A DNA stretch of 64,000 bases from Microbacterium cremeum (GTDB taxonomy: Bacteria; Actinomycetota; Actinomycetes; Actinomycetales; Microbacteriaceae): positions 2,170,001-2,234,000 of the forward strand of contig NZ_CP063812.1 in NCBI RefSeq assembly GCF_015277855.1, written 5' to 3'. Numbering within the stretch: the stretch's first letter is position 1; every line of letters starts with the position of its first letter. The translations under genes were made by a program, and so were the position numbers. Below are positions 1-64,000 of this stretch, piece after piece. The notes below the pieces were generated by a model. The model was not told the DNA's origin. It worked only from the letters and a program-made list of their open reading frames with translations, and made no database searches.

Positions 1-636
1 GTGACGACCTCCACAGCGACCTACTCCCAGGCCATGCGGTCCGTCAAGCGGCCGGATCCGGTCGCTGTCGGCACCATCGTGTGGCTCGGCAGCGAGGTGA
101 TGTTCTTCGCCGGCCTCTTCGCGATCTACTTCACCCTGCGCAGCACCTCGCCCGAGCTGTGGGCGCAGGAGACGCAGCTGCTGAACATCCCCTACGCGTT
201 CGTCAACACGGTGATCCTCGTGCTCTCGTCCGTCACATGCCAGATGGGCGTGTTCGCCGCCGAGCGCTTCCAGCCGTACACCGTCAAGACGAACCGCTTC
301 TGGCAGCGGTGGGGCATGGTCGAGTGGTTCTGGCTGACCTTCGCCCTCGGCGCGATCTTCGTGTCGGGCCAGGTGTGGGAGTACGCCCAGCTCGTCGCCG
401 AGGGCATGCCGATCACGGCGAACGCGTACGCCTCGGCGTTCTACCTCACCACCGGCTTCCACGCCCTCCACGTCACCGGCGGCCTCATCGCCTTCCTCCT
501 GGTGATCGGCCGCGCCTACGCCGTCAAGAACTTCGGGCGCAAGGAGATGACCTCCTCGATCGTCGTGTCGTACTACTGGCACTTCGTGGACGTCGTCTGG
601 ATCGCGCTGTTCGCCGTCATCTACTTCCTGCGATAA
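1..636 (+). CDS. ctaE: cytochrome c oxidase subunit III
   Basis: Subunit III of the aa3 oxidase, an integral membrane protein that stabilises the catalytic core formed by CtaD and CtaC. The 211 residues have the five-helix actinobacterial form, with the family blocks [17 protein letters not shown] near residue 28 and FHALHVTGG near 152. The GTG at base 1 gives a normal family length, so the gene is probably complete even though its ribosome-binding site lies outside the window. It is followed after 20 bases by qcrC, the usual actinobacterial order ctaE-qcrC-qcrA-qcrB that links complex IV to complex III. Identification is secure; the start is only inferred. Confidence 0.95.
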
Positions 637-656
637 GAGCGGAGCTGAAACCCGAC

Positions 657-1460
657 ATGGCACGAGAGACCACGCGCCGCTCGAAAGGCCGCCGCAGCCC
701 CTGGGCCGCGGCCGCACTGATCGGCATCGGCCTGCTCATCACCGGCGGCGTCTACGCCGGCGCGTCCGCCGCGATGGCGGCCACGACGCCGCAGACCGCC
801 GTCGACACGGCACTCACCGTCGAGGACGGGCAGAAGCTGTTCCAGGCGAACTGCGCCACCTGCCACGGGCTCGATGTCCAGGGTACCCAGACGGGGCCCT
901 CGCTCTACGGCGTCGGCGAGCTCGCCGTCCACTTCCAGATGAGCACGGGCCGCATGCCGCTGCAGATGCAGGGTCCCCAGGCTCCCGAGAAGCCGGTGCA
1001 GTTCACCGACGAGCAGATCGCCGCGATCGGCGCGTACATCCAGTCGATCGCCCCGGGCCCCTCCTACCCCGACGAAGAGGTCCTCGACGGCGGCGGCCGC
1101 ACCGCCGAGGGCGGCGAGCTGTTCCGCATCAACTGCGCGATGTGCCACAACGTGGCCGGTGCGGGCGGCGCTCTGACCGAGGGCAAGTACGCGCCCGCGC
1201 TTCACACCACCACCCCACTCAACATGTACGCGGCGATGGTGACCGGCCCGCAGAACATGCCGGTGTTCAACGACATGACGCTGACCACCGAAGAGAAGCG
1301 CGACATCATCACCTACCTGCTGTACCTGCAGGACAACGAGTCGGCGGGCGGGTTCTCGCTCGGCTCGCTCGGCCCCGTCTCCGAGGGCCTCTTCATCTGG
1401 ATCTTCGGCATCGGCTCGCTGATCGCCCTCACCGTGTGGATCACGGCGAAGTCCAACTGA
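657..1460 (+). CDS. qcrC: cytochrome bc1 complex diheme cytochrome c subunit
   Basis: Diheme cytochrome cc of the actinobacterial bc1 complex. It carries electrons from the Rieske centre directly to the CuA site of cytochrome oxidase, so no soluble cytochrome c is needed. Two heme-binding CxxCH motifs are visible, CATCH at about 66-70 and CAMCH at about 160-164. An N-terminal membrane segment (about 17-40) and a C-terminal one (about 240-262) anchor the two periplasmic-side heme domains. The 267-residue length is normal. I chose the ATG at 657, which has GGAG upstream; longer readings in the same frame run antisense-like through ctaE and are not credible. Same operon as ctaE, qcrA and qcrB. 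Confidence 0.95.
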   Translation: MARETTRRSKGRRSPWAAAALIGIGLLITGGVYAGASAAMAATTPQTAVDTALTVEDGQKLFQANCATCHGLDVQGTQTGPSLYGVGELAVHFQMSTGRMPLQMQGPQAPEKPVQFTDEQIAAIGAYIQSIAPGPSYPDEEVLDGGGRTAEGGELFRINCAMCHNVAGAGGALTEGKYAPALHTTTPLNMYAAMVTGPQNMPVFNDMTLTTEEKRDIITYLLYLQDNESAGGFSLGSLGPVSEGLFIWIFGIGSLIALTVWITAKSN

Positions 1461-1497
1461 TCGACGTACGCAAGACGCAACACTGACGAGGAGCAGC

Positions 1498-2577
1498 ATG
1501 GCCCACGAGGACGACCCGCTCGAGCACGAGAGGGCTTCCTGGAAGCCCTCCCCCGGGCTCGCCGTCGCGGTCACCGACCCGGTGAGCAACCCTGGGCTCC
1601 CCCCTCACCGCGAGCGGATGACCGACAAGGACCCGGTCGCGATGCGCCGTGCCGTCCGCACGGTCTACACGCTCTTCTACCTCTCGGTCGGCGCAAGCAT
1701 CTGGGCCATCGCCGCCTACTTCCTGTTCCCGATCGAGAGCGGCCGGATCGTCGACATCCGCGCCAACAACCTCTTCATCGGCCTGGGCATCGCGTTCGCG
1801 CTGCTGGCGATCGGCCTGGCCACGATCCACTGGTCGAAGGCCGTCGTCTCCGACAAGGAGTTCATCGAGCCCCGCCACGCGACGCGCGGGCGGGATTCGA
1901 CGCGCGACGCGGCGATCAAGGCGTTCTCCGACGCCAACGAGGAGTCCGGCTTCGGACGCCGCACCATGATCCGCAACTCGATGATCGCGGCGCTGGTCGC
2001 CTCGATCGCGCCCGGCATCGTGCTCTTCCGTGGTCTCGCGCCGTTCGATTCGCCCGAGCACCCCGACGCCGGCAACCCGGTGGCACTTCTCGAGCACACG
2101 ATGTGGAAGAAGGGCATGCGCCTCGCGCACGACCCGACCGGTGAGCCGATCCGCGCTGCCGACCTGACGCTCGGCTCGGCCGTGCACGTCATCCCCGAGG
2201 CGCTCGCCGAGCTGTCGCACAGCAGCGGCTACCTCGAAGAGAAGGCGAAGGCGATCGTGCTCCTCGTCCGGCTGCTCCCGGAGCAGATCGTCGAGTCCGA
2301 GGACCGCAAGGAGTGGTCGTACAACGGGATCGTCGCGTACTCCAAGGTGTGCACGCACGTCGGCTGCCCGGTCGCTCTCTACGAGCAGCAGACCCATCAC
2401 CTGCTGTGCCCCTGCCACCAGTCGCAGTTCGACGTCACCGATCGCGCCAAGGTCATCTTCGGCCCGGCCGCCCGGGCGCTGCCGCAGCTGCCCATCACCG
2501 TTGACGATGAGGGATATCTGGTCGCCCGGAGCGACTTCACCGAACCCGTCGGCCCGAGCTTCTGGGAGCGTCATTGA
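1498..2577 (+). CDS. qcrA: cytochrome bc1 complex Rieske iron-sulfur subunit
   Basis: Rieske [2Fe-2S] subunit of menaquinol:cytochrome c reductase, which takes electrons from menaquinol and passes them to QcrC. The cluster ligands are visible: CTHVGC at about 285-290 and CPCH at about 304-307, followed by the FGPAARALPQLP block. Three hydrophobic segments lie in the first 190 residues, the actinobacterial arrangement; classical Rieske proteins have one. The 359-residue length is typical. The ATG at 1498 has GAGGAG 6 to 7 bases upstream. The stop overlaps the TTG start of qcrB by 4 bases (TTGA), which suggests translational coupling. Confidence 0.96.
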   Translation: MAHEDDPLEHERASWKPSPGLAVAVTDPVSNPGLPPHRERMTDKDPVAMRRAVRTVYTLFYLSVGASIWAIAAYFLFPIESGRIVDIRANNLFIGLGIAFALLAIGLATIHWSKAVVSDKEFIEPRHATRGRDSTRDAAIKAFSDANEESGFGRRTMIRNSMIAALVASIAPGIVLFRGLAPFDSPEHPDAGNPVALLEHTMWKKGMRLAHDPTGEPIRAADLTLGSAVHVIPEALAELSHSSGYLEEKAKAIVLLVRLLPEQIVESEDRKEWSYNGIVAYSKVCTHVGCPVALYEQQTHHLLCPCHQSQFDVTDRAKVIFGPAARALPQLPITVDDEGYLVARSDFTEPVGPSFWERH

Positions 2578-4436
2578 GTACCGCCACTCACCCCACCGAG
2601 AACCTCACTCGGGAGCCGGCCGTCTCGCCCGAGCCGCCTCTCACGCGTGACAAGCCGCTGGGCGGCCGCTTCATCGGCGCCACGGCGAACTACATCGACG
2701 AGCGCACCAGCCTGTCGGGCTTCGTCAAGGAGCTCGGCCGCAAGATCTTCCCCGATCACTGGTCGTTCATGCTCGGCGAGATCGCCATGTGGGCCTTCGT
2801 CGTCGTGCTGCTGTCGGGAACCTTCCTGACGTTCTTCTTCCAGGCGTCGATGGTCGAGACCCACTACACCGGCGCGTACCTTCCGATGCGCGGCATCGAG
2901 ATGTCGGCGGCCATGGCCTCGACTCTCGAGATCTCGTTCGACCTGCGCGGCGGCCTCCTGGTGCGCCAGATCCATCACTGGGCCGCGCTGGTGTTCGTCG
3001 CCGGCATCGGCGTCCACATGCTCCGCATCTTCTTCACCGGAGCGTTCCGCAAGCCGCGCGAGCTGAACTGGGTCATCGGCTTCGTGATGTTCATCCTTGC
3101 GCTGGGTGAGGGCTTCACCGGCTACTCGCTCCCGGACGACGTCCTCTCGGGCAACGGTCTGCGCATCATCGACGGCATGGTCAAGGGCATCCCGCTCATC
3201 GGCACGTGGACGTCGTTCCTGCTGTTCGGCGGTGAGTTCCCGGGCACCGCCATCGTCGGCCGCCTGTACGCGCTGCACATCCTGCTGCTGCCGGCGCTCC
3301 TGGTCGCCCTGCTCGTGATCCACCTCATGCTGATGGTGATCAACAAGCACACGCAGTTCGCGGGCCCCGCGCGCACGAACAGCAACGTGGTCGGCTACCC
3401 GATGATGCCGGTCTACATGTCGAAGATGGGCGGCTTCCTGTTCATCACGTTCGGCGTGATCGTGCTGATCGCCTCGCTGTTCACGATCAACCCGATCTGG
3501 AACTACGGCCCCTACGACCCGTCTCCGGTCTCGGCCGGCACGCAGCCCGACTGGTACATCGGCTTCGCCGACGGTGCGCTGCGCCTCGTCCCGCCGGGCT
3601 GGGAGATCGTGTTCCTCGACCGCACCTGGTCGTTCAACATCCTCGTGCCGTTGGTCGTCCTGGGTCTGTTCATCCTCGTGGTGCTCATCTACCCGTTCAT
3701 CGAGGCGTGGGTCACCGGCGACAAGCGGGAGCACCACATCGCGCAGCGTCCGCGCAACGCGGCCACGCGCACCGCGATCGGCGCCGCCGGCGTCACCTTC
3801 TACGCCGTGCTCTGGGCGGCGGCGGCCTCCGACATCATCGCGACGCACTTCTGGCTCACGATGGAGGGCGTCATCCACACCCTCCAGGCGCTGCTGATCG
3901 TCGGGCCGATCGTCGCTTACTTCGTCACCAAGCGCATCTGTGTCGCCCTTCAGAAGAAGGATCGCGAGATCGCCCTCCACGGGTACGAGTCGGGTCGCAT
4001 CGTCCGGCTCCCCGGCGGCGAGTACATCGAGGTTCACCAGCCCGTCGACGAGTACGACCGGTACAAGCTGGTCGACTTCGAGACCTACGAGCCGCTGGTC
4101 GTGCGTCCCAACGCGAAGGGGCGGATCCCCTGGCACCAGAACGTGCGTGCGTCGATCTCGCGCTGGTTCTTCGAGGACCGGCTCACGCCCGTCACGCAGA
4201 GCGAGCTCGACGCGGCGCTGGCGCACCAGCACCACGCGCTGGAGCACATCGCCGCCGAGGAGGATGCCGAGCTGCAAGCGGCCCACGACCGCGCCGGCGT
4301 GCCGGATGCCCCGCACACGCCGATCGACGACGGCCGCAACTCCGAGACGGCGGTTCGCCCCTCGAACGTGATCGTGCGCGAGCCGGAGCCCGGCACCAAG
4401 CCCGCGAAGAACCGCGAGAAGGAGGCGGGTCAGTAG
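2574..4436 (+). CDS. qcrB: cytochrome bc1 complex cytochrome b subunit
   Basis: Cytochrome b, which holds the two b hemes and the quinone sites of the bc1 complex. The protein has 620 residues: eight to nine membrane helices with heme-ligand histidines (for example in RQIHHWAALVF and LHILLLPALL), the PDWY motif of the Qo site (written QPDWYIGF here, near residue 325), and a soluble C-terminal extension of roughly 200 charged residues of the kind seen in actinobacterial QcrB. It starts with TTG overlapping the qcrA stop. A strong hairpin 16 bases after the stop ends the operon. In mycobacteria this subunit is the target of imidazopyridine inhibitors (family knowledge, not tested here). Confidence 0.96.
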   Translation: MSTATHPTENLTREPAVSPEPPLTRDKPLGGRFIGATANYIDERTSLSGFVKELGRKIFPDHWSFMLGEIAMWAFVVVLLSGTFLTFFFQASMVETHYTGAYLPMRGIEMSAAMASTLEISFDLRGGLLVRQIHHWAALVFVAGIGVHMLRIFFTGAFRKPRELNWVIGFVMFILALGEGFTGYSLPDDVLSGNGLRIIDGMVKGIPLIGTWTSFLLFGGEFPGTAIVGRLYALHILLLPALLVALLVIHLMLMVINKHTQFAGPARTNSNVVGYPMMPVYMSKMGGFLFITFGVIVLIASLFTINPIWNYGPYDPSPVSAGTQPDWYIGFADGALRLVPPGWEIVFLDRTWSFNILVPLVVLGLFILVVLIYPFIEAWVTGDKREHHIAQRPRNAATRTAIGAAGVTFYAVLWAAAASDIIATHFWLTMEGVIHTLQALLIVGPIVAYFVTKRICVALQKKDREIALHGYESGRIVRLPGGEYIEVHQPVDEYDRYKLVDFETYEPLVVRPNAKGRIPWHQNVRASISRWFFEDRLTPVTQSELDAALAHQHHALEHIAAEEDAELQAAHDRAGVPDAPHTPIDDGRNSETAVRPSNVIVREPEPGTKPAKNREKEAGQ

Positions 4437-4452
4437 ACCCGGTCCGCTCACC

Positions 4453-4494
4453 GGATGCCCCGGCACGACCGCAACGGATCGTGCCGGGGCATCC
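4453..4494 (+). terminator. intrinsic terminator after qcrB
   Basis: Perfect 16-bp stem (GGATGCCCCGGCACGA pairing with its complement at 4479-4494) around a 10-nt loop, 16 bases after the qcrB stop and followed by a short T-rich stretch. It would end the ctaE-qcrCAB transcript. Confidence 0.8.
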
Positions 4495-4619
4495 GTCGTT
4501 TCCGCACGCCCGCGCGGCTTCGCACGCGATCGGCGGTCCCGTCTCGGGGCGCGCCCGGATCGGCAGGATTCCGGCGTCCCCTGTCCGCACGCGGGCGGGT
4601 CCGGCGAGGCCGTGGGTCG

Positions 4620-4625
4620 TAGCCT
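4620..4625 (+). promoter_or_regulatory. -10 box of the rhodanese gene
   Basis: TAGCCT, with exactly 6 bases between its last T and the ATG at 4632. This spacing places the transcription start at or next to the start codon, so the mRNA is probably leaderless. No Shine-Dalgarno sequence is needed in this model. Confidence 0.55.
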
Positions 4626-4631
4626 GGTGGC

Positions 4632-5051
4632 ATGACCGACGCATTGACGTACTTCTCCACGAAGCTCGCCCTCGAGACGGACGCGTCCGACGTGTACGCC
4701 GCGCAGAAGGCCGGCGACGAGTTCGTGCTCGTCGACGTCCGCGGCGACGAGGCGTGGGCGCAGGGGCGCATCTCAGGCGCGATCCACATGCCGTACCGCG
4801 ACATCGCCGGGCGCGCGCCGCACGAGATCCCCACGGGAACGCCCGTCGTCGTCTACTGCTGGAGCCCCGGGTGCAACGCCGGCGCCAAGGGCGCGGTCGA
4901 ATTCGCGAAGCTCGGCTACGCCGTCCGCGAGATGATCGGCGGTTACGAGTACTGGGTGCGCGAGGGCCAGCCCACCGAGAACGACGAAGGCGCACTCCCC
5001 CGCGTCTTCGACCCGCAAGTCATGGTGGTGCGTGCGCCGGTGGCCCACTGA
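4632..5051 (+). CDS. rhodanese-like domain protein
   Basis: Single rhodanese domain of 139 residues, probably a cytoplasmic sulfurtransferase or a sulfur/thiol-handling protein; the physiological substrate cannot be read from sequence. The central LVDVRGDEAWAQG block and the active-site loop VVYCWSPGCNAGAK are visible, and the first cysteine of that loop (about residue 76) is the expected persulfide carrier. No signal peptide or membrane segment is present. It stands alone between the bc1 operon terminator and the convergent PP2C gene. The start is fixed by the leaderless-type -10 box at 4620. Confidence 0.85.
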   Translation: MTDALTYFSTKLALETDASDVYAAQKAGDEFVLVDVRGDEAWAQGRISGAIHMPYRDIAGRAPHEIPTGTPVVVYCWSPGCNAGAKGAVEFAKLGYAVREMIGGYEYWVREGQPTENDEGALPRVFDPQVMVVRAPVAH

Positions 5052-5097
5052 GCGCAGCGACTCGGCAGACGTGCCGGCGGCGAGCCCTGCGTGTCGG

Positions 5098-5901
5098 TCA
5101 GGCCGACTCCAGCCCCTCCATGAACCGCTCCGCCGCGGCACCGTAGTACCTGGTCGCACCTGTCACGGCGCCGGCATCGGCCGGCTCGAGGTCACTCGCG
5201 ACCACGTCCGCCACGACGACCGTGACGTTGTCGCGCGTTCCGGCGTCGAGAGCGAGCGTGACGCACGCGGCAGCCGCATCCTCGACCGCGCGATGATCGA
5301 GCAGGATCCGTCGGACATCGGCCTCGGGAACATAGTCCGTCAGCCCGTCGCTGCACAGCAGCCAGCGGTCGCCGGCCTGGTGGTCGTGCGCGGCGACGGT
5401 CGCCTCGTCGTGCTCCGCCCCGCTGAGGGAGGCGGTGATCACGTTGCGACGCGGGTGGCTCGCGGCATCCTCAGGCGAGACGAGACCCTGGTCGATCAGC
5501 GCCTGTACAAGCGAGTCGTCGCGGCTCTGCTGGCTCAGCACGCCGGAGCGCAGGAGGTACGCGCGTGAGTCGCCGGTATGCGCCAGCAGCAGCTCACCGT
5601 CGCGAGACACGAAGAGGCCGGTGAACGTCGTCGCCATGCCGTGGAGTGCGGGATCGCGCTGCACGTGCAGCCGGAGGTCCCAGTTGGCCGACCGGATGCT
5701 GTCAGCCAGCTGCTCCGCGTGGATGCCCTCGAGCGGGCCCGCCGCAAGGCGGTGCACGAACGCCGCCGAGGCGAGATCACCGGCAGGTCCGCCGCCGACA
5801 CCATCGGCCACGGCTGCGCCCCAGGAGGCCGTGAACGCGGCGTCCTGGTTCGTCGCGCGGTGCGCTCCGACGTCCGAGACGGCGGCCGCACGCAGACGCA
5901 C
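5098..5901 (-). CDS. PP2C-family serine/threonine phosphatase
   Basis: Metal-dependent protein phosphatase of the PPM/PP2C family, 267 residues, soluble. The metal-binding acidic residues are visible in order: TNQDAAF, ADGVGGGPAGD, HTGDSRAYL, CSDGLTDYV and the C-terminal DNVTVVVADV. Unlike PstP of the pknAB locus it has no membrane anchor or extracellular tail, so it consists of the catalytic domain only. It starts with GTG, preceded by GAGGGG about 8 bases upstream. The partner kinase is not adjacent; the only Ser/Thr kinase in the window is 45 kb away. Its place between the bc1 and aa3 operons is noted, but no functional link is shown. Confidence 0.9.
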   Translation of the reverse strand: MRLRAAAVSDVGAHRATNQDAAFTASWGAAVADGVGGGPAGDLASAAFVHRLAAGPLEGIHAEQLADSIRSANWDLRLHVQRDPALHGMATTFTGLFVSRDGELLLAHTGDSRAYLLRSGVLSQQSRDDSLVQALIDQGLVSPEDAASHPRRNVITASLSGAEHDEATVAAHDHQAGDRWLLCSDGLTDYVPEADVRRILLDHRAVEDAAAACVTLALDAGTRDNVTVVVADVVASDLEPADAGAVTGATRYYGAAAERFMEGLESA

Positions 5902-5977
5902 GTGAGCGCCCCTCAGGAGAGAGACCTCACGTGCGCGCTCCGGATCGGCATCTGCCAGCAGTGCTCAGCGGCAGTGC

Positions 5978-6448
5978 TCAGCGGGCGAAGTGACCGCGGT
6001 AGTACTCGTAGACCCAGCCGACGATCGCGACGACGAACACGGCGATGCCGATGGGCATGAGCCAGACACCGACCGCGAGCCCGATCATGCCGAGCGCGGC
6101 CGAGAAGGCGAGCACGATCGGCCACCACGACCAGGGGCTGAACTCGCCGAGCTCCGGGTCGCCGTCGTCGATGTCTGCGGTCAGGATGTCTTCGGGCAGC
6201 TCACCCTGCTGCGCCTTGTGCACCTTGCCGACGTAGAACGCGATGAGTGCGCCCATGAAGGCGGTGAAGACGAGCGCGACCGTGCCGACCCACTCCACCG
6301 AGTCGGTGAAGTAGATCCACGCGTTCCCGTCAGGGTTCGCCTCGACCGCGGCCGCCCAGTTCTCGAGCAGGTTCCAGCCGGTGTACAGCACGCCCACCAG
6401 CAGGAAGAACGCCGACAGCAGCCACCAGAGTCCGGTGTTGGTCCGCAC
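5978..6448 (-). CDS. ctaF: cytochrome c oxidase subunit IV (actinobacterial CtaF)
   Basis: Small fourth subunit of the actinobacterial aa3 oxidase. The 156 residues form four membrane helices (about 7-27, 50-72, 104-124 and 128-148) with the characteristic end VGWVYEYYRGHFAR. It starts with GTG directly abutting the ctaD stop, with no intergenic base, so it is the last gene of ctaC-ctaD-ctaF and is presumably translationally coupled to ctaD. The family is confined to Actinobacteria, which supports the taxonomic assignment. Confidence 0.92.
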   Translation of the reverse strand: MRTNTGLWWLLSAFFLLVGVLYTGWNLLENWAAAVEANPDGNAWIYFTDSVEWVGTVALVFTAFMGALIAFYVGKVHKAQQGELPEDILTADIDDGDPELGEFSPWSWWPIVLAFSAALGMIGLAVGVWLMPIGIAVFVVAIVGWVYEYYRGHFAR

Positions 6449-8212
6449 TTACTTCACCTCTCCGTCGGCCATGTCTGCAACCGGGGCTTCGGGCGCGTCC
6501 TTCGCCGGGCCGACGCCCACCGGGATGCCTGCCTCGGGGTGGTTCAGGTCGAAAGCGGGCCGCTCGCTCCGGATACGCGGGATCGACGTGAAGTTGTGGC
6601 GCGGCGGCGGGCACGATGTCGCCCACTCGAGCGACGCACCGTAGCCCCACGGGTCGTTCACAGTCACCTTGGGCGCCTTGCGCGCCGTGATCCACACGTT
6701 GAACAGGAACGGGATCATCGAGGCGCCGAGAAGGATCGCACCGATGGTCGACACCTGGTTCTGCCACGTCCAGCCGTCGGCTGCCGAGTAGTCCGCGTAG
6801 CGGCGGACCATGCCGTCGACACCGAGCCAGTGCTGGATGAGGAACGTCATGTGGAAGCCGATGAACAGCATCCAGAAGTGCACATAGCCGAGACGCTCGT
6901 TGAGCATCTTGCCGGTCCACTTCGGCCACCAGAAGTAGAAGCCCGCGAACATCGCGAACACGACGGTGCCGAACACGACGTAGTGGAAGTGAGCCACGAC
7001 GAAGTACGAGTCGGACAGGTGGAAGTCCAGCGGCGGCGAGGCGAGGATGACGCCGGTGAGACCGCCGAACACGAACGAGACCAGGAAGCCGAGCGCGAAC
7101 ACCATGGGCGTCTCGAACGTCACCGAGCCTCGCCACATCGTGCCGATCCAGTTGAAGATCTTCACGCCCGTCGGCACCGCGATCAGCATCGTCATGATGG
7201 CGAAGAACGGCAGCAGCACGGCGCCCGTCACGTACATGTGGTGCGCCCACACGGCGACCGACAGCGCCGCGATGGCGATCGTGGCGTAGATCAGCGTCTT
7301 GTAGCCGAAGATCGGCTTGCGGCTGAACACCGGGAAGATCTCCGACACGATGCCGAAGAACGGCAGCGCGATGATGTAGACCTCGGGGTGCCCGAAGAAC
7401 CAGAAGAGGTGCTGCCACAGCAGCACGCCGCCGTTCTGCGGGTCGTAGATGTGAGCACCCAGCACACGGTCGGCCGCGGCCGCCAGGATCGCGGCGGCGA
7501 GCACCGGGAACGCCATCAGGATCAGGATGCTGGTGACCAGCGTGTTCCACGAGAAGATCGGCATCCGCCACATGGTCATGCCGGGTGCGCGCATCGTGAT
7601 GATCGTGGTGATGAAGTTCACCGCACCCAGGATCGTCCCGAAGCCGCTCATGCCGAGGCCGAGCATCCACAGGTTCCCGCCGACGCCTGGAGAGAAGGTC
7701 GCGCCGGCCAGCGGCTGATACGCGAACCATCCGAAGGACGCGGCGCCCTGCGGGGTGAGGAACCCGGCGACGGCGATCGTCGAGCCGAAGAGGAACAGCC
7801 AGAACGCGAAGGCGTTCAGTCGCGGGAACGCGACGTCGGGCGCGCCGATCTGCAGCGGGAGGATCGCGTTGGCGAAGCCGGCGAACAGCGGCGTCGCGAA
7901 CATCAGCAGCATGATCGTGCCGTGCATCGTGAACAGCTGGTTGTACTGCTCCTTGGTCGGCACGATCTGCATACCGGGCTCGAAGAGCTCCGCGCGGATG
8001 ATGAGCGCCATCACTCCCCCGAGGAGGAAGAAGATGACGGACGAGACGAGGTACAGGTAGCCGATCGTCTTGTGGTCGGTGGAGGTGATCCACTTGACGA
8101 TGATGTTGCCCTTCTGCTCGACGCGCGAGGCGCTGAGCAGCGCCGCCTGACGCGGCGGCAGGGTGGTCGGGCGACCTGGTGTCGTCTCCTCGAGCGGAAG
8201 CGTCGTCGCCAT
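6449..8212 (-). CDS. ctaD: cytochrome c oxidase subunit I
   Basis: Catalytic subunit of the aa3 terminal oxidase. It holds heme a, heme a3 and CuB, reduces O2 to water and pumps protons. The 587 residues form twelve helices. Visible key sites are the heme a ligand in [15 protein letters not shown], the CuB histidine and cross-linked tyrosine in [16 protein letters not shown], the HHMYVTG pair, and the heme a3/a ligands in [11 protein letters not shown]. The ATG at 8212 follows the ctaC stop by two bases. The C-terminal tail after the last helix ends in [19 protein letters not shown] plus an acidic segment, as in other actinobacterial CtaD proteins. Confidence 0.97.
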
Positions 8213-8214
8213 GA

Positions 8215-9114
8215 TCAGTGGTCTCCCTCTTCCTCGGACGCCTCGCTGCCTGCACCCGTGCCGGGGAGGTTCTGGAGGCGGTCGTACGCATCGTCGATGT
8301 CACCGGTCTGGCCGGCGTCGCGGAGCTCGTCGAGGTAGTCCTCGTACTCGGCTGCGCTCACGACCTCCACGTTGAACAGCATCATCGAGTGGTACTCGCC
8401 GCACAGTTCGGCGCACTTGCCGGCGTACGTGCCCTCACGCGTCGGGGTGAACGACCAGTAGTTGTCCTTCCCGATGTACATGTCCTTCTTGTAGAGGAAG
8501 TCGATGATCCAGAACGAGTGGATGACATCGCGGGACTGAAGCTTGATCTTCACCGACTGGTCGACCGGCAGCACGAGAGTCGGAAGCTCGCTGATGACGT
8601 CGCCGCGCTCATCGGTCTGGGCCTGGACGCCCATCGACCACACGGTGTCGTCGTCGGTCTCGCCCTGGTACTGGAAGTCCCACGACCACTGCTTGCCGAT
8701 GGCCGTGATCTCGACATCCGGGTCGTCGTACTGCGTCTCGAGGATCGCCTGGTCGCGCGCGGTGAACGCGAAGAATCCGATCACGAGGATCAGCGGCACG
8801 ATCGTGTAGAAGATCTCGATCGGCATGTTGTACCGCAGCTGTACGGGCAGGCCCATCTGGCCCTTGCGACGCCGGTACGCGATGGCCGCCCAGCCCATGA
8901 GGCCCCATGTGATGACGCCGACGGCGAGCAGCACGATCCAGGAGTTGACCCAGAGCCCCGAGACCATCTCGGTCTTGTCGGTGGCCGCGGGACCGTTCTC
9001 GACGAAGCCCGGGAGGAACCCGTTGGCCTCGGTCGGGGTGCATCCGGCAAGGACTGCTGCCGTTGCGATCCCGAGGGGAAGAACGGCCCAGCGGATACGG
9101 CGTTTCGAAGGCAC
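8215..9114 (-). CDS. ctaC: cytochrome c oxidase subunit II
   Basis: Subunit II, which receives electrons from QcrC through the binuclear CuA site. A lipoprotein-type signal is visible (LAGCTPTEA, lipobox cysteine near residue 25), followed by two membrane helices and an outward-facing cupredoxin domain. The CuA ligands are in [12 protein letters not shown] near residue 240, with an upstream histidine in RDVIHSFWI. It begins with GTG and has GGAAAGG 7 to 13 bases upstream. First gene of ctaC-ctaD-ctaF, with a -10 box at 9151. The 299-residue length is normal. Confidence 0.95.
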
Positions 9115-9150
9115 GGTGCACCTTTCCGGATCGCGAACAAGACTCCAGTC

Positions 9151-9156
9151 AGTCTA
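9151..9156 (-). promoter_or_regulatory. -10 box of ctaC-ctaD-ctaF
   Basis: TAGACT on the minus strand, about 36 bases before the ctaC start, leaving a short leader with a ribosome-binding site. No convincing -35 was found. A 6-5-6 perfect inverted repeat (CCAAGC/GCTTGG, 9181-9197) lies 25 bases further upstream and could be an operator, but this is only a pattern. Confidence 0.4.
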
Positions 9157-9220
9157 GGGCAAGCGCCCAGGCGATTCAGGCCAAGCATCCAGCTTGGATC
9201 GTGTCGTGGAGACGGAAAAC

Positions 9221-9258
9221 GGCGGGTCCGGGCGCTGTTCGCAGCGCCCGGACCCGCC
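9221..9258 (-). terminator. intrinsic terminator after the erpA-like gene
   Basis: Perfect 17-bp GC-rich stem closed by a TTCG tetraloop. Read on the minus strand it is followed by GTTTTCC. It lies 37 bases past the stop of the A-type carrier gene and separates it from the ctaC promoter. Confidence 0.75.
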
Positions 9259-9295
9259 GGAAAGTGCTCGGATCGTTAGCGATCCGGATGTCGGC

Positions 9296-9661
9296 TCAGT
9301 GGAAGCTGTCGCCGCAGGCGCAGCTGCCGGCCGCGTTGGGGTTGTCGATCGTGAAGCCCTGCTCCGAGATCGTGTCCTTGAAGTCGATCGTCGCACCGTC
9401 GAGGTACGGGACGCTCATGTCGTCGACGATGACCTCGACCCCCTCGAAGTCGACGGTCTTGTCGCCGTCGAGGTACCGCTCGTCGAAGTAGAGCTGGTAG
9501 ATCAGGCCGCTGCATCCGCCCGGCTGCACAGCGACGCGCAGGCGCAGATCGTCGCGGCCCTCCTGCTCGAGCAGGTTCTTGACCTTGAGCGCGGCCGCAT
9601 CGGTCAGCAGCACGCCGTGCTCGCGTACGGTCTGGTCACTCGTCAGTGCGGTGTCGGTCAT
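9296..9661 (-). CDS. erpA: A-type iron-sulfur cluster carrier/insertion protein
   Basis: HesB/IscA/ErpA-family protein of 121 residues that delivers Fe-S clusters to client proteins in the cytoplasm. The three conserved cysteines are visible: C50 in QPGGCSGL, and C114 and C116 in the C-terminal SCACGDSFH. Family members usually end CGC or CxC, so CAC is acceptable. The ATG has GGAGGAG 4 bases upstream. Monocistronic, with a -10 box at 9723 and a strong hairpin terminator. An orthologue sits near ctaC in mycobacteria as well, so the position is ancestral. Whether it is ErpA or another A-type paralogue cannot be decided from sequence alone. Confidence 0.88.
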   Translation of the reverse strand: MTDTALTSDQTVREHGVLLTDAAALKVKNLLEQEGRDDLRLRVAVQPGGCSGLIYQLYFDERYLDGDKTVDFEGVEVIVDDMSVPYLDGATIDFKDTISEQGFTIDNPNAAGSCACGDSFH

Positions 9662-9722
9662 GGCACTCCTCCGGATGGGCCGCCCGGTTCGATCGACCCC
9701 GGCCGGGCGGCGGGATGCCTCG

Positions 9723-9728
9723 ATTCTA
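9723..9728 (-). promoter_or_regulatory. -10 box of the erpA-like gene
   Basis: TAGAAT on the minus strand, about 60 bases before the ATG. It gives a leader of roughly 55 nt that carries a strong GGAGGAG site. Confidence 0.4.
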
Positions 9729-9766
9729 CGCGCGCCGGCCGCCAGGTGGCTCCGAACCCGGCGTGT

Positions 9767-11167
9767 CTACGCGTCCGCGGCGCGCGCGTCGAGCTTCTCC
9801 AGCAGCAGCGCCTCCGAGACGACGGCGTTGCGGAACGTCTCCAGGTGCAGCGATTCGTTCGGGCTGTGCGCCTTGGCGTGGGGGTCTTCCACCCCGGTGA
9901 CGAGGATCTGCGCGCCCGGGAACTCGCGCACGAGATCGGCGATGAACGGGATCGAGCCGCCCACGCCGATGTCGACGGACTCGACGCCGTACCCCTCGTG
10001 AAGCGCCTCGCGCGCGGCCGCGACCGCCCACCCGGAGGTGTCGACCAGGAAGGCGTCGCCGAAGTCGTGGTCGCTGAACTCGAGCTGCGCGCCGAACGGC
10101 GCGTGCGCGCGCAGGTGCGCCTCGATCGCGGCGTAGGCGTCGCGGGCGGTCTGCCCGGGGGCGATGCGGGCCGAGAGGACGACCGAGACCTCGGGGCTGA
10201 GGGTGTTGGAGGCGTTCACGACGCTGGGGGCGTCGATGCCGGTCACCGTGATGGACGGCTTGTTCCAGATGCGGCTGAGGATCGTGCCGCGGCCGATCGG
10301 CGAGACGCCGTCGGGCAGCCCTGCCTCGTCGCGCAGCGTGTCCTCGCTGTACGCCGGGGTGTCGGCATCCCGCTCGGTCAGTCCCGTCACCGCGACGGCG
10401 CCGCTGTCGTCCCACAGCGTCGAGAGCAGCTTCACCGTCGCCATCATCGCGTCGGGCACCGCTCCCCCGAACATGCCGGAGTGCGACGCGTGCTCGAGGG
10501 TCTTCACACGCAGCGTGAAGCGGGTGTTGCCGCGCAGCGACACCGTGAGCGCCGGGGTCTTCGCGTCCCAGTTGCCCGAGTCGGCCACGACGATCACGTC
10601 CGCGCGGAGCGCGTCGGCGTTGTCGGAGAGGAACTGCGCGAACGACCGCGACCCCGCCTCCTCCTCGCCTTCGAAGAACAGCGCCACGCCGAGGTCGAAG
10701 TCCTCGCCGACGGCGTCCTTCAGCGCCCGCAGCGCCGCGAGGTGCGCCATGATCCCGGCCTTGTCGTCGGCCGCGCCGCGGCCGTACAGGCGCCCGCCGC
10801 GCACGGTCGGCTCGAACGGCGCCGACTCCCACAGCGTCTCGTCGCCGGCAGGCTGCACGTCGTGGTGCGCGTACAGCAGGATCGTGGGCCGGCCGTTGCG
10901 TGCGGCGCGCGTGGCGACCACGGCCGGGTTGCCCTGGTCCGCCGTCCCGGGGATCGCGGCGGTGCGGATCTCGACGGACTCGAACAGTCCCGTGCCGCGC
11001 ACGAGCTCCGCGACGGCCTCCGCACTGCGCTGCACCTCAGCGGAGTCGAAACCGGGGAACGCGATCGACGGGATGCGCACGAGGGCACCCAGATCGGCGA
11101 GGGCGGCGGGGATGCCGGAGGCCGCGGCTTCGCGCACGGCATCCTGTCGGGAGAGCTCGGAGGTCAT
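9767..11167 (-). CDS. M20-family metallopeptidase (dipeptidase)
   Basis: Zinc-dependent peptidase of the M20/ArgE/DapE family, 466 residues, cytoplasmic. The metal and catalytic motifs are visible: ILLYAHHDVQPAG, GRGAADDKAG and FEGEEEAGS, followed by the dimerisation (lid) domain. Whole-length similarity in layout suggests a broad-specificity dipeptidase such as the CNDP/DUG1 type rather than ArgE or DapE. The reading frame continues upstream past the ATG at 11167, but that part lies opposite the divergent DUF3043 gene. The ATG at 11167 has a -10 box 7 bases before it and is preferred. Confidence 0.88.
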   Translation of the reverse strand: MTSELSRQDAVREAAASGIPAALADLGALVRIPSIAFPGFDSAEVQRSAEAVAELVRGTGLFESVEIRTAAIPGTADQGNPAVVATRAARNGRPTILLYAHHDVQPAGDETLWESAPFEPTVRGGRLYGRGAADDKAGIMAHLAALRALKDAVGEDFDLGVALFFEGEEEAGSRSFAQFLSDNADALRADVIVVADSGNWDAKTPALTVSLRGNTRFTLRVKTLEHASHSGMFGGAVPDAMMATVKLLSTLWDDSGAVAVTGLTERDADTPAYSEDTLRDEAGLPDGVSPIGRGTILSRIWNKPSITVTGIDAPSVVNASNTLSPEVSVVLSARIAPGQTARDAYAAIEAHLRAHAPFGAQLEFSDHDFGDAFLVDTSGWAVAAAREALHEGYGVESVDIGVGGSIPFIADLVREFPGAQILVTGVEDPHAKAHSPNESLHLETFRNAVVSEALLLEKLDARAADA

Positions 11168-11172
11168 GCGGG

Positions 11173-11180
11173 TAATCTTA
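11173..11180. promoter_or_regulatory. overlapping divergent -10 boxes
   Basis: TAAGAT on the minus strand (11175-11180) lies 7 bases before the ATG of the M20 gene. TAATCT on the plus strand (11173-11178) lies 34 bases before the GTG of the DUF3043 gene. The two promoters overlap, so RNA polymerase binding in one direction would exclude the other. Confidence 0.4.
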
Positions 11181-11212
11181 AGCGCACCCCGTCTCCCGTC
11201 CCGAGGATCACT

Positions 11213-11797
11213 GTGGCCAAGACACCTGAAGCTCCTTCGTCCAACGACGCACCGTCCGAGGGCACCGTGCTGAACGGCGTCCCCGCCGGAAAGGGCCGCG
11301 CGACCCCGACACGCGCCGAGCGGGAAGCGGCCCGCAAGCGCCCGCTCGTGCCCGACACCAAAGAGGCGAAGGCGCGCGCCCGCGCCGACCTCGCGGCTCA
11401 GCGCGAGAAGGCCCGCGTGGGCATGGCCAGCGGCGACCCGCGCTATCTGCCGGCGCGCGACCAGGGTCCGCAGCGCAAGTTCGTGCGCGACTGGGTCGAC
11501 GCCGGCTGGCACCTCGGCGAGGCGGTCATGCCGGCCATGGTCCTCGTCATCCTGGCCACGTTCCTTCCGGTCCCGGCGCTGCAGTACTACGCGTTCGTGG
11601 GCCTGTGGATCTTCATCTTCATCGTCATCGGCGACATGGTGATCACCTCGATCACCGTCAAGCGCGCCGTCAAGCGCAAGTTCGGCGCCGACAAGATGGA
11701 GAAGGGCCTCGGCTGGTACGCCGCGATGCGGACGGTGCAGATGCGATTCCTGCGCCTGCCGAAGCCACAGGTCAAGCGCGGCCAGAAGCCCGTCTGA
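11213..11797 (+). CDS. DUF3043 membrane protein
   Basis: Member of the actinobacterial DUF3043 family, function unknown, 194 residues. The first 100 residues are charged and lysine/arginine/alanine-rich (TPTRAEREAARKRPLVPDTKEAK), then comes the conserved block DPRYLPARDQGPQRKFVRDWVDAGWHLGE. Two membrane helices follow (about 105-123 and 127-147) and then a basic C-terminus. The frame is open far upstream, but GTG at 11213 with GAGGA 7 bases before it gives the normal family length. Divergent from the M20 gene. No function is assigned. Confidence 0.85.
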   Translation: MAKTPEAPSSNDAPSEGTVLNGVPAGKGRATPTRAEREAARKRPLVPDTKEAKARARADLAAQREKARVGMASGDPRYLPARDQGPQRKFVRDWVDAGWHLGEAVMPAMVLVILATFLPVPALQYYAFVGLWIFIFIVIGDMVITSITVKRAVKRKFGADKMEKGLGWYAAMRTVQMRFLRLPKPQVKRGQKPV

Positions 11798-11798
11798 G

Positions 11799-12845
11799 TC
11801 AGCCCGCGCGGCGACGCGCGGGGTCAGCGCGCGCGAGTCCGCGATTGATCTGGCGAGCCCACAGCGGCCCGCGGTAGAGGAACGCGGTGTACCCCTGCAC
11901 GAGGGTGGCCCCGGCATCCAGGCGTTCCCTCACATCGCCGGCCGTCTCGACGCCGCCGACCGAGATCACGCAGAAGTGTGCGGGGACGACGCCGCGGACG
12001 AGCCGCAGCACTTCGAGCGAGCGCGCCTTCAGCGGCGCTCCCGACAGCCCGCCCTGACCCGCGGCGGCGATGGTCGCGGGATCGGTGACCAGACCCTCGC
12101 GCGAGATCGTGGTGTTGGTCGCGATGAGTCCCGCGAGCCCCAGTTCGACGGCGAGACCCGCGATCGCGGCGATCTCGTCGTCGGGGAGATCGGGTGCGAT
12201 CTTCACGAGGAGCGGAGTCGTCCCCGCGGCATCGCGGACCGCCTCCAGCAGCGGGCGCAGCGTCTCGACGGCCTGCAGACCGCGCAGGCCCGGCGTGTTG
12301 GGCGACGACACGTTCACCACGAGGTAGTCGGCGAGCGGCGCCAGCAGCGTCGCACTGCGCACGTAGTCGGCGGTCGCGTCGGCGACGTCCACGACGCGGC
12401 TCTTGCCGATGTTGACCCCGAGGACCGCGCGGCGCGACCGACGGCGCAGCGCGCGCAGCCGTGTCGCTGCGGCCTCGGCGCCGTGGTTGTTGAAGCCCAT
12501 GCGGTTGACGACGGCGCGGTCCGGGATCAGGCGGAACAGCCGCGGACGCGGGTTTCCCTCCTGCGGGATGGCCGTCAGTGTCCCGACCTCGACGTGCCCG
12601 AAGCCGAGCGCGTGGAGGCCGGCAGCCCCCTTGACGTCCTTGTCGAATCCTGCCGCGACGCCGAAGGGCGACTCGAACGAGAGCCCGAGCGCGGGGGTCG
12701 CGAGCTCCGGAGCCGGCCGGGTGATCGCGCGGGCGGCCCACGCGAACGGCGGGACGCCCACAACCCGTATCACCGCCATCGCCAGGTGGTGCGCGGTCTC
12801 GGGATCCATGCGCGAGAGCACGGTGCGGAACAGAAGGGGATACAT
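11799..12845 (-). CDS. pyrD: dihydroorotate dehydrogenase (quinone), class 2
   Basis: FMN enzyme that oxidises dihydroorotate to orotate in pyrimidine synthesis, passing electrons to menaquinone. Class 2 is indicated by the membrane-associating N-terminal helix (YPLLFRTVLSRMDPETAHHLAM) and the 348-residue length. FMN and substrate motifs are visible: GVAAGFDKDVKG, NRMGFNNHG, VNVSSPNTPGLRGLQ and SVGGVETAGDV. The ATG overlaps the nrdR stop by one base (TGATG), so the two form an nrdR-pyrD operon. It converges with the DUF3043 gene with only one base between the stops. Confidence 0.95.
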   Translation of the reverse strand: MYPLLFRTVLSRMDPETAHHLAMAVIRVVGVPPFAWAARAITRPAPELATPALGLSFESPFGVAAGFDKDVKGAAGLHALGFGHVEVGTLTAIPQEGNPRPRLFRLIPDRAVVNRMGFNNHGAEAAATRLRALRRRSRRAVLGVNIGKSRVVDVADATADYVRSATLLAPLADYLVVNVSSPNTPGLRGLQAVETLRPLLEAVRDAAGTTPLLVKIAPDLPDDEIAAIAGLAVELGLAGLIATNTTISREGLVTDPATIAAAGQGGLSGAPLKARSLEVLRLVRGVVPAHFCVISVGGVETAGDVRERLDAGATLVQGYTAFLYRGPLWARQINRGLARADPARRRAG

Positions 12846-13333
12846 CAGGCCTCGGCGGGTTCCGCTGCGTCCGGAGTCGCGCGGCTCGCGTGATCGACAC
12901 GAAGCTGTTCGATGGCGGCTTCGAAGTCCTCGAGCGAGTCGAACGCCTGGTAGACGCTCGCGAAGCGCAGATAGGCGACCTCATCGAGGTCGCGCAGCGG
13001 ACCGAGGATCGCGAGTCCGATCTCGTTCGCGTCCAGCTGCGACGCACCGGTCTGCCGGATGCTCTCCTCGACGGTCTGCGCCAGCACGGCGAGATCGGCT
13101 TCGGTCACCGGCCGGCCCTGGCACGCCTTTCGCACCCCCGAGATGACCTTCTCGCGGCTGAACGGCTCGATCACGCCCGACCGCTTGATGACGTTGAGGC
13201 TCGCGGTCTCGACCGTGGTGAAGCGCCCTCCGCACTGCGGGCACTGGCGACGGCGACGGATGCTGAGACCGTCGTCGCTCGTGCGGGAGTCGATGACGCG
13301 CGAATCGGCGTGACGGCAGAAAGGGCAATGCAT
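12845..13333 (-). CDS. nrdR: transcriptional repressor NrdR
   Basis: Nucleotide-sensing repressor of ribonucleotide reductase operons. 162 residues: an N-terminal zinc ribbon with CPFC and CPQCGGRF, followed by an ATP-cone domain from about residue 49. The length and domain order match the family exactly. Transcribed with pyrD (one-base overlap), so a nucleotide regulator and a pyrimidine enzyme share a message. A TAGGCT -10 lies 9 bases before the ATG, leaving almost no leader. No NrdR box was found in the window. Confidence 0.95.
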
Positions 13334-13366
13334 GGCAGTGACAGCCTACGACGCGAACCGGACCGG

Positions 13367-14668
13367 TCAGTCCTGGAGCCGCACGGTGATGGCCTCGCCG
13401 TGGGCGGGCAGCGCCTCCGCCTCCGCGAGGGTCACGATCGCGTCGCGCACCGCGGCGAGGGCGTCACGGTCGTATTCGATCACCTGCTGCGGCCTGAGGA
13501 ACGTCGCCGCCGACAGGCCGGCCGCATAGCGCGCCTGGCCGCCGGTGGGCAGGACGTGGTTGCTGCCCGCGAGGTAGTCTCCGAGGCTCACCGGCGAGTG
13601 CGGGCCGACGAAGACCGCGCCGGCGTGGACGAACTCCTCCGGCCGGGGGTCGGCCAGGTGCAACTCCAGGTGCTCCGGAGCGTAGGCGTTGCTGAAGGCC
13701 GTCGCGGAGTCCGCGTCGTCGACGAGCACGATCGCCGACTGCGGACCCGACAGCGCGGCGGCGACCCGCTCGGCGTGCCGCGTCGCCGCGGCGCGTGCGA
13801 CGACCTCGTCGCGCACCCGGGCGGCGAACGGCTCCGACGTCGTCACGAGGACGGCGGAGGCCTGCTCGTCGTGCTCGGCCTGGCTGATGAGGTCGACGGC
13901 GACCAGCCGGGGGTCGGCGGTGTCGTCGGCGACCACGAGGATCTCGGTCGCGCCGGCTTCGGCATCCGTGCCCACCAGGCCCGCTACGGCGCGCTTGGCC
14001 GCTGCCACGAAGTTGTTGCCGGGTCCGGTCACCACATCGACCGGGTCGAGGCCGAGCTCGGCGACGCCGTGCGCGAGCGCACCGATGGCTCCGGCTCCGC
14101 CCATCGCGTAGACCTCCGTCACGCCGAGGAGCTTCGCGGCGCCCAGGATGACCGGGTGGACGCGGCCGCCGAACTCGCGCTGCGGCGGCGAGGCGAGGGC
14201 GATCTCGGTCACGCCGGCGACCTGCGCGGGCACGACGTTCATCACGACGCTCGACGGGTAGACGGCCTTGCCGCCCGGAACGTAGAGGCCCACTCGACGC
14301 ACGGGCTGCCAGCGCTGCACGACGCGGGCACCCGGGCCGAGCTCGGTGACGGCGGCGGCGGGCACCTGGGCGGCGGACGCCTCGCGTACGCGGCCGATCG
14401 CCTGCTCGAGCGCGTCCCGCACGGCGGGATCGAGCTCCTCGAGCGCCTCGTCGAGGTGTTCGGCGGGCACCCGCAGGTCGTGGCCGCTCACCCCGTCGAA
14501 GCGCTCGGCCTGCTCGCGCAGAGCAGTCGCGCCTCGCGCGGCGACGTCGTCGACGATGTGCGCGGCGGTCGTGAGGGCTTCTTCGCGCGCGGTGGTGGCG
14601 CGAGGAACGGTCGCGAGGAGTTCGGCGCGAGAGAGCGTGCGTCCCCGCAGATCGATCGTCCGGAGCAT
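13367..14668 (-). CDS. hisD: histidinol dehydrogenase
   Basis: NAD- and zinc-dependent enzyme that carries out the last two oxidations of histidine biosynthesis, histidinol to histidine. 433 residues, normal length. Family signatures include VPGGKAVYPSSVVMN, DVVTGPGNNFVAAAKR, DLISQAEHDEQASAVLVT and the C-terminal HEAITVR-like end (GEAITVRLQD). No other his gene is adjacent on this side, so hisD is separated from hisCBHAF or those genes lie elsewhere. The start is supported by TACCGT exactly 6 bases upstream, a leaderless-type arrangement. Confidence 0.95.
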   Translation of the reverse strand: MLRTIDLRGRTLSRAELLATVPRATTAREEALTTAAHIVDDVAARGATALREQAERFDGVSGHDLRVPAEHLDEALEELDPAVRDALEQAIGRVREASAAQVPAAAVTELGPGARVVQRWQPVRRVGLYVPGGKAVYPSSVVMNVVPAQVAGVTEIALASPPQREFGGRVHPVILGAAKLLGVTEVYAMGGAGAIGALAHGVAELGLDPVDVVTGPGNNFVAAAKRAVAGLVGTDAEAGATEILVVADDTADPRLVAVDLISQAEHDEQASAVLVTTSEPFAARVRDEVVARAAATRHAERVAAALSGPQSAIVLVDDADSATAFSNAYAPEHLELHLADPRPEEFVHAGAVFVGPHSPVSLGDYLAGSNHVLPTGGQARYAAGLSAATFLRPQQVIEYDRDALAAVRDAIVTLAEAEALPAHGEAITVRLQD

Positions 14669-14674
14669 CCGACT

Positions 14675-14680
14675 ACGGTA
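14675..14680 (-). promoter_or_regulatory. -10 box of hisD
   Basis: TACCGT on the minus strand, with a 6-base gap to the ATG at 14668. It predicts a leaderless hisD mRNA. Confidence 0.5.
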
Positions 14681-14698
14681 CCGCGGCGAGGGTCGCGA

Positions 14699-15703
14699 CT
14701 AACCGCGCGTGACGCCGGTGACGTCGTGGAGATAGCCGATGCGGCCGTCCTCGTGGCGCACGACGAACGTCTCGCCACGATCCTCGATCACCAGCGCCCA
14801 CGCCGTCGGACCGACGCGGAACACCGGGATTCCGATCTCGTCCACGACGTCGCGCTCCTCGGGGACGAGTGCCCAGAACGCCTGGTGCTGCGTGGTCGTC
14901 GCGGCAGGCTGCTCGAACGCCGTGGTCTGAGCCGTGGGCTCGAAGGCGGTGGTCTCGGCGGTCGGCTCGGCGGGCGTGGCTGCAGCCTCGCGTGCGGTGC
15001 CCTCCGGCAGCGCGTCGTCGGTCACGGCCGCGGCCGGTGCGGCGGCGCCGGAGTCTGCGTACGGCGTGCCGGCGGCCGGTGCCGGGGTCGCCGGGGCCGC
15101 ATAGTCGTTGTACACCGGCTCGGCGTCGGGGCGCGGAAGCGGCGCGGGGCGCGGCGACACCGGGCGGACCGGACGGGCGTTGCGGTGCGCGGGCACCTCG
15201 GGGCGCCCGTGGAAGTCCTGCGCGAACGGCGGGATCAGCGGTGCGAACGCGGTGAGCACCACGCCGGCGAGCATCAGGAAGAACTCGACCCAGACGACCC
15301 ACGTGCCGGGGAAGAACCGCTCCCCGGCGAGCGTGATGAAGCTGTTCCAGATCATCGTGAGCCACAGCACGGTCGAGACCGAGAAGGCCACGGAGGCGAA
15401 CTGGTCGATGCCGAGCGAGCCGACGCGGCGGATACCCTGCGGCGACAGACGGCGCAGCGCGATCAGGAAGACGGCGACCGTGGGCACGCCGATGGTCAGC
15501 ACCCAGTCGATCCCGTTGCTCCACACCGACGGGCCGCGGCCGATCTCGCCGATCACCGGGAAGAACGACACCACGAAGGCGACGAGCCACGTCCCGGCGA
15601 GTGCGACCTCCCGGATCGAGAACGGTCCGACCCCGTACTGCGGCGGCTCCTCGATCGAGGTCGCCTCCACGTCGATGTTCTCGTTCCCCTGCTCGTCCGT
15701 CAC
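14699..15703 (-). CDS. hypothetical membrane protein with proline/alanine-rich tail
   Basis: I do not recognise a named family. The 334 residues begin with a short acidic segment, then four probable membrane helices (about 30-50, 60-78, 92-120 and 126-150). A long tail of about 130 residues, rich in alanine, proline, glutamate and threonine and of low complexity, follows. The C-terminus is an ordered block (FWALVPEERDVVDEIGIPVFRVGPTAWALVIEDRGETFVV RHEDGRIG, split here only for length) that looks like a small beta domain. It starts with GTG preceded by GGAAGGGA, and TAGTAT at 15746 is a plausible -10. It sits between hisD and dnaE on the same strand. Confidence 0.7.
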   Translation of the reverse strand: MTDEQGNENIDVEATSIEEPPQYGVGPFSIREVALAGTWLVAFVVSFFPVIGEIGRGPSVWSNGIDWVLTIGVPTVAVFLIALRRLSPQGIRRVGSLGIDQFASVAFSVSTVLWLTMIWNSFITLAGERFFPGTWVVWVEFFLMLAGVVLTAFAPLIPPFAQDFHGRPEVPAHRNARPVRPVSPRPAPLPRPDAEPVYNDYAAPATPAPAAGTPYADSGAAAPAAAVTDDALPEGTAREAAATPAEPTAETTAFEPTAQTTAFEQPAATTTQHQAFWALVPEERDVVDEIGIPVFRVGPTAWALVIEDRGETFVVRHEDGRIGYLHDVTGVTRG

Positions 15704-15745
15704 GATCGTCCCTTCCGGCGGGCCGGCGGGGCCCGCGTCGTCCTG

Positions 15746-15751
15746 ATACTA
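15746..15751 (-). promoter_or_regulatory. -10 box of the hypothetical membrane protein gene
   Basis: TAGTAT on the minus strand, about 42 bases before the GTG start. The leader includes a GGAAGGGA ribosome-binding site. Confidence 0.35.
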
Positions 15752-15779
15752 CTCACGGCGTATGAGACGCCGATGAGAC

Positions 15780-15802
15780 CACGTGCGCGTCGGGCGCACG
15801 TG
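15780..15802 (-). terminator. probable terminator after dnaE
   Basis: Perfect 9-bp stem CACGTGCGC/GCGCACGTG with a 5-nt loop, 22 bases past the dnaE stop. No clear T-tract follows, so it may act weakly or simply mark the transcript end. Confidence 0.4.
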
Positions 15803-15824
15803 TCTGCAAGGCTCACGCGGAGCG

Positions 15825-18800
15825 TCAGCCGAGGCACTGGGGCCCGAGCAGGCCCTTGAGCTCTCCGTAGAGGTCGGGCGTGATCCGCACCGTGTGCGGC
15901 ACCTCGAACACCTTCGCGACGGTGCCGCTGTGCAGCTTCACGGTCACCTCGGTGTCGCCCTTGTGACGCTGCAGCACCTGCAGCAGCTCGCCCACGACAC
16001 CCTCGCTCGCACGCCGCTCGGGCATGAGCAGCACGAGGCTCGAGGCATCGTCGAGCGCGCCGAGATCGGGACTGAACGCGGACTGCGCGTGCAGGTTCAT
16101 CCCGTCATCGCGTCGCGACACCCGGCCTCTCACCACGAGGATCGAGTCGGCCTGCAGCATCGGCGAGAACTCGGTGTAGGTCTTGCCCATGAACATCACC
16201 GTGATCTCTCCGTCGAAGTCCTCGACGGTGATCATGCCGTACGGATTTCCGCTCTGCTTCGCGACGCGATGCTGCACGCTCGTCACCAGCCCGGCGATGG
16301 TGACCTGCTCGCCGTCCTGGACGTCCTCGCTCGCGAGCAGGTCGTGGATGCTCGTCGAGGCGTGCTTGGCGAGCTGGATCTCCAATCCCGCGAGCGGGTG
16401 GTCCGACACGTACAGGCCGAGCATCTCGCGCTCGAACGCGAGCTTGTCCTTCTTGGTCCACTCCGGACGCGGCGGGACCTTCGGGGGCGCGACCTCCTCC
16501 GCGGCGTCGTAGAGGCTGTCGAAGTCGAAGCCGATGGCACCCTGTGCCTCATTGCGCTTCCGGTCGACGGCCGCCTCGGTGGCATCCTCGTGGATCTCCA
16601 GCAGCGCACGCCGCGTGTCGCCCATCGAGTCGAACGCGCCGGCCTTGATCAGCGACTCGACGGTGCGCTTGTTCGCGACGTGGATCGGCACCTTGTTCAG
16701 GAAGTCGTGGAACGACGAGAACTTCTCGTCGTGGCGGGACGCGACGATCCCGTCGACGACGTTCGCACCGACGTTGCGGACCGCGCCGAGCCCGAACCGG
16801 ATGTCGTCTCCGACGGCGGCGAAGTACCGGATCGACTCACTGACATCGGGCGGCAGGACCTTGATGCCCATGCGGCGACACTCGTTGAGGTACACCGCCA
16901 TCTTGTCCTTCGAGTCGCCGACGCTGGTGAGCAGCGCCGCCATGTACTCGGCCGGGTAGTGGGCCTTGAGGTACGCCGTCCAGTACGACACGAGGCCGTA
17001 CGCGGCCGAGTGCGCTTTGTTGAACGCGTAGTCGGAGAACGGCAGCAGGATGTCCCAGAGCGCCTTGATCGCGTCGTCGCCGTAGCCGCGCTCCTTCATG
17101 CCGCCGGAGAAGCCCTCGTACTGCTTGTCGAGCTCGGACTTCTTCTTCTTTCCCATCGCGCGACGGAGGATGTCGGCCTGCCCGAGCGAGAAGCCCGCGA
17201 CCTTCTGCGCGATCGCCATGACCTGCTCTTGATAGATGATCAGGCCGTAGCTGATGTCGAGGATCTCTCGGAGCGGCTCTTCGAGCTCTGGATGGATCGG
17301 CGTGACGGGCTGCTGACCGTTCTTGCGCAGCGCGTAGTTGATGTGCGAGTTGGCACCCATGGGTCCCGGGCGATACAGCGCGATCACGGCCGACACGTCT
17401 TCGAAGTTGTCGGGCTTCATCAACCGGAGGAGCGATCGCATCGGACCGCCGTCGAGCTGGAACACGCCGAGGGTGTCTCCCCGCGTGAGCAGCTCGTAGG
17501 CGGCACGGTCGTCGAGGGCGAGGTGCTCGAGATCGAGTTCTTCGCCCCGGTTCATCCGGATGTTGTCGAGGGCGTCCGAGATGATCGTGAGGTTGCGCAG
17601 CCCGAGGAAGTCCATCTTGATCAGACCGAGCGCTTCGCACGACGGATAGTCGAACTGCGTGACGATCTGGCCGTCCTGCTCGCGGCGCATGATCGGGATG
17701 ATGTCGAGCAGCGGCTCGCTCGACATGATGACGCCCGCGGCATGGACGCCCCACTGACGCTTGAGTCCCTCGAGCCCGAGGGCCCGGTCGAAGACCGTCT
17801 TCGCCTCGGCATCGGAGTCGATGAGGGCTCGGAACTCGCTCGCCTCTTTGAATCGAGGGTGCTGCGAGTCGTACATGCCGCTCAGCGGCATGTCCTTGCC
17901 CATGACGGCGGGCGGCATCGCCTTGGTCAGCCGCTCGCCCATGCTGAAGGGGAAGCCGAGCACGCGGCCGGCGTCCTTCAGCGCCTGCTTCGACTTGATG
18001 GTGCCGTACGTGACGATCTGCGCCACGCGCTCGGAACCGTACTTCTCGGTGACGTAGTCGATCACCTCGCCGCGGCGGCGGTCGTCGAAGTCCACATCGA
18101 AGTCGGGCATCGAGACGCGGTCGGGGTTGAGGAAGCGCTCGAAGATGAGGCCGTGCTCGAGCGGATCGAGGTCGGTGATGCGCATCGCGTACGCGACCAT
18201 CGACCCGGCACCGGATCCGCGACCCGGACCGACGCGGATGCCGTTGTCCTTCGCCCAGTTGATGAAGTCGGCGACGACCAGGAAGTAGCCGGGGAACCCC
18301 ATCTGCAGGATGATCCCGGTCTCGTACTCCGCCTGCTTGCGGACCTTGTCGGGGATGCCACCGGGGTACCGGTAGTGCAAGCCCGCCTCGACCTCCTTGA
18401 CGAGCCAGCTGTCTTCGGTCTCGCCGTCGGGGACGGGGAAGCGCGGCATGTAGTTGGCGCTGGTGTTGAACTCGACCTCGCAGCGCTCCGCGATGAGCAG
18501 CGTGTTGTCGCACGCCTCCGGGTGCTCCCGGAAGATCTGGCGCATCTCCTGCGCGGTCTTGATGTAGTAGCCGTCGCCGTCGAACTTGAAGCGGTTCGGG
18601 TCGTCGAGCGTCGAGCCCGACTGCACGCACAGCAGCGCGGCGTGCGCATCGGCCTCGTGCTGGTGCGTGTAGTGCGAGTCGTTGGTCGCGACGAGCGGGA
18701 TGTCGAGATCCTTCGCCAGCCGGAGGAGGTCGGTCATGACACGGCGCTCGATCGAGAGACCGTGGTCCATGATCTCGGCGAAGTAGTTCTCCTTGCCGAA

Positions 18801-19343
18801 GATGTCCTGGAACTCCGCGGCCGCCGCACGTGCGGCGTCGTACTGACCGAGGCGCAGACGCGTCTGCACCTCGCCGGAAGGGCAGCCCGTCGTCGCGATG
18901 AGCCCCTTGCCGTAGGTCTCGAGCAGCTCGCGATCCATCCGCGGCTTGAAGTAGTAGCCTTCGATGCTCGACAGCGAGCTGAGCCGGAAGAGGTTGTGCA
19001 TGCCTTCGGTGCTCTGGCTCCACATCGTCATGTGGGTGTACGCACCCGAGCCCGACACGTCATCGCTCTTCTGCTCGGGAGTGCCCCACGCCACGCGCGA
19101 CTTGTCGCTGCGATGCGTGCCGGGCGTGACGTACGCCTCGAGCCCGACGATCGGCTTCACGCCCGCAGCGTTCGCCGCGTTGTAGAACTCGAACGCCGCG
19201 AAGGTGTTGCCGTGGTCGGTGACCGCGATCGCCGGCATGCCGTACTCGGCGGCGGCCTGGGTCATCGCGCCGATCTTGGCGGCCCCGTCGAGCATCGAGT
19301 ACTCGCTGTGAACGTGCAGATGGACGAAGGAGTCGGATGCCAC
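15825..19343 (-). CDS. dnaE: DNA polymerase III alpha subunit
   Basis: Replicative polymerase catalytic subunit, 1172 residues. Domains in order: an N-terminal PHP domain (FVHLHVHSEYSMLDGA, about 5-20), the polymerase palm with catalytic aspartates in MPDFDVDFDDRR near residue 420, thumb and fingers, a helix-hairpin-helix region, and a C-terminal OB fold (EQVTIAGLVTSVQ). The length fits the main replicative DnaE1 type rather than the shorter or ImuC-like DnaE2. It starts with GTG, and a TAGACT -10 box sits exactly 6 bases upstream. The 1238-codon open frame on the opposite strand is a GC-driven shadow. Confidence 0.97.
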   Translation of the reverse strand: MASDSFVHLHVHSEYSMLDGAAKIGAMTQAAAEYGMPAIAVTDHGNTFAAFEFYNAANAAGVKPIVGLEAYVTPGTHRSDKSRVAWGTPEQKSDDVSGSGAYTHMTMWSQSTEGMHNLFRLSSLSSIEGYYFKPRMDRELLETYGKGLIATTGCPSGEVQTRLRLGQYDAARAAAAEFQDIFGKENYFAEIMDHGLSIERRVMTDLLRLAKDLDIPLVATNDSHYTHQHEADAHAALLCVQSGSTLDDPNRFKFDGDGYYIKTAQEMRQIFREHPEACDNTLLIAERCEVEFNTSANYMPRFPVPDGETEDSWLVKEVEAGLHYRYPGGIPDKVRKQAEYETGIILQMGFPGYFLVVADFINWAKDNGIRVGPGRGSGAGSMVAYAMRITDLDPLEHGLIFERFLNPDRVSMPDFDVDFDDRRRGEVIDYVTEKYGSERVAQIVTYGTIKSKQALKDAGRVLGFPFSMGERLTKAMPPAVMGKDMPLSGMYDSQHPRFKEASEFRALIDSDAEAKTVFDRALGLEGLKRQWGVHAAGVIMSSEPLLDIIPIMRREQDGQIVTQFDYPSCEALGLIKMDFLGLRNLTIISDALDNIRMNRGEELDLEHLALDDRAAYELLTRGDTLGVFQLDGGPMRSLLRLMKPDNFEDVSAVIALYRPGPMGANSHINYALRKNGQQPVTPIHPELEEPLREILDISYGLIIYQEQVMAIAQKVAGFSLGQADILRRAMGKKKKSELDKQYEGFSGGMKERGYGDDAIKALWDILLPFSDYAFNKAHSAAYGLVSYWTAYLKAHYPAEYMAALLTSVGDSKDKMAVYLNECRRMGIKVLPPDVSESIRYFAAVGDDIRFGLGAVRNVGANVVDGIVASRHDEKFSSFHDFLNKVPIHVANKRTVESLIKAGAFDSMGDTRRALLEIHEDATEAAVDRKRNEAQGAIGFDFDSLYDAAEEVAPPKVPPRPEWTKKDKLAFEREMLGLYVSDHPLAGLEIQLAKHASTSIHDLLASEDVQDGEQVTIAGLVTSVQHRVAKQSGNPYGMITVEDFDGEITVMFMGKTYTEFSPMLQADSILVVRGRVSRRDDGMNLHAQSAFSPDLGALDDASSLVLLMPERRASEGVVGELLQVLQRHKGDTEVTVKLHSGTVAKVFEVPHTVRITPDLYGELKGLLGPQCLG

Positions 19344-19349
19344 GGATCG

Positions 19350-19355
19350 AGTCTA
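19350..19355 (-). promoter_or_regulatory. -10 box of dnaE
   Basis: TAGACT on the minus strand, followed by a 6-base gap and the GTG start of dnaE. It indicates a leaderless transcript. Confidence 0.55.
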
Positions 19356-19379
19356 CGAAGAGGTCCCGACAAGCCTGCG

Positions 19380-19407
19380 GCCCGGGCGGCGGGTCGGCCG
19401 CCCGGGC
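19380..19407. repeat. GC-only hairpin in the dnaE/ABC divergent region
   Basis: Perfect 11-bp inverted repeat GCCCGGGCGGC around a 6-base spacer, between the divergent dnaE and iron-transport promoters. It contains an internal CCCGGGCGGC direct repeat. Function unknown. Confidence 0.4.
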
Positions 19408-19476
19408 GGCGGAAACGGCTCACCTTCGAGTTGAACGTCATGGTGGCGCCCGGGCAGGTCCGGCTCGTGGGGGCCG

Positions 19477-19495
19477 TTAGCATAGCCTTACCTCC
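19477..19495 (+). promoter_or_regulatory. DtxR/IdeR-like iron box over the ABC operon -10
   Basis: TTAGCATAGCCTTACCTCC matches 14 of 19 positions of the DtxR/IdeR consensus TWAGGTTAGSCTAACCTWA. The TAGCCT inside it (19483-19488) is a good -10 box, so a bound iron-loaded repressor would block transcription of the transporter genes. Its partner box, at 25859-25877, matches 16 of 19. Confidence 0.7.
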
Positions 19496-19520
19496 CTAAT
19501 TCGATCGTGAAGGTTCCGCC

Positions 19521-20549
19521 ATGCCCAGACGCCCCCGTCTCGTCGTCGCCGCCGTCCTGGCCACCGGGGCGCTCGCCACCGGCTGCGCCGCCTCGCCTGA
19601 CGCGGAGGCGCCTGCCGATCCCGACGCGCTCGTCATCTACAACGCACAGCACGAGCAGCTGACGGAAGAGTGGGCGGAGGCGTTCACGGCAGAGACCGGG
19701 ATCGAGGTCGTGCTGCGTCACGGCGGCGACAGCGAACTGGCCAACCAGCTCGTCCAGGAGGGCGAGGCATCCAAGGCCGACGTGTTCCTCACCGAGAACT
19801 CGCCCGCGATGTCGCTCGTGGAAGAGGCGGGCCTCTTCGCGGACGTCGACGCGGCCACCCTCGAGCGTGTGCCGGCCGAGCGGCGCCCGGCATCCGGCGC
19901 CTGGACCGGGATCGCGGCGCGGTCGACCGTGCTGGTCTACAACCCCGACCTGGTGTCGGAGGACGAGCTGCCGGCATCCCTCATCGACCTCGCCTCCCCC
20001 GAGTACCGGGGCCTGTGGGGTGCGGCGCCCGGCGGAGCCGACTTCCAGGCGATCGTCAGCGCCGTCGTCGCGACGGAGGGCGAGGAAGGTGCCCGCGAAT
20101 GGCTCGAGGGAATGGCCGAGAACGCGACGGTGTACCGCAACAACATCGTGACGATGAAGGCGGTCAATGCGGGCGAGGTGCCCATGGGCATCATTTATCA
20201 CTACTACTGGTACCGCGACCAGGACGGCACCCGCGAGAACAGCGGCAACACCGCGCTGAAGTACTTCGGGAGCGCCGACCCGGGTGCGTTCGTGAGCGTC
20301 TCGGGCGGCGGCGTCCTCGCGAACGCCCAGCACCCGGAGGAGGCCCAGGAGTTCCTGGCGTTCCTGGTCGGCGACGAGGGTCAGCGCATCCTCGGCGAGG
20401 GCTACAGCTTCGAGTACCCGGTGGCAGCAGGCGTGCCCGCCAATCCGTCGCTTCCGGCGCTCGACTCGCTCGAGGCTCCCGTCATCGATCCGTCCACGCT
20501 CAACGGGCCCACCGTGATCGCGCTGATGACCGAGGCCGGGCTGCTCTGA
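19521..20549 (+). CDS. ferric iron ABC transporter substrate-binding lipoprotein
   Basis: Extracellular solute-binding protein of the FbpA/IdiA/FutA type, which captures ferric iron and presents it to the permease. 342 residues with a lipoprotein signal ending LATGC (C22). The iron-binding tyrosine cluster is visible at about 228-231 (YYWY in GIIYHYYWYRDQDG), and LVIYNAQHEQLTEEWAEAF opens the mature domain. It has AAGG about 9 bases before the ATG and a DtxR-like box 26 bases upstream. It is the first gene of a three-gene operon with a two-domain permease and an ATPase. Ferric iron as substrate is inferred from the tyrosine pattern and the iron box. Confidence 0.9.
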   Translation: MPRRPRLVVAAVLATGALATGCAASPDAEAPADPDALVIYNAQHEQLTEEWAEAFTAETGIEVVLRHGGDSELANQLVQEGEASKADVFLTENSPAMSLVEEAGLFADVDAATLERVPAERRPASGAWTGIAARSTVLVYNPDLVSEDELPASLIDLASPEYRGLWGAAPGGADFQAIVSAVVATEGEEGAREWLEGMAENATVYRNNIVTMKAVNAGEVPMGIIYHYYWYRDQDGTRENSGNTALKYFGSADPGAFVSVSGGGVLANAQHPEEAQEFLAFLVGDEGQRILGEGYSFEYPVAAGVPANPSLPALDSLEAPVIDPSTLNGPTVIALMTEAGLL

Positions 20550-22132
20550 CCGTCGTCACATCGGCGAAGGCTTCGTCCGCCGCCGCTCCACCGCCGCACG
20601 CGCGCCCGCCGGCGCGCGGCCGTCGTGCACCCGTCGGCCTGCTCGTGATCGTCGCGGTGCTGGTGGCGGGATGCCTCGTCCCGGTCTGGTACGTCGTCCA
20701 GTCGGCGATCGCGCTCGGCCCCGACGAGCTCGCCAGGATCCTGATGCGGCCCTATATCGCGCGCCTGCTCACCGACACCGTGCTGCTCGTCGTCATCAGC
20801 CTGCCGTGCACGATCGTCCTCGCCGTCGGAGGGGCCTGGCTCGTCGAACGGACCGCCCTTCCGGCCCGTCGTGTGCTCGCCGTGGCGCTGGCCGCGCCGC
20901 TGGCGATCCCCGCGTTCGTGGCCAGCTACGGGTGGGCGAGCGCGATGCCCGGCATCAGCGGCCTGTGGGGCGGCGTCCTCGTCGCGACGCTGGCGTACTA
21001 CCCGCTGGTGTATCTGCCGGTGCTCGCGGCGCTGCGCGGACTCGACCCGGCGCTCGAAGAGACAGCCCGCTCGCTCGGCATGGGCTCGTGGGGCGTCTTC
21101 TTCCGCGTGGTGCTGCCGCAGCTGCGGCTGGCCCTCCTGGGCGGCGCACTCGTCGTCGGTCTTCACCTGCTCGCCGAGTACGGCGCCTTCGCGTTCCTCC
21201 GCTTCGACACGTTCACCACGGCGATCGTCGTCGCGTACCAGTCGACCTTCGCCGGCCCGAACGCCGCCGGTCTCGGCATCGTGCTCACGACGCTGACCGT
21301 CGGACTGCTCGCCGCCGAGGCCGCCGCTCGGGGCCGCCTCCCGTACGCGCGCGTCGGCGGCGGAAGCGCTCACCCGCCCACGCGGCTGAGCCTCGGCCGG
21401 TGGATGCCGGTCGCGCTCGGCGCGGTGCTGGCCGTGCTGACAGCCGGCGTCGTCGTGCCGCTGACGACCGTGGTGCGCTGGCTGACCGCCGCACAGCCTG
21501 CTGACTACGCGTCGCTCGGTCCGGCGGCCGCGCAGACGATCGCGCTCGCCGTCGCCGGCGCGCTGTGCGCCATCGCGGTGGCCCTGCCGATCGCGTGGCT
21601 CTCGGTGCGATACCCGGGCCGCGGGGCGCGCATCCTGGAGGGCGCGGCCTACCTCGCCGGCAGCCTTCCCGCCATCATCGTGGCGCTGGCCCTCGTGGTC
21701 GTCTCGCTGCGCCTCGTGCCGGCGACCTATCAGACCGTCGTGACGGTGACCGCGGCGTACGTGATCCTGTTCCTGCCGCGGGCGCTCGTGACCATCCGCG
21801 CCGGCCTCGCCCAGGTCCCCGAATCGCTCGAGCAGGCCGCCCGCTCGCTCGGCCGCTCCCCCGCGGTCGCCCGGCTCGTCATCACGATGCCGCTCCTGCT
21901 TCCCTCGCTGGCCGCGGCCGCCGCGCTCGTAGGTCTCGGCGCCGCGAACGAGCTGACGGCGACCCTGCTCCTCGCGCCGACCGGCACCCGCACGATCGCG
22001 ACGGAGTTCTGGTCCGCGGCATCCTCTCTCGACTACTCCGCCGCCGCGCCGTCCGCACTCGCGCTCGTGCTGCTGTCGGCACCGGCGGTCGCGCTCATGT
22101 TCGCCCACGCCACCCGACGGAGCCCCCGATGA
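20546..22132 (+). CDS. ferric iron ABC transporter permease (fused, two-domain)
   Basis: FbpB-type permease with two fused membrane domains, about twelve helices. Both ABC permease EAA loops are visible (EETARSLGMGSWGVFFRVVLP near residue 170 and EQAARSLGRSPAVARLVITMP near 430). The start is uncertain. There is no ATG, GTG or TTG between the upstream stop and GTG 20645, which would trim the N-terminal arm but keep the first helix. CTG at 20546 overlaps the upstream TGA by 4 bases (CTGA) with GAGG 10 bases before it, the pattern of a coupled start; I prefer it, giving 528 residues. The 3' end overlaps the ATPase start by 4 bases. Confidence 0.85.
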   Translation: MTVVTSAKASSAAAPPPHARPPARGRRAPVGLLVIVAVLVAGCLVPVWYVVQSAIALGPDELARILMRPYIARLLTDTVLLVVISLPCTIVLAVGGAWLVERTALPARRVLAVALAAPLAIPAFVASYGWASAMPGISGLWGGVLVATLAYYPLVYLPVLAALRGLDPALEETARSLGMGSWGVFFRVVLPQLRLALLGGALVVGLHLLAEYGAFAFLRFDTFTTAIVVAYQSTFAGPNAAGLGIVLTTLTVGLLAAEAAARGRLPYARVGGGSAHPPTRLSLGRWMPVALGAVLAVLTAGVVVPLTTVVRWLTAAQPADYASLGPAAAQTIALAVAGALCAIAVALPIAWLSVRYPGRGARILEGAAYLAGSLPAIIVALALVVVSLRLVPATYQTVVTVTAAYVILFLPRALVTIRAGLAQVPESLEQAARSLGRSPAVARLVITMPLLLPSLAAAAALVGLGAANELTATLLLAPTGTRTIATEFWSAASSLDYSAAAPSALALVLLSAPAVALMFAHATRRSPR

Positions 22133-23181
22133 CCCTGCGGATGACCGGCGTGTCGAAGTCCTTCGGCACCGAGACGGTGCTCTCGGACGTCGACGTCGAG
22201 CTGCCCACCGGCCACCGGCTCGCGCTGGTCGGCGAGTCGGGCAGCGGCAAGAGCACGCTGCTGCGACTGCTGATGGGGTTCGAGCGGCCGGATCGAGGGA
22301 CGATCGAACTCGACGGGCGCCTGCTGTCAGGACCGGGAACGCACGTTCCGACCCATCGTCGCGGGCTCGGCTACGTCCCGCAGGACGGCGCGCTGTTCCC
22401 GCATCTGTCCGTCGCGCGCAACATCGCGTTCGGCCTGGCGCGCGGCACCCCAGCGCGCGGGCGCGTGCGCGAGCTGATGGAGCTGACCGCGCTCGCCCCG
22501 GCCCTGGCCGACCGCATGCCGCACGAGCTGTCGGGCGGCCAGCAGCAGCGGGTCGCGCTCGCCCGTGCGCTGGCGCCGCGGCCGCGCGTGATCCTGCTCG
22601 ACGAGCCGTTCAGCGCACTCGACACCGGCCTGCGCGCACACACCCGCGAATCCGTCGTCGAGATCCTCGAGGCGACGGGTGTCACCGCGGTGCTGGTCAC
22701 GCACGACCAGGAGGAGGCGTTGTCGTTCGGCGTCCAGGTCGGGGTGCTCGAGGGCCAGCGGCTCGTGCAGTCCGGTCCGCCCGCGGATGTCTTCGATGCG
22801 CCGGTGGACGCGGCCGTCGCCGCGTTCCTCGGCGACGTCGTGATCCTCGACGCGACGCGCACCGCAGCGGGAGCCGCGTGCGCTCTCGGCGTCCTGCCGG
22901 TCCGTCACGATCTCGCACCGGGAGACACCACGGTGCGCGCGATGGTGCGGCCCGCACAGATCACGATCACGCCGGCGGATGCCGGCAACGCCCGCGTCCT
23001 GCAGGTGCGGACGATCGGCGCCGGCGTCGATGTGCGGCTGGCGTTGGAGAGCGACGACTCCCGGACCGAGCTGGTCCATCGCGTGCCCGCCCATCAGGCG
23101 GCCCGCCTCGCCCCGGGCTCGCGGGCCGACGTCGCCGTCGACGGCGGCGTCGTGCTCTACCCCGCGGTGCGCGCCGACTGA
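22129..23181 (+). CDS. ferric iron ABC transporter ATP-binding protein
   Basis: FbpC-type ATPase that powers import, 350 residues. Walker A GESGSGKST (about 35-43), signature LSGGQQQRVALARAL, Walker B VILLDEPFSALD and the H-loop VLVTHDQEEAL are all present. A C-terminal TOBE-like regulatory domain follows (about 250-350). The ATG overlaps the permease stop (ATGA). Its last 25 bases overlap the 3' end of the convergent acyltransferase fusion gene, so the two coding regions share sequence on opposite strands. Third and last gene of the iron operon. Confidence 0.93.
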   Translation: MTLRMTGVSKSFGTETVLSDVDVELPTGHRLALVGESGSGKSTLLRLLMGFERPDRGTIELDGRLLSGPGTHVPTHRRGLGYVPQDGALFPHLSVARNIAFGLARGTPARGRVRELMELTALAPALADRMPHELSGGQQQRVALARALAPRPRVILLDEPFSALDTGLRAHTRESVVEILEATGVTAVLVTHDQEEALSFGVQVGVLEGQRLVQSGPPADVFDAPVDAAVAAFLGDVVILDATRTAAGAACALGVLPVRHDLAPGDTTVRAMVRPAQITITPADAGNARVLQVRTIGAGVDVRLALESDDSRTELVHRVPAHQAARLAPGSRADVAVDGGVVLYPAVRAD

Positions 23182-25817
23182 CGCCGCGCACGTGCCTGAG
23201 CCCGCGACCGCGAGAGCGCGTGGGTCGCGCTGCCGTACGCCTTCCACACGACGATGCCGACGACGAACGAGAGCAGCAGCCCGACCGCGGGCGCGGACTG
23301 CTCGAAGGGCGGGTAGACCTGCCAGTGGGTCAGGTACACGAACATCGACGACCCTGCCAGCACGCCCACGACGGGCGCGACGAACCGCGGCAGCGGGACG
23401 GCCGGAAGCCACAGCAGGATCAGCGTGCCCGCCAGAACGATCGCCTCGCGACCGAGATCGCCGAAGAAGCCGGGGATGGCGACAAGGGCGAGGGCGGCGA
23501 CGAGCAGCCGTTGCGCAGTCGTGCGGGCGCGGGCGATGGCCCAGCCGAGCGCGACCAGCCACACCACGACGACGGCGGAGTACTTCTCGAGACCGTCCGC
23601 CGTCACCCCGGCGACGAGCAGGCGCGCCCCCAGGGCGACGGCGAGCAGTGCGAGAGCGAAAGCGAACGGGGCGCGCCGTTCGACGCGATCCAGCGCCGGA
23701 AGTGCGAAGAGGCCCGCGAGCAGCAGCAGGGCATACAGTGCGGCCTCGAGGAACCAGAACTGCCACTGCGGCGTGAATGTGCCGTCGCCCGGGGTGAAGT
23801 TGTTGATCAGCAGGATCGTGGTGGGGTCGTACATCGCGGTGACCGCGGCGACCGCACCGATCCACACGACGGCCGGAACGGCGAGGTGGGCGGCGCTGCG
23901 CAGGAGCCGTCCGCTGCGGGCGGCGCCGCCACCGCCGGCGAGCTGGAAGCGCGCGAGGTTGTAGCCGGCCACGACCAGCAGCAGGTGTGCTCCGCCCTGC
24001 AGCGAGAACAGGTCGGCGTGGGTCCCGACGATCAGCACGATCGCGAGGGCGCGCAGCACGGCGGGGGTCTCCACGCGGAGCGGGCGCAGACGGGGGCGAC
24101 GAGGCCGGGATGCCGCGTCCGCCGTCACGGCGGGCGGCTGATCGATGGCGCTCGCGTCCTGCTCGTCCGCGGTCTCGGCCGTCTCGTGCCGCGCTGCGTC
24201 CGCGTGCGCCGCGGCCAGCTCGCGTGCCGTGAGCTCGGGCCAGTCGCGCGGCAGCCGCCCGAGCAGGGCTTCGAGCCGCAGCGAGGCCTCGACGTAGCTG
24301 AGCGAATCGCCGCCCATGCCGGCGAACGAGTCGTCCACACCGGCGTCGGGGCGGTCCAGCACCCCGGCGTACAGCGCGCGGATGGCCTCGGCATCGACCG
24401 CGCCCGCGACGGCGCCGCCGTACCGGGGCCCGGCGTCCACGGCACGGGCGTGGCGCACGAGGGCGGCGGTGTCGGGCTTGCCGCTCGCCGTCCGGGGGAA
24501 CACCGCCACGGCATAGGCCGACACCGCGTGCACCGGGATGCCGGCGAGGGCGGCCGCACGCGCGCGTGCCCGGCGTGCCAGCCGATCGGAGCGGGCGAAG
24601 ACGAGCAGGCGCTCGTCCACGCTCGCCGTGCGCACCTCGAGGTCTTCTTCGGCCAGGAGCTCCTGCATCCGGTCCAGGTCGATGCGGAGCCCGAAAACCT
24701 TGACGAACCGGTTCATGCGCCCGACGATCTGGTACAGCCCGTCGGGGCGTCGCCGCGCCACATCGCCCGTGCGCAACTCATCTGTCGTGCGGCCGAGGGC
24801 GAGATCCTCCGGGGCCTCGGCGTAGCCCATCATGACGTTGGGTCCGAGGTAGACGAGTTCGCCGGTTTCGGCACCGGGCTCGGCGTCGATGACGAATCGG
24901 CCCCCGGGGATCGGGCGGCCGATCGCCTCGGGTGCCGTGGCCGCGAGCTCGGGCGGGAGGAACGCCATGCGAGCCGTCGCCTCGGTCTGCCCGTACATCA
25001 CGAAGAACTCGAAGCCTCGCGCGCGTCCGAGCTCCGCGTACCGCCGCACGGCCTCGGGGGCGAGTCGACCCCCGGCCTGCGTCACGTAGCGCAGGGTCGG
25101 CAGGTCCCGCTCGGCGAAGCCGGCCGCGTCGAGCAGCTCGAACGTGTACGGCACCCCCGCGAAGCTGGTGACGCGGTGCCGGCGGGCCTGCTCCCAGAAG
25201 CCCTCGTCGGTCACCGACAGATCGGTGAGGGCGACCGCTGCACCGGCGAGCAGGTGACTGTTGATCACCGAGAGGCCGTAGCAGTAGTGCGGCGGGAGGG
25301 TCGTCGCCGCGCGATCCCGCGCATCGAGGCGGAGGTACTCCGCGATCGCCGCCGCGTTGCTGCGGATGTTCTCGGCCGAGAGGCGCACGAGCTTCGGGGA
25401 ACCTGTGGAGCCGGACGTGCTCGCCAGCAGCGCCAGTTCCGGGTGCAGATCGTGAGCCGTTCCCTCTCGCCTCTCGACGAGGGAGTAGCCGTCCTCGGCG
25501 CCGAGCCCGAGCACGTCGGGATCGAATCGCGCGATCAGCGACTCCCGATGACGTCGTGACGCGTCGTCGTCTCCCGGCGCGACCAGCAGCACCGGATGCC
25601 CCCCTCGGAGCGCTGCGAGATAGGTGACGAGCGGCTCGAGGTCGTTCGCCGCGCACGCCATCACGAGCCGGCGCACGGGCCCGAGCTGCTCAGCGCGCTC
25701 GTCGATCCGCCGTTCGAGGTCGGCATAGGTGACGACGCCATCGGGGGTGATCAGCGCGGCATCGTCGGGCGAGCCGCCGAGCAGGGAGAGACCGGGCTCG
25801 AGGTCGGTACGGGGCAT
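23157..25817 (-). CDS. fused adenylation-carrier-membrane acyltransferase protein
   Basis: 886 residues in three parts. First is an adenylation domain (about 1-470) with STSGSTGSPK, VMYGQTEAT, TGD, the GRMNRFVKVFGLRID hinge and PRTASGKPD with catalytic lysine K447. Next is a carrier domain with the phosphopantetheine serine S505 in GGDSL. Last is an acyltransferase-3-like membrane domain (about 560-870, roughly ten helices) opening RALAIVLIVGTH. It should activate a carboxylic acid, load it on its own carrier and transfer it at the membrane. At the position of the aspartate that binds the amino group in peptide synthetases the protein has leucine (YGLSV), so a non-amino-acid substrate is inferred. 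ATG 25817 has GGAG upstream; an ATG at 25847 is less likely. The product is unknown. Confidence 0.85.
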   Translation of the reverse strand: MPRTDLEPGLSLLGGSPDDAALITPDGVVTYADLERRIDERAEQLGPVRRLVMACAANDLEPLVTYLAALRGGHPVLLVAPGDDDASRRHRESLIARFDPDVLGLGAEDGYSLVERREGTAHDLHPELALLASTSGSTGSPKLVRLSAENIRSNAAAIAEYLRLDARDRAATTLPPHYCYGLSVINSHLLAGAAVALTDLSVTDEGFWEQARRHRVTSFAGVPYTFELLDAAGFAERDLPTLRYVTQAGGRLAPEAVRRYAELGRARGFEFFVMYGQTEATARMAFLPPELAATAPEAIGRPIPGGRFVIDAEPGAETGELVYLGPNVMMGYAEAPEDLALGRTTDELRTGDVARRRPDGLYQIVGRMNRFVKVFGLRIDLDRMQELLAEEDLEVRTASVDERLLVFARSDRLARRARARAAALAGIPVHAVSAYAVAVFPRTASGKPDTAALVRHARAVDAGPRYGGAVAGAVDAEAIRALYAGVLDRPDAGVDDSFAGMGGDSLSYVEASLRLEALLGRLPRDWPELTARELAAAHADAARHETAETADEQDASAIDQPPAVTADAASRPRRPRLRPLRVETPAVLRALAIVLIVGTHADLFSLQGGAHLLLVVAGYNLARFQLAGGGGAARSGRLLRSAAHLAVPAVVWIGAVAAVTAMYDPTTILLINNFTPGDGTFTPQWQFWFLEAALYALLLLAGLFALPALDRVERRAPFAFALALLAVALGARLLVAGVTADGLEKYSAVVVVWLVALGWAIARARTTAQRLLVAALALVAIPGFFGDLGREAIVLAGTLILLWLPAVPLPRFVAPVVGVLAGSSMFVYLTHWQVYPPFEQSAPAVGLLLSFVVGIVVWKAYGSATHALSRSRAQARARRQSARTAG

Positions 25818-25858
25818 GCAGGACTCCGGGCTGGATCGCGAGATCACACGGACGGGGA

Positions 25859-25877
25859 TGAGGTAAGCATAACCTTA
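25859..25877 (-). promoter_or_regulatory. DtxR/IdeR-like iron box over the acyltransferase gene -10
   Basis: Read on the plus strand, TGAGGTAAGCATAACCTTA matches 16 of 19 positions of TWAGGTTAGSCTAACCTWA. The minus-strand TATGCT (25866-25871) inside it is the likely -10 of the fusion gene. It faces the box at 19477, so the whole convergent unit is bracketed by iron boxes. Confidence 0.75.
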
Positions 25878-25954
25878 TTTCCCGCTCATCCCCGCGGCGG
25901 GTCCTCTGCTCACCTCGGGTGTTGCCGGATGCCGCGACGACGGTTCACGGAATC

Positions 25955-26404
25955 TCAGAAGTCCTCGTCGAGGGCGTATTGCTGCTGCCACGTGTGCGGG
26001 CGGTCGATGCCCAGTCCGTACAGATAGCGGATGAGCTGACCCTGGTGCTGCGTCTCGTGCTCGAGCAGGGCGAGCACGTAGCGCAGCGAGTCCTCGTCGG
26101 CCGCGTCGATGCCGGCGACCCACCCGTCGACGTCGGCGGCGGTCTGCACGAACGCGGAGCGGAGGGTCGCGGCATCCGTCGACCCGTCCCTGGCGACCGG
26201 ACTCGTGAAGCCCTGCCACTCCCCGGCGCGAGCCGCCTTCGGGAAGCTCTCGCGGGCGCCGAGCACGCACCACAGCTGGTGCCCGATCGTGTCGGACGGC
26301 AGGTCGCGCAAGTAGGAGCCGAGGTGCTCGGGCGGCATCGTGTCGAGCAAGTCGAGGTAGAGCGTGTTCGCCCGCTCGAGGCGTCGCTGCAGGAGGTGGT
26401 TCAC
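25955..26404 (-). CDS. DinB-like four-helix metalloprotein
   Basis: 149 residues, all alpha, of the DinB/YfiT-like superfamily. Metal-ligand histidines are visible in TIGHQLWCVLGARE (about 40-52) and in LLEHETQHQGQLIRY (about 115-129), the second being the strongest family mark. Members include mycothiol- and bacillithiol-dependent transferases and many proteins of unknown role; no substrate is assigned. It starts with GTG, and a TAGCGT -10 exactly 6 bases upstream overlaps the stop codon of the preceding GNAT gene, so it has its own leaderless-type promoter. Confidence 0.75.
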   Translation of the reverse strand: MNHLLQRRLERANTLYLDLLDTMPPEHLGSYLRDLPSDTIGHQLWCVLGARESFPKAARAGEWQGFTSPVARDGSTDAATLRSAFVQTAADVDGWVAGIDAADEDSLRYVLALLEHETQHQGQLIRYLYGLGIDRPHTWQQQYALDEDF

Positions 26405-26410
26405 GCGTCC

Positions 26411-26416
26411 ACGCTA
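26411..26416 (-). promoter_or_regulatory. -10 box of the DinB-like gene
   Basis: TAGCGT on the minus strand, 6 bases from the GTG start at 26404. It overlaps the TAG stop of the GNAT gene (26414-26416). Confidence 0.5.
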
Positions 26417-26983
26417 GAGGTCGCGCCGCATGAGCACACGCGGAAATCCCGACAGCACCGATTCGGTGTCGGCAGCCTTCACGAAGCCCGCCGACTCGAA
26501 GAGGCGACGCGTGCCGACGTACGCCATCGTGAGGTCGACGCGGGCGTCGCCGTTGTCGACGGGGTAGCCCTCGATCGCGGGAGCCCCCTGATCCTTCGCG
26601 AACCGCACCGCTCCCTCGATCAGCGAGTGCATGATGCCCTTCTTGCGGTGGCCGGGCCGGACGCGGAAGCACCACAGCGACCACACGTCGAGGTCGTCGA
26701 CATGGGGGATCTTGCGGAACGTCGCGAAGTGCGTGCGCGTGCGCGGGGCGACCGCTGCCCACCCGACGACGTCGTCGCCGTCGTACGCCAGCACGCCGAT
26801 CGGGCCCTCCTCGTCCATGAGCCGTCGTACGCGCTCGGCGCGCTCGGGTCCGCGCAGTGCGTTCGCCTCCTTCGACGGGATGCGGTAGCTGAGGCAGAAG
26901 CACACGCTGGACTCGGGGTTCTTCGGGCCGATGATGGTCGCGACATCCTCGAACACGGTGGCCGGCCTCACGTCGATCGTCAT
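26414..26983 (-). CDS. GNAT-family N-acetyltransferase
   Basis: Acetyl-CoA-dependent transferase of unknown substrate, 189 residues, cytoplasmic. The acetyl-CoA binding segment is visible as LWCFRVRPGHRKKGIMHSLIEGAVRFAKDQG (shown as two joined blocks in the protein at about 108-138), with the R/QxxGxG/A equivalent HRKKGI. A C-terminal GTRRLFESAGFV motif typical of GNATs follows. A cysteine-rich N-terminal stretch (SSVCFCLSYR) resembles the subgroup annotated as hypothetical GNAT proteins in actinobacteria. It lies directly upstream of the DinB-like gene on the same strand. Confidence 0.85.
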   Translation of the reverse strand: MTIDVRPATVFEDVATIIGPKNPESSVCFCLSYRIPSKEANALRGPERAERVRRLMDEEGPIGVLAYDGDDVVGWAAVAPRTRTHFATFRKIPHVDDLDVWSLWCFRVRPGHRKKGIMHSLIEGAVRFAKDQGAPAIEGYPVDNGDARVDLTMAYVGTRRLFESAGFVKAADTESVLSGFPRVLMRRDL

Positions 26984-27069
26984 GCCCCCAGTGTCGCCGA
27001 GGCCCCCGACACCCGTTCCCCGGTCCCCTCCCCGGCCCCGTCCCGGCCCGTCCCCGGCTCCGGGCTAGA

Positions 27070-27142
27070 CCGCGAGAGTGCTCCTGGTGGACGAGGGGTA
27101 GGGAGTTTGCCTAGCCCTCGTCCACCAGCTGCACTCTCGCGG
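27070..27142. repeat. long imperfect palindrome (33-bp arms)
   Basis: Two 33-base arms (27070-27102 and 27110-27142) pair with only three mismatches around a 7-base loop. Arm landmarks are CCGCGAGAGTGC and CTGGTGGACGAGGG. It lies 40 bases downstream of the RluD-type gene and about 90 bases upstream of the GNAT start. There is no T-tract on either side, so it looks more like a repetitive extragenic palindrome than an ordinary terminator, although it could stop transcription. Confidence 0.7.
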
Positions 27143-27181
27143 ATCGACGAGCGCTGCAAAGGGGGCGGGCCCCGACCGGGC

Positions 27182-28102
27182 TCAGTCGCCGCGCAGCACG
27201 TCGAGGGCGTGCGCCAGATCGGCCGGGTAGCCCGAGGTGAAGGTCACCCACTCCCCCGTCGACGGGTGGGCGAACGACAGCTCGTGCGCGTGCAGCCACT
27301 GACGGGTGAGGCCGAGTCGCGCCGACAGCGTCGGATCGGCGCCGTAGAGGGGGTCGCCGACGCACGGATGCCGGTGCGCGGCCATGTGGACGCGGATCTG
27401 GTGCGTGCGCCCCGTCTCGAGATGGATCTCGAGCAGCGATGCACCCGGAAACGCCTCCAGCGTCTCGTAGTGGGTGACGGAGTCCTTGCCGTCCGGCGTG
27501 ACCGCGAACTTCCACGAGTGCGTGGGATGCCGTCCGATCGGCGCGTCGATCGTCCCGGCGAGCGGGTCGGGATGCCCCTGCACGACGGCGTGGTAGATCT
27601 TGTCGACCTCGCGCTCTTTGAACGCGCGCTTGAGGGTCGTGTACGCACGCTCGGTCTTGGCCACGACCATGAGTCCGCTGGTGCCCACGTCCAGGCGGTG
27701 CACGACGCCCTGCCGCTCGGCGGCACCTGTCGTCGCGATGCGGAAGCCCGCGGCCGCCAGGGCGCCCAGGACGGTCGGCCCGTCCCAGCCGAGAGAGGGG
27801 TGCGCCGCCACGCCGGCGGGCTTGTCGACCACGACGATGTCGTCGTCGTCGTACGCGATGCCGAGGTCGGGCACCTCGACCGGGACGACCCGGGGCTCCT
27901 CCTTCGGCGCCCACGACACATCGAGCCATGCACCGCCACGCAGCTTGTCGGACTTCGCGAGCATGCGTCCGTCCATCGTGACGCCACCGGCTTCGGCCAC
28001 CTCGGCCGCGAACGTGCGCGAGAACCCGAGCATCTTCGCGAGAGCCGCGTCGACGCGCGTCCCGTCGAGTCCGTCGGGCACGGGCAGGCTGCGGGACTCC
28101 AC
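27182..28102 (-). CDS. RluD-family 23S rRNA pseudouridine synthase
   Basis: RNA pseudouridine synthase of the RluA/RluD type, 306 residues. An N-terminal S4 RNA-binding domain (about 15-75) is followed by the catalytic domain, with the catalytic aspartate in [18 protein letters not shown]. Later family blocks include [12 protein letters not shown] and GDPLYG. I start at GTG 28102, one base after the lspA stop (TGACGTG), rather than at the longer ATG reading that would run into lspA. Gene order lspA-rluD is conserved in actinobacteria and many other bacteria. The exact target uridines are inferred, not shown. Confidence 0.92.
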
Positions 28103-28103
28103 G

Positions 28104-28718
28104 TCAGTCCTCGGAGGCGGTCTGCGGGGAGTCGGATGCCGCGGCATCCGTCTGCTCGCCCTGCCCGCGCGCTTCGCGCGACCCGTCCAGGTGAACGCCG
28201 GCGAGGACGAGGATCGCGACGCCGATCATCATCGAGACGATGAAGATGTCGGCCACGTTGTAGATCGCCGGCGACATACCGGGGAAGAACCACATCCACG
28301 GCGTGTTGATGAAGTCGATCACGTGCCCGACGGCGAAACCCGGCTCACGGAAGAGCCGATCGGTGAGGTTTCCGAGCACTCCGCCCAGGAGCAGCCCCAG
28401 AGCGACAGCCCACAGCCGGGAGCGCACGCGCGTGACGGCGAGCCAGCCGATCACCACCGCGACCGCGGCCAGGGCGATCGTGAAGACCCACGTGACACCC
28501 TCGCCGAGCGAGAAGGCGGCACCGGGGTTCTTGGTGAGATAGAGGATCAGGAAGTCGCCGATGACGGGCACCGGCTCTTGGTACGGGAGGTTCTCGAGTG
28601 CGAGGTGCTTGGTGAACTGGTCGGCGGCCAGCACCACCACCGCGAGGATCGCGATGGTGATGCCGGCCGCCGCCTGTCGAGCCTTCGACGAGCTCAGGGA
28701 ACGGGGTCGGCCTGCCAA
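28104..28718 (-). CDS. lspA: lipoprotein signal peptidase (signal peptidase II)
   Basis: Membrane aspartic protease that removes signal peptides from prolipoproteins, 204 residues. Four helices, with the catalytic aspartates in GNLTDRLFR and YNVADIFI. It processes lipoproteins such as the CtaC-like and iron-binding proteins of this window (family knowledge). The reading begins with TTG at 28718, with no better start nearby. The first 15 codons carry an interspersed repeat of the CTGAGCTCGTCGAAGG type (see 28682), so the true N-terminus may be recent or shorter. It is followed by the RluD-type gene one base later. Confidence 0.92.
28682..28702. repeat. short interspersed repeat inside the lspA start region
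   Basis: A 21-base segment whose minus-strand core reads CCCTGAGCTCGTCGAAGG, the pattern of a short repeat common in actinobacterial genomes. A related copy (CCTGAGCCTGTCGA) lies at 30929-30945. Here it falls within codons 6-12 of lspA. Confidence 0.45.
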
Positions 28719-28727
28719 CGCCTCGGC

Positions 28728-29300
28728 CTAGAGACCGATGGCCGAGACCGGCTGCGCACCCGAAGAGGTCGCGGTGGTCTCGAGGTCGCGGAGCTTGCCC
28801 TCGATGTAGCTGCGCAGCTGTGCGCGGTAGTCGCGCTCGAAGTTGCGGAGCTCCGAGATGCGGCCCTCGAGCGACGAGCGCTCACGGTCGAGCTTGGCGA
28901 GCTCCTCGCGTCCTCGCGTCTCGGCCTCCGAGACGATCGAAGCGGCCTGCGCCTTGGCGTCGGCGATGAGCTGGTCGCGCTGGGCGATGCCCTCGGCGAC
29001 GTGCTCGTCGTGCAGGCGCTGCGCGAGCTCGATGATGCCGGCGCTCGCGACGGGTGCGGCGGCGGTGGGGGCCTCGGCGACCGGCGCGAGCGCCGGAGCG
29101 GGCTCGACTGCGCGCGCGGGAGCGGCGCCCGACTCGTACGCCGCAAGCTTGGCCTTGAGCTCCTCGTTCTCGGTGAGGGCCTTACGCCACTCGACGACGA
29201 TCTCGTCGAGGAAGTCGTCGACCTCGTCGGGGTCGAAGCCCTCCTTGAACCGAACGTGCTGGAACTGCTTGGTGACGACGTCATCGGGGGTCAATGCCAT
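28728..29300 (-). CDS. divIVA: DivIVA/Wag31-like polar growth protein
   Basis: Coiled-coil scaffold that marks curved membrane at poles and septa and directs apical cell-wall growth in actinobacteria. 190 residues. The conserved N-terminal DivIVA lipid-binding segment is visible (LTPDDVVTKQFQHVRFKEG, then DEVDDFLDEI), followed by an alanine/proline-rich linker (about 55-85) and a coiled coil (about 90-175). Last division gene of the cluster before lspA. Preceded by AGAGGAA and a TATGCT -10 at 29377. Essential in related genera (family knowledge). Confidence 0.95.
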   Translation of the reverse strand: MALTPDDVVTKQFQHVRFKEGFDPDEVDDFLDEIVVEWRKALTENEELKAKLAAYESGAAPARAVEPAPALAPVAEAPTAAAPVASAGIIELAQRLHDEHVAEGIAQRDQLIADAKAQAASIVSEAETRGREELAKLDRERSSLEGRISELRNFERDYRAQLRSYIEGKLRDLETTATSSGAQPVSAIGL

Positions 29301-29376
29301 GGTGATTCCTCTTTCGAGCGCTCTGGTCGCTGGCCGATGTCGGTGCCGGTCGCCGGGCGGCCGGTCGTATCAGGCA

Positions 29377-29382
29377 AGCATA
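29377..29382 (-). promoter_or_regulatory. -10 box of divIVA
   Basis: TATGCT on the minus strand, about 77 bases before the divIVA ATG. TTCGAC 18 bases upstream is an acceptable -35. It implies that divIVA has its own promoter. Confidence 0.45.
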
Positions 29383-29436
29383 GCCGCGGGTTCTGGGAGT
29401 GTCGAAGGACGGCGACGCGGGTCGGGCGATCCCGCG

Positions 29437-29736
29437 TCAGGCCGCGATTGCGCGCGTGACGCTGAGCAGGATGAAGCACAGCAGCATCGTCAGCGCGAAG
29501 CCGAAGTCGATCGCGATGGCACCCACGCGCAGCGGCGGGATGAACCGGCGGAACAGCTTGATCGGCGGATCGGTGACGGTGTAGATGATCTCGGCGGCGA
29601 CGAGCCCGGCGCCTCGCGGGCGCCACTCGCGATTGAAGAACGGGATCCAATCGAGGATCAGGCGTGCCAGCAGTACGAAGACGTACAGCAGGAGTGCGAG
29701 GTTGAGGATCGATGCGATGAGTTGGACGACGGCCAC
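29437..29736 (-). CDS. YggT-family membrane protein
   Basis: Small integral membrane protein, 99 residues, of the YggT family found next to sepF and divIVA in many Gram-positive division clusters. Its role in division or osmotic behaviour is unresolved. Two hydrophobic regions (about 3-30 and 65-98) flank the conserved WIPFFNREWRPRGAGLVAAEIIYTVTDPPIK-type loop (landmarks DWIPFF and TDPPIKLFRRFIPP). It starts with GTG, and a TAATCT -10 lies exactly 6 bases upstream, so it can be transcribed separately from sepF. Confidence 0.9.
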   Translation of the reverse strand: MAVVQLIASILNLALLLYVFVLLARLILDWIPFFNREWRPRGAGLVAAEIIYTVTDPPIKLFRRFIPPLRVGAIAIDFGFALTMLLCFILLSVTRAIAA

Positions 29737-29742
29737 GTAGCC

Positions 29743-29748
29743 AGATTA
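29743..29748 (-). promoter_or_regulatory. -10 box of the YggT gene
   Basis: TAATCT on the minus strand, with a 6-base gap to the GTG at 29736. Leaderless-type arrangement just before the sepF stop. Confidence 0.5.
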
Positions 29749-30207
29749 CGGCTGCGAGAACGGAACCGACTCCGGATCCGCCTGAGCGACCGCTCCGTCG
29801 CCCGACACGGCCACGTTCTCGGGCGAGAGCAGGAACACCTTGCTCGTGACTCGCTCGATGCGGCCGTACAGGCCGAGCGACAGCCCGCTGGCGAAGTCGA
29901 TGAGCCGTCGGGCATCCGCGTCGCTCATCTGCGACAGGTTGATGATGACGGGAACGCCCTCGCGGAAGTTCTCGGCGATGACCTGCGCGTCGCGATACTG
30001 CTTGGGGTGGACCGTGAGGATCTCGTTGATCGCGGACGGCGCCGGCTGCCGGACCACCGCCGGGCGGTGGATCGGCGTCACGGGCGCGCTCTTCTCGACG
30101 GCCTTCTCGGAGGTGCGGGAGCGCGGCTGCGGCGCGGGCTCGTCGTAGACCTCTTCCTCGTCGGCGAGGCCCAGGTACACCATGGTCTTCTTGAGCGGGT
30201 TCGACAT
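29746..30207 (-). CDS. sepF: cell division protein SepF
   Basis: FtsZ-binding membrane tether that replaces FtsA in actinobacteria, 153 residues. An N-terminal amphipathic helix ([13 protein letters not shown]) binds membrane. A variable acidic/proline linker leads to the SepF domain (about 65-145) with [19 protein letters not shown] and [14 protein letters not shown] chose ATG 30207 because GGAGG stands 5 bases before it. ATG 30228 in the same frame would add seven residues with a weaker site. No ftsA is found in the window, as expected for this phylum. Confidence 0.93.
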
Positions 30208-30239
30208 CGCATCCTCCGTAGTGCTCATCTGTTCCGAGG

Positions 30240-30926
30240 TTAACCGCGTTCCGGCCGGGGACCCGTGATTGCCGACCCGATCCGAAGGTGTGTCGCGCCT
30301 GCCGCGATCGCCTCGGCGAAGTCGGCGGTCATGCCGGCAGAGATCCATCCGGCGTCGGGCACGGTGGCGCGCACGACGGCCGCGCAGTCCCGCAGCCGCT
30401 CGAACGCGGGCGCCGGCGGCTCATCGATCGGGGCGACGGCCATGACGCCGCGTACCCGCAGCGTCGGCAGTCCTGCGGCGTGCTCGGCGAGGGCGGCGAG
30501 TCCGTCGGGTGCCACGCCGCCGCGTCCGGGGTCGTCGGTGAGATTGACCTGCAGCAGCACGTCGAGCACCGGGTCGTCGTCCGCTGCGGCGGCGTGCAGC
30601 GCGTCGGCGAGCCGCGCGCGATCGACGGAGTGGACGACGGATGCCGCAGCCCGGATCGCGCGCGCCTTGTTGGTCTGCGCCTGACCGATGAAGTGCCACC
30701 GCAGCCCGTCGAGGTGGGCGACCTCCGCCGCTTTGCGGCTGAACTCCTGCTGCCGGTTCTCGCCCACGTCGCGCACGCCGAGCCGGTACAGGTCTTCGAC
30801 GAGCGACGCGGGATGGAACTTCGTCACGACGATGCGCGTGAGCTCCGACGGATCGCGCCCCGCCGCACGTGCCGCATCCGCGATCCGTCGGTCGACCTCC
30901 TCGAGGCGTGCGCGCAGGTCTCCCAC
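30240..30926 (-). CDS. pyridoxal phosphate homeostasis protein (YggS/PLPBP)
   Basis: PLP-binding protein of the YggS/YlmE/PROSC family, 228 residues, a single TIM-like barrel related to the alanine racemase N-domain. The PLP lysine lies in RIVVTKFHP near residue 36, followed by GENRQQE and the [11 protein letters not shown] block. It buffers free PLP and affects amino-acid and cofactor pools. Position between ftsZ and sepF is the standard dcw order. It starts with GTG, and its AGGA ribosome-binding site lies within the interspersed repeat at 30929. Confidence 0.92.
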
Positions 30927-30928
30927 GG

Positions 30929-30945
30929 TTCCTGAGCCTGTCGAC
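30929..30945. repeat. short interspersed repeat between ftsZ and yggS
   Basis: GTTCCTGAGCCTGTCGA occupies most of the 22-base gap between the ftsZ stop and the yggS start. It resembles the repeat at 28682 in opposite orientation. In other actinobacteria pgeF (yfiH) normally lies in this slot. Confidence 0.4.
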
Positions 30946-30948
30946 CGA

Positions 30949-32109
30949 CTACTTCAGGAAGTCGGGGATGTCGAGGTCGTCGTCGCCGAACGCCGAGTCG
31001 AACGACGAATCCGACGAAGCGCCGACCGGCACCGGGGCGCCGTGCGAGACGGGCTCGGGGTCGGCGTCGCGGTCCTTCGCGGCCTCTTCGGCAGGGGTCA
31101 CCGGCAGCGCGGGCGCCGAGACGACGCGCGACGCCGACATCGGCTCGATGCGCGTCTGCGGCTCGCCGCCGTCGAAGCCCGCGGCGATCACCGTCACGCG
31201 GACCTCGTCGCCGAGGGTGTCGTCGATCACGGTTCCGAAGATGATGTTCGCCTCGGGGTGAGCGGCTTCCTTGACCAGCTGGGCGGCGTCGTTGATCTCG
31301 AAGATCCCGAGGTTGGAGCCGCCCTGGATCGACAGCAGCACGCCGTGCGCGCCCTCGATGGATGCCTCGAGCAGCGGCGACTCGACGGCGAGCTCGGCCG
31401 CCTTGATCGCGCGGTCGGCGCCGCGCGCCGACCCGATGCCCATGAGCGCGGAGCCTGCGCCCTGCATGACGGACTTGACGTCGGCGAAGTCGAGGTTGAT
31501 GAGACCGGGTGTGGTGATCAAGTCGGTGATGCCCTGCACACCGGCGAGGAGCACCTGGTCGGCCGTCGCGAACGCCTCGATCATCGAGATGCCGCGGTCG
31601 CTGATCTCGAGCAGCCGGTCGTTCGGCACCACGATGAGGGTGTCGACCTCTTCCTTCAGCTTGCCGACGCCGGTCTCGGCCTGCTGCTGACGGCGGCGTC
31701 CCTCGAACGAGAAGGGCTTGGTCACGACACCGATGGTGAGCGCGCCGATCGACTTCGCGATCTTGGCCACCACGGGGGCGCCGCCCGTGCCGGTACCGCC
31801 GCCTTCGCCAGCGGTGACGAAGACCATGTCGGCGCCGCGCAGGGCCTCCTCGATCTCTTCCGCGTGGTCTTCGGCAGCGCGGCGACCCACTTCAGGGTCG
31901 GCTCCTGCGCCGAGCCCGCGGGTGAGCTCGCGCCCGACGTCGAGCTTGACGTCGGCGTCGCTCATGAGCAGCGCCTGGGCGTCGGTGTTGATCGCGATGA
32001 ACTCGACGCCCCGCAAACCGAGCTCGATCATGCGGTTGACCGCGTTGACGCCGCCGCCGCCGACGCCGACGACCTTGATCACGGCGAGGTAGTTCTGGTT
32101 CTGGCTCAT
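30949..32109 (-). CDS. ftsZ: cell division GTPase FtsZ
   Basis: Tubulin-like GTPase that forms the cytokinetic ring, 386 residues. The tubulin signature [13 protein letters not shown] (about 104-116) binds the nucleotide. The T7 loop is [11 protein letters not shown], followed by a linker rich in alanine, proline and acidic residues and the C-terminal tail [10 protein letters not shown], which binds SepF and FtsW. The ATG is preceded by a long structured leader (see 32146). Downstream of ftsQ and upstream of yggS and sepF, without ftsA. No change in catalytic residues is seen. Confidence 0.98.
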
Positions 32110-32145
32110 GCCGGCCTCCGTAGCCCTGGACCTTGCTAACCTTCA

Positions 32146-32225
32146 ACCTCTAGTAGAGGTATAAAGAATTGCCCGGTATGCAATTCCTGATCTCGAAAGT
32201 AGGACGATGCCGGGCATGCGCCCGG
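32146..32225 (-). other. stacked inverted repeats in the ftsQ-ftsZ spacer
   Basis: Three perfect inverted repeats lie in the 180-base spacer: ACCTCT-AGT-AGAGGT (32146-32160), GAATTG-9 nt-CAATTC (32166-32186) and CCGGGC-ATGC-GCCCGG (32210-32225). The 32140-32200 part is AT-rich for this genome, and TTGCAT and TTTATA-like hexamers there may be an ftsZ promoter. The exact promoter cannot be fixed by eye. Confidence 0.4.
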
Positions 32226-32289
32226 AGGCCCACGGCGTGTCGCGGCAAACCGGTCGCGAACTGGCCGGCGGGGAGCCCACGGAGGCGGG

Positions 32290-33381
32290 TCAGCGTATGA
32301 CGACGGCGTCGGGAGACGAGACGTCGTAGGCCGTGACGTCCGCCGGCGGGTGCGACAGCATCATGCGCTGCAGAGCGAGCGCCTTCTCCGCCGACCGCTC
32401 GGCGCTCCCCCACACGACCTGGCTGTTGGCCCCGCCGAGCGTGAGCGTCACGTCGTCGGGAGTCGATGCCGACACCGCGGTCACCTGCGCGCGGATGTCG
32501 GCGGGAAGCGAGCGCATCACCTGGCCGGCGGCGGCGAAGGCGTCCGAGTCGACGCCGCCCGTGATCTCGAGGATCGGTGTTCCGGGGCTCGGGGCCGCCG
32601 TCGTCGACAGCGCGACGCCGGCCGCATCCACCAGCGTGTACCCCGCGCGGGTCTCGATGAGCCCGATCGGGGTCCGCTCGACGATCCTGATCACGAGCTC
32701 GTGCGGTGGCCGCGCCTCGAGCGCGTACGTCTCGATGAGCGGAAAGCCGACGAGCTCGGCTTTGACGGCGCTCTCGTCGATGAGGGCCATCGGCGTACCG
32801 ACCTGACCCTCGAGCGCGCCCACGATGTCGTCGGGGTTCAACTGCTGGGCGCCGGTGACCACGATCCGCTCCACGGCGAACAGCGGACTGTACGCGGCGC
32901 CGATCGTGCCGAGTGCCAGCACGACGACGGATGCCGCGACACCGAGCCACAGCGCTCGCCGACGTCGCTGCCGCACCGTGAAGCGGCGGATCTCGGCCCG
33001 GAGCGCTTTGCGACGCGCCCGCGACGCTCTCCAGACGTCGCGCAGGCCGACGTTCGCCGCCACGGGATCGTCGGCAGGATCGTCGGCGGTCGCCGCCTCG
33101 AGCCCGTCGAGCCGAGGACGCGACGCCTTGTCACCGAGCGGGATCACGGGAGCGGTCAGCTCCGGCGCGGCGTCGACGTCGGGCGCCGAGTCCGGGCTCG
33201 CGGGGCCGGCGGCTCCGCTCGACACGCTGGAAGCGACCGCGGCCGCCGTAAGGAGCGTCGCCTCGTCGTCCGGTCCCGTGGCGGCGTCCGCGCCGCCGGG
33301 CGCGTCGCGGCGTTCGCGTTCCCGCTGCGCGCTCGGCGCGCTCGGCGCGGGCGGCTGCGGCAACGGCGACGGACGGCGCAT
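32290..33381 (-). CDS. ftsQ: cell division protein FtsQ
   Basis: Bitopic divisome protein that bridges early and late division proteins, 363 residues. A long cytoplasmic arm of about 145 residues rich in alanine, proline and arginine leads to one membrane helix (about 148-168, ALWLGVAASVVVLALGTIG). A POTRA domain follows (FAVERIVVTGAQQLNPDDIVGAL) and then the FtsQ beta domain. The N-terminal arm is longer than in most FtsQ proteins, a common actinobacterial feature. It starts with ATG 6 bases after the murC stop. Confidence 0.93.
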   Translation of the reverse strand: MRRPSPLPQPPAPSAPSAQRERERRDAPGGADAATGPDDEATLLTAAAVASSVSSGAAGPASPDSAPDVDAAPELTAPVIPLGDKASRPRLDGLEAATADDPADDPVAANVGLRDVWRASRARRKALRAEIRRFTVRQRRRRALWLGVAASVVVLALGTIGAAYSPLFAVERIVVTGAQQLNPDDIVGALEGQVGTPMALIDESAVKAELVGFPLIETYALEARPPHELVIRIVERTPIGLIETRAGYTLVDAAGVALSTTAAPSPGTPILEITGGVDSDAFAAAGQVMRSLPADIRAQVTAVSASTPDDVTLTLGGANSQVVWGSAERSAEKALALQRMMLSHPPADVTAYDVSSPDAVVIR

Positions 33382-33387
33382 GCGGCG

Positions 33388-34800
33388 CTACTCCCCTGCC
33401 CCCGAGCCGCTGCTCGCGAGCGCGTCGAGCACCTGCGGGATGATGAGGTGCACGTTGCCGCAACCGAGGGTGATGACGTAGTCGCCCTCGCGCGCGATCG
33501 AGGCCGTGTAGTCCGCCGCCTCCTGCCAGTCGGGCACATAGTGCACGTGCGACGGGTCGTCGAAGGCGCCGCTGACGAGCTCGCCGGTCACACCGGGTAC
33601 CGGATCCTCGCGCGCCCCGTAGACGTCGAGCATCACCGTGTGGTCGGCGTGCTGTTCCAGCACCTCTGCGAACTCGCGGTACATCTCCTGCGTGCGCGAG
33701 TAGGTGTGCGGCTGCTGGATGGCGATGATGCGCCCGTCGCCGACGACGCTGCGCGCGGCGGCGAGCGCCGCGGCGACCTCGGTGGGGTGGTGCGCGTAGT
33801 CGTCGTAGACGCTGACACCCCGCTCCACGCCGTGCAGCTCGAAACGCCGCACCGTGCCGGCGAAGCCCTCGACGGCGCGGACGGATGCCTCGAGCCCGTG
33901 TCCGAGCGTCAGCAGCACGGCGACCGCGCCGGCGGCGTTGACGGCGTTGTGAGCGCCGGGGATGGGTAGCTGGGCGCTGACCGTCTCGCCCTCGTACGTG
34001 ATCGCGAACGACACCGGACCCTCGGTGACGATGTCGCTCACGCGCACGGTCGCGTCGGGCGCCTCGCCGAAGGTCACGACGTGCGGGTGGGTCAGCTGCT
34101 CGGCGACGATGCGGGCGCCCGCGTCGTCGGACGAGATGACGACGGCTTCCCGCGCCTCGTTCGCGAAGCGTGCGAACGCCGCGTAGAACGCGTCGCGGGT
34201 GCCCCAGTGATCGAGGTGGTCGGGGTCGACGTTCGTGACGAGCGCGACCGAGGTGTCGTACAGCAGGAACGTGCCGTCGGATTCGTCGGCCTCGATGACG
34301 AAGAGCTCGTCCGAGCCGGTGCCGCTCGACACGCCCAGCTGGGCGATGACGCCGCCGTTGACGAACGTCGGCTGCACACCGAGGTCGCGCAGCGCGGTGA
34401 CGATCATCCCGGTCGACGTCGTCTTGCCGTGCGCGCCGGCGACCGAGACCAGGCGGCGGCCGCCGATCAGCCAGTACAGTGCCTGCGACCGGTGGATGAC
34501 ATGCAGTCCGCGCTGCTTCGCCAGGACGAACTCGGGGTTCTCAGGCCAGATCGCCCCGGTGTGCACGACGGTGTCGACGTCGTCGCCGAGGTTCGCGGCG
34601 TCGTGCCCGACGTGCACGGTGGCGCCGAGCTCGGCGAGCTCGCGCAGCGCCGTGCTGTCGGCGCGATCGGAACCCGACACGCGGATGCCGCGCTCGAGGA
34701 ACATGCGCGCGAGCCCGGACATGCCGGAGCCGCCGATTCCGATGAAGTGGGCGGCCCCGATGCTCTCGGGGATGGGAAGGCTGAGATCGGGTCTGATCAT
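33388..34800 (-). CDS. murC: UDP-N-acetylmuramate-L-alanine ligase
   Basis: Adds the first residue, L-alanine, to UDP-MurNAc in the cytoplasm. 470 residues with the three Mur ligase domains: the N-terminal nucleotide fold with [16 protein letters not shown], the ATP site [13 protein letters not shown], and the central HPTE-type block [13 protein letters not shown]. Length and order are normal. It has its own promoter region (TAGGAT, 34810) because the GntR cassette separates it from murG. Followed closely by ftsQ. Confidence 0.97.
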
Positions 34801-34809
34801 GACCGTCCA

Positions 34810-34815
34810 ATCCTA
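34810..34815 (-). promoter_or_regulatory. -10 box of murC
   Basis: TAGGAT on the minus strand, 9 bases before the ATG of murC. It gives the murC-ftsQ-ftsZ block a start point independent of the upstream dcw genes, which are cut off by an opposite-strand cassette. Confidence 0.4.
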
Positions 34816-34882
34816 AGTTGGGTGACGGATGCCGCGGCCCCGGCGCGCTGGCGCAGCCCGCGTGCGGATCGACGCCTATGTA

Positions 34883-34912
34883 TTGACACATTGTCACAGA
34901 GGTCGACACAAT
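34883..34912 (+). promoter_or_regulatory. promoter with overlapping operator of the membrane/GntR operon
   Basis: TTGACA (34883-34888) and CACAAT (34907-34912), 18 bases apart, form a good promoter whose start point would fall at the GTG 7 bases on. A perfect inverted repeat TGACA-CAT-TGTCA (34884-34896) overlaps the -35, and a further GACA half-site follows at 34905-34908. This fits autoregulation by the GntR protein encoded second in the operon. Confidence 0.55.
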
Positions 34913-34919
34913 CGGAGAC

Positions 34920-35870
34920 GTGGAGTTCTCGTTCGAGATGCCGATCGCGGCGTTCACCTTTCTGTTCGTCGGCATCCTCCTCGCTGTTCCCGCGGTCGCA
35001 CTGGTTGCGACGCGCGGACCCGCTTATGGCCACACGCGCGCTCACGCGTACTCCGTGCGTGCCAGGCTCCCGTTCGGATCCGAACTGACAGCGGGCAAGG
35101 TGGCGTCACGCCTGAGAACGCAGATGCGAGCCAACATGTGGGCGTTGCTCGGTGTGATGGCAGTGACAGGCCTGCTGCTCCTCAACCCGGGAGTCGTGGC
35201 GTCGCCGCAGGTGATCTGGGTGGTGACCGTCACGATGCTGATGTGCGCACTGAGCGCAACGGCAGTGGTCGTGAACGTGCGGGGTCAGCTGTTCGAAGTC
35301 GCGCCGGCGGCTCCGCGGGTCGCGCACGTTCGCGACCTCACGATCCGGGACTACCTGCAGCCCTGGCGACGTCTCCCCGCGCCACTCCTGCTCGTCGCCG
35401 CAGCAGGGTCGGTGGTGCTCTTCGGCGCAGGCGAAGCGGGCGGGCTCTGGCGTGCCCCCTCGATGGCCGCGGTCCTCATCTACTCCTCGATGGCACTCGC
35501 CCTGGTCGTCGCGGTGGGAACGCGAGTGATCGAGGCTCGCGTGCTCGCGCAGCCACGGCGCGCGCACGACGAACTCGAGCTGGCGTGGAACGACATCTTC
35601 CGCGCGGACACGCTCGGGGCGTTGCGCATGTCCACGGCGGTGACGGCCTGGCTGCCGCTCGGACTGTCCGCGTCATTCCTCATCTTCCAGGCCGTATCGG
35701 CGACTGAGCCGACAGTGGTCACCTTCCTGCAGCAGTTCCCGTGGTGGGGAGTGTGCGTTCTGCAGGCGCTTCTGCCCTTGGGGCAGGGAACGATGCCCGC
35801 GGCGCTCTATCCTCCGCCCCTGCGCTCGAACGTCCCGCCGTATCCGATCGCCATGGGAGGCCCGGCATGA
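34920..35870 (+). CDS. hypothetical multi-pass membrane protein
   Basis: I do not recognise a family. The 316 residues form about six to seven membrane helices (roughly 8-30, 68-88, 95-117, 155-172, 182-205, 240-262 and 270-290) and no obvious catalytic motif. A small basic cytoplasmic loop carries RARLPFGSELTAG. The GTG at 34920 fits a leaderless transcript; ATG 34938 is an alternative. The stop overlaps the GntR regulator start by 4 bases, so the two form one operon. The pairing with a YtrA-type regulator suggests an envelope-stress or transport role, but this is inference only. Confidence 0.7.
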   Translation: MEFSFEMPIAAFTFLFVGILLAVPAVALVATRGPAYGHTRAHAYSVRARLPFGSELTAGKVASRLRTQMRANMWALLGVMAVTGLLLLNPGVVASPQVIWVVTVTMLMCALSATAVVVNVRGQLFEVAPAAPRVAHVRDLTIRDYLQPWRRLPAPLLLVAAAGSVVLFGAGEAGGLWRAPSMAAVLIYSSMALALVVAVGTRVIEARVLAQPRRAHDELELAWNDIFRADTLGALRMSTAVTAWLPLGLSASFLIFQAVSATEPTVVTFLQQFPWWGVCVLQALLPLGQGTMPAALYPPPLRSNVPPYPIAMGGPA

Positions 35871-36238
35871 TCCTCATCGACCCGTCGTCCGCGGTCCCGC
35901 CGTTCGAGCAGCTTCGCAGCCAGGTGCTGGATGCGGTGACCACGGGTGAGCTGGCTCCGGGCCAGCGCCTGCCCACCGTCCGCCGCCTCGCCGACGACCT
36001 CGGGGTCGCACCGGGCACGGTCGCTCGCGCGTACCGCGAGCTCGAGGCGTCCGGCATCATCGAGACCCGCGGACGCAACGGCACGTTCGTCGCGTTCGAC
36101 GCCGACCCCGCCCGCCAGCAGCTGCAACGTGCCGCCGCCGCGTTCGCCGCACAGGTGCGCGACCTGCGCCTCGACACCGACGAGGCGCTCGCGGTGGTGA
36201 CGGCCGCCCTGCGCTCGCCCGACACGACCACCGCGTGA
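35867..36238 (+). CDS. GntR-family regulator (YtrA subfamily)
   Basis: Short regulator of 123 residues with an N-terminal winged helix (about 8-75: PPFEQLRSQVLDAVTTGELAPGQRLPTVRRLADDL, landmarks GQRLPTVRRLA and VAPGTVARAYRELE). A helical tail of only about 45 residues follows. That truncated effector part defines the YtrA subfamily, whose members usually repress their own operon and respond to cell-envelope-active compounds. The ATG overlaps the membrane-protein stop (ATGA). A perfect TGACA/TGTCA palindrome at the operon promoter is the likely operator. It converges on murG with 13 bases between. Confidence 0.85.
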   Translation: MILIDPSSAVPPFEQLRSQVLDAVTTGELAPGQRLPTVRRLADDLGVAPGTVARAYRELEASGIIETRGRNGTFVAFDADPARQQLQRAAAAFAAQVRDLRLDTDEALAVVTAALRSPDTTTA

Positions 36239-36251
36239 GGATCGCGACGCG

Positions 36252-37340
36252 TCAGCGTCGTGCGAGGGCCTCGTCGATCATCGCGACGACGTTTTCGGTT
36301 CCGGTGCGGGTGCCGACGGATGCCGCGGCCTCGGCCATGCGGGCGCGCGCCGTCTCGTCGGCCAGCAGCGGCACGACCTCGGACCGCACGCGGGCACCCG
36401 TGAACTCGGCATCCGGGATCAGCACCGCCGCTCCGGCGCGCACCGCGGACGCCGCATTGAGCGCCTGCTCGCCGTTGCCCACCGCGTACGGCACGTACAC
36501 CGCGGGGATTCCCAGCGCGCTGATCTCGCTCACGGTGGCGGCGCCCGCGCGCGAGACGACGACGTCCGCGAGCGCGAACGCGAGGTCCATGCGGTCGAGG
36601 TAGCGCCGCACGGCGTAGCCGTCGGCGGCGGGATCGGCCAGTTCCAATCGTTCGCCCGTGGCGTGCAGCAGCTGCCAGCCGGCGGCGAGCACATCGCGCC
36701 AGGCGGCGTCGTGCCCCTCGCCGAACGCCTCGTTCAGCCGCCGTGCGCCCAGCGAGCCTCCGAAGACGAGGAGCACGGGGTGCGACGCGTCGAGCCCGAA
36801 GTGCTCGGCCGCCTCGGCGCGCAGCGCCTGTCGGTCGAGCGTCACGATCTCGCGGCGCAGCGGCATCCCCACGACCCTCGATCGACGCAGCGGCGTGCCC
36901 TCGAAGGCGACCCCGACACCGGCGGCGCGGCGCGCCCCGAGGATGTTCGCGAGCCCCGGGCGGGCGTTGGCCTCGTGGACGACGACCGGCACCCGTTCGC
37001 GGCGTGCGGCGACATACGCCGGGGCCGACGCGTAGCCGCCGAAGCCGACGACGACGTCGACGCTCCGGGAGGCGATGTGGGCGCGGACCTGCCCGATGGC
37101 TCGGCGGAACCGTGCCGGGAACGCCACGGCGGCCCGGTTCGGCCGCCTCGGGAACGGCACCTTGTCGACGATGAGCAGCTCGTACCCGCGCTCGGGGACG
37201 AGCCGGGACTCGAGGCCCTCGCGCGTGCCGAGCACGAGGACCTCGGCGCCGGGGTCGCGGTCGCGCAGTGCGTCGGCGACAGCGAGAAGCGGGTTGACGT
37301 GGCCGGCGGTGCCACCGCCGGCGAGGAGATACGTCGTCAC
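36252..37340 (-). CDS. murG: UDP-GlcNAc:undecaprenyl-P-P-MurNAc-pentapeptide GlcNAc transferase
   Basis: Peripheral membrane glycosyltransferase that turns lipid I into lipid II, 362 residues. The donor loop GGGTAGHVNPLLAVADAL opens the protein; GFGGYASAPAYVAAR, HEANARPGLAN and VSRAGAATVSEI are also visible. The GTG start has TAGGCT exactly 6 bases upstream, so murG can be transcribed on its own as well as by read-through from ftsW. The next gene downstream is on the opposite strand, so murG ends the upper dcw unit. Confidence 0.96.
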   Translation of the reverse strand: MTTYLLAGGGTAGHVNPLLAVADALRDRDPGAEVLVLGTREGLESRLVPERGYELLIVDKVPFPRRPNRAAVAFPARFRRAIGQVRAHIASRSVDVVVGFGGYASAPAYVAARRERVPVVVHEANARPGLANILGARRAAGVGVAFEGTPLRRSRVVGMPLRREIVTLDRQALRAEAAEHFGLDASHPVLLVFGGSLGARRLNEAFGEGHDAAWRDVLAAGWQLLHATGERLELADPAADGYAVRRYLDRMDLAFALADVVVSRAGAATVSEISALGIPAVYVPYAVGNGEQALNAASAVRAGAAVLIPDAEFTGARVRSEVVPLLADETARARMAEAAASVGTRTGTENVVAMIDEALARR

Positions 37341-37346
37341 TCCCCG

Positions 37347-37352
37347 AGCCTA
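37347..37352 (-). promoter_or_regulatory. -10 box of murG
   Basis: TAGGCT on the minus strand, with a 6-base gap to the GTG at 37340, inside the ftsW-murG spacer. Leaderless-type promoter. Confidence 0.5.
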
Positions 37353-37396
37353 TCCGGCGCGAGGGCACGGGTTCGGAGAACTCGGGGCGCCGGGGG

Positions 37397-38677
37397 TCAG
37401 CGGGGAGCCGGACGGGGTGCCGCACGACGACGGCGCGCGGCGGCCGCGTCGATCGACGCCTGACGCCGGGCGACGGCGTCGGGCAGAGTCCGGGTGAACG
37501 CCAGCAGCACGCCGGACGCCACCAGCACCGACAGCAGCGAGGTGCCGCCCTGCGACATGAACGGCAGCGGCACGCCCAGCACCGGGAACACCCGCAGCAC
37601 CACACCGATGTTGATGAGCGCCTGCCCGACGACCCACACGGTGATGCCGCCCGCGGCGATGCGGACGAACGGGTCGTCGGTCTTGCGGATGACGTGGAAC
37701 GCGCCGACCGCGTACAGCGCGAACAGCGTCAGCACCACGGCGCAGCCGATGAGACCGAGCTCCTCGCCCACCACCGCGAAGATGTAGTCGTTCGCGATCG
37801 CCGGGAGCCAGTCGTACTTCTCGCGGGAGTTGCCGAGCCCGAGCCCGAAGATCCCGCCGTTGGCGAGGCCCCAGATGCCGTGCAGCGGCTGGTAGCAGTC
37901 GTTGTAGTAGTCGTCGAGGCAGTTGGGGTTCAGGAAGCTCATGAACCGCCGCATGCGGTCGGGGCTCGTGACCGCGAGCACCGCGACCGCGGCCGCGGCG
38001 AGGATCGCGGGCAGCACGAAGATCCGGAGCTTGACGCCCGAGAAGTACAGGGCGCCGAGCACGAGCAGGACGAGCACCATCGCGGTGCCGAGGTCGTGCC
38101 CTGCGAGCACCGTCGCGATGGCCAGGCCCGCGACGGGCACGAGCGGGATGAACACGTGCTGCCACTTCGTCAGCAGCGTGCGCTTGCGGAACAGCACGAA
38201 TGCCACCCACAGGGCGAGGCCGAGCTTGAGGAACTCCGACGGCTGCGCCTGGAAGCCGGCGATCACGATCCAGTTGCGGTTGCCGTCGCTGGCATTCCCG
38301 AGCGGCGTGAACACGAGCAGCTGGAACGCGACGCCGAAGATGAGCGCGGGCCACGCGATCCTCTTCCAGAACGACACCGGCAGCCGGCTCGCGATGAACA
38401 TCAGCGGGACGCCGATCGCGGCGAACACCATCTGCTTCACCGCGGCGTCCCACGGCGCCTCGCCATCGGCGGTCGCAGTCGCCGACGTCGCCGAGAGCAC
38501 CATCACCAGGCCGAAGACCGTCAGCAGCAGCGCCGTCGATGCGATGAGCAGGAACTCGCTGGGCACCGGGGCGAGGACGCGCCCGAGATTCACGCGCGCA
38601 GCGAGACCCCGGCCTCCTCGGCCCGGCTCGGGCTCAGTGCCCCCGGCGGGTCGGATCCGCGGCTGCGTCGTCGTCAT
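37397..38677 (-). CDS. ftsW: SEDS-family peptidoglycan polymerase FtsW
   Basis: Septal glycan polymerase that works with the FtsI transpeptidase, 426 residues with ten helices. The large periplasmic loop (about 225-290) and the SEDS blocks QAQPSEFLKLGLALW and LLPFMSQGGTS-like VPLPFMSQGGTSLLSVL are visible. The basic, arginine-rich C-terminus (ARRRRAAPRPAPR) is cytoplasmic. The ATG lies 44 bases inside the murD reading frame, an unusually long overlap for neighbouring dcw genes. Confidence 0.95.
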   Translation of the reverse strand: MTTTQPRIRPAGGTEPEPGRGGRGLAARVNLGRVLAPVPSEFLLIASTALLLTVFGLVMVLSATSATATADGEAPWDAAVKQMVFAAIGVPLMFIASRLPVSFWKRIAWPALIFGVAFQLLVFTPLGNASDGNRNWIVIAGFQAQPSEFLKLGLALWVAFVLFRKRTLLTKWQHVFIPLVPVAGLAIATVLAGHDLGTAMVLVLLVLGALYFSGVKLRIFVLPAILAAAAVAVLAVTSPDRMRRFMSFLNPNCLDDYYNDCYQPLHGIWGLANGGIFGLGLGNSREKYDWLPAIANDYIFAVVGEELGLIGCAVVLTLFALYAVGAFHVIRKTDDPFVRIAAGGITVWVVGQALINIGVVLRVFPVLGVPLPFMSQGGTSLLSVLVASGVLLAFTRTLPDAVARRQASIDAAAARRRRAAPRPAPR

Positions 38678-40205
38678 CGCCCGCCCCCGTTCCGATCCGT
38701 TGCCTCACCGCCGCCGCGAATCTCTCGCCGCGGTCGGCGTAGGACGCGAACTGGTCGAAGGATGCCGCGGCGGGGGCGAGCAGTACGACGTCCCCGTCAC
38801 GCGCCACCCCGGCCGCCAGCTCGACGACCCGCGCCATGACCTCTTCAGTCTCATCGGCGTCCACCTCGAACACCGGCACCGCGGGCGCGTGTCGTGAGAA
38901 CGCCGACATCACGACCTCGCGCTCGGAGCCGATGACGATGGCGGCCTTCGCCTGTGCGCCGCGGCCCGCGACGAGGTCTGCGATGTCGACGCCCTTGAGG
39001 AGGCCGCCCACCACCCAGACGGCCCCGGGGTACGCGGCGAGCGACGAGGCGGCGGCGTGCGGGTTCGTCGCCTTGGAGTCGTCGACCCAGGTGATGCCCT
39101 CGTGCCGCGCGACGACCTCGATGCGGTGCGGGTCGAGACGGAAGCCGCGCAGCGCGTCGCGGATGGCGGCCGGCGCGACGTCGAGCGACCGCGCGAGTGC
39201 GGCGGCGGCGAGGATGTTCGAGACGATGTGCGGGGCGGCGAGGCCGAGCTGCTGGAGCTCCTCGACCGTCGTGAGCTCGAGGGCGCTGGTGCGGCGATCC
39301 TCGAGGAAGGCCCGGTCGACGACGAGACCCTCGACGACACCGAGATCACTGGGCCCCGGCACGCCCAGGTCGAAGCCGATGGCGCGCGCCCCCTCGACGA
39401 CGTCGGCGTCCTCGACCATGCGCTGGGTCGCGGCATCCGACTTGTTGTAAACGCACGCGACGCGCGTGTTGTCGTACACGTGCGCCTTGGCCTCACGGTA
39501 CGCCTCGAACGATCCGTGCCACTCGAGGTGGTCGTCGGCGAGGTTGAGGCACACCGCGGCGTGCGGCGACACCGGGGCGGGGCCTTCCTGCAGACCCAGA
39601 TACCAGAGCTGATGGCTCGAGAGCTCGACGACGAGCGCGTCGAACCCGGCCGGATCGCGCACGGCGTCGAGCACCGGCGTGCCGATGTTCCCGACGGGCG
39701 CGGCGCGGAGCCCGCCCGCGACGAGCATCGTCGCGGCGAGGCGCGTCGTGGTGGTCTTGCCGTTCGTGCCGGTGACGAGGATCCAGTCCGCCGGCGTGCC
39801 GTCGGCGCGCACGACTTTGTCGCGCACGCGCCACGCGAGCTCGACGTCGCCCCAGAGCGCGATGCCGGCCTCGCGAGCCCACGCGACGAGCGGATGCCGG
39901 GGCGCGAACCCGGGCGAGGCCACCACGACATCGGGGTCGAAGCCTCGGAGCTCCTCGGGCACGGAGTCGAGGGGTCCGGTCCACAGCCGCGCGCCGATCA
40001 CCGGCAGCAGGCGCGCGTACTCCTCATCGGCCCGCTCGGTCACGACGAGCACGTCGGCGCCGAGCTCTGCGAGCGTGTCGGCGACCGAGAATCCGGTGAC
40101 CGACAGGCCGAGCACGGCGACGCGCAGGCCCTTCCAGTCCGCGTGCCAGCTGGTGAGCGAGTCGAGCCGGGAGCCGCCCGCTCCGTCGCCTGCGACCGCG
40201 CTCAT
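38634..40205 (-). CDS. murD: UDP-N-acetylmuramoyl-L-alanine-D-glutamate ligase
   Basis: Adds D-glutamate to UDP-MurNAc-L-Ala, 523 residues. Visible motifs are the ATP loop VTGTNGKTTTTRLA, ELSSHQLWYL, LNLADDHLEWHGS and the C-terminal WVDDSKATNPHAA. The protein is longer than the 440-490 typical of MurD, mainly through the N-terminal 25 residues and a C-terminal acidic/arginine tail (DDDAAADPTRRGH) that overlaps ftsW. The ATG overlaps the mraY stop (ATGA), so the frame open further upstream is not used. Confidence 0.95.
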   Translation of the reverse strand: MSAVAGDGAGGSRLDSLTSWHADWKGLRVAVLGLSVTGFSVADTLAELGADVLVVTERADEEYARLLPVIGARLWTGPLDSVPEELRGFDPDVVVASPGFAPRHPLVAWAREAGIALWGDVELAWRVRDKVVRADGTPADWILVTGTNGKTTTTRLAATMLVAGGLRAAPVGNIGTPVLDAVRDPAGFDALVVELSSHQLWYLGLQEGPAPVSPHAAVCLNLADDHLEWHGSFEAYREAKAHVYDNTRVACVYNKSDAATQRMVEDADVVEGARAIGFDLGVPGPSDLGVVEGLVVDRAFLEDRRTSALELTTVEELQQLGLAAPHIVSNILAAAALARSLDVAPAAIRDALRGFRLDPHRIEVVARHEGITWVDDSKATNPHAAASSLAAYPGAVWVVGGLLKGVDIADLVAGRGAQAKAAIVIGSEREVVMSAFSRHAPAVPVFEVDADETEEVMARVVELAAGVARDGDVVLLAPAAASFDQFASYADRGERFAAAVRQRIGTGAGDDDDAAADPTRRGH

Positions 40206-41314
40206 GTCCGCGTCAGCCACTCGACGTAGAAGAACCCGACGCCGGACACTGCGAGAAGGCCGGCGATGATCCACATGCGCACCACGATGGTCACCTCGGA
40301 CCACCCTCGCATCTCGAGGTGGTGGTGGAACGGGCTCATGAGGAAGAGCCGCTTGCCGCGGGTGACCTTGAAGTAGAGGCGCTGCAGGATGACCGATCCG
40401 GGGGCGATCACGAAGACGCCCGCGACGAGGACCGCGAGCAGCTCGGTGCGGGTCAGGATCGCCATGGCGGCGAGGACGCCGCCGATCGCCATGGAGCCGA
40501 CGTCGCCCATGAAGACCTTCGCCTTCGGCGCGTTCCACCACAGGAAGCCGACGAGCGCGCCGACGAAGGATGCCGAGACGATGGCGAGGTCGAACGGGTC
40601 GCGGGTCGGGTAGCAGGCGGCCTTGGCCGCGGCGGCGGCCGCCTCGCTCCCCCAGCACGCCTGGTTGAACTGCCAGAACGCGATGAGGCTGTAGGCACCG
40701 GTGACGAAGATCGCCGCCCCTGCGGCGAGCCCGTCGAGGCCGTCGGTGACGTTGGTGCTGTTCGAGAAGGCCACGCCGATGAACGACACCCACGCGAGGT
40801 ACAGGATCCAGCCCGCGATGGCACCGAACGCCATGAACGACAGGGCTTCGACGTCGCGGAAGACCGAGATGTACGGTGACGCCGGCGTCTCGCCGTACCG
40901 GTTCGGCAGGTTCAGCGCCACCACGCCGAACGGGACGGTGACCGCGATCTGCCCGACGACCTTGCGCCAGCCGCTCAGGCCCATGAATTTCTGCTGGCGC
41001 ACCTTCATGTAGTCGTCGATGAATCCGACGACGCCGAGACCGACCATCATCCAGAGCACGAGCAGACCCGAGATGGTCGGCGGGTTGTTTCCGGTGTAGC
41101 CGCCCACGAGATAGCCGACGATCGTGCCGACGATGAAGATCGTGCCACCCATCGTGGGCGTGCCGCGCTTGGTCTGGTGGTTGGGGTTGCGGATGTCCTC
41201 CGGAGTGCGGATCACCTGCCCCCAGCCCCACTTGCGGAACAGCCGCAGGAAGACCGGCGTCAGGAAGAGCGTGAACGCCAGCGAGATCGCCGCCGCGGTC
41301 AGGAGTGATCTCAC
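40202..41314 (-). CDS. mraY: phospho-N-acetylmuramoyl-pentapeptide transferase
   Basis: Integral membrane enzyme that forms lipid I from UDP-MurNAc-pentapeptide and undecaprenyl phosphate. 370 residues, ten helices. Catalytic aspartates are visible in GFIDDYMK (about 118) and VTDGLDGLAAG (about 190), and the histidine-rich loop in MSPFHHHLEMRGW (about 325). Overlaps murF upstream and murD downstream by 4 bases each, so all three are translated as a coupled block. Confidence 0.96.
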   Translation of the reverse strand: MRSLLTAAAISLAFTLFLTPVFLRLFRKWGWGQVIRTPEDIRNPNHQTKRGTPTMGGTIFIVGTIVGYLVGGYTGNNPPTISGLLVLWMMVGLGVVGFIDDYMKVRQQKFMGLSGWRKVVGQIAVTVPFGVVALNLPNRYGETPASPYISVFRDVEALSFMAFGAIAGWILYLAWVSFIGVAFSNSTNVTDGLDGLAAGAAIFVTGAYSLIAFWQFNQACWGSEAAAAAAKAACYPTRDPFDLAIVSASFVGALVGFLWWNAPKAKVFMGDVGSMAIGGVLAAMAILTRTELLAVLVAGVFVIAPGSVILQRLYFKVTRGKRLFLMSPFHHHLEMRGWSEVTIVVRMWIIAGLLAVSGVGFFYVEWLTRT

Positions 41315-42726
41315 GAGAACGATTCTCCCAGACGATCGCCGAGGAACCGGAGCCCCACGGCGTTGGACGACTTCACCAGCACACGGTCGCCGTCGCGCAG
41401 CTCGCCGCGCAGGTACTCGAAGGCCTCATCGGCGGTCTCGAAGAAGACGGCCTCGTTGTCCCACGATCCCTGCGCCACGGCTTCGAGGTACATGCGGCGC
41501 GCCTCGGGTCCCACCACGACGATCCTCTGGATGCCGAGTCTGACTGCGAGCAGGCCCACGCGGTCGTGCTCCTCCTCGGCATGCTCGCCGAGCTCGGTCA
41601 TGGCGCCGAGCACCGCGACGGTGCGCTCGCCCGGCTGCGCGATCTGGGCGAGCGTGCGCAGCGCGGCGGCCATCGAGTCGGGACTGGCGTTGTAGGCGTC
41701 GTTGATGATCCGCACGCGGTCCGATCCGAGCGGCTGCATACGCCAGCGCTCGGCGATCTCGACGGTCTCGAGGCGTGCGACGGCGTCGGCGAGCGAGACG
41801 CCGAGCGTCGTCGCCGCCGCGATGGCGGCGAGGGCGTTCATGACGTGGTGCTCGCCGAGCACCCGCAGTCGCAGCGGAGACGACTCGCCGTCGGCGGTGA
41901 CCACGCAGGTGGTTCCGGATGCCGTGACCTCGACGTCGTCGGCGCGCACGTCGGTGGCCGCGGGGCCGCGCCCGAACCACCGCACCGCGGCATCGCGCTC
42001 CGCGGCGATCGGGGCCATCGAGGCCACGCGGGCGTCGTCCGCGTTGAGCACGGCGGTACCGCCCGAGTGCAGGGCCCGCACGAGCTCTGATTTGGCGTTC
42101 AAGGTCGCTTCGATGCCGCCGAATCCGGCGGCGTGCGCCATGCCGACCATCAGCACGACACCGACATCGGGCTCGACGAGTCCCGCGAGGCGTGCGATCT
42201 CACCGGGCGCGCTCGCACCGAACTCGCTCACGAGGAACCTCGTGCTCTCGGTGACCCGCAGCATCGTCAGGGGCGCGCCGACCTCGTTGTTGAACGAGGC
42301 CTTCGGCGCGACGGTCTCGCCTTCACCCTCGAGGATGCGGGCGAGCAGGTTCTTGGTGGTGGTCTTGCCGTTCGAGCCGGTGATCCCGACCACGCGCAGG
42401 TTCCCGCTCGCCTTCACCCGCGCGACGACCTCGCGCGCGAGGTCCGCGAGCGCGGCGACGGCGCTGGGCACCACGATCTGACTCACGGATGCCTCGACCG
42501 GCCGCTCGACGATCGCGAGGGCTGCGCCCTTCTCGACGGCGGCGTCGACGAACAGGTGCCCGTCGGTGTCTTCGCCGGGCTTGGCGACGAAGATGCCGCC
42601 CGGCTCGATGAGGCGTGAGTCGGTGTCGACGACGCCCGAGACGACCGTCTCGAGCGTGTCGTCGCCGGCCGGGCGCGCCTCGCCTGCGACGGCGTGGGCG
42701 ATCTGGGCGATGGTGAGCGCGATCAT
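41311..42726 (-). CDS. murF: UDP-MurNAc-tripeptide-D-alanyl-D-alanine ligase
   Basis: Adds D-Ala-D-Ala to the UDP-MurNAc-tripeptide, 471 residues. The Mur domain features are IFVAKPGEDTDGHLFVDAAVEKGA (N-terminal domain), the ATP loop GITGSNGKTTTKNLL, the NEVGAPLTMLR block and the DAYNASPDSM motif. In most actinobacterial dcw clusters murE precedes murF; here murF follows ftsI directly with a 24-base gap. Its ATG is preceded by a GGAG-like site (CCGGAGACCC). Confidence 0.96.
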   Translation of the reverse strand: MIALTIAQIAHAVAGEARPAGDDTLETVVSGVVDTDSRLIEPGGIFVAKPGEDTDGHLFVDAAVEKGAALAIVERPVEASVSQIVVPSAVAALADLAREVVARVKASGNLRVVGITGSNGKTTTKNLLARILEGEGETVAPKASFNNEVGAPLTMLRVTESTRFLVSEFGASAPGEIARLAGLVEPDVGVVLMVGMAHAAGFGGIEATLNAKSELVRALHSGGTAVLNADDARVASMAPIAAERDAAVRWFGRGPAATDVRADDVEVTASGTTCVVTADGESSPLRLRVLGEHHVMNALAAIAAATTLGVSLADAVARLETVEIAERWRMQPLGSDRVRIINDAYNASPDSMAAALRTLAQIAQPGERTVAVLGAMTELGEHAEEEHDRVGLLAVRLGIQRIVVVGPEARRMYLEAVAQGSWDNEAVFFETADEAFEYLRGELRDGDRVLVKSSNAVGLRFLGDRLGESFS

Positions 42727-42750
42727 GGGTCTCCGGCCGGTTCGGGGAGC

Positions 42751-44538
42751 TCACCCGAACTTGGGCAGCAGCTCCGGCGCCGTCGTCGAGGGCATGACGC
42801 GGTACGTCTTCAGCACCTGGGTCATGGCCCTCTGGAACGCGGTCGCGTTGGCCGCAGACGATGTTACCTTCGTCGGCTCGTCGAGGGTGACGACGACGAC
42901 GTACTCGGGGTCCTCGACCGGAGCGAACCCGATCATCGTCGTGTAGTAGACGCCGGACTTGTATCCGCCGTTCACGAGGTCCGCCTTCTCACCGGTTCCC
43001 GTCTTGCCGCCGATCCGGTAGCCCGGGATCTCGACGGTGTCGGCGTAGGCGGCCTGGAGGAACACGTTCTCGAGCATCGAGCGCATCTGGGCCGACGTGC
43101 TCTCGCTGACGACACGCTCGGGCTTGCCGAGCTCGGGCGTGACGACCGTGCCATCGGGCTTCGTGCACGACTCGATGATCGACAGCGGCATCATCACGCC
43201 GTCGTTGACGATCGCGCCGTAGGCGCGCGCGAGCTCGGGCATGGTCGTCGTGAGGCCCTGCCCGAACGACGTGTTGTAGGTGGTCTGAGCGCCCCAATCC
43301 TCCACGGGGTGGAGGAGGCCGTTCGCCTCGCCCTGGTAGCCGGATCCGGTGCCCTGCCCGATGCCGAGGCGCGTGAAGTAGTCGTACCGCACCTCCGGGC
43401 TGACCTTCTCGCTGAACTTCGAGATGCCCGCGTTCGACGAGTCCATCAACACGCCGGCGAGCGTGTAGTCGTAGGCGGGGTGCTGGAACGCGTCCCGGAC
43501 GCGCGCGCCGTTCGGGAAGTACTCCTGCCACGACGAGGTGACCGTCGACGTCGGCGTCTGCCCCCCGGCGTCGATGACCGTGGCGGCGGTGAGCGCCTTG
43601 AATGTCGAGCCGGGCTCGAACGTGCCGCGGAAGATCTCACTGGTGCGGTCGTCGGGCTCGGTCGCCTCGATGTCGTTGGGGTCGACCGTGGGGAACTCCG
43701 CGGCCGCGCGCACCTTCCCGGTCTTCACCTCGTAGACGAGGATCGAGCCGTGCTGGGCGGCCATGTTCTGGGTCTGCTCGGCGATCAGCTGCTGCAGGTA
43801 CCAGTTCAGGTCGCGGTTGATCGTCAGCTGCAGCGTGCCGCCGTCGCTCGCGGGGATCTCGGTCTCGGTGCCGGGGATGACGACGCCGTCCTTGCCGCGC
43901 TGGTACGTGCGCTTGCCGTTGGTCGCCGACAGGCAGTCGTCCTGAGACTTCTCGAGACCTTCGAGGGCATCGCCGTCGACGCCGGTGAAGCCGACGAGGT
44001 TGCCGGCGACCGCGCCGTCCGGATACGCCCGGGCCGGATGCTGCGCGCAGGCGATATAGGGCGCTCCGAGGTCGGCGAGGGCGCGGAACTGCTCCGTCGA
44101 GAGGCTCTTCTTCAGGTACGCGAACTGCGAATCGGGGTTCTCGGCGAGAGCCGTCGCCACGATGCCGCGGACTTCTTCGGGCGTCTGCCCGGTGATCTCG
44201 GCGACGTCCTCCGAGACGTCCGCCCACAGCCGGGCGTCCGAGTCCCCCGCCAGCACGTCCGCGTCGATCTGCTTGATGAGCTTCGGCGACACCTGGCAGT
44301 CGTACCGCAGGATGCTGCCCGCGAGCGTCTGGCCGTTCTCGTCGACGATGGCGCCCCGGGCGCCGTACAGCGTCTGCGACCCCGCGAACGCGCGGTCCAG
44401 CGAGTCCTCGATGTGCTCGCCGGCGTTCACCACCTGGATGTCGACCAGCCGGACGATGAATCCTGCGAGCACCGCGAGGACGACGGCGAGTGCCACCACG
44501 GTACGGCGGCGCGGGGTTCGCGTGCTTCGTGTCGTCAT
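42751..44538 (-). CDS. ftsI: septal peptidoglycan transpeptidase FtsI (penicillin-binding protein)
   Basis: Class B PBP that crosslinks septal peptidoglycan, 595 residues. An N-terminal membrane anchor (about 13-33) is followed by a pedestal domain (about 45-200) and the transpeptidase domain. Active-site motifs are visible: the serine in STFK near residue 310, SSN near 365, and KTGTG near 510. It acts with FtsW. It lies downstream of the FtsL-like gene; the next gene is murF, with murE absent. Confidence 0.96.
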   Translation of the reverse strand: MTTRSTRTPRRRTVVALAVVLAVLAGFIVRLVDIQVVNAGEHIEDSLDRAFAGSQTLYGARGAIVDENGQTLAGSILRYDCQVSPKLIKQIDADVLAGDSDARLWADVSEDVAEITGQTPEEVRGIVATALAENPDSQFAYLKKSLSTEQFRALADLGAPYIACAQHPARAYPDGAVAGNLVGFTGVDGDALEGLEKSQDDCLSATNGKRTYQRGKDGVVIPGTETEIPASDGGTLQLTINRDLNWYLQQLIAEQTQNMAAQHGSILVYEVKTGKVRAAAEFPTVDPNDIEATEPDDRTSEIFRGTFEPGSTFKALTAATVIDAGGQTPTSTVTSSWQEYFPNGARVRDAFQHPAYDYTLAGVLMDSSNAGISKFSEKVSPEVRYDYFTRLGIGQGTGSGYQGEANGLLHPVEDWGAQTTYNTSFGQGLTTTMPELARAYGAIVNDGVMMPLSIIESCTKPDGTVVTPELGKPERVVSESTSAQMRSMLENVFLQAAYADTVEIPGYRIGGKTGTGEKADLVNGGYKSGVYYTTMIGFAPVEDPEYVVVVTLDEPTKVTSSAANATAFQRAMTQVLKTYRVMPSTTAPELLPKFG

Positions 44539-44599
44539 GTCCGTCTCGGTGTCGTCTCGCTGTCTTGTCTGCAGGGGCGTCCGCGGCGCGGCGTCATGA

Positions 44600-45208
44600 T
44601 CAGTGTGTGCTCGGGATGGGCAGTCCGTCGGTCAGGGGCGGCGGAGTGTTGACGACACCGCCGTCGACCGGTGTCTCGACGACCTCGGCCGGAAGTCCCC
44701 CGATCGTGGCGCCTTCCACGGTCACCAGCGGCGTGTTCGCGATGAGGGCGTTCGGCACCGACCCGCGCCCGATGGCGTCGATCGACGACGACCCCAGCGC
44801 GACCTCCGACGCGCCCAGGATCGCGCCGTCGCTGAGCCGCAGATAGCTCGGCGACTCGTCGACGACCATGCCGAGCGCGGCGGCGTTCGCCGCCAGGTAC
44901 TGCGGAGAGCTGAGCCCGGCGACCTCGTCGTACAGGATCTGCTTCTGGTACGTCAGCTCGCTCTGCTTCGCGGTCAGGGCCGAGAGCTCGTACGAGCCCT
45001 GCGTCGTCATGATCGACAGGGCCATCTGGGCGCCTGCGATGAGGAAGGCGCCGAGCACGGCGATGATCCCGTACAGCAGCTTCGGCCGGCGGCGCGGCGC
45101 AGGAGCGTCGACGACGCGCAGGCGCCGGTGCGGGGCATCCGTCCGTTCCGGAGCGGCCGTGCCGGTGACGCGGGGGGCGGTCGGGAGCGCGTGGGCGATC
45201 GTGCTCAT
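44600..45208 (-). CDS. ftsL: FtsL-like divisome protein
   Basis: 202 residues with one membrane helix (about 48-70, [19 protein letters not shown]), a following coiled-coil stretch ([25 protein letters not shown]) and a variable extracytoplasmic tail. This matches the short bitopic proteins coded between rsmH and ftsI in actinobacteria, which act as FtsL. The identification rests on topology and position; sequence conservation is always low in this family. The ATG overlaps the rsmH stop (ATGA). Confidence 0.8.
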
Positions 45209-46158
45209 GCGTCCTCCCTCATCCGTTCGGCAGCGCGCAGACGCACCGGCGTCGCGCGCGGGTTGACCGCGCGCTCCTCGTCACCGGCGAGCTCGGCGCC
45301 CTTCACGAGCAGCCGGAAGCGCGGCGCGTGCTCGGGCAGCTCGACCGGCAGACCCCGGGGCGCCGTCGAGGCCGAGGCCTCGGCCAGTGCGCGCTTGACG
45401 AGGCGGTCTTCGAGGGACTGGTACGACAGCACGACGAGGCGCCCGCCGACGGGCAGGATGCCGAGCGCGGCGGGCACCGCGCGCTCGAGCACCGAGAGCT
45501 CGCGGTTGACCTCGATGCGAAGCGCCTGGAACACCCGCTTGGCCGGGTGCCCGGTGCGCTGCGCCGCGTACGGCGTGGCCGCGGAGAGGATTTCGACCAG
45601 CTGCCCGGAGCGCTCGATGGGAGCCTGTGCGCGCGCCGCGATGATGGCTCGCGCATAGCGTCCGGCGAGCTTCTCTTCGCCGTAGCGCTCGAAGATGCGC
45701 CGGAGATCGCCTTCGCCGTAGCTCGCGAGGATGTCGGCGGCAGTGGTCCCGCCGGTCTGGTCCATGCGCATGTCGAGCGGCGCGTCCTGCGCGTACGCGA
45801 AACCGCGCTCGGCCAAGTCGAGCTGGAGGGACGAGACGCCCAGGTCGAAGAGGATGCCGTCGGCGCGCTCGAATCCGGCCGAGGCCACGGCTTCGGCGAT
45901 GCCGTCGTACACCGTGTGCACGAGCGTGACGCGGTCGGCGAACGGCGCGAGCCGCTCGCCGGCGATCCGCAGCGCGTCGGTGTCGCGGTCGAGCCCGATC
46001 AGGTGCAGGCGCGGGAAGCGCTCGAGGAACGCCTCGGAGTGCCCGGCCATGCCGAGCGTGGCATCGACGAAGACGGCGCCGTCGCGATCGAGCGCGGGGG
46101 TCAGCAGCTCGATGCAGCGCTCGAGGAGTACCGGGGTGTGGATGTCGCGCAGGTTCAT
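45205..46158 (-). CDS. rsmH: 16S rRNA (cytosine-1402 N4) methyltransferase RsmH
   Basis: SAM-dependent methyltransferase (formerly MraW), 317 residues. The SAM site is [37 protein letters not shown] and the C-terminal [11 protein letters not shown] are also present. A housekeeping rRNA modifier conserved as the second gene of dcw clusters. The 122-base spacer upstream separates it from mraZ and shows no clear promoter; transcription probably comes from the mraZ promoter. Confidence 0.96.
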
Positions 46159-46281
46159 GATGTCGGAGCCTCTGCGGCTGTCGTTCCCTCGGTCCTGATC
46201 CCCATCCGCTCTGACCTGGCACCGGGGAAGTGGCGTCAGGGCGTGAGCGGCTGGGAGTCGGGGCCGAGGGGCGGCAGCGCC

Positions 46282-46713
46282 TCAGAACAGGCCCGGGATC
46301 ACCTCCTGCTCCAGCTCGGCGTATGTCTCTTCGTTGGCCGCGGCGTAGGTGTTCCACGTCTCGGCGTTCCAGATCTCGGCGTGGGCGCCCACGCCGGTGA
46401 CGACGAGGTCGCGATCCAGGCCGGCGTATGCGCGCAGCGGAGGGGGGATCGTGATGCGGTTCTGGCTGTCGGGCTTCTCGGCGCTCGCGCCCGAGAGGAA
46501 CATGCGCAGGAAGTCGCGGGCCTGCTTGTTGGCCAGCGGCGCCTCGCGGATGCGCTCGTGCACCCGCTCGAACTCCTGCGTGCTGAACACGTAGAGGCAG
46601 CGATCCTGTCCCCGGGTCACGACGACGCCCCCACCCAGGTCGTCGCGGAATTTCGCGGGGAGGATGACGCGACCTTTGTCGTCGAGCTTGGGAGTGTGCG
46701 TGCCCAAAAGCAT
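46282..46713 (-). CDS. mraZ: transcriptional regulator MraZ
   Basis: Ring-forming AbrB-like DNA-binding protein that represses or tunes the dcw operon, 143 residues. Two tandem MraZ repeats are visible, each with a DxxGR motif or its variant: [17 protein letters not shown] (about 10-26) and [15 protein letters not shown] (about 81-95). I start at ATG 46713, which gives the standard [11 protein letters not shown] beginning; the longer frame has no support. GGGGGAG stands about 10 bases upstream. Its probable operator is at 46756-46790. Confidence 0.96.
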
Positions 46714-46755
46714 CGGTACATCACTCCCCCTTCGTCCGGCCCCCCGGGATGTTCG

Positions 46756-46790
46756 CCACTTTACTCCACTCTCCTCCACTTTGCTACCAC
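46756..46790 (-). promoter_or_regulatory. MraZ operator (four GTGG repeats)
   Basis: On the minus strand GTGG occurs four times at 10- to 11-base spacing, three times as A(A/G)AGTGG. The plus-strand CCAC positions are 46756, 46766, 46776 and 46787. MraZ binds direct repeats of TGGG- or AAAGTG-type boxes one helical turn apart, which this array matches. It lies 43-77 bases before the mraZ ATG, and a TAAAGT in it could serve as the -10. Confidence 0.75.
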
Positions 46791-46862
46791 CATGCCGTCG
46801 GCTCTCTCCCCCAGGCCCCTCGGCATGCCCGCGCGCGCTTGGCGACGGGCGTTCGCAGGCAC

Positions 46863-46893
46863 AAAAAAAGCACCGACCCGAAGGTCGGTGCTC
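46863..46893 (-). terminator. intrinsic terminator after the DUF3040 gene
   Basis: On the minus strand a 10-bp perfect stem (AGCACCGACC with its complement) closed by TTCG is followed by seven T residues. A textbook Rho-independent terminator, 27 bases past the DUF3040 stop and upstream of the mraZ promoter. Confidence 0.92.
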
Positions 46894-46919
46894 AGTGAGG
46901 GGTCAGGCGGCGGTCGCGC

Positions 46920-47288
46920 TCAGCGCTCGCCCTGCCGCTTGTCCCAGCGGTCGTTCATGCGGTCCATGAACGAGGAGTTGCTCGCGGTCGCTTTCGGAGG
47001 CGGGTCGGAATCGACTCGGACGCGCCCGGGGCCGCGGCCGGGCGTGACGGCGAGGAGGACGCCGCCCAGCATGACGACGAATCCGATCACACCCACGACG
47101 ATCAGCTGCTGCGAGACACCGACGATGAGACCGCCGAGGCCCACGAGCACGAGGATCGTGCCATAGACGATGTTGCGATAGCTCAGAGCGCGGCCGTCGC
47201 GGGGCGCGCTGACGACATCGGCGTCGTTGCGCATGAGATGGCGTTCCATCTCGTCCAGCAGGCGCTGCTCCTGTTCGGAGAGTGGCAT
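46920..47288 (-). CDS. DUF3040 membrane protein
   Basis: Actinobacteria-specific DUF3040 family, 122 residues, function unknown. The conserved N-terminal block PLSEQEQRLLDEMERHLM is diagnostic. It is followed by two membrane helices (about 38-60 and 63-82) and a hydrophilic tail. Family members are found beside mraZ in mycobacteria and corynebacteria too, so the position is conserved, which hints at a link to envelope growth. ATG with GGGGGA 4 bases upstream. Confidence 0.9.
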   Translation of the reverse strand: MPLSEQEQRLLDEMERHLMRNDADVVSAPRDGRALSYRNIVYGTILVLVGLGGLIVGVSQQLIVVGVIGFVVMLGGVLLAVTPGRGPGRVRVDSDPPPKATASNSSFMDRMNDRWDKRQGER

Positions 47289-47358
47289 GCATCCCCCTTT
47301 GTACTTCCGTCGGCCGTGTACGAGGCCGTGATCAAAGTCTACGCGTGCCGTAGATCAC

Positions 47359-47364
47359 TAGGCT
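47359..47364 (+). promoter_or_regulatory. -10 box of the polyprenyl synthase gene
   Basis: TAGGCT, with a 6-base gap to the GTG at 47371. Leaderless-type promoter, divergent from the DUF3040 gene. Confidence 0.5.
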
Positions 47365-47370
47365 AGGCCC

Positions 47371-48465
47371 GTGTCCGCCTCCGCAGAGTCGATCGAAGCC
47401 ATTTCCCAGCGAGTGGACATGTTCATCTCGGCGCAGCGCACCAGCGTGACGGACGCCGGAGCCGAGGCGGCCCGCTTCATCGAGGCCGCCGCTGCGGCGA
47501 CCGCCGGGGGCAAACGGCTTCGCGGCCGGTTCTGCGTCGCCGGGTGGAGGGCTGTGGAGGAGGCATCCGGTCCCGCCGGCCCGCCGGTCGAGGCCGTGGT
47601 GACCGCGGCGGCCGCTCTCGAGGTCTTCCATGCCGCAGCCCTCGTCCACGACGATCTCATCGACAACTCCGACACGCGACGCGGCCGTCCGGCGGCGCAC
47701 CGCTCGCTCGAAGCGGAGCATCGCGCGGCCGGCTGGCTCGGCGATCCGGCCGCCTTCGGCCGGTCGAGCGCGATCCTCCTGGGCGACCTGCTGGTCGCGT
47801 GGAGCGACGACCTGCTCGAACAGGGGCTGGCCGCACTGGATCCCGCACGCGCGGCCGCGGCGCGTGCGCACTACGGCGCGATGCGCCGCGAAGTCACCCT
47901 CGGACAGTTCCTCGACATCGCCGAGGAGTCCGCCTATGCGACCCAGCCCGACGACCGGCACGCCGAACGCGCCCTGCGCGTGGCGTCGTACAAGTCGGCG
48001 CGCTACAGCATCCAGCAGCCGCTGACCATCGGGGCGGCGGTGGCGGGGGCGGATGCCGCGCAGTCGGAGGCGCTCGAAGGTTTCGGACACCCGCTCGGCA
48101 TGGCCTTCCAGCTGCGCGACGACGTGCTGGGGGTCTTCGGCGACGAGCGCGAGACCGGCAAGCCCGCGGGCGGCGACCTCCGCGAGGGCAAGCGCACGGT
48201 GCTCATCGCGTTCACGCGCGAGGCGTTGCCCGCCTCCGCGCGCCGCATCGTCGACGAACTGCTGGGCGACCCGTCGCTCGACGACGAGCAGATCGCGTCG
48301 CTGCAGCGGACGATCGCCGACTCGGGCGCCCTCGACCGCGTCGAGGAGTTGATCGCCGGCTATGTGCGCAAGGCCGACCGGGCTCTCTCGGGCGCGCGTC
48401 TCGGCCACGCCGCGGTCAGCGAGCTGCGCGACCTCGCGCGCGCGGCCACGGTTCGCACCACCTGA
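47371..48465 (+). CDS. trans-polyprenyl diphosphate synthase (IdsA/GrcC-like)
   Basis: Chain-elongating prenyltransferase that builds geranylgeranyl or longer diphosphates from IPP, 364 residues, all alpha. The first aspartate-rich motif is VHDDLIDNSD (about 91-100) with a following RRGRP. The second is FQLRDDVLGVFGDERETGKP, where the usual DDxxD reads DDVLG. It feeds menaquinone or carotenoid side chains (inference). The orthologous position beside an Rv2175c-like gene and a PknL-like kinase matches mycobacterial idsA2. Start GTG 47371 is supported by the -10 box 6 bases upstream. Confidence 0.9.
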   Translation: MSASAESIEAISQRVDMFISAQRTSVTDAGAEAARFIEAAAAATAGGKRLRGRFCVAGWRAVEEASGPAGPPVEAVVTAAAALEVFHAAALVHDDLIDNSDTRRGRPAAHRSLEAEHRAAGWLGDPAAFGRSSAILLGDLLVAWSDDLLEQGLAALDPARAAAARAHYGAMRREVTLGQFLDIAEESAYATQPDDRHAERALRVASYKSARYSIQQPLTIGAAVAGADAAQSEALEGFGHPLGMAFQLRDDVLGVFGDERETGKPAGGDLREGKRTVLIAFTREALPASARRIVDELLGDPSLDDEQIASLQRTIADSGALDRVEELIAGYVRKADRALSGARLGHAAVSELRDLARAATVRTT

Positions 48466-48468
48466 CGC

Positions 48469-48487
48469 CGGCGCCGTCGCGGCGCCG
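48469..48487. terminator. small hairpin between convergent genes
   Basis: Inverted repeat CGGCGCC-GTCGC-GGCGCCG (7-bp stem, 5-base loop) in the 27-base gap between the convergent polyprenyl synthase and Rv2175c-like genes. It could end both transcripts. No T-tract. Confidence 0.4.
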
Positions 48488-48492
48488 CCTGT

Positions 48493-48843
48493 TCAGGCCA
48501 GCGTGCGCGCGACGCGACGGACTTCGCTCTTGCGGCCGGCTCGCAGCGCCTCGATCGGCGCGACCCCGATGGTGTCTTCGGGCGCGAGCAGCCAGTCGAT
48601 CGTCTCGTCGTCGGTGAAGCCGGCGTCGTGCAGCGCGAAGACGGTGCCGCGCAACGACGAGAGCGGCTCGCCGTCGACGATGAAGACGGCGGGAACCTTG
48701 AGTGTGCCGTCCCGCCGCGAGCCGACGAGGTGCAGGTCGTCGAGGAGTCGGCGGACGCGTCCCAGCGGCTCGCCCAGCACCTCCACGAGCTCGGGCAGGG
48801 TGAGCCATTCGGTCTCGATGAGCGAGGCGTCGTCAGTGGTCAC
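48493..48843 (-). CDS. Rv2175c-like DNA-binding protein
   Basis: 116-residue winged-helix-like protein of the Rv2175c family. In Mycobacterium tuberculosis Rv2175c is a DNA-binding substrate of the kinase PknL. Visible blocks are EWLTLPELVEVLGEPLGRVRRLLDD, KVPAVFIVDGEPL and the C-terminal VAPIEALRAGRKSEVRRVARTLA (given as landmarks, not in full). I start at GTG 48843, matching the family N-terminus VTTDDASLIETEWL; the longer frame runs through noncoding DNA. A PknL-like kinase lies 1.5 kb away, so the kinase-substrate pairing appears conserved. Confidence 0.85.
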   Translation of the reverse strand: MTTDDASLIETEWLTLPELVEVLGEPLGRVRRLLDDLHLVGSRRDGTLKVPAVFIVDGEPLSSLRGTVFALHDAGFTDDETIDWLLAPEDTIGVAPIEALRAGRKSEVRRVARTLA

Positions 48844-48914
48844 GACAGCAACTATTCCAGATCCACCCCGGACCGCGAGCCGCCGCCTGTCGGGGTTCGC
48901 CGGGATCCCGTTGT

Positions 48915-48979
48915 TCACTTCTGTCACTTCTGCACCGGGACATACCACCCGTTGACACCATTTCACTTCCGTGACACGG
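48915..48979 (+). promoter_or_regulatory. promoter region with TCACTTC repeats upstream of the LysM gene
   Basis: TCACTTC occurs three times (48915, 48924 and 48963), and an 11-base perfect palindrome CCGTG-A-CACGG follows at 48969-48979. TTGACA at 48952-48957 is a good -35; 17 bases on, CACGGT is only a weak -10. The arrangement suggests a regulator-controlled promoter. I cannot name the regulator. Confidence 0.4.
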
Positions 48980-49007
48980 TTTTGGAGTCGACTGAGGGGG
49001 GAAACTC

Positions 49008-50225
49008 GTGCGACCAGTCCGCCACACCCATCGCGGGGCCCGGCCCCGCACCGCCCTGTCCGGGGTTCCGGTCGCCGTCGTCGGGTCGATCGCCCTCACG
49101 CTCTCGGCGACCCCGGCACACGCCGATCAGACCGACGCGTCCACGCGCGACACCGCGTCGCCCGCACTGCGCACGGCGAAGGCCGCGGCATCCGTCCCCG
49201 TCGCGTCGCAGACCGCCGCCGCACTCGCGGCGCGCCGAGGCCAGTCATCGGTACCGGCCACCCACACCGTGCAGCCGGGAGACACCGTGAGCGGGATCGC
49301 GAGCCGCTACGGCCTGAGCACCGCCGACGTGCTGGCGCTCAACGGGCTCGGCTGGCGCTCGGTGATCTATCCGGGCCAGGTGCTCGCCCTCACCGGCACC
49401 GCGGCCGCCGCGGCGCCGGGCCCTGCACCCGCGACGGCCCCCGCGGCCGGCGCGTACACCGTGCAGCGCGGCGACACCGTCAGCTCGATCGCCCAGCGCC
49501 ACGGCCTCTCGACCGACGCGGTGCTCGCGGCGAACGGCCTCGGCTGGTCGTCCATCATCTACCCCGGGCAGACCATCGCGATCCCGGGTGCCGCAGCGCC
49601 CGCCGCCGCCGCTCCCGCGCCCGCGCCCGCGCCGAGCGCCGGCGCCAGCTACACCGTCGTCGCGGGCGACACGATCAGCGGCATCGCCCAGCGCCACGGC
49701 GTCTCGACCGACGCCGTGCTCGCCGCCAACGGGCTGAGCCGGTCATCGATCATCTACCCCGGGCAGACCATCGCGATCCCGCTCGCCGCGGTGCCGGCAT
49801 CCGCTCCCACCGTTCCCGGACTCGATGCCGAGCAGGTCGCCAACGCGCAGCTGATCGTGCAGATCGGGCGGGAGCTCGGCGTTCCCGACCGCGGGATCGC
49901 GATCGCACTCGGCACCGCGATGCAGGAGTCGTGGATCCGCAACCTCGACTGGGGCGACCGCGACTCGCTCGGCCTCTTCCAGCAGCGCCCGAGCACCGGC
50001 TGGGGCACGGAGGCGGAGGTCCGCGACGCCGCCCGGTCCATCCGGGCGTTCTACGGCGGAGCGTCCGATCCGAACGGGGAGCGCACCCGCGGTCTGCTCG
50101 ACATCCCGGGATGGCAGTCGATGTCGTTCGCGGATGCCGCGCAGGCCGTGCAGATCTCGGCGTACCCGGAGCGCTACGCGCAGTGGGAGGCTCCCGCCCA
50201 CGCGTGGCTCGCGGCGCTCGGCTGA
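49008..50225 (+). CDS. secreted LysM protein with lytic-transglycosylase-like domain
   Basis: 405 residues. A signal peptide (about 1-42, cut near AHADQ) is followed by three LysM domains (about 84-128, 148-191 and 216-259). Each begins TVQPGDTVSGIA, TVQRGDTVSSIA or TVVAGDTISGIA and is separated by alanine/proline linkers. The C-terminal domain (about 270-405) has a lysozyme-like look, with a candidate catalytic glutamate in TAMQESWIRNLDWGDRDSLGLFQQRP (landmarks MQES and GLFQQRP). It probably binds and cleaves peptidoglycan outside the cell. The GTG has GAGGGGGG 7 bases upstream. It is followed by the PASTA kinase gene, a plausible partner that senses wall fragments. Confidence 0.88.
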   Translation: MRPVRHTHRGARPRTALSGVPVAVVGSIALTLSATPAHADQTDASTRDTASPALRTAKAAASVPVASQTAAALAARRGQSSVPATHTVQPGDTVSGIASRYGLSTADVLALNGLGWRSVIYPGQVLALTGTAAAAAPGPAPATAPAAGAYTVQRGDTVSSIAQRHGLSTDAVLAANGLGWSSIIYPGQTIAIPGAAAPAAAAPAPAPAPSAGASYTVVAGDTISGIAQRHGVSTDAVLAANGLSRSSIIYPGQTIAIPLAAVPASAPTVPGLDAEQVANAQLIVQIGRELGVPDRGIAIALGTAMQESWIRNLDWGDRDSLGLFQQRPSTGWGTEAEVRDAARSIRAFYGGASDPNGERTRGLLDIPGWQSMSFADAAQAVQISAYPERYAQWEAPAHAWLAALG

Positions 50226-50295
50226 CGCGGGTCACCGCCCGGTAACGGAACGGTCGCAGGGTGAGCCGCTCCGCGGGCTCGCAGGTGCACGTCCG

Positions 50296-50301
50296 TAGAC
50301 T
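50296..50301 (+). promoter_or_regulatory. -10 box of the PknL-like kinase gene
   Basis: TAGACT, with a 6-base gap to the GTG at 50308. Leaderless-type promoter, so the kinase need not depend on LysM-gene transcription. Confidence 0.55.
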
Positions 50302-50307
50302 CTGAGC

Positions 50308-52233
50308 GTGAGCACGAGTCAGCAGACGGACCCGCTGATCGGCCGACTGGTCGACGGCCGGTACCGCGTGCGTGCTCGCATCGCCCGGGGCGGCATGGCC
50401 ACGGTGTACGTCGCGACCGATCTGCGCCTCGAGCGCCGCGTCGCGCTCAAGGTCATGCACGGCCACCTCAGCGACGACACGGTGTTCCAGAGCCGCTTCA
50501 TCCAGGAGGCGCGCGCTGCCGCACGCCTGGCCGATCCGCACGTCGTCAACGTGTTCGACCAGGGCCAGGACGGCGACATGGCGTACCTGGTCATGGAGTA
50601 CCTCCCCGGCATCACCCTGCGCGAACTGCTCCGCGAGCAGCGGCGCCTCACCGTGCCGCAGGCCATCTCGATCCTCGACGCGGTGCTGTCGGGCCTGGCC
50701 GCGGCGCACAAGGCGGGCATCGTGCACCGCGACGTCAAGCCCGAGAACGTCCTGCTCGCCGAGGACGGCCGCATCAAGATCGGCGACTTCGGCCTCGCGC
50801 GAGCGACCACGGCCAACACCGCCTCTGGCGCCCAGCTGCTGGGGACCATCGCCTACCTCGCCCCCGAGCTCGTCACGCGCGGCACCGCCGACGCCCGCAG
50901 CGACATCTACGCGCTCGGCATCATGCTGTACGAGATGCTCACCGGCGAGCAGCCGTACAAGGGCGAGCAGCCCATGCAGATCGCGTTCCAGCACGCGACG
51001 GACTCGGTGCCGCGCCCGAGCGTCAAGAACCCGGGCGTGCCGGAGCCGCTGGACGAGCTGGTGCTGTGGGCGACCGAGCGCTCCCCCGACGAGCGGCCCA
51101 CCGACGCCCGCGAGATGCTCGAGCGACTCCGTGAGATCGAGCGCGAACTGGGCGTCACGCCCGTCGTCACCCGGACCGGGCCGATCAGCGTCGTGCGCGA
51201 CGACGCCGCCGCGACCGGCGAGCTCACCGCCGTGCTCCCGTCGGCCGCGACCGGCCCGACATCGGGGCTCGAGGAGGTCGACAACGCCACGCGCCTGCGC
51301 CGCGCGGTCAAGCGACGCCGCGCCAAGGGCGGGTGGCTCGTCGCCGCCGTGATCCTGCTCGCCGCGCTCGCCGCCGGTCTCGGCTGGTGGTTCGGCTCGG
51401 GGCCGGGGTCGATGGTGGTCGTCGCCGACGTCTCGGGGATGACGTTCGAGCAGGCGTCCGCCGAGCTCGAGCAGGACACGCTCGTCGCCGTGCGGCAGGA
51501 AGCCTCCAGCCTCGATGTGCCCGCGGGCGAAGTCATCAGCACCGACCCGGGACCCGGCACGCGCGTCGAGCGCGACAGCGAGGTGACGGTCGTGGTTTCG
51601 CTCGGCCCCGCCGAAGCGACGTTCCCGAAGCTCAACGGACTGACCGAGGAAGACGTCCGCGCGCAGCTGACCGCCCAGCACGTCGCCCCGGGCGAAAGCG
51701 CCTCGTACTACACCGACGGCCCCGCCGGCACGGTGGTGTACGTGGTCGTCCATCCGGCCGCCGGCGGCGACGACATCGAGTGCGGCGAGGGATGCACGGC
51801 CCGCCAGGGCGACACGGCCTCGCTCGGCGTCTCGCTCGGTCCGCTTCCGAGCGTCGTCGGAGAGCCCGTCGACGATGCGACCCGGATCCTCGCGGATGCC
51901 GGCATCTCCGTCGCGGGACAGACCGAGGAGTACAGCACCGACATCGCCGAGGGGGCGGTCATCCGCATGGCCGAGCGCGATCCCGCCGGCTGGTGGCGCG
52001 CGGGCGACAGCACCACCCTCACCGTCTCGCTCGGACCGCCGCCCATCGAGGTGCCCGACGTCGTCGGCGACAACCTGGCGGATGCCATGGCCGAGCTCGA
52101 AGAGGCCGGGTTCCGTCCGACCACCGTCGTGCCGCAGTTCGTGTGGGGCCTGTTCACGGTGGCGTCCACCGACCCTGAGGCCGGCACGACCCACCGGCGC
52201 GGCACCGAGGTTCGCGTGACGGCCGCCGGCTGA
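50308..52233 (+). CDS. pknL: serine/threonine protein kinase with four PASTA domains
   Basis: Membrane kinase that senses muropeptides or lipid II, 641 residues. The cytoplasmic kinase domain (about 12-280) has lysine K48, HRDVKPEN with catalytic D142, DFG at D160 and APE. One helix (about 341-363) leads to four extracellular PASTA repeats to the C-terminus. The second PASTA contains two cysteines (ECGEGC) that could form a disulfide. The symbol pknL is given because of synteny with the polyprenyl synthase, Rv2175c-like and DAHP synthase genes; M. tuberculosis PknL lacks PASTA domains, whereas corynebacterial PknL has them. pknB normally sits in another cluster. Confidence 0.88.
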   Translation: MSTSQQTDPLIGRLVDGRYRVRARIARGGMATVYVATDLRLERRVALKVMHGHLSDDTVFQSRFIQEARAAARLADPHVVNVFDQGQDGDMAYLVMEYLPGITLRELLREQRRLTVPQAISILDAVLSGLAAAHKAGIVHRDVKPENVLLAEDGRIKIGDFGLARATTANTASGAQLLGTIAYLAPELVTRGTADARSDIYALGIMLYEMLTGEQPYKGEQPMQIAFQHATDSVPRPSVKNPGVPEPLDELVLWATERSPDERPTDAREMLERLREIERELGVTPVVTRTGPISVVRDDAAATGELTAVLPSAATGPTSGLEEVDNATRLRRAVKRRRAKGGWLVAAVILLAALAAGLGWWFGSGPGSMVVVADVSGMTFEQASAELEQDTLVAVRQEASSLDVPAGEVISTDPGPGTRVERDSEVTVVVSLGPAEATFPKLNGLTEEDVRAQLTAQHVAPGESASYYTDGPAGTVVYVVVHPAAGGDDIECGEGCTARQGDTASLGVSLGPLPSVVGEPVDDATRILADAGISVAGQTEEYSTDIAEGAVIRMAERDPAGWWRAGDSTTLTVSLGPPPIEVPDVVGDNLADAMAELEEAGFRPTTVVPQFVWGLFTVASTDPEAGTTHRRGTEVRVTAAG

Positions 52234-52293
52234 GGACGTTCCCGGCGCGTCGCGCCGAGGCATCCGTCGCCGCCGGCCTCTCACGCCGCCCGT

Positions 52294-52350
52294 CGAGAAC
52301 ACACCACCGCACCGTTCGACGGCCCAGGTCGGTGCTATCGCGTGTTCTCG
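52294..52350. repeat. 57-bp palindrome, copy 1 (overlaps the endonuclease stop)
   Basis: Arms beginning CGAGAACAC and ending GTGTTCTCG enclose GCACCG/CGGTGC inner stems and a 15-base loop. Copy 2 at 53347-53403 has the same length and the same arms, with two differences in each 21-base arm, while the loops are unrelated. The right arm of this copy codes for the last residues (ENTR) and stop of the minus-strand gene. Confidence 0.85.
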
Positions 52351-53291
52351 CCGCGCAAGACTCGCGCGACGCGCTCAGCGAGCGCCGAGCAGTCGGGGTC
52401 CACGTCGGCGGCGCCCACCAGGATCACGTGGTACCCCGCGTCCTGGAAGAGTTGAACGCGCGTGAGGTCACGCAGCCACCGCTCCCGCGATGCCCGGTGC
52501 TCGTCGCCTTGATACTCGATCAGCACGCGAGCGGCCGGGTAGCCGAGATCGGCGTGCCGAATTCCAGCTGGTGTCATGATCGGAACCTGCACGTCGGGCT
52601 CCGGGAGACCCGCCCGCACCAGCCCGAGGCGCAGGCGCGTCTCGTACGGCGAGTCGACCGGGCTCCGCACGTCCGTGAGCGCGCGACGCAGCTCCGCGAT
52701 CCCCCGCCGGGAACCGCGCCGTTCGATCGCAGCCCGCAGATCGTCCACGGTGTACAGCGGTGCATCGCGCTCCCCGCCGCGGCGGCGCCTGCCCGTCGTG
52801 AGGAAGTCGCCAGCCGCGACCAGCCACTCATGCGAGATCACCTCGCCCTCGATCACTGCACTGCGCGCGGCTAGGTGACACCACGTGTCGGCCGGCGACA
52901 CGACCGGGAGCACGCCGAACATCTCGGTCCGGACTCGGGCGTCCTTCGTCACCCAGCCGGTCGTCCCCGCATGGCGGAGCGGCGCCCTCGAACCGATCGA
53001 TATCACGTGCAGCGATTCGACCGGGTGGTAGCCGGGCCGCAGCGGAATGCCCCAGATGCGCGCAGCGGTGCGGTGGCTGAACCAGTGATGCGGGGCGAGA
53101 ACGGGGATCAGCCGTTCGCAACGGGCCATTACGTCGTCGTCGCGTGCGTCCGACAATGCGATGTGAACGCCGCGGTGAGGGCTCGTCACGTCGCGTCCTC
53201 GCAGCCGTCCCCGGCCGACGCCGGCGGCGCGCGCCTGTGCGGTGGTGAAGGCGGAGCCGGCGAACTCGGGCGGCAGTGGGGCATGCGGCAT
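52335..53291 (-). CDS. AbiEi/DUF559-like protein with Vsr-type endonuclease fold
   Basis: 318 residues. The N-terminal part (about 1-180) resembles the winged-helix and middle domains of AbiEi-type proteins often annotated in Microbacteriaceae (FTTAQARAAGVGRGRLRGRDV). The C-terminal part (about 210-318) has the acidic layout of DUF559/Vsr-like nucleases: SPYETRLR, RHADLGYP and VLIEYQGDEHR. Nuclease activity is inferred from these three motifs. ATG 53291 has GAGGA 7 bases upstream. Two 57-bp palindromes frame the gene, one including its stop codon. It interrupts the otherwise core PknL-DAHP synthase neighbourhood and is probably an acquired cassette. Confidence 0.75.
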   Translation of the reverse strand: MPHAPLPPEFAGSAFTTAQARAAGVGRGRLRGRDVTSPHRGVHIALSDARDDDVMARCERLIPVLAPHHWFSHRTAARIWGIPLRPGYHPVESLHVISIGSRAPLRHAGTTGWVTKDARVRTEMFGVLPVVSPADTWCHLAARSAVIEGEVISHEWLVAAGDFLTTGRRRRGGERDAPLYTVDDLRAAIERRGSRRGIAELRRALTDVRSPVDSPYETRLRLGLVRAGLPEPDVQVPIMTPAGIRHADLGYPAARVLIEYQGDEHRASRERWLRDLTRVQLFQDAGYHVILVGAADVDPDCSALAERVARVLRGENTR

Positions 53292-53346
53292 CCACCGATC
53301 CTCACCGATTCGACGCGAGGGCTCCGAGAGTCATCCACAGGCTCGT

Positions 53347-53403
53347 CGAGAACACACACCCGCACCGACGGTCGGACGATTCCGGTGCATTCGCGTGTTC
53401 TCG
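53347..53403. repeat. 57-bp palindrome, copy 2
   Basis: Same element as 52294-52350: outer arms CGAGAACAC/GTGTTCTCG, inner GCACCG/CGGTGC, 15-base loop. It lies 55 bases upstream of the endonuclease-like gene's ATG, so the gene and its 5' region are exactly framed by the pair. Confidence 0.85.
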
Positions 53404-53454
53404 GTGATGCGGGGCGAGAGATGACCAGACAGACATGGCCAGACAGAGAAGAGT

Positions 53455-53483
53455 CCCGGATGCCTCGTGGCGAGGCATCCGGG
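53455..53483 (-). terminator. intrinsic terminator after the DAHP synthase gene
   Basis: Perfect 13-bp stem CCCGGATGCCTCG with its complement around a 3-base loop, 27 bases past the DAHP synthase stop. Read on the minus strand it is followed by ACTCTTCTCTGTCT, a pyrimidine-rich tail. Confidence 0.75.
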
Positions 53484-53509
53484 ATCTCCGACGTGTCAGG
53501 TGGACCGCG

Positions 53510-54847
53510 TCAGCGCTTCTCGAGTTCTTCCGCCACCAGGAACGCCAGTTCGAGCGACTGCATGTGGTTCAGGCGCGGGTCGCACAGCGACTCGTAGCGC
53601 GTCGCGAGGGTGGCCTCGTCGATCTGCTCGGACCCGCCGAGGCACTCGGTGACGTCGTCGCCCGTGAGCTCGACGTGGATGCCGCCCGGGAACGTGCCCA
53701 CGGCCCGGTGCGCCTCGAAGAAGCCGCGCACCTCGTCGACGACGTCGTCGAAGCGACGCGTCTTGTAGCCGGTCGGCGTCGTGATGCCGTTGCCGTGCAT
53801 GGGGTCGGTGACCCACAGCGGGGTGGCGCCCGAGTCGCGCACGGCCTCGAGCAGCGGCGGCAGCGCGTCGCGGATCTTGCCGGCGCCCATGCGCGTGATG
53901 AACGTGAGGCGGCCGGGCTCGCGGTTCGGGTCGAGCTTGTCGATGAGCGCGAGCGCCGTCTCGGGCGATGTCGTCGGCCCGAGCTTGACCCCGATGGGGT
54001 TGCGGATCTTCGAGAAGTAGTCGACGTGCGCGCCGTCCAGCTCACGCGTGCGCTCGCCGACCCACAGGAAGTGCGCCGACGTGTTGTACGGCGTGTTCGT
54101 CCGGGAGTCGATGCGCGTCATGGGCCGCTCGTAATCCATGAGCAGGCCCTCGTGACCGGTGTAGAACTCGACGCGCTTGAGCTCATCGAAGTCGGCGCCG
54201 GCGGCCTCCATGAAGCGGATCGCGCGGTCGATCTCGGACGCCATGCGCTCGTACGCCTGGTTCGCCGGGTTCTGCGCGAAGCCCTTGTTCCACGAGTGGA
54301 CTTCGCGGAGGTCGGCGAAGCCGCCCTGGGTGAACGCGCGGATCAGATTGATGGTCGACGCGGCGGTGTGGTACCCCTTCAGCAGCCGCTGCGGGTCCGC
54401 CTGACGCGATCCCTCGGTGAAGTCGTAGCCGTTGACGATGTCGCCGCGGTACGCGGGCAGCGTGACATCGCCGCGGGTCTCGGTGTCGCTCGAGCGGGGC
54501 TTGGCGAACTGGCCCGCCATGCGTCCCATCTTCACGACGGGCATCGAGGCGCCGTAGGTGAGCACGACGGCCATCTGCAGGACGGTCTTGATGCGGTTGC
54601 GGATCTGCTCGGCGGTCGCGCCCGCGAAGGTCTCGGCGCAGTCGCCGCCCTGCAGCAGGAACGCGTTGCCGGAAGCCGCGCGCGCAAGCCGGTCGCGAAG
54701 GTTGTCGACCTCGCCGGCGAAGACCAGCGGGGGCAGCGTCGCGAGCTCTTCCGACACCGCCGCCACCGCGTCGACGTCGGGCCACTGCGGCTGCTGCTTG
54801 ATGGGCAGGTTCCGCCAGTGGTCGAGAGCGTCGAGCTGTTGAAGCAT
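53510..54847 (-). CDS. aroG: class II 3-deoxy-7-phosphoheptulonate synthase
   Basis: First enzyme of aromatic amino acid biosynthesis, joining phosphoenolpyruvate and erythrose 4-phosphate. 445 residues, the type II (plant-like) form. Visible blocks are LPPLVFAGEVDNLRDRLARA, LLQGGDCAETFA, MAGQFAKPRS and WVTDPMHGN. The cysteine/histidine/glutamate/aspartate metal site typical of type II enzymes is represented in GGDCAE and the C-terminal DPRLN block. TAGAAT lies exactly 6 bases before the ATG, so the transcript is probably leaderless. The symbol follows the mycobacterial type II enzyme. Confidence 0.94.
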   Translation of the reverse strand: MLQQLDALDHWRNLPIKQQPQWPDVDAVAAVSEELATLPPLVFAGEVDNLRDRLARAASGNAFLLQGGDCAETFAGATAEQIRNRIKTVLQMAVVLTYGASMPVVKMGRMAGQFAKPRSSDTETRGDVTLPAYRGDIVNGYDFTEGSRQADPQRLLKGYHTAASTINLIRAFTQGGFADLREVHSWNKGFAQNPANQAYERMASEIDRAIRFMEAAGADFDELKRVEFYTGHEGLLMDYERPMTRIDSRTNTPYNTSAHFLWVGERTRELDGAHVDYFSKIRNPIGVKLGPTTSPETALALIDKLDPNREPGRLTFITRMGAGKIRDALPPLLEAVRDSGATPLWVTDPMHGNGITTPTGYKTRRFDDVVDEVRGFFEAHRAVGTFPGGIHVELTGDDVTECLGGSEQIDEATLATRYESLCDPRLNHMQSLELAFLVAEELEKR

Positions 54848-54853
54848 CCCTCG

Positions 54854-54859
54854 ATTCTA
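54854..54859 (-). promoter_or_regulatory. -10 box of the DAHP synthase gene
   Basis: TAGAAT on the minus strand, with a 6-base gap (CGAGGG) to the ATG. The gap also resembles a short ribosome-binding site, so leaderless initiation is likely but not certain. Confidence 0.5.
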
Positions 54860-54905
54860 GCCGGGGGTGGATGGCACCCGGCGCCGCATGACAGGCGTCC
54901 CGCGG

Positions 54906-55595
54906 TCAGCGCGACTTCACGGTCAGCCTGTCCTTGACGGTCGAGGCGTAGACGTCCTCGTACTCCTGCTCCCCCAGTCGCTGCAGCGCGACCATGATCT
55001 CGTCGGTGACCGAGCGGAGGATGTAGCGGTCGCCCTCCATGCCTTCGAAGCGCGAGAAGTCCAGCGGCTCCCCGATGACGACGCCGACGCGCGCGATGCG
55101 CGGCACGCGGGTGCCGATCGGCATCATGGTGTCGGTGTCGACCATCACCACCGGCACGACGGGCACATGGGCCTCCAGCGCCATGCGGGCGATGCCGGTC
55201 CGTCCGCGGTACAGCTTCCCGTCGGGGCTGCGGGTTCCCTCGGGATAGATGCCGAGCAGGTCGCCGCGGCCGAGCACCTGCAGACCGGTGTTGAGGGATG
55301 CCTCGGACGCCTTGCCGCCGGAGCGGTCGATGGGGATCTGCCCCGTGGCCTTGAAGAACATGCGCGTCGCCCAGCCCTTGAGGCCCTTGCCGGTGAAGTA
55401 GTCGCTCTTGGCGAGGAACGCCACGGGACGGTCGATCATGAGGGGCAGGAAGATCGAGTCGACGAACGACAGGTGGTTGCTCGCGAGGATCGCGGCGCCC
55501 TCGGCCGGGACGTTGCGGCGGCCGACGATCCACGGGCGCCAGATCGCCTTCACGATCGGTCCGATCACCACGTACTTCATCAGCCAGTAGAACAT
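54906..55595 (-). CDS. 1-acyl-sn-glycerol-3-phosphate acyltransferase (PlsC family)
   Basis: Membrane-associated acyltransferase of phosphatidic acid synthesis, 229 residues. Motif I is the catalytic NHLSFVDS (about 36-43), motif III is YPEGTRSPDG, and motif IV is VPVVPVVMV. One N-terminal hydrophobic segment (about 2-18). The ATG lies 4 bases after the glucokinase stop, and the GGAGGG site overlaps that stop, so the two genes are co-transcribed. The exact acyl acceptor is inferred from the family. Confidence 0.9.
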   Translation of the reverse strand: MFYWLMKYVVIGPIVKAIWRPWIVGRRNVPAEGAAILASNHLSFVDSIFLPLMIDRPVAFLAKSDYFTGKGLKGWATRMFFKATGQIPIDRSGGKASEASLNTGLQVLGRGDLLGIYPEGTRSPDGKLYRGRTGIARMALEAHVPVVPVVMVDTDTMMPIGTRVPRIARVGVVIGEPLDFSRFEGMEGDRYILRSVTDEIMVALQRLGEQEYEDVYASTVKDRLTVKSR

Positions 55596-55599
55596 CGCG

Positions 55600-56535
55600 C
55601 TATCCCTCCGCAGCGGCGAGGTCGGCGGCGCCGATGAGGCCCGCGTCGTTGACGAGCTGCGCGATCGCGAATCCTGCGACCGGCCGGTCGCCGTACCCGG
55701 GCAGCGACGTCTCGTAGGCCAGGCGCACCGGCGCGAGCAGGTCCTCGCCCAGCTGGGCGACCCCGCCGCCGATCACGAACAGCTCGGGGTCGAGCACGGC
55801 CTGGAATCCGCCGCAGGCCTCGCCGAGCGCGGTGGCGACGCGGCGGAGCGCCTCGGTCGCCCCCGGATCGCCTGCCAGCACGAGTCGCGACACGGCGGGG
55901 CCGGAGATGGTCCCGTTCTCGGCGCGCAGCTGCGCGAGAGCCACGCCGATGCCGCCCGCGTCGGCGATCTCGTTCGCCTCCCGCTGCAGGGCCCGGCCGG
56001 AGGCGTACTGCTCGAGGCATCCGCTCTGCCCGCAACCGCACAGCAGCCCGCCGCGGACGAAGCGCATGTGGCCGAGCTCGGCGGCGATGCCGTGCCCGCC
56101 GCGGAACAGCTCGCCGTCGAGGACGATCGCGCCGCCGACGCCGGTGCCCATCGTGAGCATCACCATGTGGCCGACGCCGCGCCCTGCGCCGAACCGGTAC
56201 TCGGCCCAGCCCGCGGCGTTCGCGTCGTTCTCGATCGCGACCGGCAGTCCGATGCCCGCCTCCAGTCGCGCTTTGAGCGGCTCGTTGTGCCACGCGATGT
56301 TGGGGGCGTGGATGACGGTCGCACGGTCCCGGTCGATGAAACCGGCCGCGGCGACCCCGACGGCGGCGACATCGTGGGTGGCGCGGAAGTGGCGTGCCAT
56401 GTCGATCACCGCGGCGGCGAGAGCGCCGGTGTCGGCAGGCGTGTCGACGCGGACCTTCTCGACGATGCGCCCGTCGGAGTCGACCACGCCTCCCGCGATC
56501 TTCGTCCCGCCGATGTCGATGCCGACCTTGAGCAC
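55600..56535 (-). CDS. ROK-family glucokinase
   Basis: Phosphorylates glucose using ATP or polyphosphate, 311 residues. The phosphate loop VGIDIGGTKIAGGVVD opens the protein. END (SVAIENDANA-like VAIENDANAAGW) supplies the catalytic aspartate, and the zinc motif CGCGQSGCLEQYASG is present. The length and motifs fit Streptomyces GlkA-type glucokinase, which takes part in carbon catabolite control. I start at GTG 56535, preceded by GGGAGGGAG; the ATG-initiated longer frame adds 22 residues without homology. Followed by plsC. Confidence 0.92.
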   Translation of the reverse strand: MLKVGIDIGGTKIAGGVVDSDGRIVEKVRVDTPADTGALAAAVIDMARHFRATHDVAAVGVAAAGFIDRDRATVIHAPNIAWHNEPLKARLEAGIGLPVAIENDANAAGWAEYRFGAGRGVGHMVMLTMGTGVGGAIVLDGELFRGGHGIAAELGHMRFVRGGLLCGCGQSGCLEQYASGRALQREANEIADAGGIGVALAQLRAENGTISGPAVSRLVLAGDPGATEALRRVATALGEACGGFQAVLDPELFVIGGGVAQLGEDLLAPVRLAYETSLPGYGDRPVAGFAIAQLVNDAGLIGAADLAAAEG

Positions 56536-56631
56536 TGCACTCCCTCCCGCAGCCGCGCGCGCGACAGCGCCTTGAAGTCTATCCAGGCACCGCTCATCCA
56601 CATGGGCGGTGGTCGTCGCATGACAGCGGAT

Positions 56632-56637
56632 TAGACT
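56632..56637 (+). promoter_or_regulatory. -10 box of the long-chain acyl-CoA ligase gene
   Basis: TAGACT, about 52 bases before the GTG at 56690. The start point near 56644 gives a leader with AAGGAG before the start codon. Confidence 0.45.
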
Positions 56638-56689
56638 CGAGTGAGATCCACCCGAGATTGAAAGTCAACCCGGTGCCGAAGGAGCTGCC

Positions 56690-58516
56690 GTGATCCAATT
56701 CGAAGTCCCCGCGATCGTCCCCGCCGATCCGCAGGCGAACATCACCGATCTCCTCGTCGAGCGCGTCAAGCAGACGCCCGACCTCGCGCTGTTCTCGGTC
56801 CCCGACGGGGAGGGCTGGCGCGACATCACCGCCGCCGAGTTCCAGAAGCAGGTGGTCGCACTCGCGAAAGGCTTCGCAGCCGCCGGCATCGAGCCCGGCG
56901 ACAAGGTGGGCTTCATCGCCCGCACGACGTACGACTGGACTCTGGTCGACTTCGCGCTGTTCTATGCCGGCGCGGTCATGGTCCCGATCTACGAGACCAG
57001 CTCGCCCGCGCAGATCTCGTGGAACCTCTCGGACTCGGGCGCCATCGCCGTCATCACCGAGTCCCCCGACCACACGGCGCGCGTCGCCGAGGTCCGGGGC
57101 GAACTGCCGCTGATCCGTTCGGCCTGGGAGATGCACTCCGGCGACCTCGACAAGCTCGTCGCCGAGGGCGCCTCGGTGTCGGACGACGAGATCGAGCGCC
57201 GCCGCAACATCGCCGTCGGCGCCGACATCGCGACACTCATCTACACGTCGGGATCCACCGGCCGCCCGAAGGGCTGCGTCCTCACGCACAGCAACTTCGT
57301 CGAGCTGTCGCGCAACTCGGCCAAGGCGCTGCACGAGGTCGTCGAGACTCCCGGCGCCTCGACGCTGCTGTTCATCACGACGGCGCACGTCTTCGCCCGC
57401 TTCATCTCCATCCTCAACATCCACGCGGGTGTCAAGACGGGTCACCAGCCCGACACCAAGCAGCTCCTCCCCGCGCTCGGCTCGTTCAAGCCCACCTTCC
57501 TGCTGGCCGTGCCGCGCGTGTTCGAGAAGGTGTACAACTCGGCCGAGCAGAAGGCAGAGGCCGGCGGCAAGGGCAAGATCTTCCGCGCCGCCGCGCACAC
57601 CGCGATCGAGCACTCGCGGCTGCTGCAGGAGGGCCGGAAGGTGCCGTTCGGCACGAAGATCAAGTTCACGCTGTTCGACAAGCTCGTCTACAGCAAGCTG
57701 CGCACGGCGATGGGCGGCAACGTCACCTACGCCGTGTCGGGTTCAGCGCCGCTCGGCCCCCGCCTCGGGCACTTCTTCCACAGCCTGGGCGTCACGATCC
57801 TCGAAGGCTACGGCCTCACCGAGACGACCGCGCCGGCGACCGTCAACCTCGCCAACAAGTCGAAGATCGGCACCGTCGGACCCGTGCTCCCCGGCATCGG
57901 CATCCGGCTCGCCGAGGACGGCGAGGTCGAGGTGCGCGGCATCAACGTCTTCAAGGAGTACTGGCGCAATCCCGAGGCGACCGCGGCGGCGTTCGACGAC
58001 GACTGGTTCAAGACGGGCGACCTGGGCGCCTTCGACGACGAGGGCTTCCTCACGATCACCGGTCGCAAGAAGGAGATCATCGTGACCGCCGGAGGCAAGA
58101 ACGTCGCCCCCGCCGCGCTCGAGGACCCGATCCGCGCCAACCCGATCGTCGGCCAGGTGGTCGTCGTGGGCGATCAGAAGCCGTTCATCTCGGCACTGAT
58201 CACGCTCGACCCCGAGATGCTGCCGACGTGGCTGTCGAACAACGGCCTCGCGGCCGACATGCCGCTCACCGAGGCCGCCAAGAACGACGCCGTCCGCGCC
58301 GAGGTGCAGCGCGCGATCGACGAGGCCAACAAGCACGTCTCGCGCGCCGAGTCGATCCGCAAGTTCACGATCCTGCCCACCGAGTGGACCGAGGCGAGCG
58401 GACACCTGACGCCCAAGATGAGCATCAAGCGCAATGTGATCCTCACCGACTTCGCCGGCGACATCGAGGAGATCTACGCCGTGCCGGTGAACACGACGAA
58501 CGTCTCGCTCAGCTGA
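56690..58516 (+). CDS. long-chain fatty acid-CoA ligase (FadD15-like)
   Basis: AMP-forming acyl-CoA synthetase, 608 residues, soluble or peripherally membrane-bound. Motifs in order: YTSGSTGRPKGCVLTH (about 184-199), the linker and FACS region EGYGLTETTAPATVNL, TGDLGAFDDEGFLTITGRKKEIIVTAGGKNVAP (landmarks TGD and GRKKEI), and the C-terminal lysine in LTPKMSIKR. The GTG has AAGGAG 6 bases upstream. Family knowledge places mycobacterial FadD15 in the same gene neighbourhood; the preferred fatty acid is unknown. Confidence 0.93.
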   Translation: MIQFEVPAIVPADPQANITDLLVERVKQTPDLALFSVPDGEGWRDITAAEFQKQVVALAKGFAAAGIEPGDKVGFIARTTYDWTLVDFALFYAGAVMVPIYETSSPAQISWNLSDSGAIAVITESPDHTARVAEVRGELPLIRSAWEMHSGDLDKLVAEGASVSDDEIERRRNIAVGADIATLIYTSGSTGRPKGCVLTHSNFVELSRNSAKALHEVVETPGASTLLFITTAHVFARFISILNIHAGVKTGHQPDTKQLLPALGSFKPTFLLAVPRVFEKVYNSAEQKAEAGGKGKIFRAAAHTAIEHSRLLQEGRKVPFGTKIKFTLFDKLVYSKLRTAMGGNVTYAVSGSAPLGPRLGHFFHSLGVTILEGYGLTETTAPATVNLANKSKIGTVGPVLPGIGIRLAEDGEVEVRGINVFKEYWRNPEATAAAFDDDWFKTGDLGAFDDEGFLTITGRKKEIIVTAGGKNVAPAALEDPIRANPIVGQVVVVGDQKPFISALITLDPEMLPTWLSNNGLAADMPLTEAAKNDAVRAEVQRAIDEANKHVSRAESIRKFTILPTEWTEASGHLTPKMSIKRNVILTDFAGDIEEIYAVPVNTTNVSLS

Positions 58517-58582
58517 GACGCGTCCCTCGCCTGTCGTCGAGCGACACTTCGATTCGCTTCGCTCGCTCAGTGCGGGTCTCCG

Positions 58583-58638
58583 CGAGACGAAACGCCCCGA
58601 ACCGACGCGATGTCGCTGGTTCGGGGCGTTTCGTCTCG
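58583..58638. terminator. bidirectional terminator between fadD and def
   Basis: Perfect 21-bp stem (landmarks CGAGACGAAACGCCCCGAAC and its complement) around a 14-base loop, between the convergent fadD and def genes. The stem includes an AAA/TTT track but no long T-run follows. Flanks carry the CGCTTCGCTCGCTC motif on both sides. Confidence 0.8.
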
Positions 58639-58673
58639 GTCGCTGCGCTTCTCTCGCTCAACGAACGGGTATG

Positions 58674-59165
58674 TCAGAACCAGTCGGACTCCCGGATCTC
58701 GCGCATCGCGACGCGGCGCTCCTCGGGCGTGAGGCGATCGAGGTAGAGCGTGCCGTCGAGATGGTCGGTCTCGTGCTGCAGGGCCTGGGCGAGCAGCCCC
58801 TCCCCCTCGAGCACGATCTCGTTGCCGTCGAGGTCGATGCCGACGACCTTGGCCCACGGGTACCGCACCGCGTCGTGCCAGAGACCGGGCACCGACAGGC
58901 ACCCTTCGCCGATCGGCTCGGGCTCGCCCGACACCTCGACCAGCACGGGGTTGAGCACGTACCCGATGTCGCCGTCGATGTTGTAGCTGAACGCGCGTAC
59001 GCCGACGCCGATCTGCGGGGCCGCCACGCCGGCGCGGCCGGGCAGCTCGACGGTGTCGAGCAGGTCGCGCACGAGCGCACGCACGCCGTCATCGATCCCC
59101 TCGATCGGGGCGCACACGGACTTCAGGACGGGGTCGCCGAACAGGCGGATGGGACGGACTGCCAT
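58674..59165 (-). CDS. def: peptide deformylase
   Basis: Metal enzyme that removes the formyl group from nascent proteins, 163 residues. All three motifs are visible: GVAAPQIG (about 46-53), EGCLSVPG (about 92-99) and QHETDHLDG (about 135-143), with cysteine and two histidines as metal ligands. I start at ATG 59165, which gives [14 protein letters not shown] as N-terminus; the longer frame runs back into the ParA-like gene. It lies 8 bases after the ATPase gene's stop, so it is probably co-transcribed with that gene. Confidence 0.95.
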
Positions 59166-59173
59166 CGGATGCC

Positions 59174-60991
59174 TCAGGCCGCGGTCGCGTGCGAACGCAG
59201 GCCCTCGACGACCGCGGCGGCGAGTTCGCGGGCGGCGAGGCGCGTCGCCGGCTGCAGATCCTTGAAGACGATGCCGCTGCCGGCCGCGATGTGCGCGTCG
59301 TACGGAACCCGGACGACCTTGCGCACGCGCGTGCGGAAGTGCGCGTCGAGCTCGTCGAGCTGCACGAGCGGCTGCCCGGGCCGCGCGTTGTTGAGCACCA
59401 CGACGGCGCCGCGCACCTTGTCGGCGTAGCCGTTGGTCTCGAGCCACGTGAGCGTCTCGGAGGCGAGACGCGCCTCGTCGACGCTGAGGCCGGCGACGAT
59501 CACGAGCTGGTCGGCGAGGTCGAGCGTCGCACCCATCACCGAGTGGACGATGCCGGTGCCGGTGTCGGTGAGCACGACCGAGTAGTAGTGGGCGGCGAGC
59601 GCGGCGACGTTGCGGTAGTCGGAGTCGTTGAACGCCTCGGACACCCGCGGGTCGGAGTCGGACGCGACGACGTCGAGGCGGGTCTCGTCACGGGCGACGA
59701 TGTTCGACAGGTCGTTGAACCCGACGACGTCGCCGCTCACGCGCACGAGGTCGCGCACGGTCTTGCCGCTCTCGCGCGAGATGCGCTCGGCGAGCGTGCC
59801 GCGGTCGGGGTTGGCGTCCACCGCGATGACGCGGTCGTCGCGGGCGTCGGCCAGGGCCATGCCGAGGAGCGTCGTGACGGTCGTCTTGCCGACGCCGCCC
59901 TTGCGCGAGAGCACCGGCACGAAGCGGGCGCCGCCCGCCAGCGGCGCGGCGATCCGGCGGTCGAGCTCCTTGCGCGCCCGGGCGCGCTTGCTGTCGCCGA
60001 GGTTGATGCGGCGCCCCGAGACGGAGTAGACGAGGTGCTGCCACATGCCTTCGGGCTCGGAGCGCACCACCTGGTGCGGGTCGAGCAGCCGGTCGGCGGT
60101 GAGGAGGTCGGCGGTCTCACGGTCGGCCTCGAACTCGCCGAGGCGCTTCGAGGTGAGCGAGACGCCCGTCGCCGGGAAGGCCCGCTCGACGGCCCGGTCC
60201 GCCGGGCGCGTGGGTGCGGGGCCCGTCTCGCGGCGAGATGCCGCGGCCGGGAACGGCTCGGCTTCTGCCGGCTTCGGCTCTGCGGCGGGGCCGGACATGC
60301 CGGACGCCCCTTCGGAGTCGGACGGCGTTCCTGCAGTCATGGGATCCTCCGCGGTCTCATCGTTCACGGCGACGTCGCCGGACGCGACGGCGTCGAAGGC
60401 GACATCCTCGAACTCGACGTCGTCGAACTCCGCGACGTCGAAGTCGGCGCCCTCGAACTCGGCGACCGCCGCATCGACCGCCGCGGACTCGACATCGTCG
60501 ACGGTCCCCACGCCCCCTCCACGCACCGCTGGCGCGTCGCGCGGAGCCTCTGGGCGCGTGGGCCCAGCCGCAGCCTCGGGCTGCACCGCGGGCGCGGGCA
60601 CGACGGTCTCGATCTCTTCGAACACCTCGTCGGCGTCGGCGATGTCTTCCGCGACCCCGGCGTCGGCGAAGCCCGCGCCCTCGACGGTCCATTCCTCCGG
60701 GTCGGAGACGTCGACGATCTCCGCCTCGGCGGTCTCCGCCGAGGGCTCGGCCGCGAGCGTCATGGTGACCGGAAGGTCGGCGTCTGCCGGGATCTCCACG
60801 ACGAAGGGCATCTCGTCGCCGATGACGTCGTCGTCGGCGAGGTCGTCGTCGGACTCGGTGGGCAGTTCGACGTTCACCTGCGCCGTTCCACCGCCGAGGA
60901 TTCCGAGACCGGTCGTGTCGAGGCTTCCCGTGTCGGAGAGCACGCCGTTCTCAGGCTCGTCGGGTGTGTGGTCGGGGCGATCGGGCGTCAC
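59174..60991 (-). CDS. MinD/ParA-like ATPase with long acidic N-terminal region
   Basis: 605 residues. The C-terminal 260 residues form a ParA/MinD-type ATPase with a deviant Walker [11 protein letters not shown] (K369), [13 protein letters not shown] (Walker A' region) and [14 protein letters not shown] (Walker B region). It resembles MinD-like proteins linked to type VII secretion (EspI-like) more than chromosomal ParA; this is a similarity judgement only. The first 330 residues are acidic and low in complexity, with a run of short repeats ([15 protein letters not shown] near residue 175). It starts with GTG, with AGGAGA 8 bases upstream. No ParB, DivIVA-like or secretion genes are adjacent; def follows. 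Confidence 0.8.
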
Positions 60992-61045
60992 TGCGTACTT
61001 CTCCTGGGGGCGGACGGCGGTTTCGGGCGGATGCCGCCCTCCAGG

Positions 61046-64000
61046 CTACTGGGCAGGACGGATGACGACCAAAAGGTCGCCGGCGTCGACCTGCGCCGTC
61101 TCGGCGATCGCGAGCCGCTCGACGACCCCGTCGATGGCAGCGGTGATCGCGGCCTCCATCTTCATCGCCTCGATGGAGGCGATCGGCTGCCCCGCGGTGA
61201 CGGTGTCGCCGACGCTCGCCTTCAGCGTGACGACCCCCGAGAACGGCGCCGCGACCTGACCCGGCTTGGAGGTGTCGGCCTTCTCCACCTGGCGCGTCTC
61301 GACCTTGATGCTGCGGTCGCGCACGAAGACCGGTCGCAGCTGTCCGTTGAGCGTGGTCATGACGGTGCGGATGCCCTTGGCGTCGGCCTCGCCGATGGCC
61401 TCCAGACCCACGTAGAGCTGCACACCCGGGTCGATCTCGGCGATGTGCTCCTCGCCGGGCTTGAGACCGTACAGGTAGTCCGGCGTCCCGAGTGCCGACA
61501 GGTCGCCGTACGTCTCACGGTTCTTCTCGAACTCGCGTGCCGGACCGGGGAACAGCAGGCGGTTGAGCGCGCGGCGACGCTCGGCGGCGTCGCCGGCCAG
61601 GCCGGCGCGCTCCTCGTCGGTGAGCGGCGGAACCTCGATCGAGATCGAGCGCCCCTCGAGCACCTTCGTACGGAACGGCTCCGGCCATCCACCGGGCAGG
61701 TCGCCGAGCTCACCCGCCATGAAGCCGACGACCGAGTCGGGGATGTCGTAGCTCTGCGGATTCTGCTCGAAGTCCGCCGGGTCGGCGCGCACGGCGACGA
61801 GGGCCAGCGCGAGGTCGCCGACGACCTTCGACGACGGCGTCACCTTGGGGATGCGACCGAGGATGCGGTCCGCCGCGGCGTACATGTCCTCGATGAGCTC
61901 GAAGTCGTCGGCCAGACCCAGCGCGATCGCCTGCTGACGCAGGTTCGACAGCTGCCCGCCGGGGATCTCGTGGTGGTACACGCGACCGGTCGGCGACGGC
62001 AGGCCCGACTCGAACGGGCGGTACAGGTGCCGCACGGCCTCCCAGTACGGCTCGAGGTCGCTCACGGCCTGAAGGTCGAGGCCCGTGTCGCGATCGGTGT
62101 GCGCGAGGGCGGCGACCAGCGCCGACAGCGACGGCTGGCTCGTGGTTCCCGACATCGGGGCGGCCGCGGCATCCACCGCGTCCACGCCCGCCGCGCTCGC
62201 GGCCAGGAGCGTCGCGAGCTGCCCGCCCGCGGTGTCGTGGGTGTGGAGGTGGACCGGCAGGTCGAAGTTCTCACGCAGCGCGGCGACGAGCTTCGCGGCC
62301 GCCGCGGGGCGCAGCAGTCCGGCCATGTCTTTGATGGCGAGGATGTGGGCGCCCGACTCGACGATCTGCTCGGCGAGCCGCAGGTAGTAGTCCAGCGTGT
62401 ACAGCTTCTCGGACGGGTCGAGCAGGTCGGCGGTGTAGCAGAGGGCCACCTCGGCGATCGCGGTGCCCGTCGCGCGCACCGCGTCGATGGCGGGGCGCAT
62501 CTGCGAGACGTCGTTGAGGGCGTCGAAGATGCGGAAGACGTCGACGCCGGTGGATGCCGCCTCGCGCACGAACGCGTCGGTGACCTCGACGGGGCGCGGC
62601 GTGTAGCCGACGGTGTTCCGCCCGCGCAGCAGCATCTGGATCGGGATGTTGGGCATCGCGGCGCGGAGCGCCTCGAGGCGCTCCCACGGGTCTTCGGCGA
62701 GGAACCGCAGCGCCACGTCGTACGTCGCGCCTCCCCACGCCTCGACCGACAGCAGCTGCGGCGTCATGCGCGACACGTGCGGACCGACCCGCACCAGATC
62801 GCGAGTGCGCACCCGGGTCGCCAGGAGCGACTGGTGGGCGTCGCGGAAGGTGGTCTCGGTGACCGCCAGGGCCGACTGCTCGCGCAGCGCCCGCGCGAAC
62901 CCTTCGGGGCCGAGCTCGCGCAGCCGTGCCAGGGTCCCGGCCGGAGGCTCGGCGGTGAGGTCGATGTCGGGCAGCTTGCTGCCGGGCGACACCGACAGCG
63001 GCTTCTCGCCGTACGGGCGGTTGACCGTGACGTCGCCGAGCCAGTTGAGGAGCTTGGTCGCCCGGTCGCGCGAGTGATTGCTCGTCAGCAGCTCCGGGCG
63101 CTCGTCGATGAACGAGGTGCTGACATCGCCGGCGACGAACGCGGGGTCGTCGAGCACGGCGCGAAGGAACGGGATGTTCGTCGAGACGCCGCGGATGCGG
63201 AACTCCGCGAGCGCGCGCCGTGCGCGGGCGACCGCCGCCGGGAAGTCGCGCCCGCGGCATGTGAGCTTGGCGAGCATCGAGTCGAAGTGCGGGCTGATCT
63301 GCGATCCCGCCGCGGTGGTGCCGCCGTCGAGGCGGATGCCGGCACCGCCGGGCGAGCGGTACGTCGTGATGCGCCCGGTGTCGGGACGGAAGCCCTGCGA
63401 GGGGTCCTCGGTGGTGAGGCGGCACTGCAGTGCGGCGCCGCGCAGTTGGATGCGGTCCTGTGTGAGGCCGAGGTCGGCGAGGGTCTCCCCCGCCGCGATC
63501 AGCATCTGCGACTGCACGAGGTCGACGTCGGTGACCTCCTCGGTCACGGTGTGCTCGACCTGGATGCGCGGGTTCATCTCGATGAAGACGACCTCGCCGG
63601 TGCGCGGGCCGGCGGTCTCGAGGAGGAACTCGACCGTGCCGGCGTTCTCGTACCCGATCGAGCGGGCGAAGGCCACGGCGTAGCCGTGGAGCGCATCGCG
63701 AACGGCCGGGTCGAGGTTCGGCGCCGGGGCGATCTCGATGACCTTCTGGTGGCGTCGCTGCACCGAGCAGTCGCGCTCGAACAGGTGCACGGTCTCGCCG
63801 GTCCTGTCGGCGAGCACCTGCACCTCGACGTGGCGCGGGCGCTGCACGGCCTGTTCGAGGAACACGCGCGCATCGCCGAAGGCGCTTCCGGCTTCGCGCA
63901 TCGCCTCGGCGAGGGCGGGAGGCAGCTCCTCGGGGCGCTCGACGCGCCGCATGCCGCGGCCGCCTCCTCCGGCGACCGCCTTCACGAAGATGGGGAACCC
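61046..64000 (-). CDS. pyc: pyruvate carboxylase (partial, 5' end outside the window)
   Basis: Biotin enzyme that makes oxaloacetate from pyruvate and bicarbonate. The visible 984 residues begin inside the biotin-carboxylase ATP-grasp domain (FVKAVAGGGGRGMRRV) and lack roughly the first 150 residues of a normal protein of about 1130. Then come the BC C-terminal domain (EMNPRIQVEHTVTEEVT), the carboxyltransferase barrel (WGGATYDVALRFLAEDPWERL, IKDMAGLLRP, HTHDTAGGQ), the PYC/OADA domain, and the biotinyl domain with AMKMEA near the C-terminus. The start and promoter lie beyond 64000. It ends 55 bases upstream of the ParA-like gene's start, in the same orientation. Confidence 0.96.
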   Translation of the reverse strand, partial: GFPIFVKAVAGGGGRGMRRVERPEELPPALAEAMREAGSAFGDARVFLEQAVQRPRHVEVQVLADRTGETVHLFERDCSVQRRHQKVIEIAPAPNLDPAVRDALHGYAVAFARSIGYENAGTVEFLLETAGPRTGEVVFIEMNPRIQVEHTVTEEVTDVDLVQSQMLIAAGETLADLGLTQDRIQLRGAALQCRLTTEDPSQGFRPDTGRITTYRSPGGAGIRLDGGTTAAGSQISPHFDSMLAKLTCRGRDFPAAVARARRALAEFRIRGVSTNIPFLRAVLDDPAFVAGDVSTSFIDERPELLTSNHSRDRATKLLNWLGDVTVNRPYGEKPLSVSPGSKLPDIDLTAEPPAGTLARLRELGPEGFARALREQSALAVTETTFRDAHQSLLATRVRTRDLVRVGPHVSRMTPQLLSVEAWGGATYDVALRFLAEDPWERLEALRAAMPNIPIQMLLRGRNTVGYTPRPVEVTDAFVREAASTGVDVFRIFDALNDVSQMRPAIDAVRATGTAIAEVALCYTADLLDPSEKLYTLDYYLRLAEQIVESGAHILAIKDMAGLLRPAAAAKLVAALRENFDLPVHLHTHDTAGGQLATLLAASAAGVDAVDAAAAPMSGTTSQPSLSALVAALAHTDRDTGLDLQAVSDLEPYWEAVRHLYRPFESGLPSPTGRVYHHEIPGGQLSNLRQQAIALGLADDFELIEDMYAAADRILGRIPKVTPSSKVVGDLALALVAVRADPADFEQNPQSYDIPDSVVGFMAGELGDLPGGWPEPFRTKVLEGRSISIEVPPLTDEERAGLAGDAAERRRALNRLLFPGPAREFEKNRETYGDLSALGTPDYLYGLKPGEEHIAEIDPGVQLYVGLEAIGEADAKGIRTVMTTLNGQLRPVFVRDRSIKVETRQVEKADTSKPGQVAAPFSGVVTLKASVGDTVTAGQPIASIEAMKMEAAITAAIDGVVERLAIAETAQVDAGDLLVVIRPAQ

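Follow-up and report, generated by a model that had tools for sequence, protein, structure and literature searches.

Binding proteins of the FbpA family normally take free Fe(III), and we take the Fe(III) ligands of hFbpA to be His, Glu and a Tyr-Tyr pair. Among enzymes that transfer acyl groups, DltB is an MBOAT acyltransferase, HGSNAT and GWT1 modify glycans or lipids located at the opposite face of the membrane, and the PF01757 (AT3) family includes macrolide O-acyltransferases, which act on cytosolic small molecules. The petrobactin enzymes AsbC, AsbD and AsbE are separate soluble proteins that work with IucA/IucC synthetases, and we know of no link between surface acylation and ferric import. 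In Microbacterium, 'type A/B' A-PCP-acyltransferase NRPS-like genes are treated under siderophore clusters in the available text of Corretto 2020 (PMC7438953).

In the 64-kb window (the whole stretch of DNA that was analysed), a ferric importer operon (19521-23181, + strand) and a fusion gene (23157-25817, - strand) converge, the 3' ends of the fusion and ATPase genes sharing 25 bp (Table 1). Gene calls and domain matches confirmed what the sequence-only reading had described here, the convergence of a ferric importer operon with an 886-residue adenylation-carrier-acyltransferase fusion. The permease frame is already open upstream of 20549, and its start codon is uncertain. We conclude that the locus is an accessory iron-starvation cassette that combines an importer with a one-protein machine loading an acid on its own carrier. 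On balance, we lean towards reading it as a two-arm iron-acquisition cassette behind DtxR/IdeR boxes, in which an FbpABC-type importer is paired with an acid-activating, membrane-transferring fusion that makes an Fe(III)-binding product.

Table 1. Features of the convergent locus (positions in the window).
Feature	Position	Strand	Remarks
Iron box of importer operon, DtxR/IdeR-like	19477..19495	+	14/19
SBP gene, ferric-binding protein, FbpA/YfuA/SfuA family	19521..20549	+	342 aa
Permease gene	20549..22132	+	two BPD_transp_1 halves in a single chain
ABC ATPase gene, ferric importer	22129..23181	+	ATG overlaps permease stop
Fusion gene	23157..25817	-	886 aa from ATG; AMP-binding, PP-binding, Acyl_transf_3
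Adenylation domain of fusion, residues 1-462	24432..25817	-	
Carrier (PCP) domain of fusion, residues 474-555	24153..24398	-	S505 in GGDS
AT3 membrane acyltransferase domain of fusion, residues 584-885	23163..24068	-	H600, E691
Iron box of fusion gene, DtxR/IdeR-like	25859..25877	-	15/19
Whole cassette	19344..25954	.	missing at the matching interval of congeners with readable dnaE flank

As judged from its sequence, the first arm is an FbpABC-type importer whose binding protein (SBP) carries the ferric ligand set. The best solved relatives of the SBP are YfuA (1xvx, E 5e-117), 8k7n, SfuA (1xvy, 5e-112), HitA (3e-73) and FbpA (4e-53), and residues H44, E92, Y228 and Y229 match the hFbpA ligand set, which is kept as HEYY in 64/64 SBPs of at least 50% identity (120 loci). 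With a lipobox-like ATGC close to its N-terminus (by eye), the SBP looks like a lipoprotein.

The iron boxes proposed for both units were found here and in most relatives. We scored sites against the 19-mer TTAGGTTAGGCTAACCTAA, which we take to be the DtxR/IdeR box consensus. The two boxes are the only sites of at least 13/19 in the window, compared with a chance expectation from 20 Markov-1 sequences of 64 kb of 0.35 sites of at least 13 on average, and none of at least 14. They lie 25 nt from the start codon of the SBP gene and 41 nt from that of the fusion gene. The earlier score of 14/19 (+) for the importer stood, and that of 16/19 (-) for the fusion was revised to 15/19. The boxes had also been said to overlap the -10 elements of both promoters; this was not borne out by a sigma-70 scan, in which neither 19340-19620 nor 25750-26000 held a promoter-like site, although an actinobacterial promoter could escape such a scan.

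We surveyed boxes at 109 fusion loci, of which 104 remained after exclusion of truncated fusion starts (L062, L078, L147) and duplicates (L143, L216); the box counts comprised 20 convergent loci (both starts are unreadable in L025) and 22 SBP-first loci (the SBP start is unreadable in L059). Among convergent relatives, a fusion box of at least 14/19 was present in 20/20 with a readable start, and an SBP box of at least 14/19 stood at the same place in 18/20 with a readable SBP start. None of 1302 control gene starts (other, script-predicted genes in the related loci) had a box of at least 13/19. A box of at least 14/19 also lies upstream of 30/40 fusions without a linked SBP in view, meaning none within 9 kb in the available DNA, which is short at some loci (e.g. 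L021, L080, L095); in L021 and L080, both scored in this class, an ATPase match adjoins the fusion. The genome holds 7 matches to PF01325 (DtxR-family repressor), 3 of them above cut-off (best E 7.6e-18 and 1.7e-16), as DtxR/IdeR candidates, and the boxes suggest that a repressor would shut both promoters when iron is plentiful.

Next, we compared the distribution of the two arms. Of 394 class genomes, the fusion occurs in 66, a close ferric binding protein in 46 and both together in 39. Fusion and close SBP are adjacent in 35 of the 39 co-occurring pairs, in four gene orders, so the genes are linked in relatives, the co-conservation expected from the sequence-only reading holds, and the functional coupling of fusion and importer is supported. 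A strict pairing is weakened by the 16/66 class fusions without an adjacent importer gene, as far as coordinates show, and by the 7/46 class genomes with a close SBP and no fusion. When remoter ferric-type SBPs were counted, they occurred in 66/66 fusion genomes, compared with 10/41 sampled fusion-free class genomes (without a match at E<=1e-80, picked by handle number). The Fisher tests were made without kinship correction, and the tree was of a quick kind. Shared regulation alone hardly explains either this co-occurrence or the finding that the fusion adjoins importers with SBPs of two classes, arranged in four different orders, which argues against the fusion being an iron-sparing or envelope-remodelling response to iron starvation, changing a lipid or glycan with no direct role in uptake. 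We regard that explanation as distinctly unlikely, even with the boxes of fusions that have no linked SBP in view speaking for it.

In congeners, where an RluD-like/GNAT/DinB-like gene adjoins dnaE, the cassette is missing from the matching interval; the DnaE start lies inside the flank, with the fusion absent there, in 9/14 congeners, and the remaining 5 flanks show no dnaE. We also clustered the open reading frames of 92 loci, leaving out six (five other own-genome ligase loci and one duplicate). The clusters found in at least 14 loci all lie on the fusion or the importer, the others occurring in at most 9 loci each, and we saw among these commoner clusters no recurrent exporter or pump, reductase or esterase, and no recurrent glycan, lipid or wall gene beside the fusion.

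The adenylation, carrier and AT3 domains were all present, as Pfam matches, in 46/46 aligned relatives of the fusion, and the fused acyltransferase is PF01757 (AT3; matched by 46/46 fusion members), not a DltB-type MBOAT. Condensation, cyclisation and thioesterase domains were absent from its Pfam matches. H600 is conserved in 38/38 and E691 in 37/38 diverse members, and H600 is invariant in alignment A1. The adenylation domain would activate a carboxylic acid with ATP, the fusion's own carrier domain would hold it on phosphopantetheine at S505, within GGDS, and the AT3 domain would hand the acyl group across the membrane to an acceptor at its outer face. Among the best 25 of 70 NCBIfam matches to the fusion, none exceeded its own cut-off, and residues 466-886 (the PCP-AT3 half) had no NCBIfam match at E<=1, in a library that may lack the TIGR02353 model of NRPS terminal domains. 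The AT3 domain alone gave a single, chance-level row against PDB sequences (E 0.34), and the VIA lists contain no OafA/OatA entry, an absence that carries no weight. The proteins matching the AT3 domain alone number 116; their lengths and domain column suggest fragments of the same fusion. A 1755-aa open frame in Naasia (G068; L052), considered as an extra-domain version, merely continues an upstream frame that meets no stop, with no added domain by eye.

Modelling gives the acyltransferase domain a fold like those of HGSNAT and GWT1, which favours the earlier proposal of transfer at the membrane, and the fusion probably transfers the loaded acid to an acceptor outside it. Both of these, the nearest among the solved folds identified, transfer acyl groups across the bilayer. 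They argue, as does the lack of a recurrent pump, against an AT3 domain that acylates a cytosolic small molecule for export by unlinked pumps, an explanation that fits the macrolide O-acyltransferase-type enzymes of PF01757 and that we consider very improbable. The far-side glycan and lipid acceptors of HGSNAT and GWT1 are instead in keeping with a surface route, a serious if tentative possibility, in which an all-in-one DltABCD-like fusion places, during iron starvation, an acidic or hydroxylated acid on a lipid or wall glycan and so concentrates Fe(III) beside the SBP, with no diffusible siderophore. The lack of a recurrent exporter gene agrees with this, as does one JGI name among the listed matches that contains 'surface polysaccharide O-acyltransferase-li' (truncated at this point); the lack of a recurrent glycan, lipid or wall gene among the commoner neighbours does not.

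To characterize the adenylation pocket, we took the list of GrsA pocket positions from the available text of PMC11253843. By our own mapping, from an LgrA alignment and GrsA motifs, the residues noted in the domain, with G221, correspond as C179/Y180/S183/G221/T246/A248/M274/A282/R283/K447 to GrsA 235/236/239/278/299/301/322/330/331/517. The Asp of LgrA domain 1 aligns with C179 and that of domain 2 two residues later, with G181, which leaves some doubt about the mapping; C179 is kept in 37/38 and G181 in 38/38 diverse members. The Asp that anchors the amine in DltA (D197) and AlmE (D247), according to the available text of PMC11253843, is absent from the fusion, which has C179 or G181 there by the LgrA domain 1 or domain 2 alignment. 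D-Ala or Gly is therefore an unlikely substrate, which counts against the surface route, and the same text reports from McyG that the pocket Asp is not strictly needed for amino acids (PMC11253843).

R283 and T246 fall, by this tentative mapping, at GrsA positions 331 and 299, which are key positions in VinN, an enzyme for 3-methylaspartate with key residues K330, R331 and S299 (opposite A301 of GrsA) in the available text of PMC11253843. Among the 50 structural matches listed, VinN and oxalate-CoA ligase are the most identical (28%). With VinN in mind, the pocket could be one for a second carboxylate; a comparison by eye with DhbE could instead suggest an aryl-acid pocket in which Cys takes the place of Asn235. 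The pocket reading is too weak to name any acid.

The likeness to VinN and oxalate-CoA ligase would suit a diffusible chelator, in which an acid and an acceptor, both common metabolites, are joined by the fusion into a small ester or amide siderophore that exits via AT3 and re-enters through the importer. So would the presence of ferric-type SBPs in every fusion genome, and the genome's lack of both chelator pathway classes that were searched: PF00668 (NRPS condensation) and PF04183 (IucA/IucC synthetase) each had 0 matches at E<=0.001, in agreement with the earlier statement that no full siderophore NRPS is present. We nevertheless rate this version as somewhat unlikely, given the usual preference of the FbpA family for free Fe(III), that no exporter, reductase or esterase recurs, and that the pocket names no acid.

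A chelator and a surface iron ligand are the leading readings of the product. In the two-arm cassette that we favour, the acylated product would bind Fe(III) in one of these forms, small or surface-fixed, and would deliver the Fe(III) to the SBP, through which it would be imported. Of these steps, the iron boxes and the coupling to ferric import stand more firmly, and the product as an iron ligand is the weakest. A more far-reaching proposal, which we consider doubtful, is a minimal siderophore-type route in which one polypeptide makes an iron ligand from a non-amino acid and releases it via AT3 to an outside acceptor for import by FbpABC, without an NRPS condensation domain, IucA/IucC or a dedicated exporter, and which travels as a 6.4-kb cassette spread across Actinomycetota.

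The pair of importer and acyl-transfer enzyme, found in many actinobacteria and usually behind iron boxes, may represent an overlooked way of getting iron. We found no description of this pairing in the available text of the open-access literature, including PMC2991359, PMC5719810, PMC7438953, PMC11253843, PMC11284099, PMC12971057 and PMC3219685. If the fusion makes an iron ligand, then common soil actinobacteria have a route to iron that has gone unnoticed, because the fusion lacks the condensation and IucA/IucC domains that are the usual markers of such pathways; if it modifies the envelope, surface acylation would be tied to ferric import.

Compared with FbpABC, YfuABC, SfuABC and HitABC, the importer has the same SBP family with full HEYY, a two-half permease and an ATPase, but its SBP is lipoprotein-like and an adenylation-carrier-acyltransferase gene is linked to its operon. 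DltABCD and AlmEFG (amino-acid esterification of teichoic acid and lipid A) likewise combine an adenylation enzyme, a carrier and membrane transfer to an envelope acceptor, whereas the fusion is one chain with AT3 instead of MBOAT, no Asp amine anchor, iron boxes and a ferric importer as partner. HGSNAT and GWT1 use acyl-CoA, and the donor of the fusion is presumably its own carrier. NRPS siderophore synthetases share the adenylation and carrier domains and the iron boxes; they differ in the condensation, cyclisation and thioesterase domains for which the fusion has no Pfam match, and the genome has no PF00668. The petrobactin enzymes AsbC-AsbD-AsbE also activate a single acid, hold it on a carrier and transfer it once, but the fusion is one membrane protein in a genome without IucA/IucC. 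The type A/B proteins of Corretto 2020 are likewise single-module A-PCP proteins with a putative terminal acyltransferase domain; in the available text, type A always adjoins aminopeptidase N, and neither a ferric importer nor an iron box is mentioned for type A/B (PMC7438953). Type B may include the present fusion family.

The cassette is a self-contained unit set between dnaE and a small DinB-like gene in the 3.98-Mb, single-contig genome of M. cremeum, and its two transcription units, importer and fusion, are convergent and overlap by 25 bp. The binding protein (SBP) belongs to the YfuA/SfuA/HitA/FbpA family, and its residues H44, E92, Y228 and Y229 match what we take to be the ferric ligand set, which is kept in 64/64 SBPs of at least 50% identity among the best SBP matches from 120 loci. 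A second, remoter class at these loci (14/14 under 50% identity) keeps both tyrosines, with N, D, G or S replacing the histidine and Q the glutamate. This ferric-type SBP, with an N/D/G/S-Q-Y-Y metal site, pairs with the same fusion enzyme in L204–L210 and related loci; in L204–L210 it is divergent from the fusion and an iron box is common to both.

Cassette genes and their borders (window coordinates)
Feature	Position	Strand	Remark
dnaE	15825-19343	-	one border of the cassette
Ferric-binding protein (SBP) gene	19521-20549	+	
Permease gene	to 22132	+	two halves in one gene
Importer ATPase gene	22129-23181	+	
Fusion gene	23157-25817	-	886 aa; adenylation, carrier and acyltransferase-3 (AT3) domains
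Small DinB-like gene	25955-26404	-	PF05163 E 0.004, below the PF05163 cut-off

Scored against a 19-mer that we take to be the DtxR/IdeR consensus, a 14/19 box lies 25 nt ahead of the SBP start codon and a 15/19 box 41 nt ahead of that of the fusion. The sequence-only reading had scored them 14/19 and 16/19, of which the first held, and had placed both over the -10 of their promoters, which was not borne out. They are the only sites of at least 13/19 within the 64-kb window; 20 window-sized Markov-1 sequences gave a mean of 0.35 at this threshold and 0 at 14/19 or above. Three putative IdeR sites in the accessible part of PMC2991359 are similar to the consensus used here. A perfect 10-nt inverted repeat (CGGGGATGAG / CTCATCCCCG, window 25853–25862 and 25885–25894) lies either side of the fusion's box. 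The genome contains DtxR-family repressor genes, among them two strong Fe_dep_repress matches (G000:C1:1162215 and 3645922) that are candidates for the iron repressor. Of the two classes of chelator route searched for in it, neither gave a match (condensation domains, IucA/IucC).

We scanned 104 non-duplicate loci with a readable fusion start using one fixed consensus (300 bp upstream, 60 bp inside). Boxes of at least 14/19 preceded 20/20 fusions and 18/20 SBPs at convergent loci and lay in the shared interval of all 12 divergent loci. In SBP-first operons they preceded 19/22 SBPs and 3/23 fusions, and in fusion-first operons 1/8, the remaining seven scoring 12 or 13. Fusions with no linked SBP in the sequence examined had such a box in 30/40 cases; across the scanned loci, 1302 further predicted gene starts all scored below 13/19. 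These counts suggest that the fusion does not owe its predicted iron control solely to the importer.

Among 299 Microbacteriaceae genomes (E ≤ 1e-60), the fusion was found in 12 and the SBP in 35. By coordinates, the fusion lay alongside in 6/6 genomes with an SBP of at least 68% identity; 14 genomes with an SBP of 57–64% identity had no fusion at this threshold, and in 11/11 of those fetched (L129–L139) a box of at least 14/19 preceded the SBP of the YfuA-like importer. Among 394 Actinomycetes genomes (E ≤ 1e-80), 66 carried the fusion and 46 the YfuA-like SBP (both 39, fusion only 27, SBP only 7, neither 321; Fisher p = 6e-29, uncorrected for kinship). The two were at most 12 kb apart in 35/39 co-occurring genomes (14 collinear with SBP upstream, 11 convergent, 7 collinear with SBP downstream, 3 divergent). 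Another FbpA-type SBP (33–41% identity, tblastn E ≤ 7e-49 or better) was adjacent in 11 of the 15 fusion-only loci fetched, and at 7 of these 11 the two genes diverge from an interval that contains a box; the other four had no adjacent FbpA-type SBP, one being near a contig end. In the 12 unfetched fusion-only genomes, these four, the four with unlinked pairs and five family genomes, a search at E ≤ 1e-15 recovered an FbpA-like SBP from 25/25. Such a protein is thus present in 66/66 fusion-bearing class genomes (39 + 11 + 16) versus 10/41 fusion-free controls (p = 1.4e-18). In four of those 16 (G490, G508, G614, G672) it is also adjacent by coordinates, so that linkage is seen in 50/66 (35 + 11 + 4).

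When five layouts (four orders plus "no linked SBP seen") are mapped on a quick maximum-likelihood tree built from 109 fusion proteins, they require at least 21 changes (minimum possible, 4), and the "no linked SBP" label alone 15; linkage has therefore been repeatedly lost or gained, and gene order repeatedly changed. Importers without the fusion, the 16/66 fusions not shown to be importer-adjacent and fusions without a box all speak against tight coupling. Just past the 3′ end of two fusions without linked SBP are small predicted proteins of 78 and 94 aa (L144:11049–11285, minus; L038:12603–12887, plus), whose N-terminal words are membrane-like and similar by eye.

In the fetched flanks of 9/14 congeners, dnaE is close to an RluD-like, GNAT or DinB-like gene (names from Pfam) with no fusion between; the other five flanks show no dnaE. 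None of 11 same-genus genomes in the class search had the fusion (E ≤ 1e-80), and six window flank genes had no match in the 120 relative loci (E ≤ 1e-20). These observations indicate that the cassette probably entered the M. cremeum genome as one block, both boxes included. Window 19344–25954 resembles an insertion between dnaE and an lspA - RluD-like - GNAT - DinB-like stretch; the DinB-like gene is itself patchy (2/19 sampled genomes of the genus, M. cremeum included).

Evident from the sequence are a predicted ferric importer, an intact three-domain enzyme, putative iron boxes and their linkage. Under iron starvation both promoters would open, and the fusion would adenylate an acid and load it on S505. 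The AT3 domain could then pass the acid to an outer acceptor, and the product may supply the binding protein with Fe(III) by binding or concentrating it. Present data do not distinguish a chelator version from one in which the product is a surface ligand.

The best 25 of 70 NCBIfam matches to the fusion all fell under their cut-offs, and its C-terminal half had no NCBIfam match. The nearest printed remark we found is that of Corretto 2020 (PMC7438953), whose accessible part describes A-PCP-acyltransferase NRPS-like genes in Microbacterium, the type A gene adjoining aminopeptidase N. That part of the paper mentions neither a ferric importer partner nor an iron box. The cassette is a variation on a ferric importer with an NRPS-like enzyme, a kind already known, and would be categorically new only if its product proves to be an iron ligand made by the fusion route.
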